A stretch of DNA of 64,000 nucleotides from Cystobasidiopsis lactophilus (Eukaryota; Basidiomycota; Agaricostilbomycetes; Agaricostilbales; Chionosphaeraceae), in NCBI GenBank assembly GCA_001599975.1, contig BCIO01000006.1, positions 143,156 through 207,155 of the forward strand, given 5' to 3'. Below, in pieces: positions 1 through 64,000 of the stretch. The stretch's first letter is position 1, and each line of letters starts with the position of its first letter. Position numbers and translations under genes: made by a program. The notes below the pieces were generated by a model, which had not been told where the DNA came from, did not search any database, and was given only the letters and a program-made list of their open reading frames with translations.

Positions 1-834
1 GTGAGCCACAATTGAGCTTGCATGAAGAGTGGTCTGCGAGCACGAGTGACTGACGATCCACAGTCTGTTAAAGTTGTTAGCTAGTGGAATAAGATCACAA
101 AAAATCTAGGAGGCAGACGCACAAAAGGGGTATTCCGAATGTCTAGCGTATGCTGGACCAATCCAAGCCATGAACGTTCCCAACAACCAAGGTGCCGCAG
201 CCAGACAACCGAAGGCAATGCGCCCCATTCTGATGCCACCGAGAATCAAGAGGGCCGAGTGGACGGCGATGGCCAAGATCTGCCACGCCTTAACTCAGAC
301 CTTGCCCCCCGAGCAACTAAATCATCAAGTCAAGCTCACAAAGAAAGCGGAAGCGTTGTCTGAAATTTGGATGAGGACAGCTTGGGCGGTGCAGAAGGAC
401 GGGATCTCAAAAGGGCGAACGGTGTGAACGATAAAGTCGGAATGCCCGCCTGAAGGCCCGCCTGAAGGAGCCAAGTTGAGGAAGCAACTCCCAAGGATCA
501 ACGATAAGCGGGGAAGCGCACCGAAAGTCCAATGGTAAGACATAGCAAACGCAACGCCTTGGATCAGGTCCGCCACGAAGAGCTGCATGATCAGAAGCCC
601 GGCTCTATCGCCAGAACAAGGAGCTGAGCGCGTAAGAGACGCAGCGAGAACCAGCGGCCACGGTTCCACTCACTGTGTTTTGGAGACTTGGAGAGCTTGC
701 TGCTGGAAGGGAGTGGGAGTCTTGCCTCGATGCTGAGCGATCCAGCCTTGGGCCACCCAGGCAAGCAAGGAGACACAGGCCAAAGCGGACGCCTGACCGC
801 TGTCCGATAAGTAACGACGAGAGCAGATGAGCAT
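1..834 (-). CDS. Fungal cAMP-receptor-like GPCR, 3' part missing at window edge
   Basis: Seven-transmembrane receptor of the fungal Git3/cAMP-receptor-like class, expected in the plasma membrane coupled to heterotrimeric G protein. Seen on the minus strand: a helix with QLFVADLIQGVAFAMSYHW (near 610-530), then CTAQAVLIQISDNASAFF (near 395-340), then an exon reading ILAIAVHSALLILGGIRMG and ending APWLLGTFMAWIGPAYARH (about 275-135). These match TM2, TM3 and TM4 of the family, where the TM3 motif CTAQG.LIQ.GD..SA is characteristic. A GTGCGT donor near 131 leads into a further exon that leaves the window, so TM5-7 are not visible. The start is uncertain: 834 is an in-frame ATG in a hydrophobic segment, and a short upstream exon is possible. 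Family assignment is fairly firm, gene model weak. Confidence 0.55.
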
Positions 835-1695
835 TACAGCCACGAACCAAGCCAGCGGTGCCAACTGTGTAGAAGCCCGCGAGTTGGGGCATCAAGTGGA
901 CCATCTTGGGCGCGCTTTCGGTGTATGAGGAACAAGAGCAAGGCCTCGCAGCTGTATTATCTCGAATCCAGGAGAACCCAGGCGAAAGACTCTCATCCAC
1001 GGTCACTTCTGGCGAGCAAAGGGTGCACAGAACAATTAGCACGAGCATTGTGGGGGGCCTTAAGCAACGAAGGATGCTAAATCTCCTTATCAGATGTTCT
1101 AGGAAAGCGAGTCTCGAGCCCACATAAATTAATGATCCAGAAGAGCGCGGCGGGTCAGCGGGAAGGCGGGCTGGCTGGCTGGAAGGAACAGGTCCACGAG
1201 ACAATCAAAGTCAATGCCCTAAGCGCATACATGTAAATGCGAACGTGTACAGTGCTCAGAGACTGCCACAACAAAACCACAGAGCAAAAGCAAGCAAAAA
1301 GGGTGAAAGACGGTCGAACAAGAGCAAGAGACCATCTTCGCAAGGCACTCTTTCATCCCGCCTCTCAATTCGGAATTCGTACAGTGTCCAGAGCATACAA
1401 GCGCGGCAACGGGGCGTAAGGTGGGTTGTTTTTACAAGCGCCCGCATTCTGGTGGCGAGAGGTCAGATTTACAACAAGGTGGGTCGGTCGAGGCGGCCGC
1501 TCTGGAAAAACATCCTGTCGTCTGCGCGCTGAAGGAAGCAGACGAAAAGGCTCTACCCAGATGCCATTAATACACAATTCGTTCCCGCACACTCTGAAAA
1601 GAGCGGGAGGTCGAGAGGGATTTCGTGACACGGTGGCGTTCTTCCAAGGGAGATGGTGGCGTTCCAAAGCTGTCGCGGTAGTGGTGAGTGCGTGT
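835..1695. other. Intergenic stretch without a convincing gene
   Basis: About 860 bp between the 5' side of the GPCR gene and the stop of the DeSI-like gene. Open frames here are short, overlap one another on both strands and show no family similarity I recognise. It probably holds the GPCR promoter and possibly its first coding exon, and the 3' UTR of the DeSI-like gene. Confidence 0.4.
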
Positions 1696-2791
1696 TCAAG
1701 AGGGCGGCGGCATAGGTTGGGTCCCTTCCAACGTCGGTATCTTGGGCGAAGGCAAAGGCGCGTAGCCCCGACTTGAACCACTCGCTGTAGAAGTGGCGGC
1801 TGGGCTAGAAGGCGTCGTCGTTGAAGTAGGTGGCTCGATGAGTTCCGAGGGTACCAGACACGGTATTGAAGATCCAATGAAGGCTTTTGGCGAGAGAGCA
1901 TTTTTAGACGGGAGAGGGCCTGCATTCGGGGAAAGGGCAGCGCGCGCTCACCCGCTCGATTGAGCCAATGCGGAGCTCGACGGCCGGTGAGCTTGAAAGC
2001 CAGCTCGTCTGAGAAGGTGTTGCAGTTGCGCTTGAGCAAATCGTAGCTGTCAAAAACCAACGAAGGTGATTACTGAGCAGCGGATCAATAAGATTGCTCG
2101 AGAGAGCTCCAAACGAACGAGCAGCCATGCCAACGAGGATCTGATTTCTGTGTAAAGACCCAAAGGCGTAGCTCACAAACTGAGTCCTTCTGACCATACA
2201 TTTGAAAGCGAGAGTTGGGGCAGTAAAACACACCAGGTCCTCCACCAGATCCCAGATCCGGCCAATCACCACGTCCTTCTCGTCGTCCGCTGCCAATAAC
2301 GGAGCCTGTTGTCCGCTGTTGCTGCTGCCCACGGCTGCGTCCTGGTTGACGTGCTGAAAGGCATGACCATACGACATGACCTTGATGCATCTGAGGCCGG
2401 CCAACGACTTGAACTGCTCCGGCGACAAGTGAAAGATGCCAGTCGAAGCGCTGTCCCCCGTGTTTACTTTGTCAGACGAAACGGGGCAATTGTCTTCAGA
2501 GAGCGCGCGAACGAACCTGTCGTTACCTCCGAACGCGAATTCGACGCCCATGTCCGGTATCCCTGTCCCATCCCATCGTCAATGCTTGACTACAGAGGCG
2601 AGCAATGGAGATCCAAACGGACGTATGGCAGAGTCTGTTGGCGCATCGTTTTGAGAGAGGGATGGCGAGCAAAGGTTAAATTGAAGCAGCAACGCACGGT
2701 AGAGCCCGCAGCCCAGCGTCCAGCCTAGCGAGGAGAGCCATGATTCGGGCGGGAGCAGGTCATAGATGGCCAGTTCTACGGGCACCGACAT
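1696..2791 (-). CDS. PPPDE/DeSI-type deSUMOylating or deubiquitinating isopeptidase
   Basis: Papain-like cysteine isopeptidase that removes SUMO or ubiquitin. Exon 1 starts at ATG 2791 (MSVPVELAIYDLLPP) and ends GWTLGCGLY. A 12-nt micro-exon at 2623-2634 then supplies HSAI, and the next exon gives RIPDMGVEFAFGG followed, after another intron, by STGIFHLSPEQF. The catalytic His is the one in LYHSAI; the catalytic Cys lies in SYDLLKRNCNTFSDELA near 2040-2000, followed by APHWLNRA. The last exon is Pro/Ser/Thr-rich and stops at 1696. Junctions between about 2230 and 2045 are uncertain and may include another small exon. It is divergent from the SRP40-like gene with only 84 bp between start codons. 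Family assignment is firm; substrate (SUMO or ubiquitin) cannot be told. Confidence 0.85.
2623..2634 (-). other. 12-nt micro-exon of the DeSI-like gene carrying the catalytic His
   Basis: The minus-strand segment lies between an acceptor (CCAACAG) and a GTCCGT donor. Including it converts the joint into LYHSAIRIPDMGVEF, which matches the family's YH-S/T-x-V/I catalytic block; skipping it keeps frame but loses His. This is deduced from frame and family fit, not from transcripts. Confidence 0.7.
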
Positions 2792-2875
2792 CAACACCAA
2801 AAACTGGCGCCGCAAGCCTTGGAGGAGCGGGAGCAAGGGCGTCAACTTCGTCGACGTCCCCTTTGCCGAGCAACA
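2792..2875. promoter_or_regulatory. 84-bp divergent promoter gap
   Basis: The ATG of the DeSI-like gene (minus) and the ATG of the SRP40-like gene (plus) face away from each other with 84 bp between. Both 5' UTRs and core promoters must lie here or inside the opposite coding region, so shared regulation is likely. No TATA box is obvious. Confidence 0.5.
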
Positions 2876-3915
2876 ATGACCTCGACTCAAGGTTCGCGCT
2901 CTTTACTGCCCCATGATTTTGTGGCTTCTAAAACATTGATTTGCTCAGACCAAATCGCGGCTTTTGTGCAAGCCTGGCTGTCGGCGACGCACCCTAAGCT
3001 GGGCAAGAAGTTGGCGAAAGCGACTGGCGTCCTCCCACCCAAGGACAAGGCCGAGCAGCAGCGCCTGGTTTCACAGCTGGAGTCCATCGTAGCCACTTTC
3101 TTAGCGCAGAAGAGCAGCGAGGTCAATGGCGAACCGTCGTGCGTGTCTTCGCACGGGTCTCGCTCGAAAAATTTTTGAACCCAGGTTCTGTCTATACAGG
3201 GACGCCAGCAGCAGCTCGTCGTCTTCGTCTGAAGCCGAGTCGGAATCGGAAGTGATCGAGGCTGAAGAAGAGCCTGTGGTCGAGGCGGAGGAGGCTCCCT
3301 CGCCCGTTCTCGAAATCGAGACCACCCCGGCGGCGGAAGAAAGCGCGGACAAGAAGAAGCGCAAGAAGAAGCGAAAGGCGTCTGAGATTGCTGCGCAAGA
3401 GGAGGAGGAGGAGGAGGAAGTCGCTGCTGCCACCGTCATCACTTTGACGTCCACGATTCCAGCGCCGACCGAAGACGAGGAGCAGCCGGTGGCGAAGAAG
3501 ACCAAGGTGGAGGTCGAAACTGTGGTGACGAACGGCAAGGGCAAAGAGAGGAAGAAGAACGCGCCGTGGAGGAGGGTCAAGGACGAGGACATCGAGGTGG
3601 ACGAGAGGTTGAAGGACAACAGCTTCTTCTCAAAGGTGCGGCCCTTCGGCCCTTTTCAATACCTTTCTACGGTGCTGATATCGTTACATCGTCGGCACAC
3701 ACAGGGCGGCAGCATGAACGACTACGGAGCGAAAGCCGCCAGGGACCTGATCGTCACCAGGGGCGAGTCCTTCAGGAAGGAGAAGACCAAGAAGAAGCGC
3801 GGCAGCTACAGGGGGTTCGTTTTCATGTCTCTTTCAGGCTCATGGGGTCGACCTGACTCGGGATTTGAGCAGAGGCGAGATCACCATGGAGAGCCACTCT
3901 ATCAAGTTCGACTGA
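2876..3915 (+). CDS. SRP40: Nucleolar phosphoprotein, SRP40/NOLC1 C-terminal domain family
   Basis: Nucleolar chaperone-like protein of the Srp40/Nopp140 family, involved in pre-ribosome and snoRNP biology. The N-terminus (about 80 residues, FVQAWLSATHPKLGKKLAKA) resembles a LisH-like module. After an intron near 3157-3200 comes a short serine tract and an acidic/lysine-rich middle (EAESESE, KKKRKKKRK). The C-terminal SRP40 domain is spread over the last exons: DERLKDNSFFSK, then NDYGAKAARDLIVTRG and FRKEKTKKKRGSYRGG, then EITMESHSIKFD with the stop at 3913-3915. Three introns join in frame. Compared with yeast Srp40 the Ser/acidic repeats are short, giving a protein of roughly 270 residues. 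Assignment is firm from the C-terminal signature. Confidence 0.9.
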
Positions 3916-4244
3916 ACAACCTCGCTCCCCTCCTCCTTCGTTTCTGGAGTTCTTAGAACCTTTTGGCACTACTTTACTTAGATCCTTTTCGTCTTCATGC
4001 CATCACGAGAACAGGTCTGGACACACGGTTTCTGCGTTCGATCTCACGAACGGGGGCAAAGTTCTCACCTATTTCTTGGACTTGGGCGTTGAGACCGGAC
4101 CACTTTGGTTCTCGCATGAGCGTCGAATTCGCCTTGAGAGTTGAGACCCAAATGAGCAACCGCAAGCCATGACGGCGGACCTCCGCCACCGAGGGCGTAG
4201 AAACTTTGTCTTCCCATTCCTCCAATCCCCTCAATACAAAAGCA
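3916..4244. other. Intergenic region
   Basis: 329 bp between the SRP40-like stop and the tiny first exon of the YBL028C-like gene, both on the plus strand. It should contain the first gene's 3' UTR and the second gene's promoter. A pyrimidine-rich run (cccattcctccaatcccctc) lies just upstream of the ATG at 4245. No coding potential was recognised. Confidence 0.4.
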
Positions 4245-4717
4245 ATGGGTAAGGCCCTCCCATTGTGATCCGTGGTGTCCAGAACCCAAGCTCACAGTGC
4301 GTTCATGTTGTGCCAACAGCCAAATCGCTTCGCTCCAAAGCCAAGCGCTCCTTCCGCGCCGTCAAGCGCACCGACGACAAGTCGGCCTACAAGGCGACGG
4401 ACGACTCCCGCTTGAAGCGCCTGCACCAAAAGCTGGTCGTCGAAGAGCCCAAGGAAGAGGAGGACGAGGCGATGGCTGTGGACCAGCCAGAGGGCGGCGA
4501 GGACAAGAAAATTTCGACCGGCGGGCCAAGGCAGTCCGGGCGCCGGCAGTGGAAGGAGGCCAAAGGGATCAAGAAGGTGGCTAGGCGGAGCACGACTTTC
4601 ACGGGGCGCCAGAACCGGAAGAACGGCAAGGACGGTGCGTTTTTGGGCCCTTGCCCTATGACACCTCACAATGGCCAAGAGCTCATGCGCAAACACTCAG
4701 GTCGAGTCAAGGCTTGA
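4245..4717 (+). CDS. Small basic nucleolar protein, YBL028C/DUF2423 family
   Basis: Short, very basic protein of the family typified by yeast YBL028C, whose members begin MAKSLRSK and localise to the nucleolus. The start is unusual: coding exon 1 is only ATGG (4245-4248), followed by a GTAAGG intron (4249-4319), and exon 2 begins CC AAA TCG, restoring M-A-K-S-L-R-S-K. The body has KRSFRAVKRTDD and RLKRLHQKLVVEEPKEEEDE, then a Gly/Arg/Lys-rich tail. A second intron with donor GTGCGT at about 4636 joins to the short last exon giving GRVKA and the stop at 4715-4717. The 4-nt exon is inferred from the perfect match of the resulting N-terminus to the family. Confidence 0.85.
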
Positions 4718-4863
4718 TCCGTCTCTCGCTTGCTGTTCTCCACCCCACCTTCCTCACGTTTTCCCACGCTAGAGTCTTTTCCTGTGTACTACTACCATTC
4801 TTATCCAAGCATTTGGTCCTTTTCGTCAATCCCACCCCGCGTGAGAACCTTCTCTTGTAAAAA

Positions 4864-6710
4864 TCAATCCTGTCCACTGGCACCCGTATCGTCGACAATC
4901 CCAGACTGTGTTGCAACCTGGAATGAGTCGCTTTGCCCTTGGCAAGGAAAGAAAAGTGGGCAATTTTCACCTGGGAAAAGTTCAAGATCCTGGCCTCGTC
5001 CAACTGGCCGACGACGGCCTCGGCCTCGTCGAGCGCCATCTTCTCGAGCACCTTGTTGACCTTGACCAGGTCGTTGGCCTTGAGCGCCTTTTGCAAGTTG
5101 GGGGGGAAAGAGGCGTAGATGTCCCATTGGTTCTGCAGGAAGGCGCGCACCTGGTCGACGTCGAGCTCCTCGGTGCCTTCGCCTTCCAGCACCAGGTGCT
5201 CCGGCGGGGGGCCGTCCGGCACGTTGAAGGAGATGGAGGTGCCTTCTTCGGTGGCGACGAGCTGGATCGCTTCTTGCTGTTCCCCCGCGGCGGAGGAGTC
5301 CTTCTCGGCCGCGAGCTCCTTGGCCCGGTTGACGATGCGGTCCGAGGTGGCTTGGACGTCGTCGAGGAACACCTGGCGGCCTTTGCCCGGGCTGGCCATG
5401 CGCTTGAAGAACAAGCTGACCCCGTCCTTCCCCAGCTTGCCGCAGTACTGGATGAGCAAGGCGCGGTGGATGCACTGGCGGGCCAGCTTCTCCCCCGCTT
5501 TGCCTTTGGGCGCCTGGTTGAAGGCCTCGAGGAAGAACGAGTCGATGGTGGCCTCTTTCAGGAGCGCGGGCTCGGCGGAGATGGCGCGGAACAGGAGCTC
5601 CCAGTTGTCCGACTCGATCTGGGCGAAGCTCAGGGCGGTGGGCGTCAGGCTGGGGATGTCTTCGTCCGAGTCGGCTTCGGAGGACGACTTGTTGCCGCTG
5701 CTCGTGGCGGGTTGGTCCAAGGTGGTGTGCTTGACGGAGGAGGCGTTGAGGGTCTCGATGACTTGCTCCTTCCCTTTGCCCTTGTCTTTCGAGGTGGAGG
5801 CGGAGGGCTTGGTGAGCACGGGCTCGACGACAGGTTGGGCCGAGGCCGGGTTCTTGCTGACGTGCTGTGTGTGTGTTTCCACAAAGTTGACTTAGTGTGC
5901 AATCTAAAGGGATGAGGGCAGGGAACATACGCCAGAGTCAAAGCCGACCTTGAGGTCGTCGGTGGTGATGTGCTTCTTCTGCTCGGCCTCCTCCTCGGCG
6001 AGCTCCCTCCTCCCGGACTCGATGCGGTCGGCCAGCTGGTCCCTGTGCCTCTCCAAGCTCTTGACCAGCTCCTTGACCTTCTCCTCCTCCTCTTTGACGT
6101 CCTTGACCTGGGCGGCGAGCTGCTCGAGCAGGCTGAGGAGCATCTCCCTGTAGCTCGGCCCGGAGGACTGGCTCGGCCTGGCGTCGTCGTTGGAGTTGCG
6201 GAGGTCGTTGGCGGTGCGGGAGAGGAAGGCCGAGCCCTGGGCTTGCAGCGAGGCCAGGTAGGAGGTCAAGGTGGGCAGCATGACCGAGTTGAGCTCGAGC
6301 TCGGCTTGCAAGGCGACGATGCGGTGCTTGCGCTCCTCGCGCTTCTCGTGGATGTCGCGCTGCTTCCATCTGTTTCGTCTTCAGCTCGAACGCAGAACAA
6401 GGAGGGGTCAAGGGAGGGGAGGAGAAGACGGACTTGATGAAGCTGTGAACTCAACCAAGGAGTCCTGAGCCATTGAATTGGGGCTTAAGAAGGGACGAGA
6501 GAGCGCACCTCTTCTTGTCCACGTTTGGGTGCACTTCCACGTCGCTGTCGTCCGAGAGCTCGATCGCTGTTGGCGCCTCGTCACAAACTGACACAGGCTT
6601 CCCTTGTCCCTCGTCGCTCACCATCCCATTTGGCTGTTTCTCTCGTTGAGCCAGAAATCGAGCAAAGAATGAAAGAGGCCAAACGAACAGTAATTCAACC
6701 TGGGGCCCAT
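4864..6710 (-). CDS. CDC37: Hsp90 co-chaperone Cdc37
   Basis: Cdc37 delivers client kinases to Hsp90 in the cytosol. I deduce seven exons: 6689-6710, 6622-6633, 6509-6566, 6434-6442, 5931-6369, 4972-ish-5864 (5864-4971) and 4864-4917, giving about 495 residues. They spell the hallmark N-terminus MGPRLNYSKWDAIELS, then DDSDVEVHPNVDKKSFIKWK and QRDIHEKREE, where the conserved Ser in SDDSD is the family CK2 site. A coiled coil follows (KDVKEEEEKVKELVKSLERH). The Hsp90-binding middle domain has EATIDSFFLEAFNQAPKGKA, GKLGKDGVSLFFKRM and the C-terminal domain VNKVLEKMALDEAEAVVGQL. Phases add up exactly. Two micro-exons of 12 and 9 nt are needed to build the conserved start. Large open frames on the opposite strand are codon-bias shadows. 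Confidence 0.95.
6434..6442 (-). other. 9-nt micro-exon of CDC37
   Basis: Minus-strand C TTC ATC AA lies between acceptor GTTCACAG and a GTCCGT donor. It provides the S-F-I-K of the Cdc37 signature VDKK-SFIKWK-QRDIHEK. Without it the conserved residues are absent while the frame is kept. Confidence 0.8.
6622..6633 (-). other. 12-nt micro-exon of CDC37
   Basis: Minus-strand CC AAA TGG GAT G sits between acceptor AAACAG and donor GTGAGC. It joins exon 1 (LNY-T split codon) to exon 3 to give LNYSKWDAIELSDDSD, the near-invariant Cdc37 N-terminus. Confidence 0.8.
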
Positions 6711-7454
6711 CCTTCCAAGTCGATGGAGCAGACAACAAGAAGGGCGTTCTCGACATTTCCTTTGCACGCGCCGAAGGGAGGATGATGGTGGTTCTCGGGG
6801 CTTTACACTTCAACTTTGCTGGCCAATGAATTACACGTTGGTTGGGAGGGAATAGAGAGAAGAGAACCAAAGAGCGAGGTCATGGCAATTCATCATGCTC
6901 TGAGGCCCAAGCTGGCCCTACTTTGCCTTCTCTGAGCATCCTCCCTTCTCTTGTCTGCGCATGAAAGAAGAGTAAAGACCTGGGTGCTGCCCAACAACTT
7001 TGAAGACTGCCCGAGGTCAGAGAGGAAGGAAAGGGAAGGTAGAGAGAGAGGGGGCAAGGAGCTCATTCGCCACTAACCCTGCTTGAGGAGGCCCAGTATC
7101 CAACTGGACAGCTTCAAGCGAAACAATAGAGGTGTAGCTGTAGGCACCATGCAGCGGTTGTTACTTTTGAAGAGAAGAAGGGGGAGCAAAGCGAGCCTAC
7201 GCTCTAGGTGCGTCGAATGAAGTTCCAGCAAGAGGGTGTGCGGGGGTTCCAAATGACTGAAAGGATTGTTCACGAATGAGCTTGGGGCCGTGATTCTATA
7301 GAGAGTAGAAAAAAAAGCTGCCGCTCACCATTCTTTTTGCCCCACGTTCACGCACCACCGCCCCTCTTCCCGCCAACGCAAAGAGAGTTCTCTGCTTCCC
7401 TTCAAAGCGAGTGTTGCACTTCGAGTAGCAGCTCGAGCGGAAAGAGAAAGTGGA
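6711..7454. other. Intergenic region, no gene seen
   Basis: 744 bp between the Cdc37 start and the stop of the GNAT gene, both on the minus strand. It should hold the CDC37 promoter and the GNAT 3' UTR. Purine-rich stretches occur near 7020-7060. The short open frames lack recognisable domains. Confidence 0.4.
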
Positions 7455-8012
7455 TCAAGCGCTGTCCTTGGGGGGAAGAAGAGGCGCCGACGTCCAGCGG
7501 GCATAGCAAGTCTTGCCCGAGTCGCCAGCTTCATAAGCGCCCACCCTCGTCCACCCCGTGCTCGCCAGCCACCTCACCATGCCCTTAAACACCCCCTCGC
7601 ACGTGTTCACGGTCACCACCTCTGATCTCCCTTCGCAAGCCTGTAGCAAGCGCGAAAGCAGCAGGGTTTGCAGCCCTCTGCCCCGCTCGGACTGGCGCGT
7701 GCCAGAGAGCCAAATGTGCAAGCTGCCCTCCAAAGGCTGGGCTAAGGAAAAAGGAGGCAGGTCAAGCTGCAAAGGCTCGGGGTGGCAGCGGCGGTAGGCG
7801 AACAGGAACGCGGCCGGCTCTTCGGCATCTGAGAGGGCATACAGCAAGACGCCGCCGCCGGAGGTGAGGCGCTCTTTCCACACGTCCAAGGAGGCCGGCG
7901 CGCGCAGGCCCGGGAACGCAGCGAAGATGTCGACGTTCAGTTGGTAGAGCGATTCAAGCAGCGCAGCATGGGCAGGGGAGTGCTCGTAAATCAGGACTTG
8001 GGAGCTGGACAT
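7455..8012 (-). CDS. GNAT-family N-acetyltransferase, unassigned
   Basis: Single-exon protein of 185 residues with ATG at 8012. The acetyl-CoA binding motif A of the GNAT fold is seen in the middle: LHIWLSGTRQSERGRGLQTL, where the Q/R-x-x-G-x-G/A pattern contacts the pyrophosphate, followed by a helix (LLLSRLLQAC) and a strand (VVTVNT) and FKGMVRWLASTGW, typical of motif B. The N-terminal third (ALLESLYQLNVDIFAAF) would form the substrate-facing helices. Substrate is unknown. An intron-free gene is unusual among its neighbours. Confidence 0.7.
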   Translation of the reverse strand: MSSSQVLIYEHSPAHAALLESLYQLNVDIFAAFPGLRAPASLDVWKERLTSGGGVLLYALSDAEEPAAFLFAYRRCHPEPLQLDLPPFSLAQPLEGSLHIWLSGTRQSERGRGLQTLLLSRLLQACEGRSEVVTVNTCEGVFKGMVRWLASTGWTRVGAYEAGDSGKTCYARWTSAPLLPPKDSA

Positions 8013-8233
8013 TGTGTTTGGAGGGGTCTCAGTCGTCGAGCATACGAGAAACAGTGGACGGGGAGAACAAGAGCGGAAAAGTGCTCCTCGGCGCAGTGGC
8101 GACTTGAAGTTTGATCAACTTGTGGCTCTCTCGAAAGGCAGTGTGAAATGGAAGTCTAGCGTGGAGGCATACTAAAAGATTTCAAGCGGGCGACACGACA
8201 AGCGGGGGAAAAAAGCCAACAGCCCTCGTTCCT

Positions 8234-10863
8234 TTAGACGGCGGCGGCAGAGGCGTTTGCTAGCGACAGGCTCGCCATTTGCGACACCTCGTCCGTGCGC
8301 TCGATCAGCTTGGTGATCTTGCCGATCGCCACCGTCTTGCCTGCGTCACAAAGTGAGCATTTCAAGAGCGCGTGACGCGGGGAGAAGGTGAGAGCCTTAC
8401 CTTCGTCTCGCAGAGTGAAGCGCCCAAGCGCGGCCACGTTGTCAAACTTCTCGACGCAAATCGGCTGGTCGGTCTCAATGAGAGCAACGATCTTTTGGCC
8501 TGTGCATGAAGGAGACACGAGCGCATCAAGTCCATTGCTCGCAGAACCGAAGTTGGGCGAGGGCACTCACCCTTTTTGGCAAACTGAGGAGGCTTCCGTG
8601 ACTTTTTGCCAGTCTTCTTGTCGAAGTAGTGCAGCAGAGCCTGTACGAAACAACTGTCAAGGTCCGACATAGAAGGCAGACAAGGCATGGACCAACCGTG
8701 AGCTGGCATTCTTCAGCCAAGGTGTGGCAATGCAGGACGGCGCTGTAGCCGGCGCAGATGATGTTCTTGTGGTCAAGGATGGCGAGCTGCGCTTGGAACT
8801 GGGTCGAAGCGTGGACTGGCTTCTTGGCGTCGCATAGAACGAAACCGACGGCGACCTCTTCCTCCTCCACACCCCGCAACCGGATGCGCACGTTGTCTCC
8901 CGCCAGTGCCGATGGCACCTCCTCTTCCATCTCGTTGTAGATGGCCATGACCTCGACAGAGTTCTGAGCACGGCGGGATCAGTTCCAGCCAACAATGTGA
9001 CTTTCTTCGAGCGGAGGCGCACCTTGTTAGGCATGAGCATCAAGTTGGAGCCCTTCCTCAAACGACCAGCTTCGACCTTGCCCACCACAATGGTGCCCTT
9101 GTCGCGATACTTCTCAGAAATCGGCATCACCACCGGGGCATGCACGTCGCGGTCGGTCAATGGGATATTGTCCAACAGCTCCAGCAGCGCGGGACCGCTG
9201 GAAACTCGCAAGCAATGAGATAAGGTAAACAAAGGGAATGAGGATCGACCCGCACCTGTACCAAGCACAGACATCCTTCTTGACCCTCTCCTTCAAGTTG
9301 GCACCTGTGAAGGCTGAGACAGGGATGAAGGTGACCATCTTCGAGTTGAATCCAGTAGTCTTAATGAACGGCGTCATCTTGTCCACAATCTCCTTGTACC
9401 TGGAGCGTGATAATCGTTGAGCAAGCAGGTCGCAAAGGTGGCGACATTTCACGAGCGTACCTCTCCTGGGCCCAGCCCACAGTCGATTCGTCCATCTTGT
9501 TGACGACAATGATGAGCCTTTGAACGCCGGCCGTGCGAACCAGCATGGCATGCTCTCGTGTCTGGCCGCCCTTTTCAAACCCTGTCTCGAACTCGCCCTT
9601 GCGCGCTGAGATGACCTGTTTCATCAATCATTCAGTATCGCGCTAAATTCCAGACGCTAGGGAGGCGCCACGCACCAGAACGGCGACATCTGCCTGAGCA
9701 GCGCCAGAAATCATGTTGGGCACAAAGTTCTTGTGGCCGGGTGCGTCGAGAATGGTGTAGCGCCGGGATGCGGTTTCAAAGAAGGCGCGGCCAACTTCTA
9801 CAGTGATACCCTGAAGGACAGGAGCAACACAAGTATTAGTCAATGGTTTCGCATTTTGGGGTTGGGTGCCCCCTCCAAACAAACGAACCTTGTCGCGCTC
9901 CTGGGTGGTAGAATCCAATGCCCAAGACAGAGCCCACGTCTCTCTGCCAGCTGCCTTGGATTCGCGCTCGTACTTTTCCATCGTTCTTTGGTCCTGTTGA
10001 CAATAGCGCGCACCCGGTCAGGCCTGCGAGCAACCCAGAGCATCCCTGCTTAAAACGTACCACCATGCCTGATAGATAAAGCAGGTTGCCACCCATGGTC
10101 GACTTGCCAGCGTCGACGTGACCGATGAAGACGATATTGACGTGCATTTTTTCTGTAAGCGAGGGAGCCCACGTAAGACGTGCATTGGAGACGCTCGAAA
10201 TTGGCAAAGCCGCTCACCATGCCCTGAGTCTTGCCCGTACAAATCATCTAGCTCAGCCTGGTCCGCTGCAGCCGCGACTTCCTTCTCAATAAGGTCCGCG
10301 TTCTTTTGCTTCTCCGCCTCCTCTGCCCGCTTTTCGGCCTTGGTCTCCTTGTGCTTGGCCTCATCTTTAGGAACAGCAGCCACTGGCTTCTTCTCAACGG
10401 GGGTCGAAGTGCCCGAGTTGCCGGCCTTCGGGGTCGCAGGCGGAGTGGGTTTGGCAGCTGGCTTGGAGCCGCCGATGGAAAGGGAGACGGTCTTGCCTTC
10501 GCCAGAGGGCGGTGGCAGCGTGATTGGCTTTTTCACGGGAGCAGGAGCGGGCGCCGGAGCAGGCTCGTCCTCCCAGGACTCGGCAGGGCCTCCAGGCGGC
10601 GGAGCTTGCGCCTGAAATTGCTGAGGATAGTAGCCCGGTTGGGGCTGCTGATAGTAGCCTTGCTGGGGCTGCTGGTACTGGTTTTGATATGCTGCGAACT
10701 GGTCGTAGCCCTGGGGCTGCTGGAATTGTTGAGGCGGCGGAGGACCCTGCTGGCCATAAGGGTTTTCCCCGGGGCGCAGGATGGTGGGCTGGAAGCTGGG
10801 CACGTTGGGCCTGAAGTTCTGGCCGGGCTGCCAGCTTCCTGCGTTTGGATTGAAGCCGCTCAT
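8234..10863 (-). CDS. SUP35: Translation termination factor eRF3 (Sup35)
   Basis: GTPase that works with eRF1 to release nascent chains at stop codons. Starting at ATG 10863, the N-terminus is rich in Gln, Tyr, Pro and Asn ([36 protein letters not shown]), like the yeast prion-forming N domain. A middle domain is Lys/Glu-rich ([19 protein letters not shown]). The G domain shows GHVDAGKST (P-loop), [13 protein letters not shown] (G3) and NKMD (G4). C-terminal beta-barrel exons include [16 protein letters not shown]-like and [17 protein letters not shown], and the protein ends ASAAAV at 8234. The gene is cut by roughly nine or ten short introns. Assignment is firm. The OCD-like gene ends 79 bp upstream on the same strand. 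Confidence 0.95.
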
Positions 10864-10942
10864 CGTTGGCGACGGTGTTGGAGAGAGAGGCCCAAAAAGT
10901 GACGACTTCAATGCAACTCGGAGCCGAGACTTGTGACTCCTC

Positions 10943-12335
10943 TCAAAGGTCAACCCATTGCCCTAGCTTTCGTTGAACAGCTTCCTCGAACATTCTGTGT
11001 GCTTGAGTCAGAAGCAGCGACCGTGTGGCCGAAACTAAGGAGTTCGCCACTCACAAAGCGGTGATGCTGACATCCATTGTGCCGAAGCCAACACTCTGTC
11101 CCAGCGCATCAGTACCAAAGGGAACATTACAGAAATAGAAAGAGCAAGACCTTGTAAACCATCGTCTGACCTCGTGACACTCTGGCTGATGCTTTCGAGT
11201 CCTCTTCGCCCTTGTCATCAACTAGCGTTCCCAGTTCGATCACTTCCAGCTTGCTCGGATTTGACTTGAGGAACTGGAGCTCTCCCGCTTCTGCCAGACA
11301 GGCTTCGCGCGAGTCCAGTAAAAGCGAGGTGGTTTGATTAGAGGAAACTAGGCTCTCCAGATCAAACTCCTTCATGTTGGGTTTATAGCTTCCCACAGCG
11401 GTAATCAAGCACGGCTTTCGAATCCAAGAAACCGGAAACAGGTGCTCCGTAGCAGGCGTGCATCTTGACCAAGGTGCGTTAGCACTCAAGACTGGCAGAA
11501 ACACACGAGACGTACAACGAAATCACATCGGCCGTTCTCAGCACTTCTTCAGTCCGGGCTTTCTCGTCCAGAAGGCTTCCAGAGACATTGGTGACTCGAG
11601 GTGGCAGGGCTCCGGTGGTTTGATCCATCACTTGGTGCAAGCGCTCCGCTGACCGGTTGATAAAGTGAATCGACGTGAGCCCAGGAAGTTCTGCTGCCGC
11701 TAGGCCTATTACACAACAGAAGAGATACGTCAGATGAGCGATTACAGCCAAGCTCCTTGGACGCACGAGCGTGCCAGTAGGCTTGTGTGCCAGAGCCGAA
11801 GATCACGATCGCTTTGGCTTCTTTGGGAGCGAACAGACGCATGGCGAGCGCCGAGCCAGCCCTGTGCCCTCACCAGGCGCGCGTTGGAATTGTACATGGA
11901 CTGAGCAGACGCCACTCACGCAGTGCGAACACCCGTTAAGCTTGATGCATTCACCACCGCTTTCACGGCCCCGGATTCATCATCGAACAGCAGGGAAGTT
12001 GCTGGCAGGCCGGCTTTCTCCTTTCGAACAGATACCACCTTGATGGTCGTCGTCGACTTCGACCTGAAATGCAGTGAACACTAAGCTCCGCGGATTGATG
12101 TACAAATGCCAGAAACTGAGCACCCTTCGGTCAGATTGGCAGGCATAAACAGGATTGTGTTGCAAGGCGTAGAAACGGAAGAGCGCAGTGGGCTCTGAGT
12201 CTGGACAGAGGCACCAAGGAGAGCAGAGGAAGCAGCCGCATTCAACGCTTGGCCAATTTGCGAGACAATGCGAGACGGCGGCAGACTGTTCAAGATTGAC
12301 TGCACAGCGGCCTCCGAGAGCACTAAGGTTGACAT
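10943..12335 (-). CDS. Ornithine cyclodeaminase / mu-crystallin family oxidoreductase
   Basis: NAD(P)-dependent enzyme of the OCD/mu-crystallin fold, whose members include ornithine cyclodeaminase, alanine dehydrogenase and ketimine reductase. ATG at 12335 opens MSTLVLSEAAVQSILNSLPP. Substrate-side exons include TILFMPANLTEG and VVSVRKEKAGLPATSLLFDD. The Rossmann segment AIVIFGSGTQAYWHAR carries the GxGxQ nucleotide-binding signature. It is followed by LTSIHFINRSAERLHQ, then MHACYGAPVSG-like and ITAVGSYKPNMKEFD (the family GSY..D.REld motif), then RGQTMVYK and SVGFGTMDVSITAL. A short last exon ends at 10943. At least six introns. The precise reaction cannot be deduced. It is divergent from the TCD gene with 103 bp between starts. 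Confidence 0.85.
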
Positions 12336-12438
12336 CGTAAGCCTGTAGGGTAACCGCAAGCCGAGACCACGAGCAAGCCGAGTTGGTTGCGCGGAGGCAA
12401 CCGCAGATCGCTCTCTCTGACCTGGACGGCGGCAGCTG

Positions 12439-14636
12439 ATGGCCTCGCCGAGCCTGCGACTAGAGAATGGCTATGCTTCGACCATCAGATTCTTGACTTC
12501 GCCCGCTGGCCGCACGCTGATCACAGTCGTCGGCACAACGCTGGCCATTCTGGGCGCTCAAAACTTGCAGCGGAAGGCAAGACGGCGGGCGCTCCGAGAC
12601 GACCTAGAGTCGCACTTGGTCGACGGCAAGAGTGGGGCTGTGTTTTGGAGGACAGCGAACAAGGACGACGACGATGATTTGAACGCTGTGGGCATCCCAA
12701 CGGCGCACAAGGGCGAGGAGGAAGCCGAAGTCGAGTTCGATGACGGTTTGATCAAGGAGTTCCTGGCTCGCAACTATGCCTTTTTGGGGCAGCAAGGCTG
12801 CGACAATGTACGTGGGCAGTTCACCGGTCGAGATCTTCCGGCATCTGATGTAGGAAGCTGGAGCAGGTTCGCAACTCGTTCTGCGTCGTCGTTGGCCTGG
12901 GTGGCGTGGGCTCTGCAGCAGCAACTATGCTCGTCCGTTCTGGCGTCAGCAAGATTCGCATCATTGACTTCGACCAAGTCACTCTCAGCTCGCTCAATGT
13001 CCGTCTCACTTTCCTCCTCATACTGCTTGTCTTAGATCTTGCAATGAACCTTGTTGCCTTGCCTTTTTGGATCGCTTAGAGACATGCCTGCGCTTCTTTG
13101 GCCGACGTCGGCGTGCCCAAGGTCGCTGCTTGCAAGAAGTTTTTCAACCAGATAGCGGTGGGGTCCACGTTCCTGTCTCAAACGAGCCACCAAGGCTGAT
13201 TCACTTTAATCAATCCACAGCCTTGGGTCAAAGTAGATGCAAAAAATGATCTGTGGCGGATAGAAGATGCCAAGGAGTTGCTTTCTGGGAATCCGGATTG
13301 GGTCATAGGTTCGTCACCTTAAGCTTCTTCCAAAGGTAGCCTCTCTCAACGGTGTTTGAGTGACCACAGACTGCATAGACAACATCGCAACCAAAGTTCA
13401 GCTGTTAAAGTACTGCAAGGTCAACAACATCAAGGTGTTCTCCTCCATGGGCGCCGCATCCAAAGGGGATCCGTCTAGAATTCAAATTGCAGACATCGGT
13501 ATGTGGATTATCGTGTTACTGAAGATTGTTGCTGAAGCCCAGCCCAGCGGACACTAAGGAAGACCCTTTGGCTAGAGCAGTCCGAAGGAAACTGTGAGGG
13601 TCTTGTCTCCGACTTTTGACTTTGCTGATGGACAGCGCCACAGAAAAATTGAAGGCATCCATTCGGGGATACCAGTCGTCGTGAGTCAGAGCGGCCCTGA
13701 TCAGTCTGGACCCACAGCTCACTTGTGATCTGCAGTACTCGACCGAAAAGCCAAACGAGCAAACCGCTCTCATGTAGGTCTACTTGCGATCTTTTCTGTG
13801 TCAAATCTTACGGAGTTTTGGTGCTGGCAGGCCGCTGGACGAAGAAGAGTTCCAAAAAGGTGCAGTGGCGGAACTGAGCGCGCTCGAGGATTTCAGGGTG
13901 CGGATCTTGCCGTGTCTGGGTGGGTCGCCTGGTCGTTTTTCTATGGCGATAGGATATTAATGAATCGCTGCGAAAGGTCCCATCCCCGGGATCTTTGGTC
14001 AGGCCATCGCCACGTATGTTGTCTCAAGTATTGGGGGAGCAAAGATGGAGCCGCTGGCCGCGAAGTACGTCTTTTGCTTGTCTAAGGGAGCATTGAAGAG
14101 CACTGACGGAAGTGGTACCATCTGCAGGCGGAGGCATAAGGTCTACAGCAAAGCTTTAAAAACGCTCCAGCTCAGCGAAGCCAAGCTCACCGGGTCACAG
14201 TGAGCAAAGTATCTCTGAGAGGTCGTAAGACGGAGTCTAAATGCATTGCTCCAAATTACAGACGGATAGACCTTTCGGAGGCGGACGCCGAGTACCTGAT
14301 TGAAGACCTCCACCGCGCTCGGTCGGTTGTGGCGCCCTCCTTCAAGATTCCTGCCCACCCCACTCTGATGCGTTGGCGAGATGAGGCTCCTCTATCAACC
14401 AGTAATTGCGTCCTGTTCGACAGAGACGAGGCCGCAAGGTGAGTTTCAGGACCTCTTCCTCAAACGGTGTTAGAGGTAGAAGTTGACGACCATCTTCTTT
14501 GCGCGACTCGCGAAGGCACGAGAAGCTGTGTTTACTGGGCGACACGGATCCTGAGGACCTCTGGGGACCCGAAACAGCAGAACTCGTACAGAAGCGGCAA
14601 GAGGAGGACAGGACTCTGCGCAAGTGGCGGACGTAG
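12439..14636 (+). CDS. TCD1: tRNA threonylcarbamoyladenosine dehydratase (TcdA/CsdL-type, ThiF/E1 fold)
   Basis: Converts tRNA t6A37 to its cyclic form in an ATP-dependent reaction; yeast Tcd1/Tcd2 are mitochondrial outer-membrane proteins. ATG at 12439. A predicted membrane segment near residue 25 (TLITVVGTTLAILGAQ) agrees with membrane anchoring. The E1-like nucleotide-binding segment reads FCVVVGLGGVGSAAATMLVR then IRIIDFDQVTLSSLN, followed by RHACASLADVGVPKV. Later exons give IKVFSSMGAASKGDPSRIQI (Cys replaced by Ser near the usual position) and RIDLSEADAEYLIEDLHRAR. The last coding exon, about 14517-14636, ends KWRT. Many short introns interrupt it. Assignment is firm at family level; TCD1 versus TCD2 cannot be distinguished. 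Confidence 0.88.
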
Positions 14637-15078
14637 TCTTTGGGCTTCGTCCCATTCTTCTTTTTGGCTGGCTCGACTTTGCGAAGCTCGACGAGTTCGA
14701 CGAGTCCGCGAAATGATGAATGGCTTGTATTCTTTCCAGAGGCCATGATGTGCAATGCGAGTAGGGAAATGCAAAAAACTACAAGTGGCTGAGCCGCCCT
14801 ACCCAGGAGGCTTCTTTTGGATCTATATAAAAGAGAGCATTACGAGGTCGAGGGGGCATCAGCCACCACTTTTGTGTCGTTAACGAAGTTCGTTCCCAGT
14901 GCCCCCGCTTGGCGCGCGCCGTCGCCATATAACACGGAGAGAAGAGGGCAAAAAAGTACAGACAGCTTCTTATAGAGGAGAGGGAGAGTCGGACAAAGTT
15001 TGAATTGGAAGCTGCAAAGCGCCAGGGAAGGCGCAAAGGCGGATATCGAAGGAGGCGAAAGGCTGCGGTCGGGCGAGT
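14637..15078. other. Convergent intergenic region
   Basis: Holds the 3' ends of TCD (plus) and the PAS-GATA gene (minus). A minus-strand frame starting MASGKNTS near 14744 overlaps the last TCD exon and looks like a shadow. There is a short AT-rich patch (atctatataaaagagagcat) near 14821. Nothing else is recognised. Confidence 0.4.
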
Positions 15079-17948
15079 CTACCAGCCGTTAGAGTGCGAC
15101 GACTCTTCTATAGATCTAGGAAGAGGGGCCGTCAAATGTTGGTGGTCCAGATGGTCGGAATAGACGGGAGGCGAAGGATACTGGGCAAAGTAGAGCGATT
15201 CTGCCGGGAGGCTGCGCATGGGCATCGCACTGCTCAAGGTGGAGTGGATGGTAGGCGCCGGGACGTGATGAGCTGGCAGATTTGGGATGTCCATGCTCTT
15301 CTTGCTGCCCTTCTTTTTGGGAGGGTCGGCAGGGATGGGGCGACCCTCGGCAGCTGCTTGCTCTGCGTTCGCTTTTTTTGTTTTGCGTGCTTGAGAACGC
15401 GCATAGCGCAACCCTGCCAAGACAGAAAACAGTCCATGTAAGGACGCTGGCATCTACGAAGAAAAAGAAGCAAACGAACCGCAAGCATTGCAGAGCGATT
15501 TGACGCCATTTGGGCCTTTGCGCCACTCGGGGGAGTTGTGAGTGTGACAGCTGGAGCAGGAGCGGGTTCCTGGGCCTGTCGAGCTATTATTTGCAGAGGT
15601 GGATGCGGAGGGCGGCATCGAGATCGAGTTGGGATTTGGCTTGGCGCGGATCGGTGGCGGGGGCACCTCATCACCAGAAGTAGTTCCATGAGGGCTTGGG
15701 CGAGCGCTGGGACGCGGGGAAGAGATGCTGGCTGGCGCAGGGTATGCGGCGCCGGGCAGGTACTGGTGATTTTCGAAGGACGGAACGTGAGGCGAGTAGC
15801 TGTTGCCGACGAAAGAGGGCATGGTCAGCGATGGGAGTGTGCCAGGTGGCGGTCTGTTGTCTAGATTTGGGTCCATGCCGTAGGTCTGCGGATACGGATC
15901 ATAGCTTTGGGGCGACGGCTCGCTGTAGTGGCCGAGATCGGACGGGTTTTGATAAGCGTATGTGTTGTGCTGATAGGTTGGGCGGAAGCTGGAGAAGGAG
16001 CCGAGGATGGCGGCTCCTGAGGCGACGGTAGGGGAGATGGCGTCGTGGTAGGCGCGGTCCGCTTCGAAGTAGGGCGCACGCCCGTTGCCGGAGTTCAGCG
16101 ATGCGGAAAGAGGCAGAGGAGGTGGGCGCGGATGGTTGGGCGCGACGTCGTCGGAGAGCGAGCGGCGGCGCTTGTGGCCAGATGCCGGAGACGAAATAAA
16201 GTCGTCGGGGCGCTGGCCGGGATCGTAAAGGTGAGGTGAAACCATGGGTCCAGCCGAATGCTGCGAGCCAGCGGAAGGAACCGAGGGGAAGATCACGGCG
16301 GGAATGTGGCGGTCGGCGCCGCGGCTGGAAAAGGTGCTGCAAGCCTGGAAACAGGCAAAGAAGAGGGAGTTGTACCGAATGACGACCGAATCAATGGTAA
16401 TGTAACCCCCATCCTTGATTCTGTTCATTGACCACGCGAAGAGTCAGTCACTTGACGGCACGGTGCGACAGGCATGGCAAAATGGAAGGCCGGCATGGAG
16501 GAAAGGCTGCAGGTGAAACACCTTCCTACGGAAGACGCCCTCTGGCCTTTTCCACCCCAGACGGCCCTCCAAGAATGCCTTCTAAGAGACAACCTACATA
16601 GGGTGTTTGCTGCGGAACCGGCGGGTGCAGCTGGTTTGGGCGTCGCTGTTGCGCTCCTTGGGGCGCTCGAGGACGTCCCTGGCCAGCGCGGCGTACTCGT
16701 AAGGGTCGTACGAGGGGAAGGTCGGGGCGGACGACAGGGTGGGCCCGGGCGGGAAGGACACGATCAAGCGGGTTTCGTGGCTGGCCAGGATCTGAAAGAC
16801 GTAGCGGGGCATGGACAGGTCGGCAGTGGGCGCCAGTCCTAGCTCTTCCCGGGCCTCGCGCTCAGTGTCGTTCATGACCTGGGTGATCTTGGCTTGCTCT
16901 TCGGCGTCGAGGTAGACCTCCGTGGGGTCGCCCAACCTCGGCCCGCACCAGTTCGTCCACCGGCTGGGCTCGGCCTCGTTGCTGTCAGCCACTGGATCCT
17001 TGTCTGTGGGCGCGAACAGAATGCAAGTTTTAGGAACCGGTTCAGTCAGGGGCGACCGGAAGACAGCTTCGGGTACGCTCTGACGAGTTTCGCCTTTGGG
17101 CTGCCTTCCGAGCCCAACATGATTGGACTTGCCAACGACAGTGTGAAAGAAACAGAGGATGGTGCCGTCCCCTATCCAGCTGGAGACGATCTTGAGTTGC
17201 AGATACTGAGCGAGAAGAACAAGGGGTCATTTGAGACTTCGGGTGATTGAGGGGAGGGGCCAGGGCGCAAGCCTCACCTCTGGGTCAGCGTCCTCAGATT
17301 CGAGCGGTGGGTCATGGGGAATGTCTGCTGGGGCTCCCAGGGCTTTGCGAACAGAGGAAATGCGACGGTAGCGGCATCTGCGTGAGCGCCGGAGCCGTGT
17401 GAGAACCAACGCCCGAACCGGAGAAGATAGTGGCAATGGGTGCTCCCAACGCACCTGGTGACCGTCCCAAAGAGGGATTTGTTCTCCAAGAACTGCTCGT
17501 AGTCCCTCTTGGCTGCCTCCAGCTCTTCGGGGTGGATCCAGTCGTACAGAGACGTGCCCAAAGGAACGGTCTGTTGCAAACGAAGGCCCGAGCATCAGCC
17601 CCAGCCCCAGCAGAGTTATTTACGGCTCATCAGGAAGGCTCGAGCTGGAGACGAGGTAGGCAGGCCCCTAGCCTCGGGCGAGAAGGCAGGGACCGATCAA
17701 GATCAGCGCTGGGCGGAGTGCGATCTCTTTAAGCTTAAAAATCCGAAGAGATGATGGCAGCGCAATCGGGGCTGGGAGGAGGACAGAGACACGCCAGATA
17801 AGACCAAAATGAAGGCACGCACATCGCCAAAGTGCTCTGTGGTGACAGGATCAAAGTAGCGGAACCTGAAGTGACCATCCAGGATGAGCCAGAAGCAGCG
17901 AGTCTCTGCCAGAGGCTGCAGGCGCCGCAGCCTCTCTTCTTCGTCCAT
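15079..17948 (-). CDS. WC2: PAS-GATA transcription factor, white collar-2 type
   Basis: Nuclear partner of the blue-light receptor WC-1 in fungi; WC-2 proteins combine a PAS domain with a C-terminal GATA zinc finger. From the ATG at 17948, the first exon reads MDEEERLRRLQPLAETRCFW then GHFRFRYFDPVTTEHFGD; the next has GTSLYDWIHPEELEAAKRDY and NKSLFGTVTR, the PAS core. LQLKIVSSWIGDGTILCFF is the closing PAS strand. A long Pro/Ser/Tyr-rich linker follows. The finger is CSSCHTHNSPEWRKGPNGVK then SLCNACG split by an intron from LRYARSQARKTKK, giving C-x2-C-x18-C-x2-C as in WC-2. The stop is at 15079. A further upstream exon is possible, since an acceptor-like site lies just 5' of the ATG. Light response is inferred from the family. 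Confidence 0.82.
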
Positions 17949-18860
17949 CAATGCGATGGCAGTCGAGGAGGAAGCGGCCTAGGCGGCCTGCTGTCGGCAC
18001 CCCAATACCAGTTTTTTTGGTCACGGAGGAACGGGAAGAAGATCGAGGCTCTTGTTTCAAACAACCGTTGGTCGCAGATCCTCTTTTGTGGTCCGATTTT
18101 CACAGTCCAGACGCTTTGATAGTCTATAGACTCGGACCCGGGGTAGCGAGCAATGGCGGAGGGGTCGAGAGCTATGATATCGACTTCCCCATTTCAACGG
18201 TGACAGTCAGCATGCACTAAGTTCGGCGCCAGCTCCGTCCTCGAGACGGCGGCGGGAGAATAGGTTTACACGCAATCAAGGGTGGCTGCACGCCTCTGAA
18301 GCACCTGGACGAGTCCAAGCTGATTGCTGCTGCCGCTACTGTATCGACCCTCCTCTGAATCCTCGTCGCAAGACTGCGACCCAACTGGCCAGATGTGTCT
18401 GCTGTCCCTCTTGCCTTTCATTGCCTGCCTTCGATGTGGAAGACTATCAGTGCCTGTGTGATCTGTGATCACTGCTGCCCTCCGTCGACACCGAAGGACG
18501 ATCGCGAGATTTGATGCATCCCGGTGGCTTTCGATTGAGCGCTCCAAGCTTGGCGATTAGTCCACGAACGAGCTCATCAGAATGCGTGTGCTAGTAGTGA
18601 AGGGTTGTGCTTGGTCGTTAGCAAGAAAGCTTTCGCTGGACGCGTCGCCCTTCATCATTTGCTTTGGTGGGCGGCGGTGAGCGACGATCGGATCTGCCCC
18701 CTGTTTTGTTTACCTTCTAACAAGTGCTATTCTGGGCCTTGGGACTCTCGCTCAGACTCTTCTTCTTCTCTCTTGCTCCCACACCGCCAACAACGAACAG
18801 TTCCTCCGGTCCCTCCACATTCCTTCGACACCCACACTCTTTTGATTTCCTTCCACAGCC
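17949..18860. other. Divergent intergenic region
   Basis: About 900 bp between the PAS-GATA gene (minus) and the small secreted-protein gene (plus). The minus strand holds an ATG-less open frame of about 80 codons ending near 17946, which could be a 5' exon of the PAS-GATA gene or chance. The last 120 bp before the plus-strand ATG are pyrimidine-rich (ctcttcttcttctctcttgc), as in promoters of strongly expressed fungal genes. Confidence 0.4.
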
Positions 18861-19650
18861 ATGAAGTTCTTGGTCCTCCTGGTCGCTGCCGTCAGCTTGT
18901 TCCTGTCAGCCGCTGCCGCTCCTGTTGCCGCTGCCCCTGCCGCTCTTGAGGCCCGGGCCGTCAAGTACACGTTCGTCGTCCTGTTTGGCTCCTCGAGCGT
19001 TGACATTGACATCGGGCGCTCTCAGCACGGTCAAGGTCAAGTGGAACAAAGCCCCTGGTGTCGACCCCACCAACGCCTTTAAGATTGGCCAAGTCTGGTG
19101 CGGATCATCGAGTTCGCAAAAGGCACCTGCTGGGCAAGAACTGATGCCTTGGGTTTTACCAGGCGAAGCCTGTGCGAGATGATCGTCGCTCCCAACCAGC
19201 AAGTATGCGGCCTCTCTTGTGGGACTGATCCTGCGCTTTGTGCTGATCTCGCTCCGGTTTCAGCATCACTCCAGCGTTGTGCGTTTCGATTTCCGCTTTC
19301 AGGCCACTCAGCTCATTGCTGATGCTCCAAATGGTCACAGGCCACCAAAGTGGGCACCAACCTTTACAACGTTCAATGCCTCGGTGCGCGCTTTCGATGT
19401 CCAACGCGCACTTGCTGGCCTAAGCTTCGTTTCACTTCCACCCACAGGCCATCAGATCAAGTCGGCCACCGACTACACCCCTGTCAAGGGTGGCAAGACC
19501 TGGGACCGCACGAACGATGCCGTCAACCAGGCGAGGACCGCCTTGTTCGTCCACCATGCCCCTTTGCTCACTCCAAAGTTTCTGTCTCCAGGGCGTCAGC
19601 TGGGGCTGGTTTTCCCGGGCTTGACCGATCTACGCTTACATTGTCTTCAA
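18861..19650 (+). CDS. Small secreted protein of unknown function
   Basis: I do not recognise the family. The ATG at 18861 opens a classic signal peptide (MKFLVLLVAAVSLFLSAAAA) followed by Ala/Pro-rich residues and ARAVKY. Splicing out five or so short introns gives a coherent frame: VKVKWNKAPGVDPTNAFKIG, QVWRSLCEMIVAPNQQ, HHSSV, ATKVGTNLYNVQCLG and HQIKSATDYTPVKGGKTWDR-TNDAVNQAR. The donors used are GTTCGT, GTGCGG, GTATGC, GTGCGT and GTGCGC. The C-terminus beyond about 19545 is unresolved; the 3' end given is approximate. The mature protein would be about 110-150 residues with few cysteines. A secreted or wall-associated role is inferred only from the signal peptide. Confidence 0.5.
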
Positions 19651-19893
19651 GGGTCATCTACACTGGCGTTCACAAAGGCAGACGAAGTTCGGTTGGCAGA
19701 AGCGTTGGGCGATGGCACAGGCCGTATCCTTCGTATTTCTGCCAATATACACAGCCTTTCGTCCTCTCCTCGTTGACCATATCAAAACAAGTCGAGAGCG
19801 TACACCCTAAGCTGCAAATTTGTCCGCGCCACCTGAGAACGGCGTCCGCAACATGAAGTTTGCGCGCATCGGCCATCATCGCCAGGATATTCG

Positions 19894-20683
19894 ATGCTCC
19901 GCTTTCTGCCCTTGGAGCTGAGACCCTGCTTGCACTATCACAAAGCCTTCTCGCCACGGCCACCGTCGTTCTCTCAGCGCTGGTTCGCAACTCAACCGAA
20001 TCCAAGTAAAATCCGGCAGGACGCCTACACCGCCCGCCGCAATGCGACCTATGCTAAGCGCAATCGGAATCTCTTGCTCTACTCTGCAGCCGTCATCGTG
20101 CTGGGCGTCGGCGTCACCTATGCCGCCGTGCCTCTATACCGACTTTTTTGCTCCGCGACCGGCTTTGGCGGCGTGCCCGTCATTTCGCAGGGCGGGCCTT
20201 CGAGCAATGCCAAGTTCGCACCAGATAGACTTGTAGCAAGGACAGACGGAGGCTTGAGTGGGGACCAGGCAAAGAAGATCCGGGTCACTTTCAACGCCGA
20301 CTGCAGTGACCACCTGCCTTGGACATTCACGCCCCAGCAAAAGCAGGTCTATGTTTTCCCCGGCGAAACGGCTCTCGCATTCTACTCGGCCAAGAATTTG
20401 AGCGACCAGGACATCATTGGGATCGCGACCTACAATGTTCAGCCAGACAAAGTGAGCGTTTTGTGGAAGGCGATGTCCCATCCTCTAAGGGCTCAACTCA
20501 TACCGATCGAGAAAGGTTGCGCCGTATTTCGCCAAAGTTGAATGCTTCTGCTTCGACGAGCAAAAGTTGCTGGCCAATGAAGAAGTCGACCTCCCAGTCT
20601 TCTTCTTCATCGACCGCGACATCCTGGACGACCCTTCGCTCAAAGACGTCGACGACGTTGTTTTGAGCTACACGTTTTTGTAG
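19894..20683 (+). CDS. COX11: Cytochrome c oxidase assembly protein Cox11
   Basis: Inner-mitochondrial-membrane copper chaperone that helps load CuB into Cox1. ATG at 19894 begins an Arg-rich presequence (MLRFLPLELRPCLHYHKAFS). One membrane span (LLLYSAAVIVLGVGVTYAAV) is followed by PLYRLFCSATGFGG, the conserved start of the intermembrane domain. The beta domain has KIRVTFNADCSDHLPWTF and ALAFYSAKNLSDQDIIGIAT. One intron (donor GTGAGC after PDK) joins to VAPYFAKVECFCFDEQKLL, whose CFCF motif binds copper. It ends VVLSYTFL. About 235 residues, normal for the family. Firm. Confidence 0.95.
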
Positions 20684-21259
20684 GCCCTTTGCTGTTGTCA
20701 CTGTCCTGAGCTGAGGTATGAGGTCGTGAACAGCCGTGCAAGGTGGCCGTCTTGACCAAGTTTCTCGTGGGCAGCAAACTCACTGACGTGAATTGTTGAT
20801 GCAGACGCAACCAATATGGCGATCTCGTACCAGCGACAACATCATGAGATGGCTATGAAGCAAGGCTCGAATTGGCCTCTGTCTCGTCTTCTACGGGCCC
20901 GCTCCCTTTGAGGTGACGTGTAGGTCTCTCAGCTCGATCACTTGTTTATTCTGCTGAGTCTTTGCGTCTGCAAGTCCGGTGTAGCAGGTCGTGGGGAAGG
21001 CCGACCAGGCTGCTTGAATTCAGGACTCGGGTTGTAGAACTTTTGAAGCCCGCATATTGTGCAACGCCCCGCTCCTTTGATCGAGTGCAAGCAATGTCAA
21101 TCAAGAGCTTGACGTTTTGGGTGCAATGCACGTGCAAACGAGATGAGCCCTCGTGGGCCGGGATTCCATGCAGGTTGACTTCGAGCAGCCATCGCCTTTG
21201 AAGTGGGCAACGCTAACAATGCTACTCCCGCCCTGCAGTGACCCTTTGAGGAGCTAGAT
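20684..21259. other. Intergenic region
   Basis: 576 bp between COX11 and RMI1, both on the plus strand. No domain-bearing frame was found on either strand; a 60-80 codon frame on each strand near 20950-21200 has no recognisable features. It should hold the COX11 3' UTR and RMI1 promoter. Confidence 0.4.
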
Positions 21260-22598
21260 ATGGTGCCCCCTTCCGTGTCTGGTTGGCTCTCGTCGGTCTA
21301 TCCGTCACTCAAGGTCAACCCAGAATGGCTCGCCCAATGCTGCTCCTACCTCGACGAAAACATGCCTGGGCTCAGACCCAACGAGTACCTCAAACAAGTC
21401 GAGCGGCAGATCCTCATGAACGACTTGGCCAGCGTGTGCCTCGAGGGTTCACTGCCAGACGAGGACCTGTCGGAATCGCAAACGGCGCGCGTTGGCCAGC
21501 AAAAAAATGGACTCTTTGTGCAGGTCGAGAGCGTGTTCGAGATTGGACACTCCGCACTGTCCATCAGCGACGTGCAAAAGCAACGGAAAGAAGACGCCAA
21601 GATGGGAGTGGACAGGGCGCGGGTCGTTGGCAACATTGAGGACGACGCGGCCGACGATGGGAAGGGGCCGGCTAAATTTCCGAGAGCCATGCTCATGCTT
21701 GAGCTCAGCGACGGCTTCCGAACCATGAAGGCGATCGAGTACAAGAGAATTCCCGAACTCAGCTTGGACGAGACTCGGCTGGGATGCAAAGTGAGCGACT
21801 CCGTAGTCTCCAAACGCCTCTGAATTCTAGACGCACGTCTACAGTTGCTGCTCAAGAACGTCAAAGCTGCTAGAGGTCTTCTCTTGCTCGAACCATCTTG
21901 TGTAACTGTCAAAGGTTTGTACGGTGTCTTCATCCCCAGACTTTGTCTCATGTTGCGATCACAGGTGGATTTGTACAAGACCAAGATGACCACCGCGATG
22001 CGCTGCTGGACGCAGAGATCCGACGGAGGCTGAAGTAAGCCCTTCGTTCTGGATGGGCTTTAAGCACTTTTTTAAATGGAAGTGTGTTCACAGCTTGCCC
22101 GAGCCTGAAGCAGACGAAGACGAGGTTGAGCAAGTACAAGAACAGCCTCGACCGGCCGCCGCCAGGCCAGCGCCAGCAGCTCCGCCACCAAGGCAACCCT
22201 CGCCCCCGCAACCGCGAGCACCCCGAGGCGCAGCCCAACCTCCGGAGCCAGCTCAGGCAGCCAGGTCTCAAGTAACCAGAGGCCCGCTTCCCGTTGACGA
22301 CTTTGATTTTAACGCGTTCTCGGACGAGTGGGACGAGGATGACCTTGTCGAAGGCGAACGCGCCGAAGCTAGACGATCACCCATCGATTTGGAGGCGGAA
22401 GAGTTTGGTATGGACGACAGCATGGATGCAGACGTGTTGGCAGCTGTGGAGGAGGCGGAGCGGAATGCGCTTTCGCGCCAGTCGTCGGCCATCGCTACCA
22501 CCCAATCGCGAAATCGCCCCACTTCACGGACGCCGCCGCCGCCACCGCCACCACCGGCTCGAAAGAAGGCCAAGATAATCGACCTGTCGTCTGATTGA
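21260..22598 (+). CDS. RMI1: RecQ-mediated genome instability protein Rmi1
   Basis: OB-fold subunit of the Sgs1/BLM-Top3-Rmi1 dissolvasome that resolves double Holliday junctions. The N-terminal helical part has WLSSVYPSLKVNPEWLAQCC and ERQILMNDLASVCLEGSLP. The OB fold contains AMLMLELSDGFRTMKAIEYK and IPELSLDETRLGCK; an intron (donor GTGAGC) leads to LLLKNVKAARGLLLLEPSCV, then a second intron to GGFVQDQDDHRDALLDAEIR. The C-terminal half is a Pro-rich, acidic linker typical of fungal disorder, ending with IIDLSSD at 22598, which resembles a SUMO-interaction motif. About 380 residues. The family call is firm from the LGCKLLLKN and LLLEP block. Confidence 0.9.
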
Positions 22599-22890
22599 GA
22601 GAAAGGTTTCGACTTGATGCGAAGGCGCGGAGTGGCAATCTCTGGCACTGATTCCCGTTCCACCGGGCGGATGACTGTTGATTTGTACCTAGTCTCCAGA
22701 CTCGATGACCATTCATCCTTATACCCAGCTCGCTCTGCCCAAAAGGGGAAACTACAGCGATTCGGCAAGCTGAAACGAACTTCGCCCTTCGACTTGTTCC
22801 GCCATCGCGAGCCTTCCCTCATCGTGGTTTCGGTCGCCTTTGCCATGTCCTTTTCAACACCCCGCGACTTCTAGGCCTTGGATTGCGACC

Positions 22891-24226
22891 ATGCCGCGTC
22901 TTGGCTTCAAACAACGGCGCCATTTTGTCTTCCTGGTCTTCGCTGCCTCGCTGTCGTTGCTGCTCTGGGCCTCGTTAGATCCACGACGTTTTCATAGATT
23001 CTTGAATCTCTCGAGTCCAGAGCCTCCCCTGGGCCCCTCCGTCAGCTCTGTTCACGAGAGACAGAAGTCTTCTGGACATGGACAGAGTTGGCACGGTCCT
23101 TCGCGCTTCGCCACTTTGCACGAATATTTCGGCGCCATCAAGCAAACCAGGTCGAACGTAACGTGGGGTTTGGACACGGTCATGATTGGCCCAGCTGCGG
23201 AGAACAGGTTTGGGGACGCCTTTTCCGCATTCTTTCCTAAAGGTGCATCTTCATCATTCGCGTCCATGACTGCCACTCTAACCTTGGCGCCTTTAAGGAT
23301 CCATCAACCCGCACGGTGCCATACAAGGAGGCAGGTTTACCGGTACTCGTCAGGCCGGTCCACTGCTCATGCCTGAAGCCAGGCCTGGGGTTTCGTGGCT
23401 GTCCACTCGACCTGAGCCAGGCGGAGCGTGTGCGCCTCAACTATTCAGTCTTCTTTCCTGAGGACTTCGCGTTCGCCCTGGGCGGCAAGCTGCCAGGGCT
23501 TTTGGGTGAGTAGTTTCCGCCAAAAAGAAGTTGACAATGTTGACCGTTTACGATAGGAATGGAAGAAGGGACAGAGCCGCCCACTGGAGGCGCGTTGTCA
23601 GAAAACGGCTTCTCTACTCGCCTCATGTTTGGGAAGAACGGCAAAGGCCACCTTTATCTCTACGCGCCCAAGGACCAAGCTGCCAGCTTAATGAAAATCA
23701 AGCCCTACTCGCGGACGAATGGCCACTATGGCCTATCGTGTGCGTTGTGCTCCTCTCAAGGGCTGAGATCGATTGAAGGCCGACAACACGAACCCCAGTG
23801 GGCGTGGGATCGTTTAGATTCAAGCGCGGTAGCTGGACATCGGTCTCTTTAGACGTCACTCTCAATACGGCAGCCACCAGAAATGGGGCGTTTGTAATCG
23901 TCGTGGATGGGAGTGAGCTGCCTCTTCCAGAATCGACCGCGCTTTCATGACGGAACTTCCAACAGAGCGAGCGATCGCATACGACCAAGCTCTTTTCAGA
24001 AAGTCCGAAACCTTTGGCTTCGACGAATGCATCGCTTTCGGTGGGTAGCGCCTTTCCGTTGAAGGCTATTGTCGCTTGATGGTCAGCGACAGAGACTTTC
24101 TTCGGCGGGCATACGTCAGAGTGGGAATCGCCGGCGGACCAAACCGCAGCATTCAGTGGCTTCAGTCTGGAAATCCTCGACCCGGAGCGCGCGCGCCCCT
24201 CCAAGCGTCACAAGAACCGGCTGTAA
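22891..24226 (+). CDS. Polysaccharide lyase family 14-like protein (glucuronan/alginate lyase fold)
   Basis: PL14 enzymes cleave uronic-acid polymers by beta-elimination. The ATG at 22891 is followed by a hydrophobic signal-anchor (HFVFLVFAASLSLLLWASLD), so it is secreted or type II. Recognised blocks in order: NVTWGLDTVMIGPAAENRFG; VRLNYSVFFPEDFAFALGGK then LPGLLG; GFSTRLMFGKNGKGHLYLYA; GVGSFRFKRGSWTSVSLDVT; NGAFVIVVDGK; and ETFFGGHTSEWESPADQTAA then FSGFSLEIL. The order and the FFPEDF-GGKLPG and TFFGG.-W-SP-DQ motifs are those of PL14. At least six introns are needed; the last two were set by keeping the FFGG block in frame. It ends at 24226, only 3 bp from the TrpRS stop on the other strand. 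Substrate unknown; glucuronan is plausible. Confidence 0.82.
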
Positions 24227-24229
24227 TAC

Positions 24230-25555
24230 TCAGGCGAGACCTAGTTGCGATTTCACCTCCTTCAGAGTGGCGGATGCTACCCGGGCCGCCTTCGTACGCC
24301 CCAGCTCCTCCATCTGCTCGAGATACCCTTGATCGGCTTGGAGCCGGTCGAACTCTGTCCGAATTGGAGACAAGTGGGCCACCAGCGCTGCAGCCAAGTC
24401 CTGCTTCAGCTGCCCAGCATTTCGCCCCTTGTACTCTTGAACGACATCTTCCACCCGCCGATCCTGTATCCCAGAAAGAATCACGAAGAGGTTGTGGATG
24501 CCAGGTCGGGTTTGGTAGTCAACGGAGACGTCGAGGATGCTGTCGGTCACAGCCCCTCGGATCTTGGACGCAATCTGATCGGGTGTATCGGTCAGGAGGA
24601 TGCGGCTCTTCATGTCCGGATTGGATTTGGACATCTTGGTTGTGGGCGACTTTAGGGATGCTATCCGGGCTTGGGGAGCTTTGAACCCCGACCAATGTGA
24701 GCACATTTGCTTGATGGTCGGGCCAAAGTGACAGGCTCACTGAATACATGCTTAGGAATCGGAAACAGATTGCACGAGAAGTCTCGATTGAAGAGCTGAG
24801 CCAGGTCCCGGGTGAGCTCTATGTGCTGCTGTTGGTCTTCGCCAACCGGAACCTCGGTGGTCCTAGGACCTTGCTCTCGACATGCCGACGACATGGAAAA
24901 AGGCACGCTGACTTACTTGTAAAGGAGCACATCGGCGGCTTGAAGAACTGGATAGGCCAGTAGCCCGAGTTGCAGCTGAGAGTCTGAAATTTCGTCTACC
25001 GAGTTGGCGTTCCGAGAGGCTGCTATCCGCGACTGGCACCGTCGTATGAGTATTGTGCAAGTCGAATGGAGACACGAGAGTGCTCACTTTCCAGGTCGTC
25101 ATGCGAAATAGCCTTCCGACTGAAGTCGTGCAATTCAGGATCCAGGCCAGTTCTGTGTGCTCCGGAACCTTGGACGACGAAGCATCTGAGATGGAACACT
25201 CTCAAAACCAGCTGGGACGGCCCTCACCTGGTCTTGGTGGAAGATGGTGCAGCGATTCGGGTCGAGGCCGACCGCAAGCAGCATGGCCAGGGTATCCCTC
25301 CTCTCTTTCCGGAGCCGCTTTGGCTCTTGGGGCAGCGTGATGGCATGTAGGCCAACTATCGAATAAAAGATGGAGTCTTCGGGCGCAGCAGAGTTCTGCA
25401 AGGCGGTCCAATTTTTGAGAGCGCCCAAGTAGTTGCCCAGCTGGAAGTCTCCCTTTTCACGGTCTGAAAACCTGACTTTCAAGTTCATGTGGACACACAT
25501 GAGGGACTCCAGTTGGCTGAATGCCAGAAAAGATGACGCGGAGGCTTCGTTTCAT
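24230..25555 (-). CDS. MSW1: Tryptophanyl-tRNA synthetase, mitochondrial/bacterial type
   Basis: Class I synthetase charging tRNA-Trp. From the ATG at 25555, exon 1 gives MKRSLRVIFSGIQPTGVPH; a GTGTGT intron splits the HIGH-equivalent signature, and exon 2 continues LGNYLGALKNWTALQN. Downstream: RKERRDTLAMLLAVGLDPNR, CTIFHQDQ, VPEHTELAWILNCTTSVG, LLAYPVLQAADVLLYK, VPVGEDQQQHIELTRDLAQ and SPTTKMSKSNPDMKSRI, with the KMSKS loop. It ends QLGLA at 24230. The sequence is bacterial-like, as expected for the mitochondrial enzyme rather than the cytosolic eukaryotic one. A presequence is very short or absent from this start; an upstream exon might exist. Tail-to-tail with the PL14 gene. Confidence 0.9.
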
Positions 25556-25829
25556 GGCGGACCTCAAATGAAAGTCTTGGCTCTCCCGTGAGGCCCAAGG
25601 CTACAGCAGTGCTGCAGCGTTTTCCCTGTTCTCTGACCACCAGCCGCGATAATTATTATTATTCACTCTGCACGGTAACGCTGTACTCAACAAGAGGCCA
25701 CGCCTCATTCCTCAAGTCTGCGGCACACGCGACTCGATGTTTGTATCTACTCTGCCCAACGGCTCTCGGCTTGCGCAGGGCCAAGCCTATTAATTATTCT
25801 GATTCCGACCAACCAGCATCCTGTCCAGC

Positions 25830-27488
25830 ATGATCCAGCTTTCGCCCACCCAGGAGGAGGCGCCGGGCACGTTGTTTGCAAAGGATGGCAAGGACAAGAG
25901 CAGGCGGCGGAAAGTGCTGGCTGCCCTGTTCTCGCTGGTCCCACTCTTCCTCTTGGCGCACTTCTACAAGGACAGCGTGTCCTCCAAAGCAGCTCTCCGG
26001 CAGGTCTGGAGCAAGATGGGGCGCGAATCGAAGGTGCAGCTGCCGCCGTGCGGCAAGACGATGCTGTACCTCTTCTGTATGCGCATTAAAGTTCCGTGTT
26101 GCCATTGGCCACGTTTAACGCATCCGTTGTTCCGCAGCTGGCACCAAGGGCTTCGGCTCGACGTATGGGATCTATGTGCGGTCAGCGCTATGGGCCAAGG
26201 AACACAATTGTGAGTGTTTTTGCTGTTTTGTTGACACCAACACGTCCACGAGCTGATGCCGGGCCCGCAAACAGACACCCTCTTGGCGGGCACCTTTCCA
26301 GGCTGGGTGTATGGCAGCTACGAAGACTACTTCGAGCACCCAGTCCTCACCTGCCAGCCGCACGAAGGGGCGTGGGACTACCGGAGCGACCGCACTTGGA
26401 TTGGCACCGAAGGGTGGGAATCGGCCGACCACATCGTCACCTCGAGGGCCAGCTACGCCGCGGTGGACCGCTGGCTGGTCTCCAAGTACGTGGACCTCGA
26501 GGCGTACAACGACCTGCCCACCATCGACACTTCAAAGCCGCTGCCTTACGACCAGACCCTGCCGTCCGTCTTAAGACCGTCTTTCTTGGCCCTGCACAAG
26601 GAGTTCAGGCTGCTGTGGCGGCCCAAGGCGAAGCTGGACGCGATGGTGCAGAGCGTGCGGAGCGATTTGGGGCTGGGACCTGATGTGCAGTCGCGCGGCC
26701 ATGTCGTTGGGTGCGCACGTTCTCCTGCGGTTGCCTTGACGGGATCTCATTGCTGAGGCAGCCTTCACTATCGTGGCGGCGACAAGTTCAAGAACGAGTG
26801 CCAGATCGCCAAAGGCTGGTGAGCCACTCATGTAGAAGTTGGAGTGCACGCCTCTTTGCTAACTTGCATCGAACAGCGGGAACGCTACAATCTACTTGGA
26901 AGCCGCTCTGGACTCCTTGCGCCGTCTGCCCGCCGCGTCTTGCTCCACTTGCAAGCCCATCTTGGCCGTCATGACCGTCGAACCGCACGTTAGCGACACT
27001 TTTGCAGCAGACCCACTTTCCGCCAACTTCGACATGCGCTTCCTGCCGCCGCCGCCGACGGGACTGAAGGGACACGACCAGCACGCCTTCAACACTTGGC
27101 CGTTGGACGAGCGGATAGGCGACACCATGACCATGCTGCGCGACCTGACCGTCCTCTCCATCCACGCCGACGCCTTTGTGCTGACAGGCAGCAGCAATGT
27201 TGGCGTTACTGCCATGATGCTGGGAGGGCCGACAAAAGTGTTGAGGAGCATCGACCAGCGCTTCCAGCCAACAACCTTGGTGAGTCGGAGACTTTGCAGC
27301 GACTGTCCCTTCAGCCCTTGCTTACATGCCTTCTTCAGTGGATATCCCACTATGCAGAGCTGGCAGCGCTGGCCAAGCAACGGGAAGAACTCCAGCAGCA
27401 GCCAGAAGCGAGGGCGATCGAGCCGCCACGGCGGAATCCGAGCCGTCGTCACCGGATGCCAGCCCGTCACTGGCAACTTGTAAAGTAA
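25830..27488 (+). CDS. Golgi type II fucosyltransferase-like glycosyltransferase
   Basis: Probable inverting glycosyltransferase of the GT23/POFUT fucosyltransferase-like superfamily. The N-terminus has a short basic cytosolic tail (KSRRRK) and one signal-anchor helix (VLAALFSLVPLFLLAHFYKD), the Golgi type II layout. Exons continue PCGKTMLYLFSGTKGFGSTY, then TLLAGTFPGWVYGSYEDYF and DLEAYNDLPTIDTSKPLPY. A key exon reads HYRGGDKFKNECQIAKG, comparable to the H-x-R-R-x-D nucleotide-sugar loop. The C-terminal exon has LSIHADAFVLTGSSNVGVTA then MMLGGP, comparable to the S-N-x-x motif near the family C-terminus. The tail is Glu/Arg-rich and ends HWQLVK at 27488. Donor and acceptor sugars are unknown. 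Confidence 0.65.
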
Positions 27489-27549
27489 CTTATTCCCATC
27501 TTGTATTCCCACCCCCATATTCCCAAGCCGCTTGCATTATACCCCTACT

Positions 27550-27968
27550 TTATTCCGACGACTTGGGCGCCCACTCCCGGGACTTGGCGACGTCTTCGAG
27601 CCGGCTGGTGAGCAAAACCATGCGCCGTTGCGCGAAAGCAGGCGAAACGGAGGCCAGCAAATCGTCCAGCGTCTCGAACGCGAGGCTGGAATCCGGGCTG
27701 GAGACCTAATGATGGCGAAATTTGAGGTTCAGTCGACAATGGATCCTCTCAAGCCCACCTGAAAGCCAGCCAACGTTAGTGTGACCTCTATTGTCTGCGA
27801 CGAGGTCGCTCCAGGCTCTGGGAGCAACACAATTGCAGCAGAGGCGCCGCTGGAGTTCGCGGCGGCTGGCAGCATTTCCCAGGACATCAGGCCAAAACCA
27901 TTCTCTGCGCAGGCTTTGTCCAGCTCTGACTCCACGAACTCTGGGGTGGACATTGTCAATGAGCTCAT
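27550..27968 (-). CDS. GSKIP-domain (DUF727-like) small protein
   Basis: Small cytosolic protein resembling human GSK3-beta interaction protein and the N-terminal GSKIP-like domain family. The ATG at 27968 gives MSSLTMSTPEFVESELDKAC; the body reads SQTIEVTLTLAGFQ, an intron (donor GTGGGC, acceptor ATTAG) and then LAFETLDDLLASVSPAFAQR and LLTSRLEDVAKSREW. This matches the family pattern of an LT-E-AGx-V strand followed by an ETL-LL-SxSPxFxxxx-L-RL helix. About 115-120 residues. In animals the domain binds GSK3 and PKA regulatory subunit; here this role is only inferred. It is tail-to-tail with the glycosyltransferase gene. Confidence 0.65.
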
Positions 27969-28177
27969 GGGTGGGCGAACGCGAAGGGTTTATTGGGGAT
28001 CAAGGACAAGGGTGGTTTTACATTCCAAAACGGATGGAGGGATTTGGGTAGACACGAAGCTGTGGTTAGTGTCAAAGGGAATACCGGTGAACGAAGTGCT
28101 GCTCTAAGATAATGCTGGCAGGCCGAAGAAGATCTCCACGAGAAAGAGGATGCAGGCGGGCTTCTCTTGTGATTGTC

Positions 28178-29942
28178 TACAAGCCGATGTGGGTGAGCTT
28201 GTCCTTGACATCTGTGTGCACACTGGGTTTGAGATTGCTTTGATATAGAGACAAAGAATGTGCGCACCCTCGATCTTGTGGTATTTGCCACCCCTGCGGA
28301 GGCCCTTGGGCATGGGCTTCTTCTTGTTGTGCGTGAGAGAAGTCTTGTGTGCGGAGTTGGCAGACATTCCTGATTCAATTTTGAGTCAGCCGCGAAGCGA
28401 AGAACTCAGAGAACATTACATACCCCGTGCTTCGAGCTCGAGACGCTTGGCGTGGTTGTTGACGGTGGTTCCGCTGTTGACACAAGTCCAGTCTGCCCAT
28501 GCGGGGCAATCATCGGTGTCCTGCAGATCTTTTCAGCGTGGAGCTTAAGACAGCGTGATGCAATAGACCCACTTGGTTGCCATAGGTAGCCGCGCGGTAT
28601 TCAATGTTGGCAGAGCCCTGGATGGATTCTCTGAGCTCTCTTTGGGAAGGCACTGCTGTGCAAGCTTACATCGGCGTTTTGGGTGTTGGTGTCGTACAGA
28701 AGCACGGAGCCGACCGGCGAGCCATCGTCGACCCAGTACTGCAAAGGCTCGTTAGCACGCACCCAGGAAAAGACGCTTGCGAGAGACTCACGTTGCAGTC
28801 TCCCCAGAAACCATCGTTGGCAAAGCAAGAGCAGTCGTACATGCCGTAAGGGAGGAGGCTTTGGTCGTCGTTACCAGTTCCTTCGGGGCACAAGAAGGCT
28901 GCAGGACTCGAATTAAAGCAAGCTCTAGGGATGCAGAAAGAAGCCACGCACTAGTCTGGCTGCCGGGAGGGCAAGCAGCAACAGTGTCATAGAACTGGGT
29001 GATGATGGTCGAGACTGGAGCCGCGGCGGTGACCGTCTGGGTGGTTTGGATAATGTTCGTTGTTGTGGATCTCGGGGCTTGCAGGGAGGCGAACTTGACT
29101 TCCGTGTGCAGGTTGGTAGTGGGAACAATGGCAACTGGATGAAGCGAGAGGTCAGACATCGCTAACAGAATCTAATAGAGAGCGGTGCATACGCGTTGTC
29201 GTGGTGCGAGCCTGGCGAACCAAGGTCTGGGTCTGGAGGTTCAAGCACCTGCAAGCGGCATTCATGTCCGCCCTTCCGAGGCCTTGGTAGAAAGCGGGGG
29301 TTGGCAGAACACGCTTTTCGAGGGCGTAGGCAGGAGTAGGCATCTCGTCGCGGCGAGCAATGGCGATGGTGTTGCCTTGGTTGTCAATGTAGGCAGTGCT
29401 TGTGAGCGTGGATGTAATGGTAGTGGTAGAAGGAGTGACAGTGACACGAGACTGTGGGAGGATTTCTTTTTAGCAAGGGCAGCAGGGGAGGCAGGAAGGA
29501 AAGCCGCTGACCGTAGTAGTGGAGCTCTTCAGCAGAACGGTGGTGGGCTTGGTAATGGTCGACGTAGTAGTCGTCGTAGTCTAGCAAGAGAAGAGTGAGC
29601 CAGTGCCGGTGTAGAGAGAGAAGGAGGAGAGCAAGCGCACTTGGCCCGTGTAAGTGGTGGTAATGACGCGCGTTGCCACATTGGTTGTGTAAACGGGGAC
29701 AATGCCTGCGCAAACCCCATCAGTCAAGGCTAAGAAGACAGAGTCAAGAAGGCCAGCGCACCAAGCCATTGCTGACAGAAGGCCGCTGCCTGGGCGTCGC
29801 CGTTGGCAGCACTGATTGTCGCAGCCATGTCACCGCAGTTCACCGCGCGCTTTTTGAGGGCGGCTGCATTCGACTGGGCGGATAGCAGTAGGAACGAGAG
29901 CAACAGGCCGGCTGTCGAGATCATGATGGAGCTCGTGTTCAA
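28178..29942 (-). CDS. Secreted Kex2-site protein, paralogue 1 of a tandem pair
   Basis: Function unknown. ATG at 29942; signal peptide STAGLLLSFLLLSAQSNAAA followed by LKKR, a Kex2-type site. The mature N-part has NCGDMAATISAANGDAQAAA-FCQQWLGI, then a Thr-rich stretch (TTTTTSTITKPTTVLLKSST). After AYIDNQGNTIAIARRDEMPT comes a second dibasic site (ALEKR) and the block VLPTPAFYQGLGRADMNAAC-RCLN. Later exons contain a Cys-rich segment (FLCPEG, YDCSCFANDGFWGDCN, YWVDDGSPVGSVLLYD, CPAWADWTC) and a basic C-terminus (KKKPMPKGLRRGGKYHKIE). The last intron was placed so that the frame ends DVKDKLTHIGL at 28178. About ten exons. Its neighbour at 30714-32530 matches it block by block. Confidence 0.7.
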
Positions 29943-30713
29943 GGGGAAGCTCTAATGTGAGGAGTTCGCAAGAGAGTGCAGGAGACCAGCTTCTTGGGGT
30001 TTTGAGACAGGCGAGCGTTTGAAGAAAGCAACCAGGCTTCTTTGGAGGAGATGGAGGAAAGAGAAAGAAAGGAGGAAGGAGGGTTTGATGCTCCTGCCAA
30101 GGTCCTGCTCTAGCTTGACCAAGGGGTTCTGCCATATGCGCTCCTCAGCCAAACTTTTCCCACTGAGCGAGATGTTGAGCTCGAACGTAAAAAAGGTTGA
30201 TCTTCATCCTTCATTTGGCAGCCACAGGACAAGATTGGCTCGGGGAAGTCTAAGTCGAGGCGAAGGCCCGTCGGTCCGCCTTCATTTCGCGTCGCGGCGC
30301 CACCCTATCAGCTGCCAGATCACCTCGGCCCGAACAAACCTTATTTCTTTCAAGCCTGCTTTCGACCGCCTTTGGCTCAAGAAGTGGGCTTTGACTCGAG
30401 CCTGGGAGCTTGCGGCACAAGCCTGAAACTCAATCGTAGAAGAAGACAGCGGGGCTTGCTGCGCGGCTTAATCGAGAGCCGCCACCAAGCATGTGTAGGC
30501 TTCGCTTCGGCATCGAGGGCCGCAGTAGTAGTGTGTCTGCAGAATTCCCTCTTCTGTATGGGAAGATCAAGTTGCATGTGATAGTATAATAACGTTACAA
30601 GTGTGGGCGAAAATTTGTACACGATGGCCGGATCCCGGCGCTCTACTTGCATGATTAGTTTGGATGTAACGGGGCTACCTCGGCCGGAAACCGTCTAGGA
30701 TGCCGGGATTGCT
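29943..30713. other. Intergenic region between the two secreted paralogues
   Basis: About 770 bp upstream of paralogue 1 and downstream of paralogue 2, both on the minus strand. It should contain the promoter of paralogue 1. A purine-rich run (agaaagaaaggaggaaggag) near 30060 is pyrimidine-rich on the coding strand. No gene was recognised. Confidence 0.4.
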
Positions 30714-32530
30714 TCAAGAAGACAGGAGCAAAGCTGCGACCTCGGTGTAGGGACGGTAATGGCCTCCACGGCGCAGGCCTTTTGGCATCGCTTTCTTGTT
30801 GTGGACCTTCACTTTTGGTATTTTGGAGCTGTTGTGAGTCAGGGTGGTCTTGTTGGATGATGATGGCGACATGTCTGCGCGGCACCTTGAGCATTGATCT
30901 CACCGCACGAGGAACCCAAATTGAAGCACCTCTCTCTTCAAAGTATACTCTGGGAATATTGCGTGCTTGTAGGCCGCGAACAGCACAGGTCCAGTCAGCC
31001 CAGGTGGGACAGTCTGTACTCTTTTCATGAGAGGAGAACAAAACTGAAGAGGCGAGGCAGAATTTACCATCGCTGGCGTTCTCTCCGTACACTGCGTCGC
31101 GAGTGGCGTAATTTTCAGAGTCCTGTTCAAGTGAAGATGTTAAATATGGCGCGCAAGGAATGGCGCTGGAAAGCTCCGCACATCGATATTGACGCCTTCC
31201 CAATAGTAAAAAGTGGTGCCACCGACTGGTGACCCATCGTCCTAAAAGTCCCCTCGTCAGAAAAAATCTACCTAAGACATGGCGTGACACGTACCGACCA
31301 GTATTGGCAGGCTCCCCAGAAGCCGTCCAAGCCGATGGCTGGGCAGTTGAGCTGAGTTTGCCAGGACATGCTGCCATCATCATTGCCGACGCCTATAAAC
31401 CGACTTCAGCTTAGTCCTTGCATCGAAATGGCCTAGAGGCTTACCTTCAGGACACAGATAAGTGGTCGTTGTGCCTGGGGGGCAGCCGTCTACTTTCGCA
31501 ACCTTCGTGACAGTCGCTGTCGAGACCGGGGCGGGCTGTCTAATGGTAATGGTCCGACCTGACGCAACAAGTCTCAGTTCAAGAGATAATGTAATAGTGA
31601 AGACAAGTTACAAACCTGTGAAGACGGTCGTGGTGGCTCTCGGAGCCTGGGCAGTGACGATTTTGAGGTCGGAATGGACGTCAGTTCCAGCGATTGTTGT
31701 CGCTGCCGGGGAAGACAGATCAGGCTGGATGTCAAGCGAAGTGAGAAGTATGGTGACGAACTAGTAGTCGTAGTCTGCGTCTGCATTGTGATGACTGAAG
31801 TGGGAATGTTCAAGCACTGGCAAGCCGCTTGCATGTCCGTCCGCGACAAGCCGGCGTACACCGATGGAGTCGGCAGTACTCTCTTCTCTGAAGGCCATTC
31901 GATTGAGCATAAGACCTCAGCATCAAAAGCGAAGATGCAGCGGACCTAGAGGCACTGGATCGATATTGCGGCGCATTAAAGCAATTGTATGCCCTTCGTT
32001 GTCAAGGTACGCCGTCCGAGTCGTATAAAATTTGACAGTCCTGCATTGGCTTTCAGTATGAGATGTCTAAGGCAAGAAAAGGACCTCAAACTCACGAGGC
32101 CGGCGCCGTGATGGTCAGCCGCTCCTGTTTGGCTGTCAGCTTGGCTGTGCGGGAAGTACTGCGCAACCCACCGTGTTTGTCCCAGTAGCTGTTCTGTACA
32201 CAGTTGGTAAGGACCGGGTCGACGTTGCAAGGACAGTGGCCTGCGCGTTGAGCTGGACGACTTCGGTTTCGATGTCCGTGAAAGTCGAAGTGATTGGCGT
32301 GATGCCCAAGTATTGCTTTGAGAAAAAATTTTTACGCCAGTATCAGGAGATGTTCACGGAGGCGGGCTCACTTGACAAAAAGCGGTTGCCTGGTCCAAAC
32401 TTCCATCTTGAGCGATGGCGTCGGCGAGGCCTGAGCAGGAGACGTCTCGCTTGTTGAAGGGGACGGCAACAGCGAATCCTTGCCCAGCAAGAAAGACATG
32501 GAAGAGAAACAAAACAAAGGCTGGCGACAT
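30714..32530 (-). CDS. Secreted Kex2-site protein, paralogue 2 of a tandem pair
   Basis: Function unknown; same architecture as the gene at 28178-29942. ATG at 32530, signal peptide MSPAFVLFLFHVFLAGQGFA then VPFNKR (Kex2-type site). The mature start DVSCSGLADAIAQDGSLDQA-TAFCQ, YLGI matches the paralogue's NCGDMA...FCQQWLGI. After AYLDNEGHTIALMRRNIDPV-PL comes EKR and VLPTPSVYAGLSRTDMQAAC-QCLNIP, then Thr-rich coding sequence, YLCPEG, a GFWGACQYW-DDGSPVGG block, a CPTWADWTCAV block and a basic end with NKKAMPKGLRRGGHYRPYTE. The stop is at 30714. The intron between IDPVPL and EKR makes the dibasic site straddle a splice junction. Divergence between the copies suggests an old duplication. Confidence 0.7.
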
Positions 32531-33805
32531 TTAGTGATACAGCAAAGTACACAGACGGCACAGAGGGGGAGAAGGACGAAAAGCGAAGGCCAGGCTGGTG
32601 CTGGAAGAAGGGACAAAGGACTGGCTAGAGACCAGCTCGTAGTGCAGGTGCACTTCTATCATCCCTATCCAATTGCAGCAAATGCGCTTTGTGCCTTTGA
32701 CTCGTATCAAGGTGAGGCCAGGCGCAAACAATAGCGCAGGGGGAACCCACGCAAATTGATCTGCCTTTTGCCAAATGTGCATACTCTCCGGCAGCTGTCT
32801 GCCGGGATAAAGGTGCAGGGAACTGAATTTGAAGAGGGAATCAGAGGAAGCGCAGAAGCCCGTTTTGGCAATCGGACTCCAACAAAGTTTGCGCTAGGGC
32901 GAGAGAGGCAATACCGCTATCACAGGCCTAGCAGAAAAAGCAGTGACGTACTATCTGTTTGAATTAACGACACGTCAATACAACAAGAAGGACTGTCAAA
33001 AAGACCGAGGCGTGCCGGGTGGCGTCGGGGGCAGTCCAAGAGCAAGTCGGCCACCAAGTCCCAAGTCGAGGGCTCATCCGTTTTGGCCTTGAAGAGCAGA
33101 GAGTAGGTTAGGTGCAGATAGTGTTGCAGTTATACGAGAACAGAAGTCGAAAAATGATTTTAAGCGTCGGACAGGTCGAGAATCAGTGTCCCAGCAAGAG
33201 GCGTCGGACCTTGGCGCTCCGTTCCAGTGTTACTTGATGACGAGCTTAGGGCCAAACGCAGTATGTCAGACTGTCGTGCTTGAGTGGGGGATCGATGCTT
33301 TCAATCTTGAGCGTTCTGTTCGAAGCAAATCCTCCGGCGCGGGGTTCTCCAGAGCGCCGCGAAGCACACTGAGAGCAAGAAATAGCTGAGTGCGTGTCGT
33401 GTCAAGCTTCAGCACAAGCTACGGGACGCAGGTGCTGGCCAGCAAGGCTAATTGATCGCAAGTTCAAAGCGCGCTAGGCTGCATTCCGGCAGAGGAAGGT
33501 GCCCAGCGAACTTCAGTAACAAGAACAAGTACTCATATACTATTCAACACATGATTCCGGCAAAGGGCAGGCGCTGATAGCAATCCCAAGCAAATGGCAC
33601 ATCATCGAGTTCAATGCAATGCGAGAGTGCGTCAAAACGAAGGAGCCAAGGTCGATGCATCGCTGTTCTCTCCTTCGAGCAGCTCAAGGATCGAGCAAGG
33701 TCATGTTCAGTGTGGTTTGTTAGGCGAGGCAGGAAAGTGCAAGTTGTGGCTTCAAACAAAGAGGCAAAGAAATGCGCATGAATTCGGGTGGACCAAGGCG
33801 ACGAC
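32531..33805. other. Long intergenic region with a possible orphan exon
   Basis: About 1.27 kb between paralogue 2 (minus) and THO2 (plus), serving as a divergent promoter region. On the minus strand near 33358-33250 an acceptor-like CTCTCAG is followed by an open stretch ending KIESIDPPLKHDSLTYCVWP and a stop, which reads like a real protein C-terminus, but I could not find upstream exons. No other coding evidence was seen. Confidence 0.3.
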
Positions 33806-36800
33806 ATGGAAGCGCTGGCTGCTCGCTTGTCCGCGCAGCCTTCGCTGATCGAGACGGAAGGCGAGGCCTTGGTGGCGCAGCTCAAGGACGAGCTCAGCCT
33901 GCACCCGCTGGGCACCGAGCCGTCGAGCGACCTTCTGCAAGCGCTGTCCAGCATCTTGCAGCCCGCCCTCGCCTCGAGCGAGTCGGTCGAGACCTGCGCC
34001 AAGTTCATCAACAATGTCTTTTCAGCTCTACCCTCCACCTCCACGCCGACAGCGAACGGCAGCACCGACGAGGAGGAGACGACCGTCGAGCGTGCGCCGT
34101 CTTCCGCCGCCGAGCTGCTCCAAGCCGCGGTGCTAGATGCGCTGTGGGCAATGGATGTGCTGTTTGAAGCCCAGGGAGAGGCCTGGCCGCCGTCTGGCAA
34201 CCCCAGCGAGGCCTCGCCCAACCGATTTCGCCTTCGACAGATGCTGCACCTGGTCACGGCGAGTTGCACCCCGCGCTGTCGTTTTCCTCGCTCGAGCTGA
34301 TCCGTGGCTTGCACTGGGACTACAGGCGAACATCCCATTGCCTCTGCAAAAGCTCAGGATCGCACTGTCGATCGCCACAGACCCTGCAACCGAAGGCCGC
34401 ATTGCCCAAGCAGAGGTCAGGATGCGAACTGGCATGTTGTGCGTTCCCTTTCCCCCTCTTTGTTCTTCCTCTTCTGTGGTCTCAACAAACATGTGGCCGC
34501 AGCTACAAGCAGCAAAAATACAACCTGTTGCGAGAAGAGTCGGAGGGCTACTCCAAGCTCATCGCCGAGCTGCTCTCCGGTATGGGCCCGCCACACAACT
34601 CTTCCACCGGCCTTCCAGCAGAATCGTACGTCCCTCTTGACTGCTGCAACTGCGAAGGAAGTCCCTCACCGTTGGTTCGGCGGCACCTGACAGCGTGCGA
34701 GTGACCGAGGCGAGAGCGAAAAAGATCATGACCAACATTCAAGCGCTGATCGGCTCTTTCGACTTGGACCCTACCCGCTCTCTGGACATCCTGCTCGACA
34801 TCTTCTCCGACAATGTCCTCCACCACCACCACTTCTTCCGCGCGCTGCTCGCCGTTTCCCCTTGGGGCAAGGCTCGAAAAGCCAGCTCTCCAGCGGCAGG
34901 CACCAGAGTCAACGGAGTGCACGATGTGGACATGGCAGATGCCGGAGCGGCCGAGGCCGAGAAGAAGGCAGAGGACGGGCCGGAACCGGACGGTGGCATT
35001 GAAGGCCAGTCAGGCAACGGCATCATCGCTCAAGTGCTGGGCTTCAAGTTCGACTTCTACCAAAAAGATCTGGACAAGGAAGCGCCGAAAAGCCTCTACC
35101 TGTTGGCCGCCATTTTGATCTGGGACGGCTTTGTCCGCCTGGTCGACCTCTACCCGCATCTGTCCCCCAACGACGACGCCATCCCTAAGCTGCAGGGAAA
35201 GTTTACGTCAGACTTGATAGCTAAATCCAAGGCCGGCACCACCAACGCCCTGGCTATGGCCGCATCTCTCGATTCCTCGGACATGCCATCGAAGGCAACC
35301 ACTTCTTCAGACGCCAAGCCTGTTGAGGCTGCCAAAGAGCCGCCAAACCAGAAGGTCGGCCTGGCACAGGCTCTGCTGGACATTGGCGACCTCAAGTCGG
35401 CTCTGTTTATCCTCTCCAAATTTCCCTGGCTCGGAGGACCTTTCCCAGACTTGACCGATTCGCTCTTGCGCCTGATGGAGCAAGTGTTGGACGCTGCCTA
35501 TGCCCCTTACTCCAAAGCTTCGGAGGGCTTCGGCTTTGGGCAACCTCGCAAGCGCTACTCTGCAACCGAGCATGGATTGGTGGATAGCGTTCCTCTGGCC
35601 GATGTCCTGACCGGCCTGTCCAATCAACCTCGCCAACCGGGCCTGCACCACGTTTACTTCTTCCCCGAGTGGACCAGCAGATTACAAGACATGCGGGCGA
35701 CCCCTGAACTGGCGCTTCAGGCTACTGCCCACCTCCTCAAGTTCATCGGCTGCTACGCCGACCGCAACCCTCGGTTCCTCAGCAAGCTCATTGTTCTCGG
35801 CGCCGAACAAGTCAGGCGCAAGCAGAACATGGATTTGTGGTCCGACATCATTCGCCTCTACCTCTTGCCCACGCTCACCACTTCCCGCCCCCAGCCTCAT
35901 CTTACCGTCCTGCTCTGGACATTGCTGTCCCAGTTCCCTGCCAACATGCGCTTTTCCTTCTACGGCGAGTGGAAAGAGCGGGCGGCCAAGCTGTACCCGC
36001 AGGTCAAACTCAGTCGCGCCGAAGCGGAGAGGGACGCCAAGGCGCTCTTGCGGCGCATTGGCTCGGACGCTGCCCACAACAAAAAGTTTGGTCGCCAGTT
36101 CGCCAAGATTGCGCACGTCGACCCGACCACCGTCTTCTTTGTCGCGCTGGTCCAAATTCAGAGCTACAACAACCTCATCCAGCCCATCGTTGAAGCGGCT
36201 CGCTATCTGACGCCCTTTGAATCCGACGTTCTGACCTTCTCCATCCTCGAGGCTCTGTCCGACCCATCCAAGGCGCGAATCAAAGAGGACGGCATGCATC
36301 AGTCGCTGTGGCTCCAGAGCATGTCGACGTTCGTCAGCGCCCTGCTCAAGAAATGGCCATTTGACATCGTCATGCCCCTGCAGTACGTCATCAAGCAACT
36401 GACCAACAACAATTCGGCCGACCTGGTCATCGTCCGCGACTTGGTCAAGCACTTGGGCCAGGTGGAGCCCATCGCCCCAGCCGATATCTCTGACAATGGC
36501 ATATACGCTAACGGCAGCGGCAAGACCTTGCGCAATGAGGTCGCATCACCCACCACCATCGAGAAGCTCCGCCAAACGCGCCGCAACCTGAACGCCAAAT
36601 CGCTGGCCCGCTTCCACGCCGCCATTACCACCATGGGTCTGGGCATGCCGCTAGTCGTCAGAATTGCTAGCCTGCGCCAAAGATGCGTCTTCTTAGCCAG
36701 TGAAGACGCTGCCAGCCAGATTTCCGCCGTGGCAAACGTCTATGACCAAGTGAGGACCTTGCACTCCATTCAAAAGACACCCCTCGCATTCTGACAGCGT

Positions 36801-39800
36801 CTGGCCCGCCCAGATTCATGCCACGCTTCTCCAGCTTGCCGACTTTTTTGCCACTCAGCTGTCCTCAGACGACCGCGAGAAGATCATCCCCTCTGTCGAG
36901 AGGCTGTGGAAGACCTTTGGAGTAGAACCAGGCGTGGCTTTTCTTCTGAATCGAAGCAAGCTTGCTCCAAAGCAACGTGTGAGCCAAGGTCATCTGCCTC
37001 CTACCCGGAGTTTTTTTGAGTATCAGGCCGATGCAGGACTTGGATGTCGAAGCTGCGGCTGCCAAGAAAGACAACAAAGCTCCAACAACGCCTACGCCGT
37101 CAACGCCTGCCGTACCGTCGACTGGAACCAAAGAGCCGCCCAAGGAGAACGGAGACGACGTGGAAATGGAAAGGCCGGGAACGGAGACCAAGCCTGATGT
37201 GCCAGATCGACCGACGCCCATCTGGTCGCCATTGTTTCAAAACGACATCGCTGTGGCTACGGAGCTGCTGCCCACCAGTTTCACGAAATTCATCACGTAG
37301 GTTAACTTTGCTGCCACCCTCTGCGAATCTTGCCTCATGAGCCGCGACTCAGACCCGCATTTTTTGTTACGTTTTGGAACCTCGAGCTCTACGACATTCA
37401 TTTTCCGGCAGCGCTCTACACTTCGCAGAAGGCGCGCTTGGAAGGCCTCAAGTCTGAACTTTCCACAGTTTCGGACGAAGCTGAGCGCGAGCGCCTCGCA
37501 TATCGTCTCAAGGAGCAAGCCTTGACGATCGACCGCGAGAAGGAACGCCACAAGAATGTTGTTGATGCTACGATCGCCAGGCTGGCTCGCGAGTCTGCTC
37601 ACTGGATCAGTATGTGGCCTCCTTTTACCTGAAGACTACCGCTGAGGAGCAAGCTTGTGCCGCATAGGGAGCCCGCAACGTCAGAGTGTCATTGCACAAC
37701 TCATTCAGCGCATGATAATCCCGCGAGCGAAGTTGTCGCCAGCAGACGCCATTTTCTGCTCGAAGTTCATTCGGTTGATGCATGACCTCGGAACGACTCA
37801 CTTTGCGACGCTTCAATACTACGACAAGCTGTTCGGCGACCAAATGATGCCCATTGCCTTCCATTTTTCGGAAGACGAACTGCGAAATTACGCCCGCTTC
37901 TTGGCCGACACGTCTGCGCCCCTTATCTCCTGGTACAAGTCATCCGCGCTCTACGAAAGCCAGGCGCTGGGATGGGGCAAGAACGGAGGCATCCTGATGG
38001 GCTTCATCCAGCGCGTGTCCGCCTTGCAGACACCGGCCTCGATTGTGAAAGCGGACTACCTACAGCACGAGCGCTTCAAGGTCGCCCTCAAGAAGTGGGA
38101 GAAGACAGTGATTGCGGCTCTGCGCGGCAACATCGAGTCGATGGACTACATCATGATCCGCAATGGTCTCCTCGTCCTCATTGCGCTCGTCGAATCCTTT
38201 CCTTTCGATTCACGGACCGGTCAAACTCTTCTTGTCGTGGCTAAGACGCTGGCGCTGCGGGAGAACAGGGAGGGCGGCCGAGAAGGCTTGAAGGTTGTCA
38301 CCAAAGGGTAGGATTTCGTCGTCCCTTCCATCTTCGAAACTCACGAGACATGCTCCCTGTCTGCCAGGTACGAAGCAAGCCTCGCGAAGAGGTCGAAGTC
38401 CTGGGTCCAGTCTACGACGCCGACAGCACCTCAAGGGCCAGCTAACCCGGTCAAGAGCTCGACGCCGGCGCCTCCTGCCTCTCTACCGGCGCCGGCTGCG
38501 TCCGTCCAGCCTTCACCAGTCATCCCTTTGGACACCGTCAAAAACGCGGACGCCCCAGGCGTAGTGTCTGCAGATGCTAAACCGGCAGAAAAGGATGCCA
38601 CCAAGCCGCCAGTCATCACCGAGCTCAAGTCTGAGCTTTCCGCAAAAGCGACCGAGTTCAAGCCAAACTCCCGAGATGCCACCTCTCCAGCTCCTCCCAC
38701 AGGACGTGCAGCGCTGCCCGCCAAACCGGCGCCACCGATGTCACGGGAGGGATCATCGTCGGGCTTGGCTGCTCCTCGAGGTTCAGCCCCTCCCACGCCG
38801 CAAAAACGAGAGCGCACGCCCATTCCACTGCCGGCCAAGCCGGGCGCGTCTCCAGAGCTCCGCAAGGCGCTGCCTCCCTCCACCACCAAAGCCCAACCCA
38901 TGCCCGCACAGCAGCCGTCCGTTGGACCCGCAGGTCGTCATGAATCTCCTGCTCCGGCTGCTGCAAGTGGTCGTGCGTCACCGGCGCCAGGTCGAGCCTC
39001 GCCAGCTCCCGCTCCTCCGGTCAAAAATGTTGGAACCCCCGTTCCCGAGACAGGAAATCGCACGCCAGGTCTGCCAGAAAAACGATCGGGGACTCCTGCT
39101 GCAGAGAAGCACGCGGGCACGCCGACCGCCGAGAAAGCCGACCTGTTCGCCAAGCCAGCAGCGCCAGGCCTCGCTTCCGACAGACTGGACTCGTTCGCCA
39201 AACCCGCAGCACCAGGACTTCCTCCCAAGCCCTCCTCCTCCTCTGCCCTACCAAGACAGGATCCCATGCGAAGCAGTACTTCCAGTCTGCGCGAAGAGAG
39301 CAACACGCGAGAGCGAGAAGCCCGCCGTGACGAGCGGGACGACAAGCCTCGCCGCCACCGCCATGAAGACAGTCGCCCCTCGCAGCCCAGTCGCAATGTC
39401 AGTCCCGACGGTAGCTCGCACGGCCGTCGAAGAAGTGAGCGGGACGGCGGTGGCGACGACCGCAGGCGACCCCACCGAGAGCGGGAAGAGAGAGGAGATC
39501 GCGACCGCGACCGCGACCGAGAGGAGAAGGATGGTCTCTCGAGGCACCGTGAGCGCGAGCGAGATTCAGATCGCCGCCATCGAAGCAGTCGGCGAGACGA
39601 TGACAGCAAGAAGGAGGACCGCGCGTCGGACCGTCGCCGAGAAGACGACAAGAAGGACGAGCGAGCCTCGGAGCGTCGCCGAGAGGAGCACCGCGAGCCT
39701 TCCCGCCGAGAAGAGTCATCGCGCCGTGACGCTCCGCGAAGAGACGACCACGAGTCGGACCCTAAGCGCCGCAAGCTGGAGGATTCGTCTGCTCACGTTT

Positions 39801-40464
39801 GTTCAATTTGACTTGAGATCGCTTTGCTCTGCTCACAGTCTGCTCGCAGTCGAGATCCTCGCGCGAACCACCGACCCCAACGACGCCTGCTGAACCCCCG
39901 TCAGCACCTTCGAACAGTGCGAAAGCGACGACTGCTCCAATTCCCACTGGCCCTAGGTCTCAACAGCAACCCCCACCTGGCCCCTCGCCTCCTACCCCTG
40001 GCAAAAATGGCACCAACAGCTCGACAGTGCGCATAGCGCGACCCAACGAACCTCTGGCCCACCAAGCCTTGCCTCCCTCGCCGCCCAAAGGACCCAAGGC
40101 GCAGGCTGGCAATGCTCCTCCCTCAGAGGCTCCTCCCCCTGCTCCGCCAGCTCCAGCGGGCGGACTGTCTATTCGAGGTGCCCACAATGCCAATGCGGAA
40201 AAGAGCGCGGCGGTCGCCAACCAACCACCACCCACCGGCCCATCCTCCGCAGTTCGACCTCGCGAAGAGAAGGATAAAGGACGCTCTCGGCCGTGGGGTC
40301 CACATTCGGCTCTCGAAGCGATGAATAAGGGCGGGGGCGGACGCGAAGGCTCTGGGCAAAAGCGCTCCGCACCCGACGACTCCTTGGCCACCCGGCTCAG
40401 TGGACACGAAGGCGGTTCGGACAAAAAGAGGCCTCGCAGGGGACCAGAGCGTGAACGTCATTAG
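33806..40464 (+). CDS. THO2: THO complex subunit 2 (Tho2/Rlr1/THOC2)
   Basis: Scaffold subunit of the nuclear THO/TREX complex, which couples transcription with mRNP assembly and export. ATG at 33806. N-terminal exons give LPLQKLRIALSIATDPATEG and YKQQKYNLLREESEGYSKLI, the Tho2 hallmark, then VTEARAKKIMTNIQALIGSF and DLDPTRSLDILLDIFSDNVL. A large exon (34695-36794) carries the alpha-solenoid, including RFSFYGEWKERAAKLYPQVK. The Tharp region follows at 37.4-38.3 kb (DIHFPAALYTSQKARLE and YDKLFGDQMMPIAFHFSEDE). The C-terminal 600 or so residues are low complexity: Pro/Ala/Ser-rich, then Arg/Asp/Glu/Ser-rich (RDRDRDREEKDG) and a Gly/Pro/Lys-rich end. Around 2,000 residues, the largest gene in the window. 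Firm. Confidence 0.92.
39500..39522 (+). repeat. Hexanucleotide-like gcgacc repeat within THO2
   Basis: A short run of gaccgc units encodes alternating Arg-Asp in the charged C-terminal tail of Tho2. It is in frame and likely to vary in length between strains. Confidence 0.6.
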
Positions 40465-40617
40465 TCTTTCCTTGTTGCAGTCAACTTGCAATGTGGCCAA
40501 CCTCGAGGCTTGTCGTTGAACGAGTCATCGTCCACTTATTTGCCGCTTCAAGGTTTTCTTTGCCCTTGCTGGCCATCCCATAGAACGCGACGATCTTCAA
40601 AAGCCATTCCAGCGGCA

Positions 40618-41901
40618 ATGGCAGACAACAGAATACAGGCGCTGCAGGCCCATAGAGCCCACACCATCAACCTCGCGGCTGGGCCGTCGCCTTTGCCGTC
40701 CAGCGTGCTGGAAGAAGCAGCCTTGGGCCTCCTTGACTTCAACAACCTCGGCTACGGCATTTGCGAGCTGTCACACCGCTCCAAGGTCTTTGAAGGGCTC
40801 GTGGCGCAAGCTGAAGCGGACGTCCGGGCCTTGCTGGATGTGCCTCCAGAATTTGCAGTTCTGTGGCTCCAAGGCGGTGGCCTCACGCAGTTCGCCATGA
40901 CTACCCTCAACATGCTCGCCTCGCACGCTCTGCGCTATAAGGACGAGCGGACAGAAGGGCCAGTGACGGCGTGCTACCTGGTGACCGGGAGCTGGAGCAA
41001 GAGCGCCGCTGGAGAGGCCAGCCGGCTGGGCGTCGATGTCAAGGTGGTGACGGACTCGAGGACGGTGTCAGAGGACAAGAAGAGCTTCGGATCGATGGCC
41101 GACCCGTCAGACTGGAATTGGCCCAGCCAGAAAGATCCAAAACCCGCCTACATCTACTACTGCTCGAATGAGACGGTGAACGGCGTCGAGATCGACCCAC
41201 CCCAACCTCCAGCTCACCTCAAAGATGTGCCCATCGTTTCCGACATGTCGTCCAATATCTGCTCCAAGCCCATTCCTTGGGCGCAAGCGAACTACGCCAT
41301 CATCTATGCCGGCGCGCAAAAGAACATCGGGCCGCCTGGTCTGGTCATCGCCTTTGTGCACAAGGATCACCTGGTGGATGTCGATCTAGCCGTCTCGCAC
41401 GGGGCACCTCGCATTCCCGCTATGCTGTCCTATAAGAATTTGGCCGACAACAAGTCGCTTTACAACACTCCGCCCATGTTCAGCATCTACGTCTCCGGCC
41501 TCGTCTTTAAACATCTTCTTGCACTCGGAGGCATCCCAGCCATCGACAAGACCAACGAGCAGAAGGCGCGGCTGATTTACGGCCTCCTCGATTCCAGCGA
41601 TGGCTTCTTTATCCCCCGCTCAGACAAGCGGTGCCGAAGTCGAATGAACATAGTCTTTGTTCTGGCCGGAGGAGAACAACAGGAGGCAAAGCTCATAGCA
41701 GAAGCCGAAGAAGCGGGCATCAAGCAGATCAAGGGACATAGGTCAGTCTTTTGCGACCGCCACTCGGTTTGGAACCCCAATCTCACAAGGGGATGCAGGT
41801 CGGTTGGTGGCATACGCACTTCGCTTTACAATGCTGTCACCCTTGAGCAGGTTCAAAAGGTGGTCAGCTTCCTCAAAGGGTTTCAAGAGCGGCAAGCCTG
41901 A
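40618..41901 (+). CDS. SER1: Phosphoserine aminotransferase
   Basis: PLP enzyme of serine biosynthesis: 3-phosphohydroxypyruvate plus glutamate to phosphoserine plus 2-oxoglutarate. ATG at 40618 gives MADNRIQALQAHRAHTINLA then AGPSPLPSSV, the family start. FAVLWLQGGGLTQFAMTTLN and IVSDMSSNICSKPIPW surround the cofactor pocket; the Schiff-base Lys is in IYAGAQKNIGPPGLVIAFVH. RSRMNIVF and SVGGIRTSLYNAV bind substrate. The coding region is one continuous frame of 427 codons, but a 57-nt segment (41742-41798) has intron borders and removing it gives GHRSVGGIRTSLYNA, the conserved form, for a 408-residue protein. Firm. Confidence 0.96.
   Translation: MADNRIQALQAHRAHTINLAAGPSPLPSSVLEEAALGLLDFNNLGYGICELSHRSKVFEGLVAQAEADVRALLDVPPEFAVLWLQGGGLTQFAMTTLNMLASHALRYKDERTEGPVTACYLVTGSWSKSAAGEASRLGVDVKVVTDSRTVSEDKKSFGSMADPSDWNWPSQKDPKPAYIYYCSNETVNGVEIDPPQPPAHLKDVPIVSDMSSNICSKPIPWAQANYAIIYAGAQKNIGPPGLVIAFVHKDHLVDVDLAVSHGAPRIPAMLSYKNLADNKSLYNTPPMFSIYVSGLVFKHLLALGGIPAIDKTNEQKARLIYGLLDSSDGFFIPRSDKRCRSRMNIVFVLAGGEQQEAKLIAEAEEAGIKQIKGHRSVFCDRHSVWNPNLTRGCRSVGGIRTSLYNAVTLEQVQKVVSFLKGFQERQA
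41742..41798 (+). other. 57-nt stop-free, frame-keeping intron in SER1
   Basis: Begins GTCAGT and ends GATGCAG between GGACATAG and GTCGGTTGG. It is 19 codons long with no stop, so retention would insert 19 residues next to the substrate-binding RSVGG. Conservation of the family argues that it is normally spliced out. Confidence 0.75.
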
Positions 41902-42269
41902 TGACCGCCGGTCTCCCACTAGCCCACGCGAGCAACAATGCAAAATCTGGGCGGCAAGCCGGCGTTTGTCGTTCATTTGGTTTCGCGTTCAAAGTACATA
42001 TAGACACAAGGTGGCATGCCATTTGCCCTTGAACCAAGACCCTTAGAATCAGGCATGCACTGAAGGACGAGGCCTGCACTGAAGGGGCGATTGCCGCAAC
42101 ATGCCTGCCGAGCCTCCAATCCATCGCTGGCCGCTTGAGTCACAGTCGAGAACGGCGAACTACTTGAAGAAGAACGGCGGACTACGCCGAGTGAAAAGTG
42201 ACCCAAGTCTGTTAGAGGCATGATGAGTTGACAAGATCTAGCGACAAGATCGAAGTGCATGTCCTGACC
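41902..42269. other. Convergent intergenic region
   Basis: 368 bp between the 3' ends of SER1 (plus) and the F-box-like gene (minus). Only 3' UTR sequence is expected and nothing else was seen. Confidence 0.4.
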
Positions 42270-43655
42270 TCAATAATAGTTGTCAATGACTTCGACAGTA
42301 ACCTCACGGTGTTCAGCCGCCAACTGCAAGTCAGCCACCCTTTCCTCCAGCTCCAAACATTGCACCGAGCGTTCGGGGCCGATTTCTACAGAGCGGAGCG
42401 AAGGGAGGCGCGAAGATTCTGACGACAGCAAGTTCGCTAAAGATTGGGCGAGAGTCACGGCGTGCTCTTCTGCCATATCTCCCGCGTGCCAGCTTCCGAC
42501 CAATAAATTGAGCGACTCCAGCTTCGGTAGAACCAAGGTTTCTATCAACAAGACCCCGTCGTTGACAGAAACCGGAGTGTTGTTATCCTCGTCGTCCGCG
42601 AATCGGTCGCACTCGAAGGAGATTGTCAATCGCTTCAAATTTGACAAATGCTGCAAGGCTATGTAGCCACTGATGTTGGAGATGCAAAGGCTGGCGAGGT
42701 CTCGGCTCCAATATGTGAAGTGGAGCTCGAGGTCGACGACCGTGGAGGGAAGGGCGGCCAGAACTTGCTCCCAGGCGAGGACGCCCGAGATGTTCGGCGT
42801 AATGAACCGAAGAGTGACGTTTGCTGGGCCCTCGAGATGAGGGGTGCAGATTTTGCGCATCCAAGCGCATCCATCAGACCTGAACAGAGGGTGTCCGTCC
42901 AAGACATTGAGCGTCAGCGAAGTAGCCAAAAGCTGGCTACCCGCCACGACCCAATAGACGTCATCACTTGGCCCTAAGCTGTATTTCTGGTCGCGGTACC
43001 GGAAAGAGCAGGAGGTTGACTCATCGACTTCTATCGTTCGCAACTGGGGAAAAGGGTCGATGTCGATCGACTGGTGGGCCATCCCGCTGCACTCCAGCAG
43101 TGATAGAGTCACTAGCCAGTCCCGATATACCACATCGCTTGCCAGAAATCGCTCAATTTCAGGACTGGCGAAGGATTCCAGCACCAACTTGGTTCGACAT
43201 GGCTGTCTGCTGACCAAAGCTGGCGTCGATGCAATGACTTCCAGATAGTGCAAGGAGGAGGTTTGGCTCTCGGGCCATACCGTGAGCTCGGAGACGTGCT
43301 GCAGAGGACACTGCGCGGCCAGTAAGCGTGATCTAAGCGACTGGAGGATTTGGACATCCTCGGACGCCGAAAAGCGAAGGGATGGCAGGTGAATATAAAG
43401 ATGCTGCCAAAAAACGGGCAGGAAAGCTTGTCGTATCGCTCGGCTGGTGGTAAGAATGGCTCTGACATCGGGGTCCACGACGAAACGCCAGCTTGGAAGT
43501 TGCTTCCTCCGGCGCAAGTTGTGGCCCACGTAGGAAGGGGCTTTCTGGGCTTCGAACGATTTGCGCGCCTCTTCATGGTCGAGCCTGAGTGAGGGGCAGT
43601 TGACTTCCATGTGGCCAGCGATTTCGCGCCAGATCTCCGTCGGCAAGGCGAGCAT
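42270..43655 (-). CDS. F-box-like protein, single exon
   Basis: 461 residues, ATG at 43655. The N-terminus MLALPTEIWREIAGHM has the LP-E-I-x-x-I-x-x start of an F-box, which recruits substrates to an SCF ubiquitin ligase through Skp1. The rest is a run of alternating hydrophobic strands and helices with LRTIEVDE, LESLNLLVGSWHAG and SRLPSLRSVEIGPE, resembling degenerate leucine-rich repeats as in many basidiomycete F-box proteins. There are no introns, in contrast to most neighbours, which is common in this expanded family. Substrate unknown; the F-box match is weak. Confidence 0.6.
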   Translation of the reverse strand: MLALPTEIWREIAGHMEVNCPSLRLDHEEARKSFEAQKAPSYVGHNLRRRKQLPSWRFVVDPDVRAILTTSRAIRQAFLPVFWQHLYIHLPSLRFSASEDVQILQSLRSRLLAAQCPLQHVSELTVWPESQTSSLHYLEVIASTPALVSRQPCRTKLVLESFASPEIERFLASDVVYRDWLVTLSLLECSGMAHQSIDIDPFPQLRTIEVDESTSCSFRYRDQKYSLGPSDDVYWVVAGSQLLATSLTLNVLDGHPLFRSDGCAWMRKICTPHLEGPANVTLRFITPNISGVLAWEQVLAALPSTVVDLELHFTYWSRDLASLCISNISGYIALQHLSNLKRLTISFECDRFADDEDNNTPVSVNDGVLLIETLVLPKLESLNLLVGSWHAGDMAEEHAVTLAQSLANLLSSESSRLPSLRSVEIGPERSVQCLELEERVADLQLAAEHREVTVEVIDNYY

Positions 43656-43988
43656 CACTGTCGGCGCTTTTGCTTTGATCAGTGTCTGGCGCTTGCGGCG
43701 TGGGCATTGATTGCACTGACCTTCAACTTGTGAAACTGGTCAGGCTTAAGACTGCAGCGCAACGAGGCACTTAGGCCTTCTGTCGAGTGCTGCCAACGTC
43801 GCTGAACCGGTCCAAAAGCAGAGGACAGCGTGTCTGCGCCGCGGGGGAACTGCAGATCGGCTTCGCCGGTTCCCCGAGTTCCCACCGCTAAAATTGTGTG
43901 CGGCTCGGGTCGGTGCGCACTGCGCAGACCAGATGTCGACCAGCAGTACAATAGTGTGACTCGACGAGTTTGCCTTGAGTCGACGAAA

Positions 43989-44843
43989 ATGACTTCTTAT
44001 AGGAAGAGCAAGACGTGCTCCCAGTGCCTAGATATCGGCGACTACACCTTGACGGACGACCCTGCGGCCTGGCAAGACAACCTCGGACGGATTACCTCGA
44101 TACTTGTTCCTGCCAAAGGAGGCCCAGCGTCAGATGTGTACTGGGCTTTGGACCGAAGTAAGTGCTTTGACACCCTGCTCAGATTCCTTGATCGCTCAGA
44201 CTTGTTGGGCGCTATAGCGGATGCAATCATTCGAGTTCAATTCGAGCGCGCATGGCGAGTCATCACTGCTCTGGCTCCTGGTTTGTGCAGAATGTTACTT
44301 CTTTTCCGAACAGGCCTCATTATTGTGGGGACAGACGGGACGCTGGCTGGTTTCACCAGGATTGTCTCGGACGGCATGGGCGTGGCTTGTGAGTTGCAGC
44401 TCTCGTCGGCAGTGCTTGATTGCCTTGACGTTGCCCTTCCAGACATCTCCGATGTCTATACACTGCCAGCTCATCGCGGCGTTGGTCTGGGAAAAGCCTT
44501 CGTGCATGATCTCTTGTGGCACTCGGGAGCCAAGGAAGACGGCGGTTGCCCGAACTCGACGTCGCCTCCTACTGATGCAGAGGTAACATTCGCCAAGGCT
44601 GCCCGCGCGGCGTTAGTTCCACCCAAGCACCTTGACAGCTCAAACTGGCGTTTTTTTGGCTGCACCACCACGGCCTTTGGTCTTTACCAAAAGCACGGCG
44701 ACTTCGACGTGCTGGAAGGCATAGCGGCACCTCTAAAAGTTCTGTTCCGTGATACGCCTGGAGGGTATGCTGAAGTTTTGTGGCCGTCCGCGCTCATGGT
44801 CACTCATAATGTGGACCGCAGGTTTCCAAAGGCTGCCGAATAA
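43989..44843 (+). CDS. GNAT-family acetyltransferase, second copy
   Basis: Starts at ATG 43989 (MTSYRKSKTCSQCLDIGDYT). The GNAT core is in the second half: TDGTLAGFTRIVSDG (beta strand), DISDVYTLPAHRGVGLGKAF (motif A with R-G-x-G-x-G) and GCTTTAFGLYQKHGDF (motif B). This arrangement matches fungal small GNAT proteins acting on unknown substrates. The region 44158-44330 starts with GTAAGT and contains several acceptor-like CAGs, so one or two introns may be hidden in the continuous frame; the 284-residue unspliced product is therefore uncertain in its middle. Not closely related to the GNAT gene at 7455-8012. Confidence 0.65.
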   Translation: MTSYRKSKTCSQCLDIGDYTLTDDPAAWQDNLGRITSILVPAKGGPASDVYWALDRSKCFDTLLRFLDRSDLLGAIADAIIRVQFERAWRVITALAPGLCRMLLLFRTGLIIVGTDGTLAGFTRIVSDGMGVACELQLSSAVLDCLDVALPDISDVYTLPAHRGVGLGKAFVHDLLWHSGAKEDGGCPNSTSPPTDAEVTFAKAARAALVPPKHLDSSNWRFFGCTTTAFGLYQKHGDFDVLEGIAAPLKVLFRDTPGGYAEVLWPSALMVTHNVDRRFPKAAE

Positions 44844-45133
44844 GCGCGCGAAAGGAGCCGTGCGCAAAAGAGCGAGAGGAACCTGCTTAGAGACTTATAC
44901 GTAGATGCGAAGGTTGTTTTAGAAACTAGATGGATGTCAAGGTTTAGGCGTTTAGGGCCGAAGCCAGTCTGAAAATGCACACGGCCCCGGACCGAGCTCT
45001 TGAAAAGCTGAACAAATGTGTCATTCGGGTCATCACCGCTTGAAGAGTATGAATGCTTTGGGTATGTTTGGCCTAAAGAGGGCCATCACAGAAAGACCAG
45101 CACAGACGGGCCAGCACAGACGGGCGAAAGTTT

Positions 45134-48104
45134 TCACACAGGTCCGTTTTGGACAGCATCGGCTGCTTCGAAACCTGAACTCAAATTGAAAATGAACAGC
45201 AGAGCGCGAAACTGACAGTAGGACCGTCTGCGGCCTTGGGATGCTGGAGCGCGGCGTTGAGAAGAAGCAGCGTACGGCACGGGGATCTGGCGCGGCTCTT
45301 CATAAAGAGTCTTGTAAGCGGCGTTTCTGCCCGCCAGTATCTGCATTTGCATGTCAATCTCTTGCTGCGGGGGAGGCTGAGAGATGCGCCTGGCGGCGCT
45401 TTGCTGCCTTCGGAGGTGGTCCAAAGGTGGAAAACCGGGGCCCTGGGACGAGGTGGGCGAGGTTTGCGGGGCGCAATAAGCGTTGTTGTAGAAAGGGGCT
45501 GGGTGCGGCATTTGGGCATAACTGTCAGAGAGCACGTAGCTCTGAGACTGCACGCGCATGTGAGGGCGCTCGTCCACTCGGGAGGCCTTGTTCCTGCGGC
45601 TGTTGATGATACCCCCAAAACTTGAGTTGCGGCCATGGCTGCCCGTAGACAGCGATCGGGGAGTGGAAGCATAGCCAAGCGAAGTAGTGCCGTGAACCTT
45701 GTCCTGGATGGCGTTCATCTTGACCAGCTGAGCAAAATGCAAACGTCAGCAGAGGAAGCAACACCCAGGCAAAGGCCAGCCCCACCGAGGCAAAATTGGC
45801 GAAGGATTGTGTAAGCTGCTGTTTCTCGTCTGCGCTGAATCTAGAGGCAGCGCATCAACGGTTGGCCAGGAGCGCTGGAGTCGACAAAGACGCACAAAGG
45901 GCAAGCCAAGTCGGCGCGTGTTAAGACGTCCTTGATGGCCTGGATGTCACGAGGAGTCGAGTTGCTTTCTTGTATAAAAGCTTCCACGACCAAGGCCAAA
46001 GCCCTCTTCAACTTGCTGAGGGCCATCAAATTTCTTTCGCTCACAATATGAGCCAAGCGATCCAAGGCTGGTCAAAGTAGTTTCATACCCTTGGATCTTC
46101 TCGTAGGGAAAGAGAGTGAGCATCGAGGCCAGTGCGAAGAAAGGCCTTTCGCAATAGTCGAGGAAGTCGCCAGCCGGACGCTCGCACATGGTGATGATGC
46201 GAATCCTACAACAATGGTGTCAGCGGTCTAGCGCTTTGGTCGAGGAAACAGCAAGGGGCCCGAGGACTCACAGCTCTGGAGCGATTCGGTTGTTCCATTC
46301 GAAGTAGGACTGCCTGAAGATGTGGGCCTGCAACTCGTCAAAGGACGATTCAAAGACACTAATTCGGTGGCCCAAGAAGTTGGCTCGGTGCTGCAAGGTG
46401 GCGCAAGCAGCGGGCCAGTTTGCCATCTCGACAAAAGCTGGGATGCATGAAATAATCAGGTCAAGGTCGGCAAGGTACGAGGAAGAAGTTTAAGCCGACC
46501 AATGCGTTGGAACTCGAGTTCCTCCATATCGAAGGCGAGATGAATTGAGACAGCGCGGACCTCCAAGGCGGGCAAGGTGGCCGGCAGCACCCATTGCTCG
46601 ATATCCATGACGCGCGTTTCGGGAGGCAGGCCGACCATCTAATTTGGATTTAGAATCCGCACGGTGGCGCAACAGGAACACGATGTGAGCCCACCTTAAT
46701 GACGTGGCACTCGGGGTGAGCTCCAGGCTTGTTGCGAGGTGGCAAAGGCGCGAAGGCGATGCGGAGCGCTTCAGGCGATGCAGAAGGAAACGAGTCAAAA
46801 GGAAGCGGGTCTGGGATGGTGATCTGGGTGTCCGTGCTTTGGCTGCTGATCTCAAGGTCAGTAAAAGAAGAGCTCGTGTAGCTGTTGCTGCGGGCGATCG
46901 TCGCTTCGGGGCCTCCGGGAAGAAGCAAAGGGGAAACGTCGGGGTCTCCCACGGCTTGTTCGATGTGCGGGCCGCGGTCGTACGTGGGGGGTTGCTGCTG
47001 CTGCTGCTGGTGATGGTGGTAGCACGTATCCTGTAAGTAGGCGGGCGGCGACTGGGCTTCGGGCTCGTGCTGGAGGTGGGTTTGAGCTGGGTTGTATGGA
47101 CTTCCTTTGGCGTGCACCTCGGACTCGTGCTGCATATAGCTGCGAGCCGAGTTTGGTGGAGCTCCATAAGAGCGCGCTTCAGTCTCGTGCGGCAAATGGC
47201 CATGCATCGAGATGGGCTGAACTTCGTATCCATACGAGGGTGGTCGCACATCGACCTCGAAGAGCTGGCGAACCGCGAGTGGTATCAAAGTCGGGCGAGT
47301 GGGCACGAGGGCGTCGACCACGGCGCTGCACACCAGGCAGTGGAAGTAGAGGGTTCGCCTTCGCTTTTTGCTGCGGAGCATGATGCTGATGCATGCTCGA
47401 CAGAGGAAGTGACATCCGACGTAAGCGAAGGTCTGCTCTGCGAAGCAGTAGTCACAACAGACGCCAGCGTCAGTGAACGAATGCGGCGCGGGATGCTGAC
47501 TGTAAGTCTGGTGTTGGGCGTGGACGTGGTGGTGCGCAGGATGCTGACTATAAACCTGATGGTGAGCGTAGACGTGTTGTTGCTGAGGCGGGCTTTGCTC
47601 GCTGTTGAGACTTGGACGGTCGTGGGAGGGGACATTTCCACCGCGGGAGCTCAAGCGAACGTTGGGGCTGGTCAAGACCTGCTCGACCTGAACCTCGAGT
47701 CTGAACCTTGTGGTCGAGAAGTCGGCGGGCGCGGGAGCTTCATGAAGTTCATTTGACGTGCTGTTGGGCGTGTCGGCAGATTTGGAAGGACACTCTGGCT
47801 GGCCTGAAGCGTTGAGGAGGTTGGTGCTGCACCTGAGGCGCACGGTGGGCCTCTTCTCCTCTTTGTCGAAGAGCTCGTCGACCTCCATTGGGACTCCTTC
47901 GACGAGCAGGAGCACCCTCGCACCTGGCACTTGCTCCAGAAGTGTGGCCAGTCGATTTCGAATACAGCAGTTACTGTGCTATGTAGTTTCGCGTTCCCTT
48001 CTGATGTTTTCCTTAATTGTGGACGGCCAGCCAAAGAAGTACGTCTTTTCCTTACTACTAGCGGGATTATTGTTGACGAGCAAACTGTACAGTCGACTCG
48101 CCAT
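45134..48104 (-). CDS. Uncharacterised Cys-finger protein with RNA-binding-like region
   Basis: Not assigned to a known family. The suggested start is ATG 48104 (MASRLYSLLVNNNPAS), spliced by a GTAAGG donor to ARVLLLVEGVPMEVDELFDK. A His/Gln-rich region follows (PPQQQHVYAHHQVYSQHPAH). The finger is CCDYCFAEQTFAYVGCHFLC then RACISIML and FHCLVCSAVV, with Cys/His spacing suggestive of zinc binding but not a canonical RING. Next is a low-complexity linker with polyQ, then MVGLPPETRVMDIEQWVLPA, which resembles the start of an RRM, and FVEMANWPAACATLQHRANF, like its RNP1 end. Then come ERPAGDFLDYCERPFFALAS and MLTLFPYEKI. The C-terminus is Ser/Gln/Pro-rich. An RNA-associated regulator is plausible; confidence in function is low. 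Confidence 0.55.
46993..47010 (-). repeat. CAG/CTG trinucleotide run encoding polyglutamine
   Basis: A run of ctg units on the plus strand, followed by gtgatggtgg, encodes His-rich then Gln-rich residues (HHHHQQQQQQ) in the Cys-finger gene. It is in frame and a likely length polymorphism. Confidence 0.7.
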
Positions 48105-48274
48105 GGACTCGGAGTCCTTCCGGTTCCCCGAGGCCAGTTTGTTTACTTTTCTCACCAAATGATCGCCGCGCTCTCGTCATGCGTTTTGCTTCGCCAAGCA
48201 AGGAAGCGGTTCCGCCTTCACCCTTTGGCAGGGGCGACGACCTTCTGTGCCTATGATCTGAAGCAAACATTGCC

Positions 48275-50226
48275 ATGACGAGGTCGACTTCGAGGCAGCA
48301 CCGGCCTGTTCGCAGCTGGCTGCTGTTGCTCGCTTTTTCAGCCAAAGTTTACGCACAATCCACTCTTGGCAACTCGACTGACAACATTGGTCTCAGCACG
48401 AACAACTTGATGAAGAACACAGTCTCGGTGGGATTCTTGCCAGGGTGGTGAGCGGATCCACCCGGATGCCTGTTGGGTGGTAACTGAAGCGGCAGGAGCA
48501 GGGGCGAAGCCATGGACCCAAACAACTGCACGAGTATCAACAATCGACTTCCCAAGCCTATGGCGATAGTGAGATTCTGCATGATGATGGTAGATTGGAA
48601 GCAAAATTTGAGAGATTGCACATCAGGTCGGCGTCTATGCGCAGGTCCAATATAGCGATCCCATGTTGACGCAGCTCGATTACTACCTGCCCGATATCTT
48701 CAACCAGCCGGGAGACCTGCCCGTCCTGAACTTGGCACTGATGCCCATCAACGGCTTCTCTTCCGTGACGCAAGAAGTGGTCAGTCTGTTCTTTACGCCC
48801 TCTGTCGTGAAATCGTTGTGACGCCAATGCATAGGCAAATAACATTGCCGCGAGGATGGCGGAGCTCAACAGCCGCGGCCTGACAGTCTGGCTGCGCTAT
48901 GCTCGTAAGCAGTGGCTGCTCGTCCTTATACAAACAAAGCGGTCTCACGCCACCTCGCAGATGAAATGAACGGAAATTGGTACTCATACGGGAGTAGGTC
49001 TCAATCACACAGAGCGCTCTAAGCCAAGCTCAGGCACTCCCAAAGATGACCCCGAAGGGTTTGTCGCTTCATGGGAGATGGTGGCGGCAGCGGTCCACAA
49101 GCAGGCCCCTAAAACCCACATGCTTTGGTCGCCCAACAGCTTCTTTGCCTCCAACTACAACAACTCGAACTCTCTCGGCGGCTATCAGAGCTACTGGCCT
49201 TCGCCTGAATCTGTGGAGTGCGCCGGTCCCATCTCTTCTCTCTTGCGAAAAGCTCAGACTTGACCAGCGTCGTTGGGCTCTCCATGTTGTGCGCCTTGTG
49301 CCTCCCGAGGATAATGTATCATGCTCACTCCGCGAACAGCACCTACGGCGGGTACGGCCGAACCAACAACATGCCTGAAGCGAACATGGCGCTCAACGTC
49401 TTGACGTACTTTGACGGGGTGCGCAACCCTCTGGCTAGCAGGAGAGCTACCCTGACCGCTCCATCCAGCTATACGGCTCTGGTCAAAACAAACCGCTCAT
49501 CGTTTCAGAGACCGCCGCTAGCTTTGTGCGCAGCTTCTGGAGCACGTTCGGATCGAGCCCTACTTACTGATCGGTCAGACCTACTCCACGGACTGGGTTC
49601 CGGCGTCTGGCAACGCAACCGAAGCTGACATCAAGTTTGACTGGCTATGGCAGCTCTTAGGTGCGTACTTTGCAAACTTGCAGCCTTGCCACTCAGCCAA
49701 ACGTGCTTGTACCATGTACCATGTAGGGCCCGACACAGTTACGGCATTGCCATCCCTCAAAGCAGTGACCTGGGTGCGTATTGTCTCCACGCCTCGCAAA
49801 CTTTGGCTGAGGATCGATTGGCGGCTTTGAAAGTTCGAGATGTGGGTTTTTTGCTTGCGGTAGTGTCGCATTAGGAACTTACGAGCTTTTGATAGCATCA
49901 AAACCGAAGCTGCTGGTCAGAATGCCGCCACGAAGGTAAGCTAATCACGGTTGCCACCTGAGTGGTTAACTCAAGACTGCGCCCAGATCGAAGACTTTCG
50001 GCTGGTCGAGGGCCAGCTGGCTGTCCAAGAGGGAGCAGTCAGCTTCTTTTCTGCGGCAAGCACCGTCCAAGAAACGACGTCTACCTCCGAGCCAGTCGCA
50101 TCCCCGACGGCGTCCATAAGTTTGTCAAGCTCAGCAGCCACCAACCTCTTGTCCTGTCGCCCAGTCCTGTTGTCAACCTTCATCTTAGCATTGTACGGCA
50201 TGTGGGCGGCTGGGCTGTACCTCTAA
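48275..50226 (+). CDS. GPI-anchored GH26-like glycosidase (beta-mannanase type)
   Basis: Predicted secreted TIM-barrel glycosidase. ATG at 48275; signal peptide SWLLLLAFSAKVYA. Exons splice to FLPGWSRGEAMDPNNC, INNRLPKPMAI and VGVYAQVQYSDPMLTQLDYY. The catalytic regions are LTVWLRYAHEMNGNWYSYG, where HEMNG holds the acid/base Glu as in GH26, then THMLWSPNSFFASNYNN, and KPLIVSETAASFVRSFW, where the Glu is the likely nucleophile. The C-terminus has a Ser/Thr linker (ASTVQETTSTSEPVASPTAS) and a hydrophobic tail (LLSTFILALYGMWAAGLYL), the layout of a GPI signal, implying attachment to membrane or wall. At least seven introns. Substrate (mannan or another glucan) is inferred from the family only. 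Confidence 0.7.
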
Positions 50227-50554
50227 GCAACGCATCGGGACATTGAAGGCCATGTCCATTTTGTTTCGTTTTTTTATTGGCTCGTGTACATATAACTTTT
50301 AGCTTGATAGCGATCTCCCAAGAATGTAGAGCGAATTGTCCAGATCTTGTCAATGCCCTTTCTTATATTTAATGTAAAATCAGGCCCGCGTTCACAGAGC
50401 CGTGAAAGCATCATGGTGGGAACGCCACACCGTAGAGATTGCACATGCTGTACAAACGAGAAAGAAGACTGTGAACATGATGCGCGTGTGGGCAGGCAGG
50501 ATCGAGATCGAAAAGCCCAGCGGCCAGGTAATGCAGGTACCTTCAGGTGCGTCG
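50227..50554. other. Convergent intergenic region
   Basis: 328 bp between the stops of the GH26-like gene (plus) and the PWWP-like gene (minus). It contains AT-rich patches (tttcgtttttttattgg near 50264 and tttcttatatttaatg near 50360) suited to polyadenylation. No coding potential. Confidence 0.4.
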
Positions 50555-52979
50555 TCACTTCCTGTTCCTGAGCAAATCCCGCGTTTGGCGAAGGATCTCG
50601 ACCTGGCGAGGCCATGGCTGTTCGCTCAACTTGCGGCGGGCCTTCTCGTGAGCCGCCAGCTCGGCCGCAGCCGGGTCGTCGGGGTGCTCGCTGTTGGCTT
50701 CCTGCCAGAACTGAGGTTCGTCTTCCAGCACCAGCAGCCGGAATGACAAGGGCAGGAGAACGGCATCGATGTAGTGTCGCAGTGCGGTTGAGTCGAGGGC
50801 TTCAAATTCTGCGGTGCCCTCCGTTCGCTTCGGCTGGGTATCACCTTTCAGCCCGCTGATCGCCGATATACAGGTGGGCATAAACAAGCGCACCAATTTG
50901 CCTTGACGCGACGAATCGGCGTTTGCCCAAGTCTGGAGCTCCAACAAAATCGCGGACACCTGCTGCTCGTTGTACTCGCCAACGAGGGCGCCATTCTGCA
51001 AAGCCGCGTCCGCTCTTTGTTTGTCGTTGGTACATCTCCAAAACTCCTCGTTGTTGCCTTTTGCCGTGGCGGAGGTACCCTTTATCGCAAGGTTCAATTC
51101 GTTGGCATGGTCGGCCAGCCGATGCGCAAGTTGCTCGCCGGTACAATTGTAGATCTTCTTCGACCTTTGCAGCTGTAGCGGTCAACAAATGTAAGAATCA
51201 CAAAGGTTAAAAGCAAGCCAAGGGCAAGACCGTCTTACCTCGACAGTGTTAAACTCCTCTTGATCGGTCGTGTAGAAGTCATCGCGAGTCAGCCAGTGGC
51301 GGCCGGACCCAAAGCCCTCTGGCCATTCGACCTCGTACAAAACTCTCAACGAGGCCCAACTTCGAGGCTTGTTAGGCTCGATAGCTGCTGGTAACTTGTA
51401 ATCTTTGATGCGAGCCGGCCAATACTGGGCCTTGCCATAGTGGGGCCAGTTGGCGACGACAAGTTCTTTGCCCAAATCCAGACTGCGACGGAGATTGAGA
51501 ATCTGTCTCTCCGTTTTGGGAGCGGATGACGAAATGCTCACTCGTCCGGCACTTCCAAGTCGGCTTCTATGGGAAAGACCAGTCGTTTGGCGTATTTTCC
51601 GACGGCCTTGCGCTTCTGCTTGCTGCGAGCCTCTAAGATGGCAACCTCTGCGTCCTGGAGGTAGCCGAGCTGAGCTGCTCGCTTCATGGCGAGCATCCGG
51701 GCTTCGTCCCACGCCTCGACCGAAGGACCAAAGTAAGGGTCGTCTTCTTCCTCTGCTCCCTCTTCATCCTTCATGTCTAGGGCATTGTCGGGTACTGGGG
51801 CGCTGTCTTCTGCTGGGGTTGGCGGAGAGGTGGTGGGAACAGGCTGCGAAGGAGGACCAGCAGACGAAGGTGGCTTCGGCGCCGCTGCAGAGGGTTCAGG
51901 CACCTGGAACGTGCCAAAGTCGACAGTATAAAACTGCTCTTTAGACACGCCCGCCGCCGAGCTCTTCCACGGCAGGACGCGATCCTTAGTGGCCTCGGCG
52001 AGCGTTACCGTCTCGGACCTGTCCCAGGCACTCGCGGTCAGCATTAGTAGAGCAGAAGACAAGAGAGCCGTCAGATCAACACACGGGTGGTAGATCAAGA
52101 TCTCTTTGCGCTTGTCCACAAAGAGCCTGAGCTCTAGCGGCTCCGTGCCAAAACCCATGGCGTCCTCATCGCCTTCTTCGAGCGTGCTCGTCAAAGAAAC
52201 ATGCTGTGTTCAATAGGATGAGCATCGCTCCGAGGTAAAGAGGCGATCGGAAAGCTTACCTCCGCTGGCCACCACACACCACGGCGCTCCTGCGGTTGTC
52301 CACTGCTGAGCTGAGCTTGCTCGCCGAGTTGAGTGGTGTCGAGCTCTGCGTTGGGAGCAGCATTCACGGGCTGCGGCTCGTGTAGCTCCAAGAACACCCA
52401 GACAACCTTCTCGCAAAGTATGAGGTGGTAATTGGCGGGATTGCTGAGGAGGCCGTAGAGCTTCGAGAAGGACTGCTTGGGGAAGCTGGAGGATATTGAG
52501 CCAGTTGACGTATTGCCGGAGCGCATCGGCAGGTTGGGCATGGACGAAGAACCGCGGAGGGCGCTGGAGGAGGCAAGCTTGGCCAGTGCTCTGGACTTCT
52601 TAGGCGACGGTTCTGGCGTCGAGTGCTTGGCCTTCTTAGCCTTCTTTGGGGAGCGTTTCGCAGCTATGTCAGACGAGTCGCTGTCTGATTCATCGAGCGC
52701 GCGCTTCTTCGTCTTCTTGCTCGACTTGGACGGAGCCGGCAGCGACTTGCGCTTCTCCTTCTTGCTCGGGCCGGCCGTTTTATGTTCTGCATCGTGTCCC
52801 TTCCCATCAGCTAAAGAACGACGGGCTCCAGCAGGCGCTTCAAAGGACGTACCTAAGACCAGCGGGTAGATGTCCTCGTCTGACGATGCCTCAGCATACT
52901 TTGGCGTGGCCTTGCCTCCGCGAAGGCCTGTAGCAAGCGCCCGAGCATCGGCAAGCCCTGGACTGTCAGAGCGAGTCAT
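50555..52979 (-). CDS. Nuclear protein with PWWP-like segments, unassigned
   Basis: Probable chromatin-associated protein. ATG at 52979. The N-terminal 200 residues are Lys/Ser/Pro-rich with several nuclear-localisation-like clusters (KKEKRKSLPAPSKSSKKTKK, KRSPKKAKKAKHS). Then come VWVFLELHEPQPV and RRGVWWPAEV, the WWPA of a PWWP domain, a barrel-like region (LELRLFVDKRKEILIYHP), a Pro/Glu linker, and a second segment with HYGKAQYWPARIKDYKLP and LRVLYEVEWPEGFGSGRHWL. The C-terminal helical domain ends REILRQTRDLLRNRK-like, stop at 50555. PWWP domains bind methylated histone tails and DNA; this role is inferred. The frame stays open for 500 bp upstream of the ATG, so the start is likely but not certain. 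Confidence 0.55.
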
Positions 52980-53279
52980 CGTGCAGGCGCTTATTGTCGA
53001 CCACAACGATGGGACGGGAGCAACCTGTGCAGGACAGCAAACCTTGTCTCGGAGACAAAGGGATTTCTCGAGCTTCTGGGTTCGATTGTAAGGTGGGACT
53101 TGCTCTCGATTGCACTTTGTATTGCTATATAGGGGAGTACCGAGAGGCAACCCTCGAAACTCGCCGCCACCGTGGCAACCTGCCAGGCTCACCACGCGCC
53201 GTCTCGATGCTTTACGTATCAATTTAAGCAGACAAAGAGGACCAACTGGAAGTTCAAGATGATCAGCTGAGTCCTGAGA

Positions 53280-54055
53280 CCATGACAAGGTGCGCAGGGA
53301 GCCGGGAGCACCATCTCCATACATAGTTTGGCGGCTGACAGCGCGGGTGCTCGCGAGGACACCCATCACGGAAGACAGAGATCCAAGAGCGTCCTTTGAG
53401 AGCTTCTTGCATGCCTTAGTAGACGCAAATGGGTATGGCAGGCCGGCAGCCGCACGCCACTCAAAAAGGTCGCGTTGGCTCAAGCACGGAGAAGACGCTT
53501 GCAGTTGGCTTGCAGTTGGCGTCTTGGCCCAACTGCCCTGTGGCTACCTCTTCTTGCTTCCAGGTTGTGGGTAACGCGTCCATAGCGTCCATAGTGCCGA
53601 CCATTTCATTAAGGTCGCGTCGGCTGCTAACCCTCTTGCGTCGCGCAGCGCCAAGGCGGAAAAGACAGCAAGTGCCAAGCAGAGGAACACAGACATATCG
53701 TCGACGAGCACTCGGAAAAGCGAATAGAGCCGTACTGAAGCCAACAGCAGACATTAGTCATTGATGGGATCCAGCCGGCCATTGGAGCTGCATAACTTAC
53801 TCTCATTCCGCCGTCTGTTTCTCGCGGTTTTCTTTTGAGCCTTTTGCATGCGGATCCGGGAGGGTCAGGGTAGGCGTCCACCGCGTTTGGTGGCGTCGGC
53901 AACAATAACGATGTGGCCACGCGCAATTTTTCCAACCGAAAACCGAAAGCCAGCTGCGGCGGCCAAACAGGTAAGCCACGCCCTTCAAGAAAACAAATGA
54001 AAATGTAGGCTGGTGGTGGCGCATAACGTACACGAGCGTTGCCCTGGGCCACCAA
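53280..54055 (-). CDS. Hypothetical membrane protein, possibly PEX11-like
   Basis: Weakly supported. On the minus strand, an exon reading QLAFGFRLEKLRVATSLLLP then ACKRLKRKPRETDGGMR splices through a GTAAGT intron to VRLYSLFRVLVDDMSVFLCL then ALAVFSALALRDARG and KWSALWTLWTRYPQPGSKK. A further exon reads KKLSKDALGSLSSVMGVLAS. The RLYxLxRxLxDDxxxF pattern recalls peroxisomal PEX11-family proteins, which elongate peroxisomes before fission. Start codon and 3' end are not resolved, and the 5' side lies within a few bases of the divergent transporter start at 54058. It could also be another small membrane protein. Confidence 0.35.
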
Positions 54056-54057
54056 GC

Positions 54058-55271
54058 ATGCACAGCCGGTCGTCCTCTCAAGTGGGACTCTTGCTCAGAG
54101 TCGATACCTCTTCGGACCAAAATGCTTTGGAACTTGAGAAGTCGAAAGCGCCGCTGGACGGCCTCGAGGTTTCGCCAAAGCTGTCCACGCAGTGGAAGAC
54201 GAACGCGCTGGTTCTCGGCTGGTATCTAGCAACTCTGTTCGCAGCCAACGCCAGCAAGGCGTTCTTGGGTCGCGGCGGCAATGCGATCATCTTCTCGAGT
54301 GTGACTTTCGCCAGCGGAGCTGTTCTTGCAGCAGCCGAGTGCGCAAGGGGCAATGGGTGGCGTTGGTTCACGCCAGATCTCGCGGCGGTAGCTTGCCTTC
54401 ACTGCTGCAATACGGTGAGCCTGCCTGTCCGACCACTCGCTGAACCACCGATTCATTCGGTGCCCAATATCAGATTCTCACGACAGTCGGGCTGTCAGAA
54501 GCAAGCATTCGAGTGGTCTATACCTGTAAAGTGAGCAGCCTTCCGACATCGGTTGCAGAGTCTAACTTGCCCTAGGCCCTCGAACCGTGCTTCACGCTTC
54601 TCTTCGATAGCTGGCTTCACCTCCGACTGCCGAGCATTCTTTCAGTTGGCGTCTGTTTGTCGATTGCGGCCGCCACCCTATTTGCCATCGAGGGCGACTT
54701 GACGATCTCGCGCTATGCTCTTTGCGTCTCGCTACTCAGCACAGCTATGGCGAGCGGACGGACAGTCCTCTTCAAGTCCAGTCAAGCTTCAGGTATCCTG
54801 GCTCTTGGAATAACATCTGAGTCCGCTGAAAATGGTGTGCTCGCAGCGCACGACTCCCACCCTCTCCTCGCCTTCTCATTCATCAATTTGTTCAGCTTCG
54901 CCTACTCCTTGGTGTTTGTCGGCTTTTCCGAATCCTATCTCGACTTCCCAGCTTCCTTTACGCTCCAAACTCTGTCCCCTCTAGTGGTGGCCGTTGGATG
55001 CACTCTCCTCTACAACAATTTCTCCTTTCAAGTAGCGGCCCGCCTCCGTGCTGTCACCCATTCTACACATAATGTCCTCAAGCGGCTGGTGACTGTGATG
55101 AGCAGTCTTCTTTGGTCGTGCGTTCCCTTTCTGTCGTCTAAGCTTGCGGAGAGCACTAAGCTTCCTGCTTAGCCGAGGCGCGATTGGTACTTCAAACTAC
55201 TTGGCACTCCTCATCAGTGAGTTCCTTGCGAAATTTGTTCGGGGATCCAGGAGCTCAGTTGGTGGCTGCAG
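54058..55271 (+). CDS. TPT-family Golgi transporter, probable PEP carrier; N-terminal half of a fusion
   Basis: Drug/metabolite superfamily transporter of the triose-phosphate-translocator type, close in layout to S. pombe Pet1, a Golgi phosphoenolpyruvate transporter. ATG at 54058, then TM1 (ALVLGWYLATLFAANASKAF), TM2 (NAIIFSSVTFASGAVLAAAE), QILTTVGLSEASIRVVYTCK, ALEPCFTLLFDSWLHLRLP (family K-ALEP motif), SVGVCLSIAAATLFAIEG, ASGRTVLFKSS and THSTHNVLKRLVTVMSSLLW (family T-H-x-x-N-x-x-K-R motif). Two 55-nt introns with GTGCGT (55118-55172) and GTGAGT (55217-55271) donors then carry the frame through SRGAIGTSNYLALLI directly into the pyruvyltransferase. If the first is retained, a stop occurs at 55172. 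Listed separately from its partner for clarity. Confidence 0.8.
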
Positions 55272-56563
55272 TCCCCGCCCTATCCCAGACTTTGCTGTAT
55301 GTGCAACCTGCCTCAAAAGCTGCGGCACCAGCTTCCAGTCGAGCTGTCAAATCCAACTTCCTCAGCGTCAAGATGCTGGCGACCGTGGCAGCGCTGCTTG
55401 TCAGCCTTGCGGCCACTTCACCCATCGCGTGGCATGGGCAAGGGCTCGATCCAGTGCGCGGTGCCTTTTCGATGGCTGAGCTACAATCCATGAGCGGCCC
55501 TGAACCGACTACCGCGCCATTTGTGGATGAAGCGTCGGAAGCAGGGGAAGAACCGGACTGGCCAGCGTTACCCGACGATCCTCGAGCCTTTGCTGTCGAG
55601 CCAGCGTCAGAGAAACCAGCCGCCATTCGAGCACCCGGCCTGTTCTCCCGGCCTTTGCCGCCATCTCCTTCGAATCAATTGGAACAGGCCGAAGCGGCGT
55701 TCGTTCGAAATTGCAACCCATCCAGCCACTTCTATCGCCCTTGGTTCTGGCGGAAGAACGAAGAGCAAGGAGCGCCTCAAAATTTTGGTGACGAGCTCAC
55801 CGCCAGCTTGCTGGAGCGCATGGCGGACAAGCGGGTCGAGCGGGCCGAAGACGACGACCAGCGCCCCCGCCTTCTGTCTGTAGGCTCCGTGGCGAAATTC
55901 GCCCAGCCTTGCGACATAGTCTACGGCTCTGGCATCAAAAGCATGTACGAAGCGTTCGATACACCGACGGCCAATATTCGAGCCGTCCGCGGCCCTTTGA
56001 CGCGCCGCCGCATCCTCGAGTGCCAGCCCCGCCAAATCGTTCCCGAAATCTACGGCGATCCGGCACTCCTCTTACCCACCTTCTTCCCAGAGTTTCAGCG
56101 CATTGAGCGGCAAGGCGATACGCTCCGCAGCCGCGTCTTAGTCATCGAGCACTTTGACGACGAAGGCACCATCGCGCCATCGCCCGAGTACCGAATCATC
56201 TCTGCGCTCGCCGAGGACTGGCAAAGCGTAGTCCACGAAATCTTAAACTCGACCTTTGTCATCTCCTCGTCGCTCCATGGCCTGGTGGTGGCGGACGCTT
56301 TCGGTATTCCGTCTCGAGGCTTGATTCTGTGAGAGCCTCTTCTTCGCTATGTACCCGATCGATTCTTATTGCCCAACCTGAACAGGAACCTCCGCGAGCC
56401 GGACTTCAAGTTCGCCGATTATTACGAGGGCAGTGGCCGCCGCAGTTATCGAAGAGCTAGTTCGGTCGACGAAGCATTGTGGCTAGGGCCGGAGCAGTCC
56501 CTTCAGGAGGCGAAGTGGGATTCCAAGCTACTCATAGAAGCCTTTCCCCGTCAATACATCTGA
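55272..56563 (+). CDS. Polysaccharide pyruvyltransferase (Pvg1-like); C-terminal half of a probable fusion
   Basis: Transfers pyruvate from PEP onto sugar residues as a ketal; S. pombe Pvg1 does this on galactose in the Golgi. The PS_pyruv_trans domain shows NFGDELTASLLERM near the start, LLSVGSVAKFAQPCDIVYGS then GIKSMYE, IRAVRGPLTRRRIL, EIYGDPALLLPTFFPE and VISSSLHGLVVADAFGIPSR, all family landmarks. A final intron with donor GTGAGA joins to LNLREPDFKFADYYEGSGRR and the stop at 56563. A hydrophobic stretch with an in-frame ATG at 55373 (MLATVAALLVSLAATSPIAW) could be an independent signal-anchor start, but only about 100-200 bp separate it from the transporter, and the upstream frame is open and joined by good splice sites. 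Confidence 0.82.
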
Positions 56564-56684
56564 CCGATGGGAACTTGGCCACTTGTCCACTTGTAAATTG
56601 TACATTAAAATAATTGAAGACATATGCACCCATCTAGAGACGGCGCGACGAACTTTCGACGATCGTACATGCGTTATAGTCAAG

Positions 56685-59412
56685 CTAATAGCCATTGTCA
56701 AGCGTGTTGATGAATAGCGTGGGCGAAAGTAGTGCGCATTGTTGCTGGTAGACTGGTGGGCTGTTTTTAGGGTCAAGCGAGAGGAGCTGGAGAGCAGATG
56801 GAGATGTGGCGGTGTAGGGGCCAAAGTGTGTCTTCGAGGTGAGATATGCTGAGCCCGCGTATTTTTTGCCCCGCGCGGCGAAGTACTTGAGCGGCACGTT
56901 GGGGTCGTGCGTGCGCACCATGGAACCCCATATGTCGGAGATATACTGGTTGTATGTGAGGTTGTTGTTGAAGGAGTAAGGAATCTCGAGAACATTGCTG
57001 GTGCCGAAGACTTCCAATAGATCCTAAAGGGCCGCAGTAAGAACTCGGCTAGAAGGAACTGTACGAAAAAGGCTCACCTCCGTGTGGCAGACTTGGTTCT
57101 GCCCGTCGGCGGCGGCTCCTGGCACACAGGCAGGGGGGAAGGCATCGTTTGCTGGATACCCGCGGTCCATGCGGTAAGACCAGAGCTTGCTGAAGACATG
57201 TTTTTGGGCGGCTTGGTCGATGATCTGCTGCATAGGGCACTGCCAGGCGAAGAGGGTGAGTAGTTGGGCGGCTGCGTTTCGGACGCCATCCGGGTCGGAG
57301 CGGTTCAAGGGAAAGAGGGTTGGGTTGTCCTCGACGATCGAAGCGATAGCCGGACCAAAATTGAGTTCGATTGCGGTATCATAAATTAGGACGTTGTTGG
57401 GAAGCGGTTCTCCCTGAGCAATGGTGGCTCAGGCGCTGCAAACAAAAAAGAGCGTGGAAGCCTCACAATAACCTCGTCGACGAAAAGCGTTGACTCGTTG
57501 GCATTATTTCCGATGAGAAAAGGAATCCCTCTGTTCGGGAGAGCTGAAGAGATCGTCAGCCTGGATCGTACCAGAAGAGGTCAGATTTTGCACATACTTC
57601 CATTTCCACACAAATAGAAGAAGTGGTCGTCTACGACACCAGGAACAGTGCCCACTGTTGGAACATATGGCTCGATGCTGGTGAGCGCCAATGTGGATCC
57701 GGGCAGGTACAATTCCTGGGAGGCAGATGAAGCCCTCGAGACCTGCTTGATGGCCTCAGGCGAGATGAGTGCGCTAGCAGGAAGTCGTCGCAAGCAGTCG
57801 ACAATGGCATGCTCGTCGCCCGTGCTGGGGCATCCGGTGGCGTTTGCGAGAGCGCTGACGATGGGCGGCCAGACGCCGCGGTTAAAGAAAGTGATGCCGA
57901 TCGGATTGCTTTCTGAGATTGCCGCATGGAACAAGCCCTTGGCAGAAGACGAGGAGAGCACAGCTGCAACTGATTGGGCGCCAGCGCTGCAAGAAAGCAT
58001 TGAGCTTTGTGAGAAGACAGACACAAGGTATTGCCCACCTTTCTCCGTATAGCTGGCCGACATGCTAGATCAATGACCTGGAATCCCCATTCTAAAGAGA
58101 GAAGACTCACGGTCACTTTGGTCTTGTCGCCCCCGAAAAGCCCAATGTTTTGGTGGACCTGACGTGCGATCGATTGCTCAGCACTGAAGGCCACGGGTTA
58201 AAGAAACCGCAATTCACCCATTTTAAGGCTGCAATCTGGTCTGTTGTTCCTTGTGAGCCATCAAGAAGGCTGGAAGACGCCAGTTGTCCAAAGGCACCCA
58301 ATCGGTCTGACGGTGATGCGGCCATGCTCAGCCTGCGTTTGCGAACAGCTGACAGGCTCTTACAGTTGAGCGTCACAACCACAATATCACTAAAAGCGGG
58401 CCATGAGCGTAAATGACAAGAACGCAACGTGGACAAAGTCTCACGATCTCGACACCGCATTGCCACCGTCATAAAGCGGAAGCGCCCCGGAGCCCTGCTT
58501 GAGAGGTTGGTAAAGCACCAGAATCGCAAAGCAAATATAACTTAATGTAACGAAAGCGCCGCCATAGATCCAGACGGCAACCGGAAGCAAACGCTTCGAC
58601 CCCACAGCAGGAGAATAGACATTGAGGGTTAAGCAGTCTTCGGACTGCGGCTGACCCAAAATACTGTCGCCTTCTTGAATGCAGGCCGGACCGTAAGACG
58701 TTGCAATCACTTGGCGAGCTAATTTGGAGGCTGGCTGTGCTGCAGCGAAGCGAAGCCTGCCCACAGGGGGTTTGGCGAACGGAATGCCCAGAAACCGCCA
58801 GGATCGAGCGTCCCTGAAGCCGGTGACGTGGCTATCATCTTTTGAGGTCAGCGAGACCAAGTGGTCTTTGGCCGTCGAGTTGAGTTGGTGGAGGGTGTAC
58901 GGGGCGGCAGACTGGGTGCAAAGGGTTGCCAAAGGAGTCTTGCAGTTGACCTGCACCACCTTCTTCTTTCCTACCGACCACGCAGCGCAAGTTCGTTTGC
59001 AGTCACAGCCACTCTTGCACTTGCGATGTCCGGACGATGCCAGCGACCAGGTGTCGATCCAAAGGTTTGCAGACTTTGAGAGTTCTTTGCTGTAGACCAG
59101 ATACGAGAGTTGATCCTCGATGTCGCTCGAGACGTCTGAAAGGGTGCTCTCGCCGAATGCCGCGCAGGCGGTCGCTGTTGACGGGGACGAAATCGGTTTG
59201 CTGAGGAGCAGCGCACCAACAGAGGGCTGGGAAGACAGGTCGTTTTGATAGAGTACTCGAGCTGGACCAGTCTTGGAGATGTCGGCGGGCTTGCAGCTGA
59301 AGCCTCAAACACATGAGAGTGGGCCTTGTCCTTCTCGTTTGCTGGCTTACCCTGGCCGCTGGCCAGCAGTTGCCAGACCACATAGTGCTAGTGTTAACAA
59401 GACCGCCTGCAT
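56685..59412 (-). CDS. Secreted type-B carboxylesterase/lipase
   Basis: Alpha/beta-hydrolase of the carboxylesterase B family. The ATG at 59412 opens a signal peptide (MQAVLLTLALCGLATAG). Exons give RSWRFLGIPFAKPPVGRLRF, SEDCLTLNVYSP and LPVAVWIYGGAF (oxyanion GG), then SSLLDGSQGTTDQIAALKWV and QHIGLFGGDKTKVT-like. The nucleophile elbow LYGES comes from a 14-nt micro-exon (58039-58052) and continues AGAQSVAAVLSSSSAKGLFH. C-terminal exons include DLLEVFGTSNVLEIPYSFNN then YISDIWGSMVRTHDPNVPL. The triad His is expected just after the VFG-SN..E-PY block, in the H-x-x-E-x-P-Y-like region. About 560 residues and ten or more exons. Substrates could be lipids or acetylated polysaccharides. Confidence 0.88.
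58039..58052 (-). other. 14-nt micro-exon encoding the esterase nucleophile elbow
   Basis: Minus-strand CTA TAC GGA GAA AG lies between acceptor GGCCAG and donor GTGGGC. It joins VT to C GCT GGC GCC, giving VT-LYGES-AGAQSV, the family's V-T-x-x-G-E-S-A-G consensus. The catalytic Ser codon itself is split by the downstream intron. Confidence 0.75.
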
Positions 59413-60003
59413 AGTTGTTTCTCTGTCGCTGTTCAGGGCGAAGAGAGGTAAATTCAACGAACCGGACAACAACAACACGCTGCCGATCCTTTTCGCCCTC
59501 GCGACGCCATTCGATTTTAATCTTTGGCCACGCGGTTTACCGTCGTAAAAGAAAGGCAAGATGCTTAGAAGGGGGCAACAAAGCAGTACATAGTATTGGC
59601 AAGACCTTCACATTCTCATTGATTGATTCAGACGGAAAACATTCTCGCCAAAGGCGCCAAACAGACCGAATTGGGGCATCATTGCGCGGTAATTGGTGAA
59701 GCGCTACCTGTTCGCGGCTCTAGAAACATGAAAACCACAAGAAACCACAAGACAGAGGTCAGAGTTGCTGGTCGTCTCAGACAGAGCGAGGTTGTCCGCA
59801 AACGACAAATTTCTGGTGGCGAGTGCTCGCGAATCTAAAGCGTTGGTCTCCATTTCCGCCCTCTGAAAGTAGGCGGCTGCACTGCGAAGGGCTTGCGCCA
59901 AGTGGCCCAGATCCAAAAGTCCGGTGCGCACGGCGCGAGGTGGATCGTTTTGCTTTCGTTGGCGCAGGCGACTTTATTGCGCTGGGAGGACTGCTGGCAT
60001 CAG
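59413..60003. other. Divergent promoter region
   Basis: 591 bp between the esterase (minus) and MFS transporter (plus) starts. The frame of the MFS gene is open upstream from about 59893 without another in-frame ATG I trust. Otherwise nothing was recognised. Confidence 0.4.
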
Positions 60004-61475
60004 ATGTCATGGAGCGCCACCAGACATCAAACCAAACGGCTTTCTCAAGAGCTGGGCTTTGATTCCATCGTGCGAGCGGATGGCGACACCAAGTTCCTCT
60101 GCGCCCAGCGCTTCGTCCGCATGTGGGCTTATGGAATCTGCGCGCTCACTTTGACCCCTTTCCTGGCTGCTCTCGACTTCTCACCCACACGAATCGGCCT
60201 GTTCATGACTCTGACGCTCCTTGGCGACGTTACAATCTCATTCGTGCTCACCGTATTTTCAGACGGTCTGGGAAGAAGGAGGGTATTGCTGGCTGGTGCA
60301 GCGCTGATGGTAGCAAGCGGAGTTGTCTTTGCTGTCGCAGAAAGCTATTGGGTGCTTGTCCTGGCGTCTATTTTTGGAGTCATTAGCCCGTCGTGAGCAG
60401 GCCGCAAAGATGTTTCTGCTACCCTTGCTAACGCCGTCTCAAACAAAGAGGTGCTGAGATCGGGCCTTTCAAAGCTGTGGAAGAAGCCATCCTGGCCCAG
60501 CTCTCGCCGGCCGAAGAGCGGTCCGGTCGGTTTGCATGGAACAACTTGCTAGGCACGGCCGGTTCGGCACTTGGCATCCTCACCTGCGGTTTCTTGGTGG
60601 AGTCGCTGCGGCGAAAGGGGTGGCAGGACCTGGCCATCTTTCGCTTGACGTTCATCATCTACAGCCTGCTCGGCCTGGCGAAGATGGGCCTCACTGTCGT
60701 CCTGACCGAGAAGTGCGAGGTCGTCACTCGACAAGAAGACGCTCTACCAGCACCTTCTTCCAGCCGTAAGCAAGGCAAGTCGATTGTGCCGCACGTCGCA
60801 CCAGGCTCTCGCCCGCTGCTGGCCCAATTATGCATTCTATTTGGGGTCGATAGCTTCGCCTCCGGGCTGGTCCCCATCACCTGGACGACCTACTTCTTCT
60901 CTAAAAAGTTCAACATGCCCGAGGGCAGCTTGGGCACTTTGTTCTTCGTCACCAACCTTATCGCCGCGATCTCCAATCTGCTCGCCGTGCCTTTGTCCAA
61001 GCGCATTGGGCTCATCAAGACCATGGCTTTCACTCATCTTCCATCCACCATCTTCTTGGCCTTGATCCCGGCCCCGTCCTCATCGTTCTGGGCAATGGCT
61101 TTTCTCATTCTCCGGTCTTGCACTCAAGCGATGGATCAAGCGCCGCGGCAAGCCTTCTTGGTCACTTGCTTCGACCCTTCAGAGATTACCGCAGTGATGG
61201 GCACCATCAATCTGGGCAAGACGGTGTTCACCGCGGCTGGGCCGTTCGTCACTGGTGCTTTGGTCGGTGGCGGCCAGTTTTGGGCGGCGTTCGTGCTTGC
61301 TGGCGGGCTCAAGACGGGCTACGACCTGCTACTTCTGTGGAAATTCGCCTCCATGTCGCAGGGCACCGTGGTCAAGGGCGAACGGAGGGTGGTGGCGGTG
61401 GAACAGGCCGGCGACGACGAGGAGCTGGAGTCATTGGTGGCACCGAACCCTGCTCACTTAGACGGCCAACGCTAA
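60004..61475 (+). CDS. Major facilitator superfamily transporter
   Basis: Twelve-helix-type membrane carrier. From ATG 60004, the first helices are YGICALTLTPFLAALDFSP and LFMTLTLLGDVTISFVLTVF, followed by SDGLGRRRVLLAGAALMVAS, the MFS motif A-like loop (D-x-x-G-R-R-x-x-L). One intron (about 60397-60449, after VISPS) precedes GAEIGPFKAVEEAILAQL. A charged central loop (CEVVTRQEDALPAPSSSRKQ) separates the two halves. The second half has GLVPITWTTYFFSKKFNMPE, LFFVTNLIAAISNLLAVPLS and AFLILRSCTQAMDQAPRQAF. The substrate is unknown; the sequence is closest in style to uncharacterised fungal and plant MFS proteins. An upstream start is possible because the frame stays open 5' of the ATG. Confidence 0.82.
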
Positions 61476-61605
61476 CTTATTATTACCACAAACCATTGCA
61501 CTAGAAGCGTGTAAGCTGTTAATTGCCAGCTTCGGAAAATCTCGGCTCCAGGTTTTGAGCGAGCATCTCGCTTTTGGACCTGCACTTCCACTTCCCTCTA
61601 CAAAA

Positions 61606-63927
61606 ATGGCTCCTCAAGGTGTCACTGTCAAGCGTTTGTCACCTCAATGCACTGTGCTTTCCGTTCACTAACGCGCCGGCCCGCCCGAACAGCCAAGGTC
61701 GAAGGTCAGAGCCAATGATTTCACATGTGCCCCGGAATCGTTTTCTCACCCACAAAGGCAGGCGCTCACAAGGAGATCCTCACCGATGAGGCCCTTCAGT
61801 TCCTGGCCACTCTCCACCGCAACTTCAATGCGACCAGGAAGCAGGTAGGTGCCCGCAGCTTCATGCGCATTGAATGGCGGGGGCTAAACTGCGTGTTCAA
61901 AGCTCCTCCAACGCCGGGCCCTGTTCCAGCAACAGCTCGACGCCGGCGCTTTGCCAGACTTTCTCCCAGAGACCAAGGCCATCCGCGATGATCCCACCTG
62001 GGTCGGCGCTCCGCCAGGTGAGCAGCGATTTTTCAGGCTATCCATACCTCTCCGGCTAACGCTCATCCACCTCCCTCCCCAGCACCTGGCTTGGTCGATC
62101 GTCGAGTTGAGATCACTGGCCCCACTGACAGGAAGATGGTAGGCTTGGCTCGAGATTTCTGCAGCTCGAAGCGGCAGAAGCTTATTCCCGCGCACATCTC
62201 TAGGTCATCAATGCCTTGAACAGGTCAGCGGTTTCTCCCATTTTGCCCAGGCAATGCTTGACCAGTTCATACAGTGGCTCTAAGACTTACATGGCCGACT
62301 TCGAGGACTCCAACTCGCCCACCTTCCTCAATGGGCTGGACGGCCAGGTCAACCTAAGGGATGCGATCCGCCGCCAGATCGACTTCAAGGACGCCAAGTC
62401 GGGCAAGGAGTACAAGCTCAACAAGGATGTAGCCACTCTCATCGTCAGGTCTGTTGTCCCATTTTCGAGTCAAGAAAAGTAGGGGCAGAAACTAAAGCCG
62501 GGTGGAGAGTGCAGGCCCCGAGGCTGGCACTTGGAGGAGCCTTCGGTGCAGGTTGACGGCCAGAACATGTCCGGCTCGCTCTACGACTTTGGCCTCTACT
62601 TCTTCCACAACGCCAAGGAGCTCGTCAAGCGTGGCTTCGGCCCTTACTTCTACCTCCCCAAGATGGAGCACCACCTCGAGGCCCGCCTGTGGAACGATGT
62701 CTTCAAGCTCGCCCAGGACATCCTCGCTGTTCCCAGGGGCACCATCCGCGGCACCGTCTTGATCGAGACCATCACTGCCGCCTTCCAGATGGACGAGATC
62801 ATCTTCGAGCTCAAAGAGCACTCGTCTGGCCTCAACTGTGGTCGATGTCAGTGGCTCGCCCTCTGCCTTCAGACCTTTGATCTAATGTTTTGGCCTGTAC
62901 ACAGGGGACTACATTTTCTCCTTCATTAAGAAGACTCGCCACAATCCCTCCTTCGTCCTACCCGACCGCAGCTCCGTGTCCATGACTGTGCCTTTCATGG
63001 ACGCCTACGTCCGCCTGCTCATCAAGACCTGCCACAAGCGCAACGTCGCCGCCATGGGCGGCATGTCGGCCCAGATCCCGATCAAGAACGACGACAAGGC
63101 CAACCAGGTGGCCATGGACAAGGTCAAGGCCGACAAGCTCCGAGAGGTCACCGCAGGTCGTGCGTGTTCGGGTCTCTTTCTCGTCGAATTTCGTTTTGAC
63201 TCAGAGAGATCTCGGGACGTGCAGACGACGGAACCTGGGTCGCCCACCCGGCTCTGGTCAAGATCGCCATGGACATTTTCAACGAGCACATGAAGGGCCC
63301 CAACCAGTACTTCATCCGTCGTGAGGAGGTCCAGGTCACCGCATTGGACCTGCTCAACACCAATGTGCCCGGCCGCATCACCGAGGACGGCATCCGCGGC
63401 AACGCCTCGGCCGCCCTCCAATACGTTGCCAACTGGGTCGGTGGCGTCGGGTGGTGCGTGGTCTTTGCGTCCCTCGCTCGTGCCAATGATTTTAAATATG
63501 AAATTGTGCGCAGTGTGCCCATCAACTACCTCATGGAGGACGCAGCGACCGCCGAGATTGCGCGCGTGCAGCTCTGGCAGTGGGTGTAAGCTGCTTCCCT
63601 TCCAAAAAGCGACCAGGCCGGTATTGAAAACATCTTATAGGCGCCACGGTGCCACCACGGACTCTGGCAAGAAGATCACCGCCGAGGTGGTTGACCAGTA
63701 CCTCAAGGAGGAGGGTGAAAAGGCGTCCAAGACCGTGTCGCCCAAGCACGTCGACCTCGCCCGCCGCTACATGAGCGAACAAATTCGCGCCCCTGCGCCG
63801 TCAGACTTCTTGACGTCTGACATGATGCCCCATCGTACGTTTTCTATCCAATGGGAAAGGCTTCGTGATGCTGACCTGGCCAACCACAGTTGATGAATAT
63901 GCCGCGCCCACCAGGCCCAAACTCTAA
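61606..63927 (+). CDS. MLS1: Malate synthase, peroxisomal
   Basis: Glyoxylate-cycle enzyme: acetyl-CoA plus glyoxylate to malate. Exon 1 is MAPQ (61606-61618), a 12-nt micro-exon (61693-61704) adds AKVE, and the next exon gives [20 protein letters not shown]. Family blocks: [104 protein letters not shown] and [20 protein letters not shown]. The final exon, after a GTACGT intron, reads [12 protein letters not shown], a C-terminal tripeptide PKL acceptable as a PTS1 peroxisomal signal. Nine or so introns. About 550 residues, normal length. Firm. Confidence 0.97.
61693..61704 (+). other. 12-nt micro-exon of malate synthase
   Basis: CC AAG GTC GAA G lies between acceptor CGAACAG and donor GTCAGA. 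It joins MAPQ-G|CC to G|GC GCT CAC, so the N-terminus becomes [16 protein letters not shown]. Frame is kept on either side. Confidence 0.65.
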
Positions 63928-64000
63928 ATGAGGAACCATGGAAGGGCCTGACTGTCCAAACCCACATTTGTACCACCGTCCGAGTCGAATTGAAGAGCTG

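Follow-up and report, generated by a model that had tools for sequence, protein, structure and literature searches.

Does a single gene of the basidiomycete Cystobasidiopsis lactophilus encode both a carrier and the enzyme that would use its cargo? Pet1 and Pet2 of S. pombe are transporters of the TPT type. According to the accessible parts of two reports, Pet1p and Pet2p bring phosphoenolpyruvate (PEP) into the Golgi for the Golgi-membrane pyruvyltransferase Pvg1p (PMC4872226; PMC6801904), with the activities residing on separate proteins. By contrast, in the 64,000-nucleotide stretch of DNA analysed here (the window), a TPT-type carrier and a pyruvyltransferase are modelled as one polypeptide.

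In the spliced reading, a six-exon frame at 54058-56563 on the + strand encodes a single 744-residue protein with no internal stops. The coordinates proposed for this gene in the initial annotation are correct, including the ATG at 54058, the donors at 55118 and 55217, the length of 55 nt for both introns that follow these donors, and the stop codon ending at 56563. Its statement that these two introns clear the only obstacles in the frame is right in part: both introns were correctly placed, but the whole frame requires five, with the others at 54415-54473, 54531-54575 and 56329-56385. The features of the model are listed below, where ranks refer to total splice scores among 430 model introns, a set that is itself predicted.

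54058..54414, + strand: exon 1, with the start Met, the N-terminal tail and the first carrier helices (helix numbering assumed)
54415..54473, + strand: intron 1, 59 nt, GTGAGC...CAG, total score at rank 75% of the 430 model introns
54474..54530, + strand: exon 2, the final residue of which is the pocket lysine K138
54531..54575, + strand: intron 2, 45 nt, with CTAAC, total score at rank 31% of the 430 model introns
54576..55117, + strand: exon 3, with the middle carrier helices including A197, Y284, K307 and R308
55118..55172, + strand: intron 3, 55 nt, which takes out the TAG at 55170-55172
55173..55216, + strand: exon 4, with the start of carrier helix 10
55217..55271, + strand: intron 4, 55 nt, across which the carrier frame changes to that of the transferase
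55272..56328, + strand: exon 5, with the remainder of helix 10, a basic linker, helix 11, a spacer and the bulk of the pyruvyltransferase
55358..55414, + strand: helix 11, residues 363-381, signal-anchor-like, with 20-residue flanks whose net charge is +4 towards the carrier and 0 towards the enzyme
55373..55375, + strand: internal ATG, the start of a stand-alone transferase in a rival model
55781..56323, + strand: PS_pyruv_trans match (Pfam), residues 504-684
56329..56385, + strand: intron 5, 57 nt, with an in-frame TGA at 56330 inside
56386..56563, + strand: exon 6, with the C-terminal end of the transferase and the stop

The initial annotation had placed a TPT transporter and a PS_pyruv_trans domain in one open frame, and both domains indeed exceed their curated Pfam cut-offs in the spliced protein. 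TPT (PF03151) covers residues 49-330 (profile positions 4-279 of 291) with 41.8 bits against a cut-off of 30, and PS_pyruv_trans (PF04230) covers residues 504-684 with 41.1 bits against a cut-off of 25.3; no third Pfam family was found in the 744 residues at E up to 1. Homology to bacterial enzymes independently supports intron 5: in a comparison with 84 bacterial loci, the best score was 181 bits for the spliced form of the enzyme and 171 bits for the unspliced form, and the HSPs that covered 20 or more residues of the last exon numbered 61 of 85 with the spliced form versus 50 of 85 with the unspliced form. Elsewhere the splicing would be as drawn, the open frame running through predicted introns.

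The enzyme half is the only PF04230 match in the genome (22.1 Mb, 8 contigs). Among plasmid records, 47 were related to it at E up to 1e-3, all with less than 60% identity. A first search of prokaryote genomes with the single sequence found no relative of the enzyme; a search with an alignment returned at least 588 pattern-matched stretches, 533 of them with enzyme relatives, from which the best 80 were retained, and of the nine prokaryote relatives at the top of this ranking (L037-L045), eight belong to the Chlamydiae. When 34 of the best 80 bacterial relatives were aligned with the enzyme, identities ranged from 33 to 47%, and 20 columns were invariant across all 35 rows, including N30, G32, D33, R99, G100, P101, L194 and H195, with Ser as the residue preceding the invariant L-H in the subfamily of the fusion enzyme. 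The invariant N-G-D, R-G-P and L-H are thereby shared with PF04230 pyruvyltransferases of Chlamydiae, Alphaproteobacteria and other bacteria, whereas the fusion gene differs from the bacterial genes in having an intron within the domain and a carrier preceding it; the neighbours of the bacterial genes were judged from the annotation of four plasmid loci. These relatives, drawn from plasmid records and prokaryote genomes, suggest a bacterial origin of the enzyme.

Close kinship of the enzyme to Pvg1 did not appear at the level of sequence. Searches of the PDB with two enzyme profiles returned no chain at E≤1, Pvg1 included, a search with the enzyme alone returned one irrelevant chain (E 0.73), and the relatives that were found are bacterial. 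For a comparison of folds, we used an AlphaFold2 model of the part of the enzyme encoded by exon 5 (212 residues, pLDDT 82.9, the last 59 residues left out). Foldseek against the PDB ranked the uncharacterised 6x1l first (E 2.4e-4) and Pvg1 (5ax7) second and third (E 3.3e-3 and 1.1e-2), the match to 5ax7_A at rank 2 having a probability of 1.00, a TM score of 0.56 by query length and an rmsd of 6.7. This moderate match suggests a Pvg1-like fold of the enzyme half. The modelled fusion would thus resemble the S. pombe system, as far as the latter is described in the accessible text, both in pairing a PEP carrier with a pyruvyltransferase and in a predicted fold relationship between the two enzymes. 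D106, R217 and R337 of Pvg1 are proposed to be catalytic in the part of the source available (PMC4872226); the invariant D33 and R99 are present in the fusion enzyme, and a residue-by-residue match to the three Pvg1 residues was not reached.

TPT carriers are more numerous in this genome (22.1 Mb, 8 contigs), with at least 11 exon-level matches, of which L004, L007 and L008 belong to a single gene. The TPT half of the fusion, which is divergent and split over exons, is absent from these 11 matches, the counts being lower bounds. Hydropathy analysis revealed seven segments in the carrier half, followed by helix 11 and by one more segment within the enzyme at residues 661-679; helices 1, 4 and 9 were assumed from the family pattern. 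A PDB search with the carrier sequence alone gave no match, and with a profile of the carrier and L004 the sole PDB sequence at E≤1 was 5y78/5y79, a putative hexose phosphate translocator matched in three stretches (E 2.8e-13). We take 5y78 to be a Galdieria protein.

The substrate pocket offers a view of the likely cargo. In Arabidopsis TPT, as described in the part of the source available, the pocket consists of His184, Lys203, Phe262, Tyr338, Lys359 and Arg360, of which Phe262 is thought to exclude PEP, and several PEP-accepting TPTs have Ala or Ser instead; diatom TPT2 carries PEP with the Phe retained and with other changes, and the Phe rule is thus not strict (PMC6981301). With these positions, alignment and spacing to 5y78 give the pocket of the fusion carrier as Thr119, Lys138, Ala197, Tyr284, Lys307 and Arg308, in which four of the six residues are kept (K138, Y284, K307 and R308). 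Y284 was assigned by a gapless hand count, 23 residues before the Lys in both the carrier and 5y78, at a place where the profile alignment has an insertion; the Tyr-to-Lys spacing is 21 in Arabidopsis versus 23 in the fusion carrier and 5y78. In the alignment with L004 and 5y78, A197 takes the place of the Phe believed to keep PEP out, a position at which L004 has Phe. The pocket His of the published set is not kept, T119 standing at that spacing with a His nearby at 115. Compared with plastid-type phosphate translocators (5y78; TPT, PPT) on this partly available description, the fusion carrier belongs to the same family and has the same pocket Lys/Tyr/Lys/Arg, but those translocators are enzyme-free, and the fusion carrier has Thr in place of His and Ala in place of Phe. 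We predict that its pocket is of the phosphate type, and it looks open to PEP.

The paralogues place this pocket in context. Among the seven that were checked, the Lys-Arg pair is kept in L004 and missing in five (L005, L006, L009, L010 and L012), and L002 was unread. L004 (G000:C3:815820-819179), presumably a Sly41-like protein, is modelled as a stand-alone TPT carrier with the pocket His/Lys/Phe/Gln/Lys/Arg. It resembles the fusion carrier in the Lys-Arg pair, but differs in standing alone and in having Phe at the PEP-related position and Gln at the Tyr position. Given the exception to the Phe rule reported for diatom TPT2 in the accessible text, L004 could conceivably carry PEP as well. The family TIGR00817 (phosphate/PEP translocator) was dropped as evidence for PEP: the score of the fusion carrier lies far under the cut-off (37 versus 317.9 bits), and other paralogues match too, making the match unspecific; L004 itself reaches 183.7 bits, far above the fusion carrier.

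The case for a single chain lies in the short region between the two halves. It had been proposed that only 100-200 bp separate the domains, too little for a separate promoter; this distance was imprecise, as the Pfam matches stop at residue 330 and resume at residue 504 and ~45 bp lie between helix 10 and the anchor helix. The promoter-spacing argument is weak, and the absence of a stop after helix 10 is a stronger one. Carrier helix 10 is split by intron 4 and is present only in the joined frame, which is the transferase frame, and from helix 10 onwards this frame stays open as far as the end of the enzyme part; a carrier that includes helix 10 would need a further splice to terminate by itself. 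The linker at 55272-55372 has a coding score of +3.6 in the fused frame versus -8.8 and -5.2 in the other two. When seven sequences were aligned, helix 10 fell on the corresponding helix of each of the six paralogue models, with an insertion of 2 residues; the pairwise alignment with L004 and the profile alignment to 5y78 both needed larger gaps to place it, and the helix-10 match depends on the alignment method and is not robust.

We also asked how often such a join would arise in shuffled sequence of 55110-55372 if no more than two introns were permitted, each 44-80 nt long with a donor score of at least 4.5 and a YAG acceptor. Under these strict settings, the real sequence offers a single way of passing from the frame of the carrier to that of the transferase, through introns 55118-55172 and 55217-55271 with observed donor scores of 5.1 and 5.2. 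Among 2000 dinucleotide shuffles of the region, any join occurred in 44 and a join with a TM10-like hydrophobic segment in 1, with thresholds that were fixed after the introns had been seen and that include no branch-point requirement. A second run made 1000 shuffles at each of four settings, the strictest being the one used above. From strict to loose, it gave any join in 25, 89, 237 and 586 shuffles and TM10-like joins in 1, 5, 14 and 60, the real sequence having 1, 1, 3 and 6 joins. The shuffle control thus loses force as the thresholds are loosened.

A home-made gene finder, trained on 264 kb of the genome with the fusion gene excluded, called the enzyme half alone (55373-56563, from the ATG at 55373, score 23.8) and omitted the carrier half, and an anchor helix starts at this ATG. 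Both observations favour an arrangement of two adjacent genes: the first would code for a TPT carrier and finish near 55172 or in a different frame, and the second would code for a type II pyruvyltransferase that begins at ATG 55373 and has a signal anchor of its own. A first pass of the gene finder had joined 54058-56563 as one gene with partly different introns, using generic splice sites and a coding model built from long ORFs that included the enzyme's own ORF. Scored as coding versus noncoding in the modelled frame, exons 1-6 give -6.1, -6.2, -4.8, 0.0, 32.6 and 1.0, four of the six lying at zero or below, and the carrier exons show little codon bias; in the three long exons, both alternative frames score far worse than the modelled frame. 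The weak splice scores of introns 3 and 4 also speak for two genes. Among the 430 model introns, their total scores rank at 6% and 16%, their donors are middling (55% and 59%), and their combined acceptor and branch-point scores are lowest (0.0% and 2.6%); taken separately, the TAG acceptor of intron 3 ranks at 3% and its branch point at 2% despite two CTAAG, and the acceptor and branch point of intron 4 rank at 26% and 17%. These scores are weak, not prohibitive, because many introns of the same set score weakly too, CTNAY near the end being absent in 161 of 430 and the branch point being at its floor in 81 of 430. The 71 codons of open frame upstream of the 55373 ATG prove little for a fusion, since such frames are not rare: among noncoding ATGs with sufficient sequence upstream, 11 of 168 have one, as do 21% of 3433 ATGs irrespective of coding (33 open codons are found at 49 of the 168 noncoding ATGs). 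What argues against two genes is that a carrier stopping at 55172 would be without helix 10 and that reading on without intron 4 also breaks this helix, whereas the frame that contains helix 10 is that of the transferase and runs on without a stop, and the linker scores better as coding sequence in that frame. In our judgement, helix 10 and the lack of a stop outweigh the weak codon bias, and we prefer the fusion, with a confidence lowered by the acceptor ranks of the introns and by the gapped helix-10 alignments; two separate genes appear unlikely. We think it quite improbable that one gene yields two products, the full fusion and a stand-alone enzyme made through an internal promoter or start at 55373, an arrangement suggested by the internal ATG immediately before a usable signal anchor.

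A further alternative agrees with the preferred reading on the fusion itself and departs from it in the cargo, which would be not PEP but something else, such as a different C3 phosphate or just phosphate. The divergence of the carrier (41.8 bits), the Thr at the pocket His position and the low TIGR00817 score (37 bits against a cut-off of 317.9), in a model that an unrelated paralogue matches equally, are in line with another cargo. By contrast, the four pocket residues kept out of six and the replacement by Ala of the Phe believed to exclude PEP point to PEP, and the pyruvyltransferases described in the available parts of the literature use PEP (PMC4872226; PMC6801904). A fusion with a cargo other than PEP therefore strikes us as improbable, and we retain PEP as the expected substrate of the carrier.

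TPT-family carriers have both their N- and C-termini in the cytosol. With the carrier ends on this side, helix 11 and its flanking charges predict that the enzyme lies in the lumen; on the question raised in the initial annotation, whether the transferase would be lumenal, the basic linker and the +4 and 0 flanks of helix 11 fit a lumenal enzyme. Pvg1, in the accessible part of its description, has a type II anchor and is supplied with PEP by Pet1p and Pet2p (PMC4872226). Joining a carrier to an already anchored transferase keeps both topologies, which makes the fusion mechanically plausible. Between helix 11 and the Pfam domain lie ~120 residues (382-503), and tight tunnelling is therefore not implied.

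Taking these observations together, the reading with the best support, itself partly supported, is one chain that combines a PEP-type carrier with a pyruvyltransferase facing the lumen. In the mechanism that we propose, the TPT carrier half would take its cargo, most likely PEP, out of the cytosol and into the lumen of the Golgi, probably in exchange for phosphate. The C-terminus of the carrier would return to the cytosolic side, from which the short basic linker would lead to helix 11, and helix 11 would serve as the signal anchor of the ketal-pyruvyltransferase and set the enzyme in the lumen. The enzyme would then move pyruvate from PEP onto a sugar, freeing phosphate, and the carrier could export the phosphate released by the transfer. 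We infer the Golgi location, PEP as the substrate, the sugar acceptor and any local hand-over of PEP. As a whole, we consider it probable that the locus encodes a 744-residue fusion of a TPT carrier, most likely for PEP into the Golgi, with a lumenal ketal-pyruvyltransferase of bacterial type. More tentatively, and with considerable doubt, we propose a carrier-enzyme fusion in which PEP would be consumed as soon as it is brought into the Golgi; here the transferase would sit at the carrier exit, the released phosphate would be the counter-substrate, and a eukaryotic TPT carrier would have been combined with a bacterial-type pyruvyltransferase.

On the question of the sugar acceptor, a PF01762 search of the genome gave one match (E 6.7e-4), which exceeds the cut-off together with its in-frame neighbours. 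In the window, a predicted protein at 25737-27488 on the + strand has a hydrophobic segment near its N-terminus and no Pfam match at 1e-3, and its product resembles a Golgi-type enzyme by eye. The convergent neighbour of the fusion gene, at 56685-58325 on the - strand, is a carboxylesterase (PF00135, 131 bits); when five window models were scanned with Pfam, this PF00135 neighbour was matched and the other four were without a match at 1e-3. At 8234-11842 on the - strand, the gene finder joined a release-factor-like GTPase to a piece that by eye is dehydrogenase/cyclodeaminase-like, most likely a merge made by the program.

A fusion of a carrier with a pyruvyltransferase is described in no title or abstract start among the matches listed from the open-access literature, and among the open-access papers naming PF04230, PF03151 or PS_pyruv_trans, none has PF03151 together with either of the others. 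The parts are known and the covalent arrangement appears new, and it may be on record in domain-architecture databases or fungal genomes. If real, the fusion would tie the supply and the use of a substrate together across an organelle membrane by a single chain. On the reasoning that fusion partners work jointly, it would also hint that a TPT carrier with such a pocket carries PEP for pyruvylation, and it would provide a one-gene test system for metabolite hand-over.
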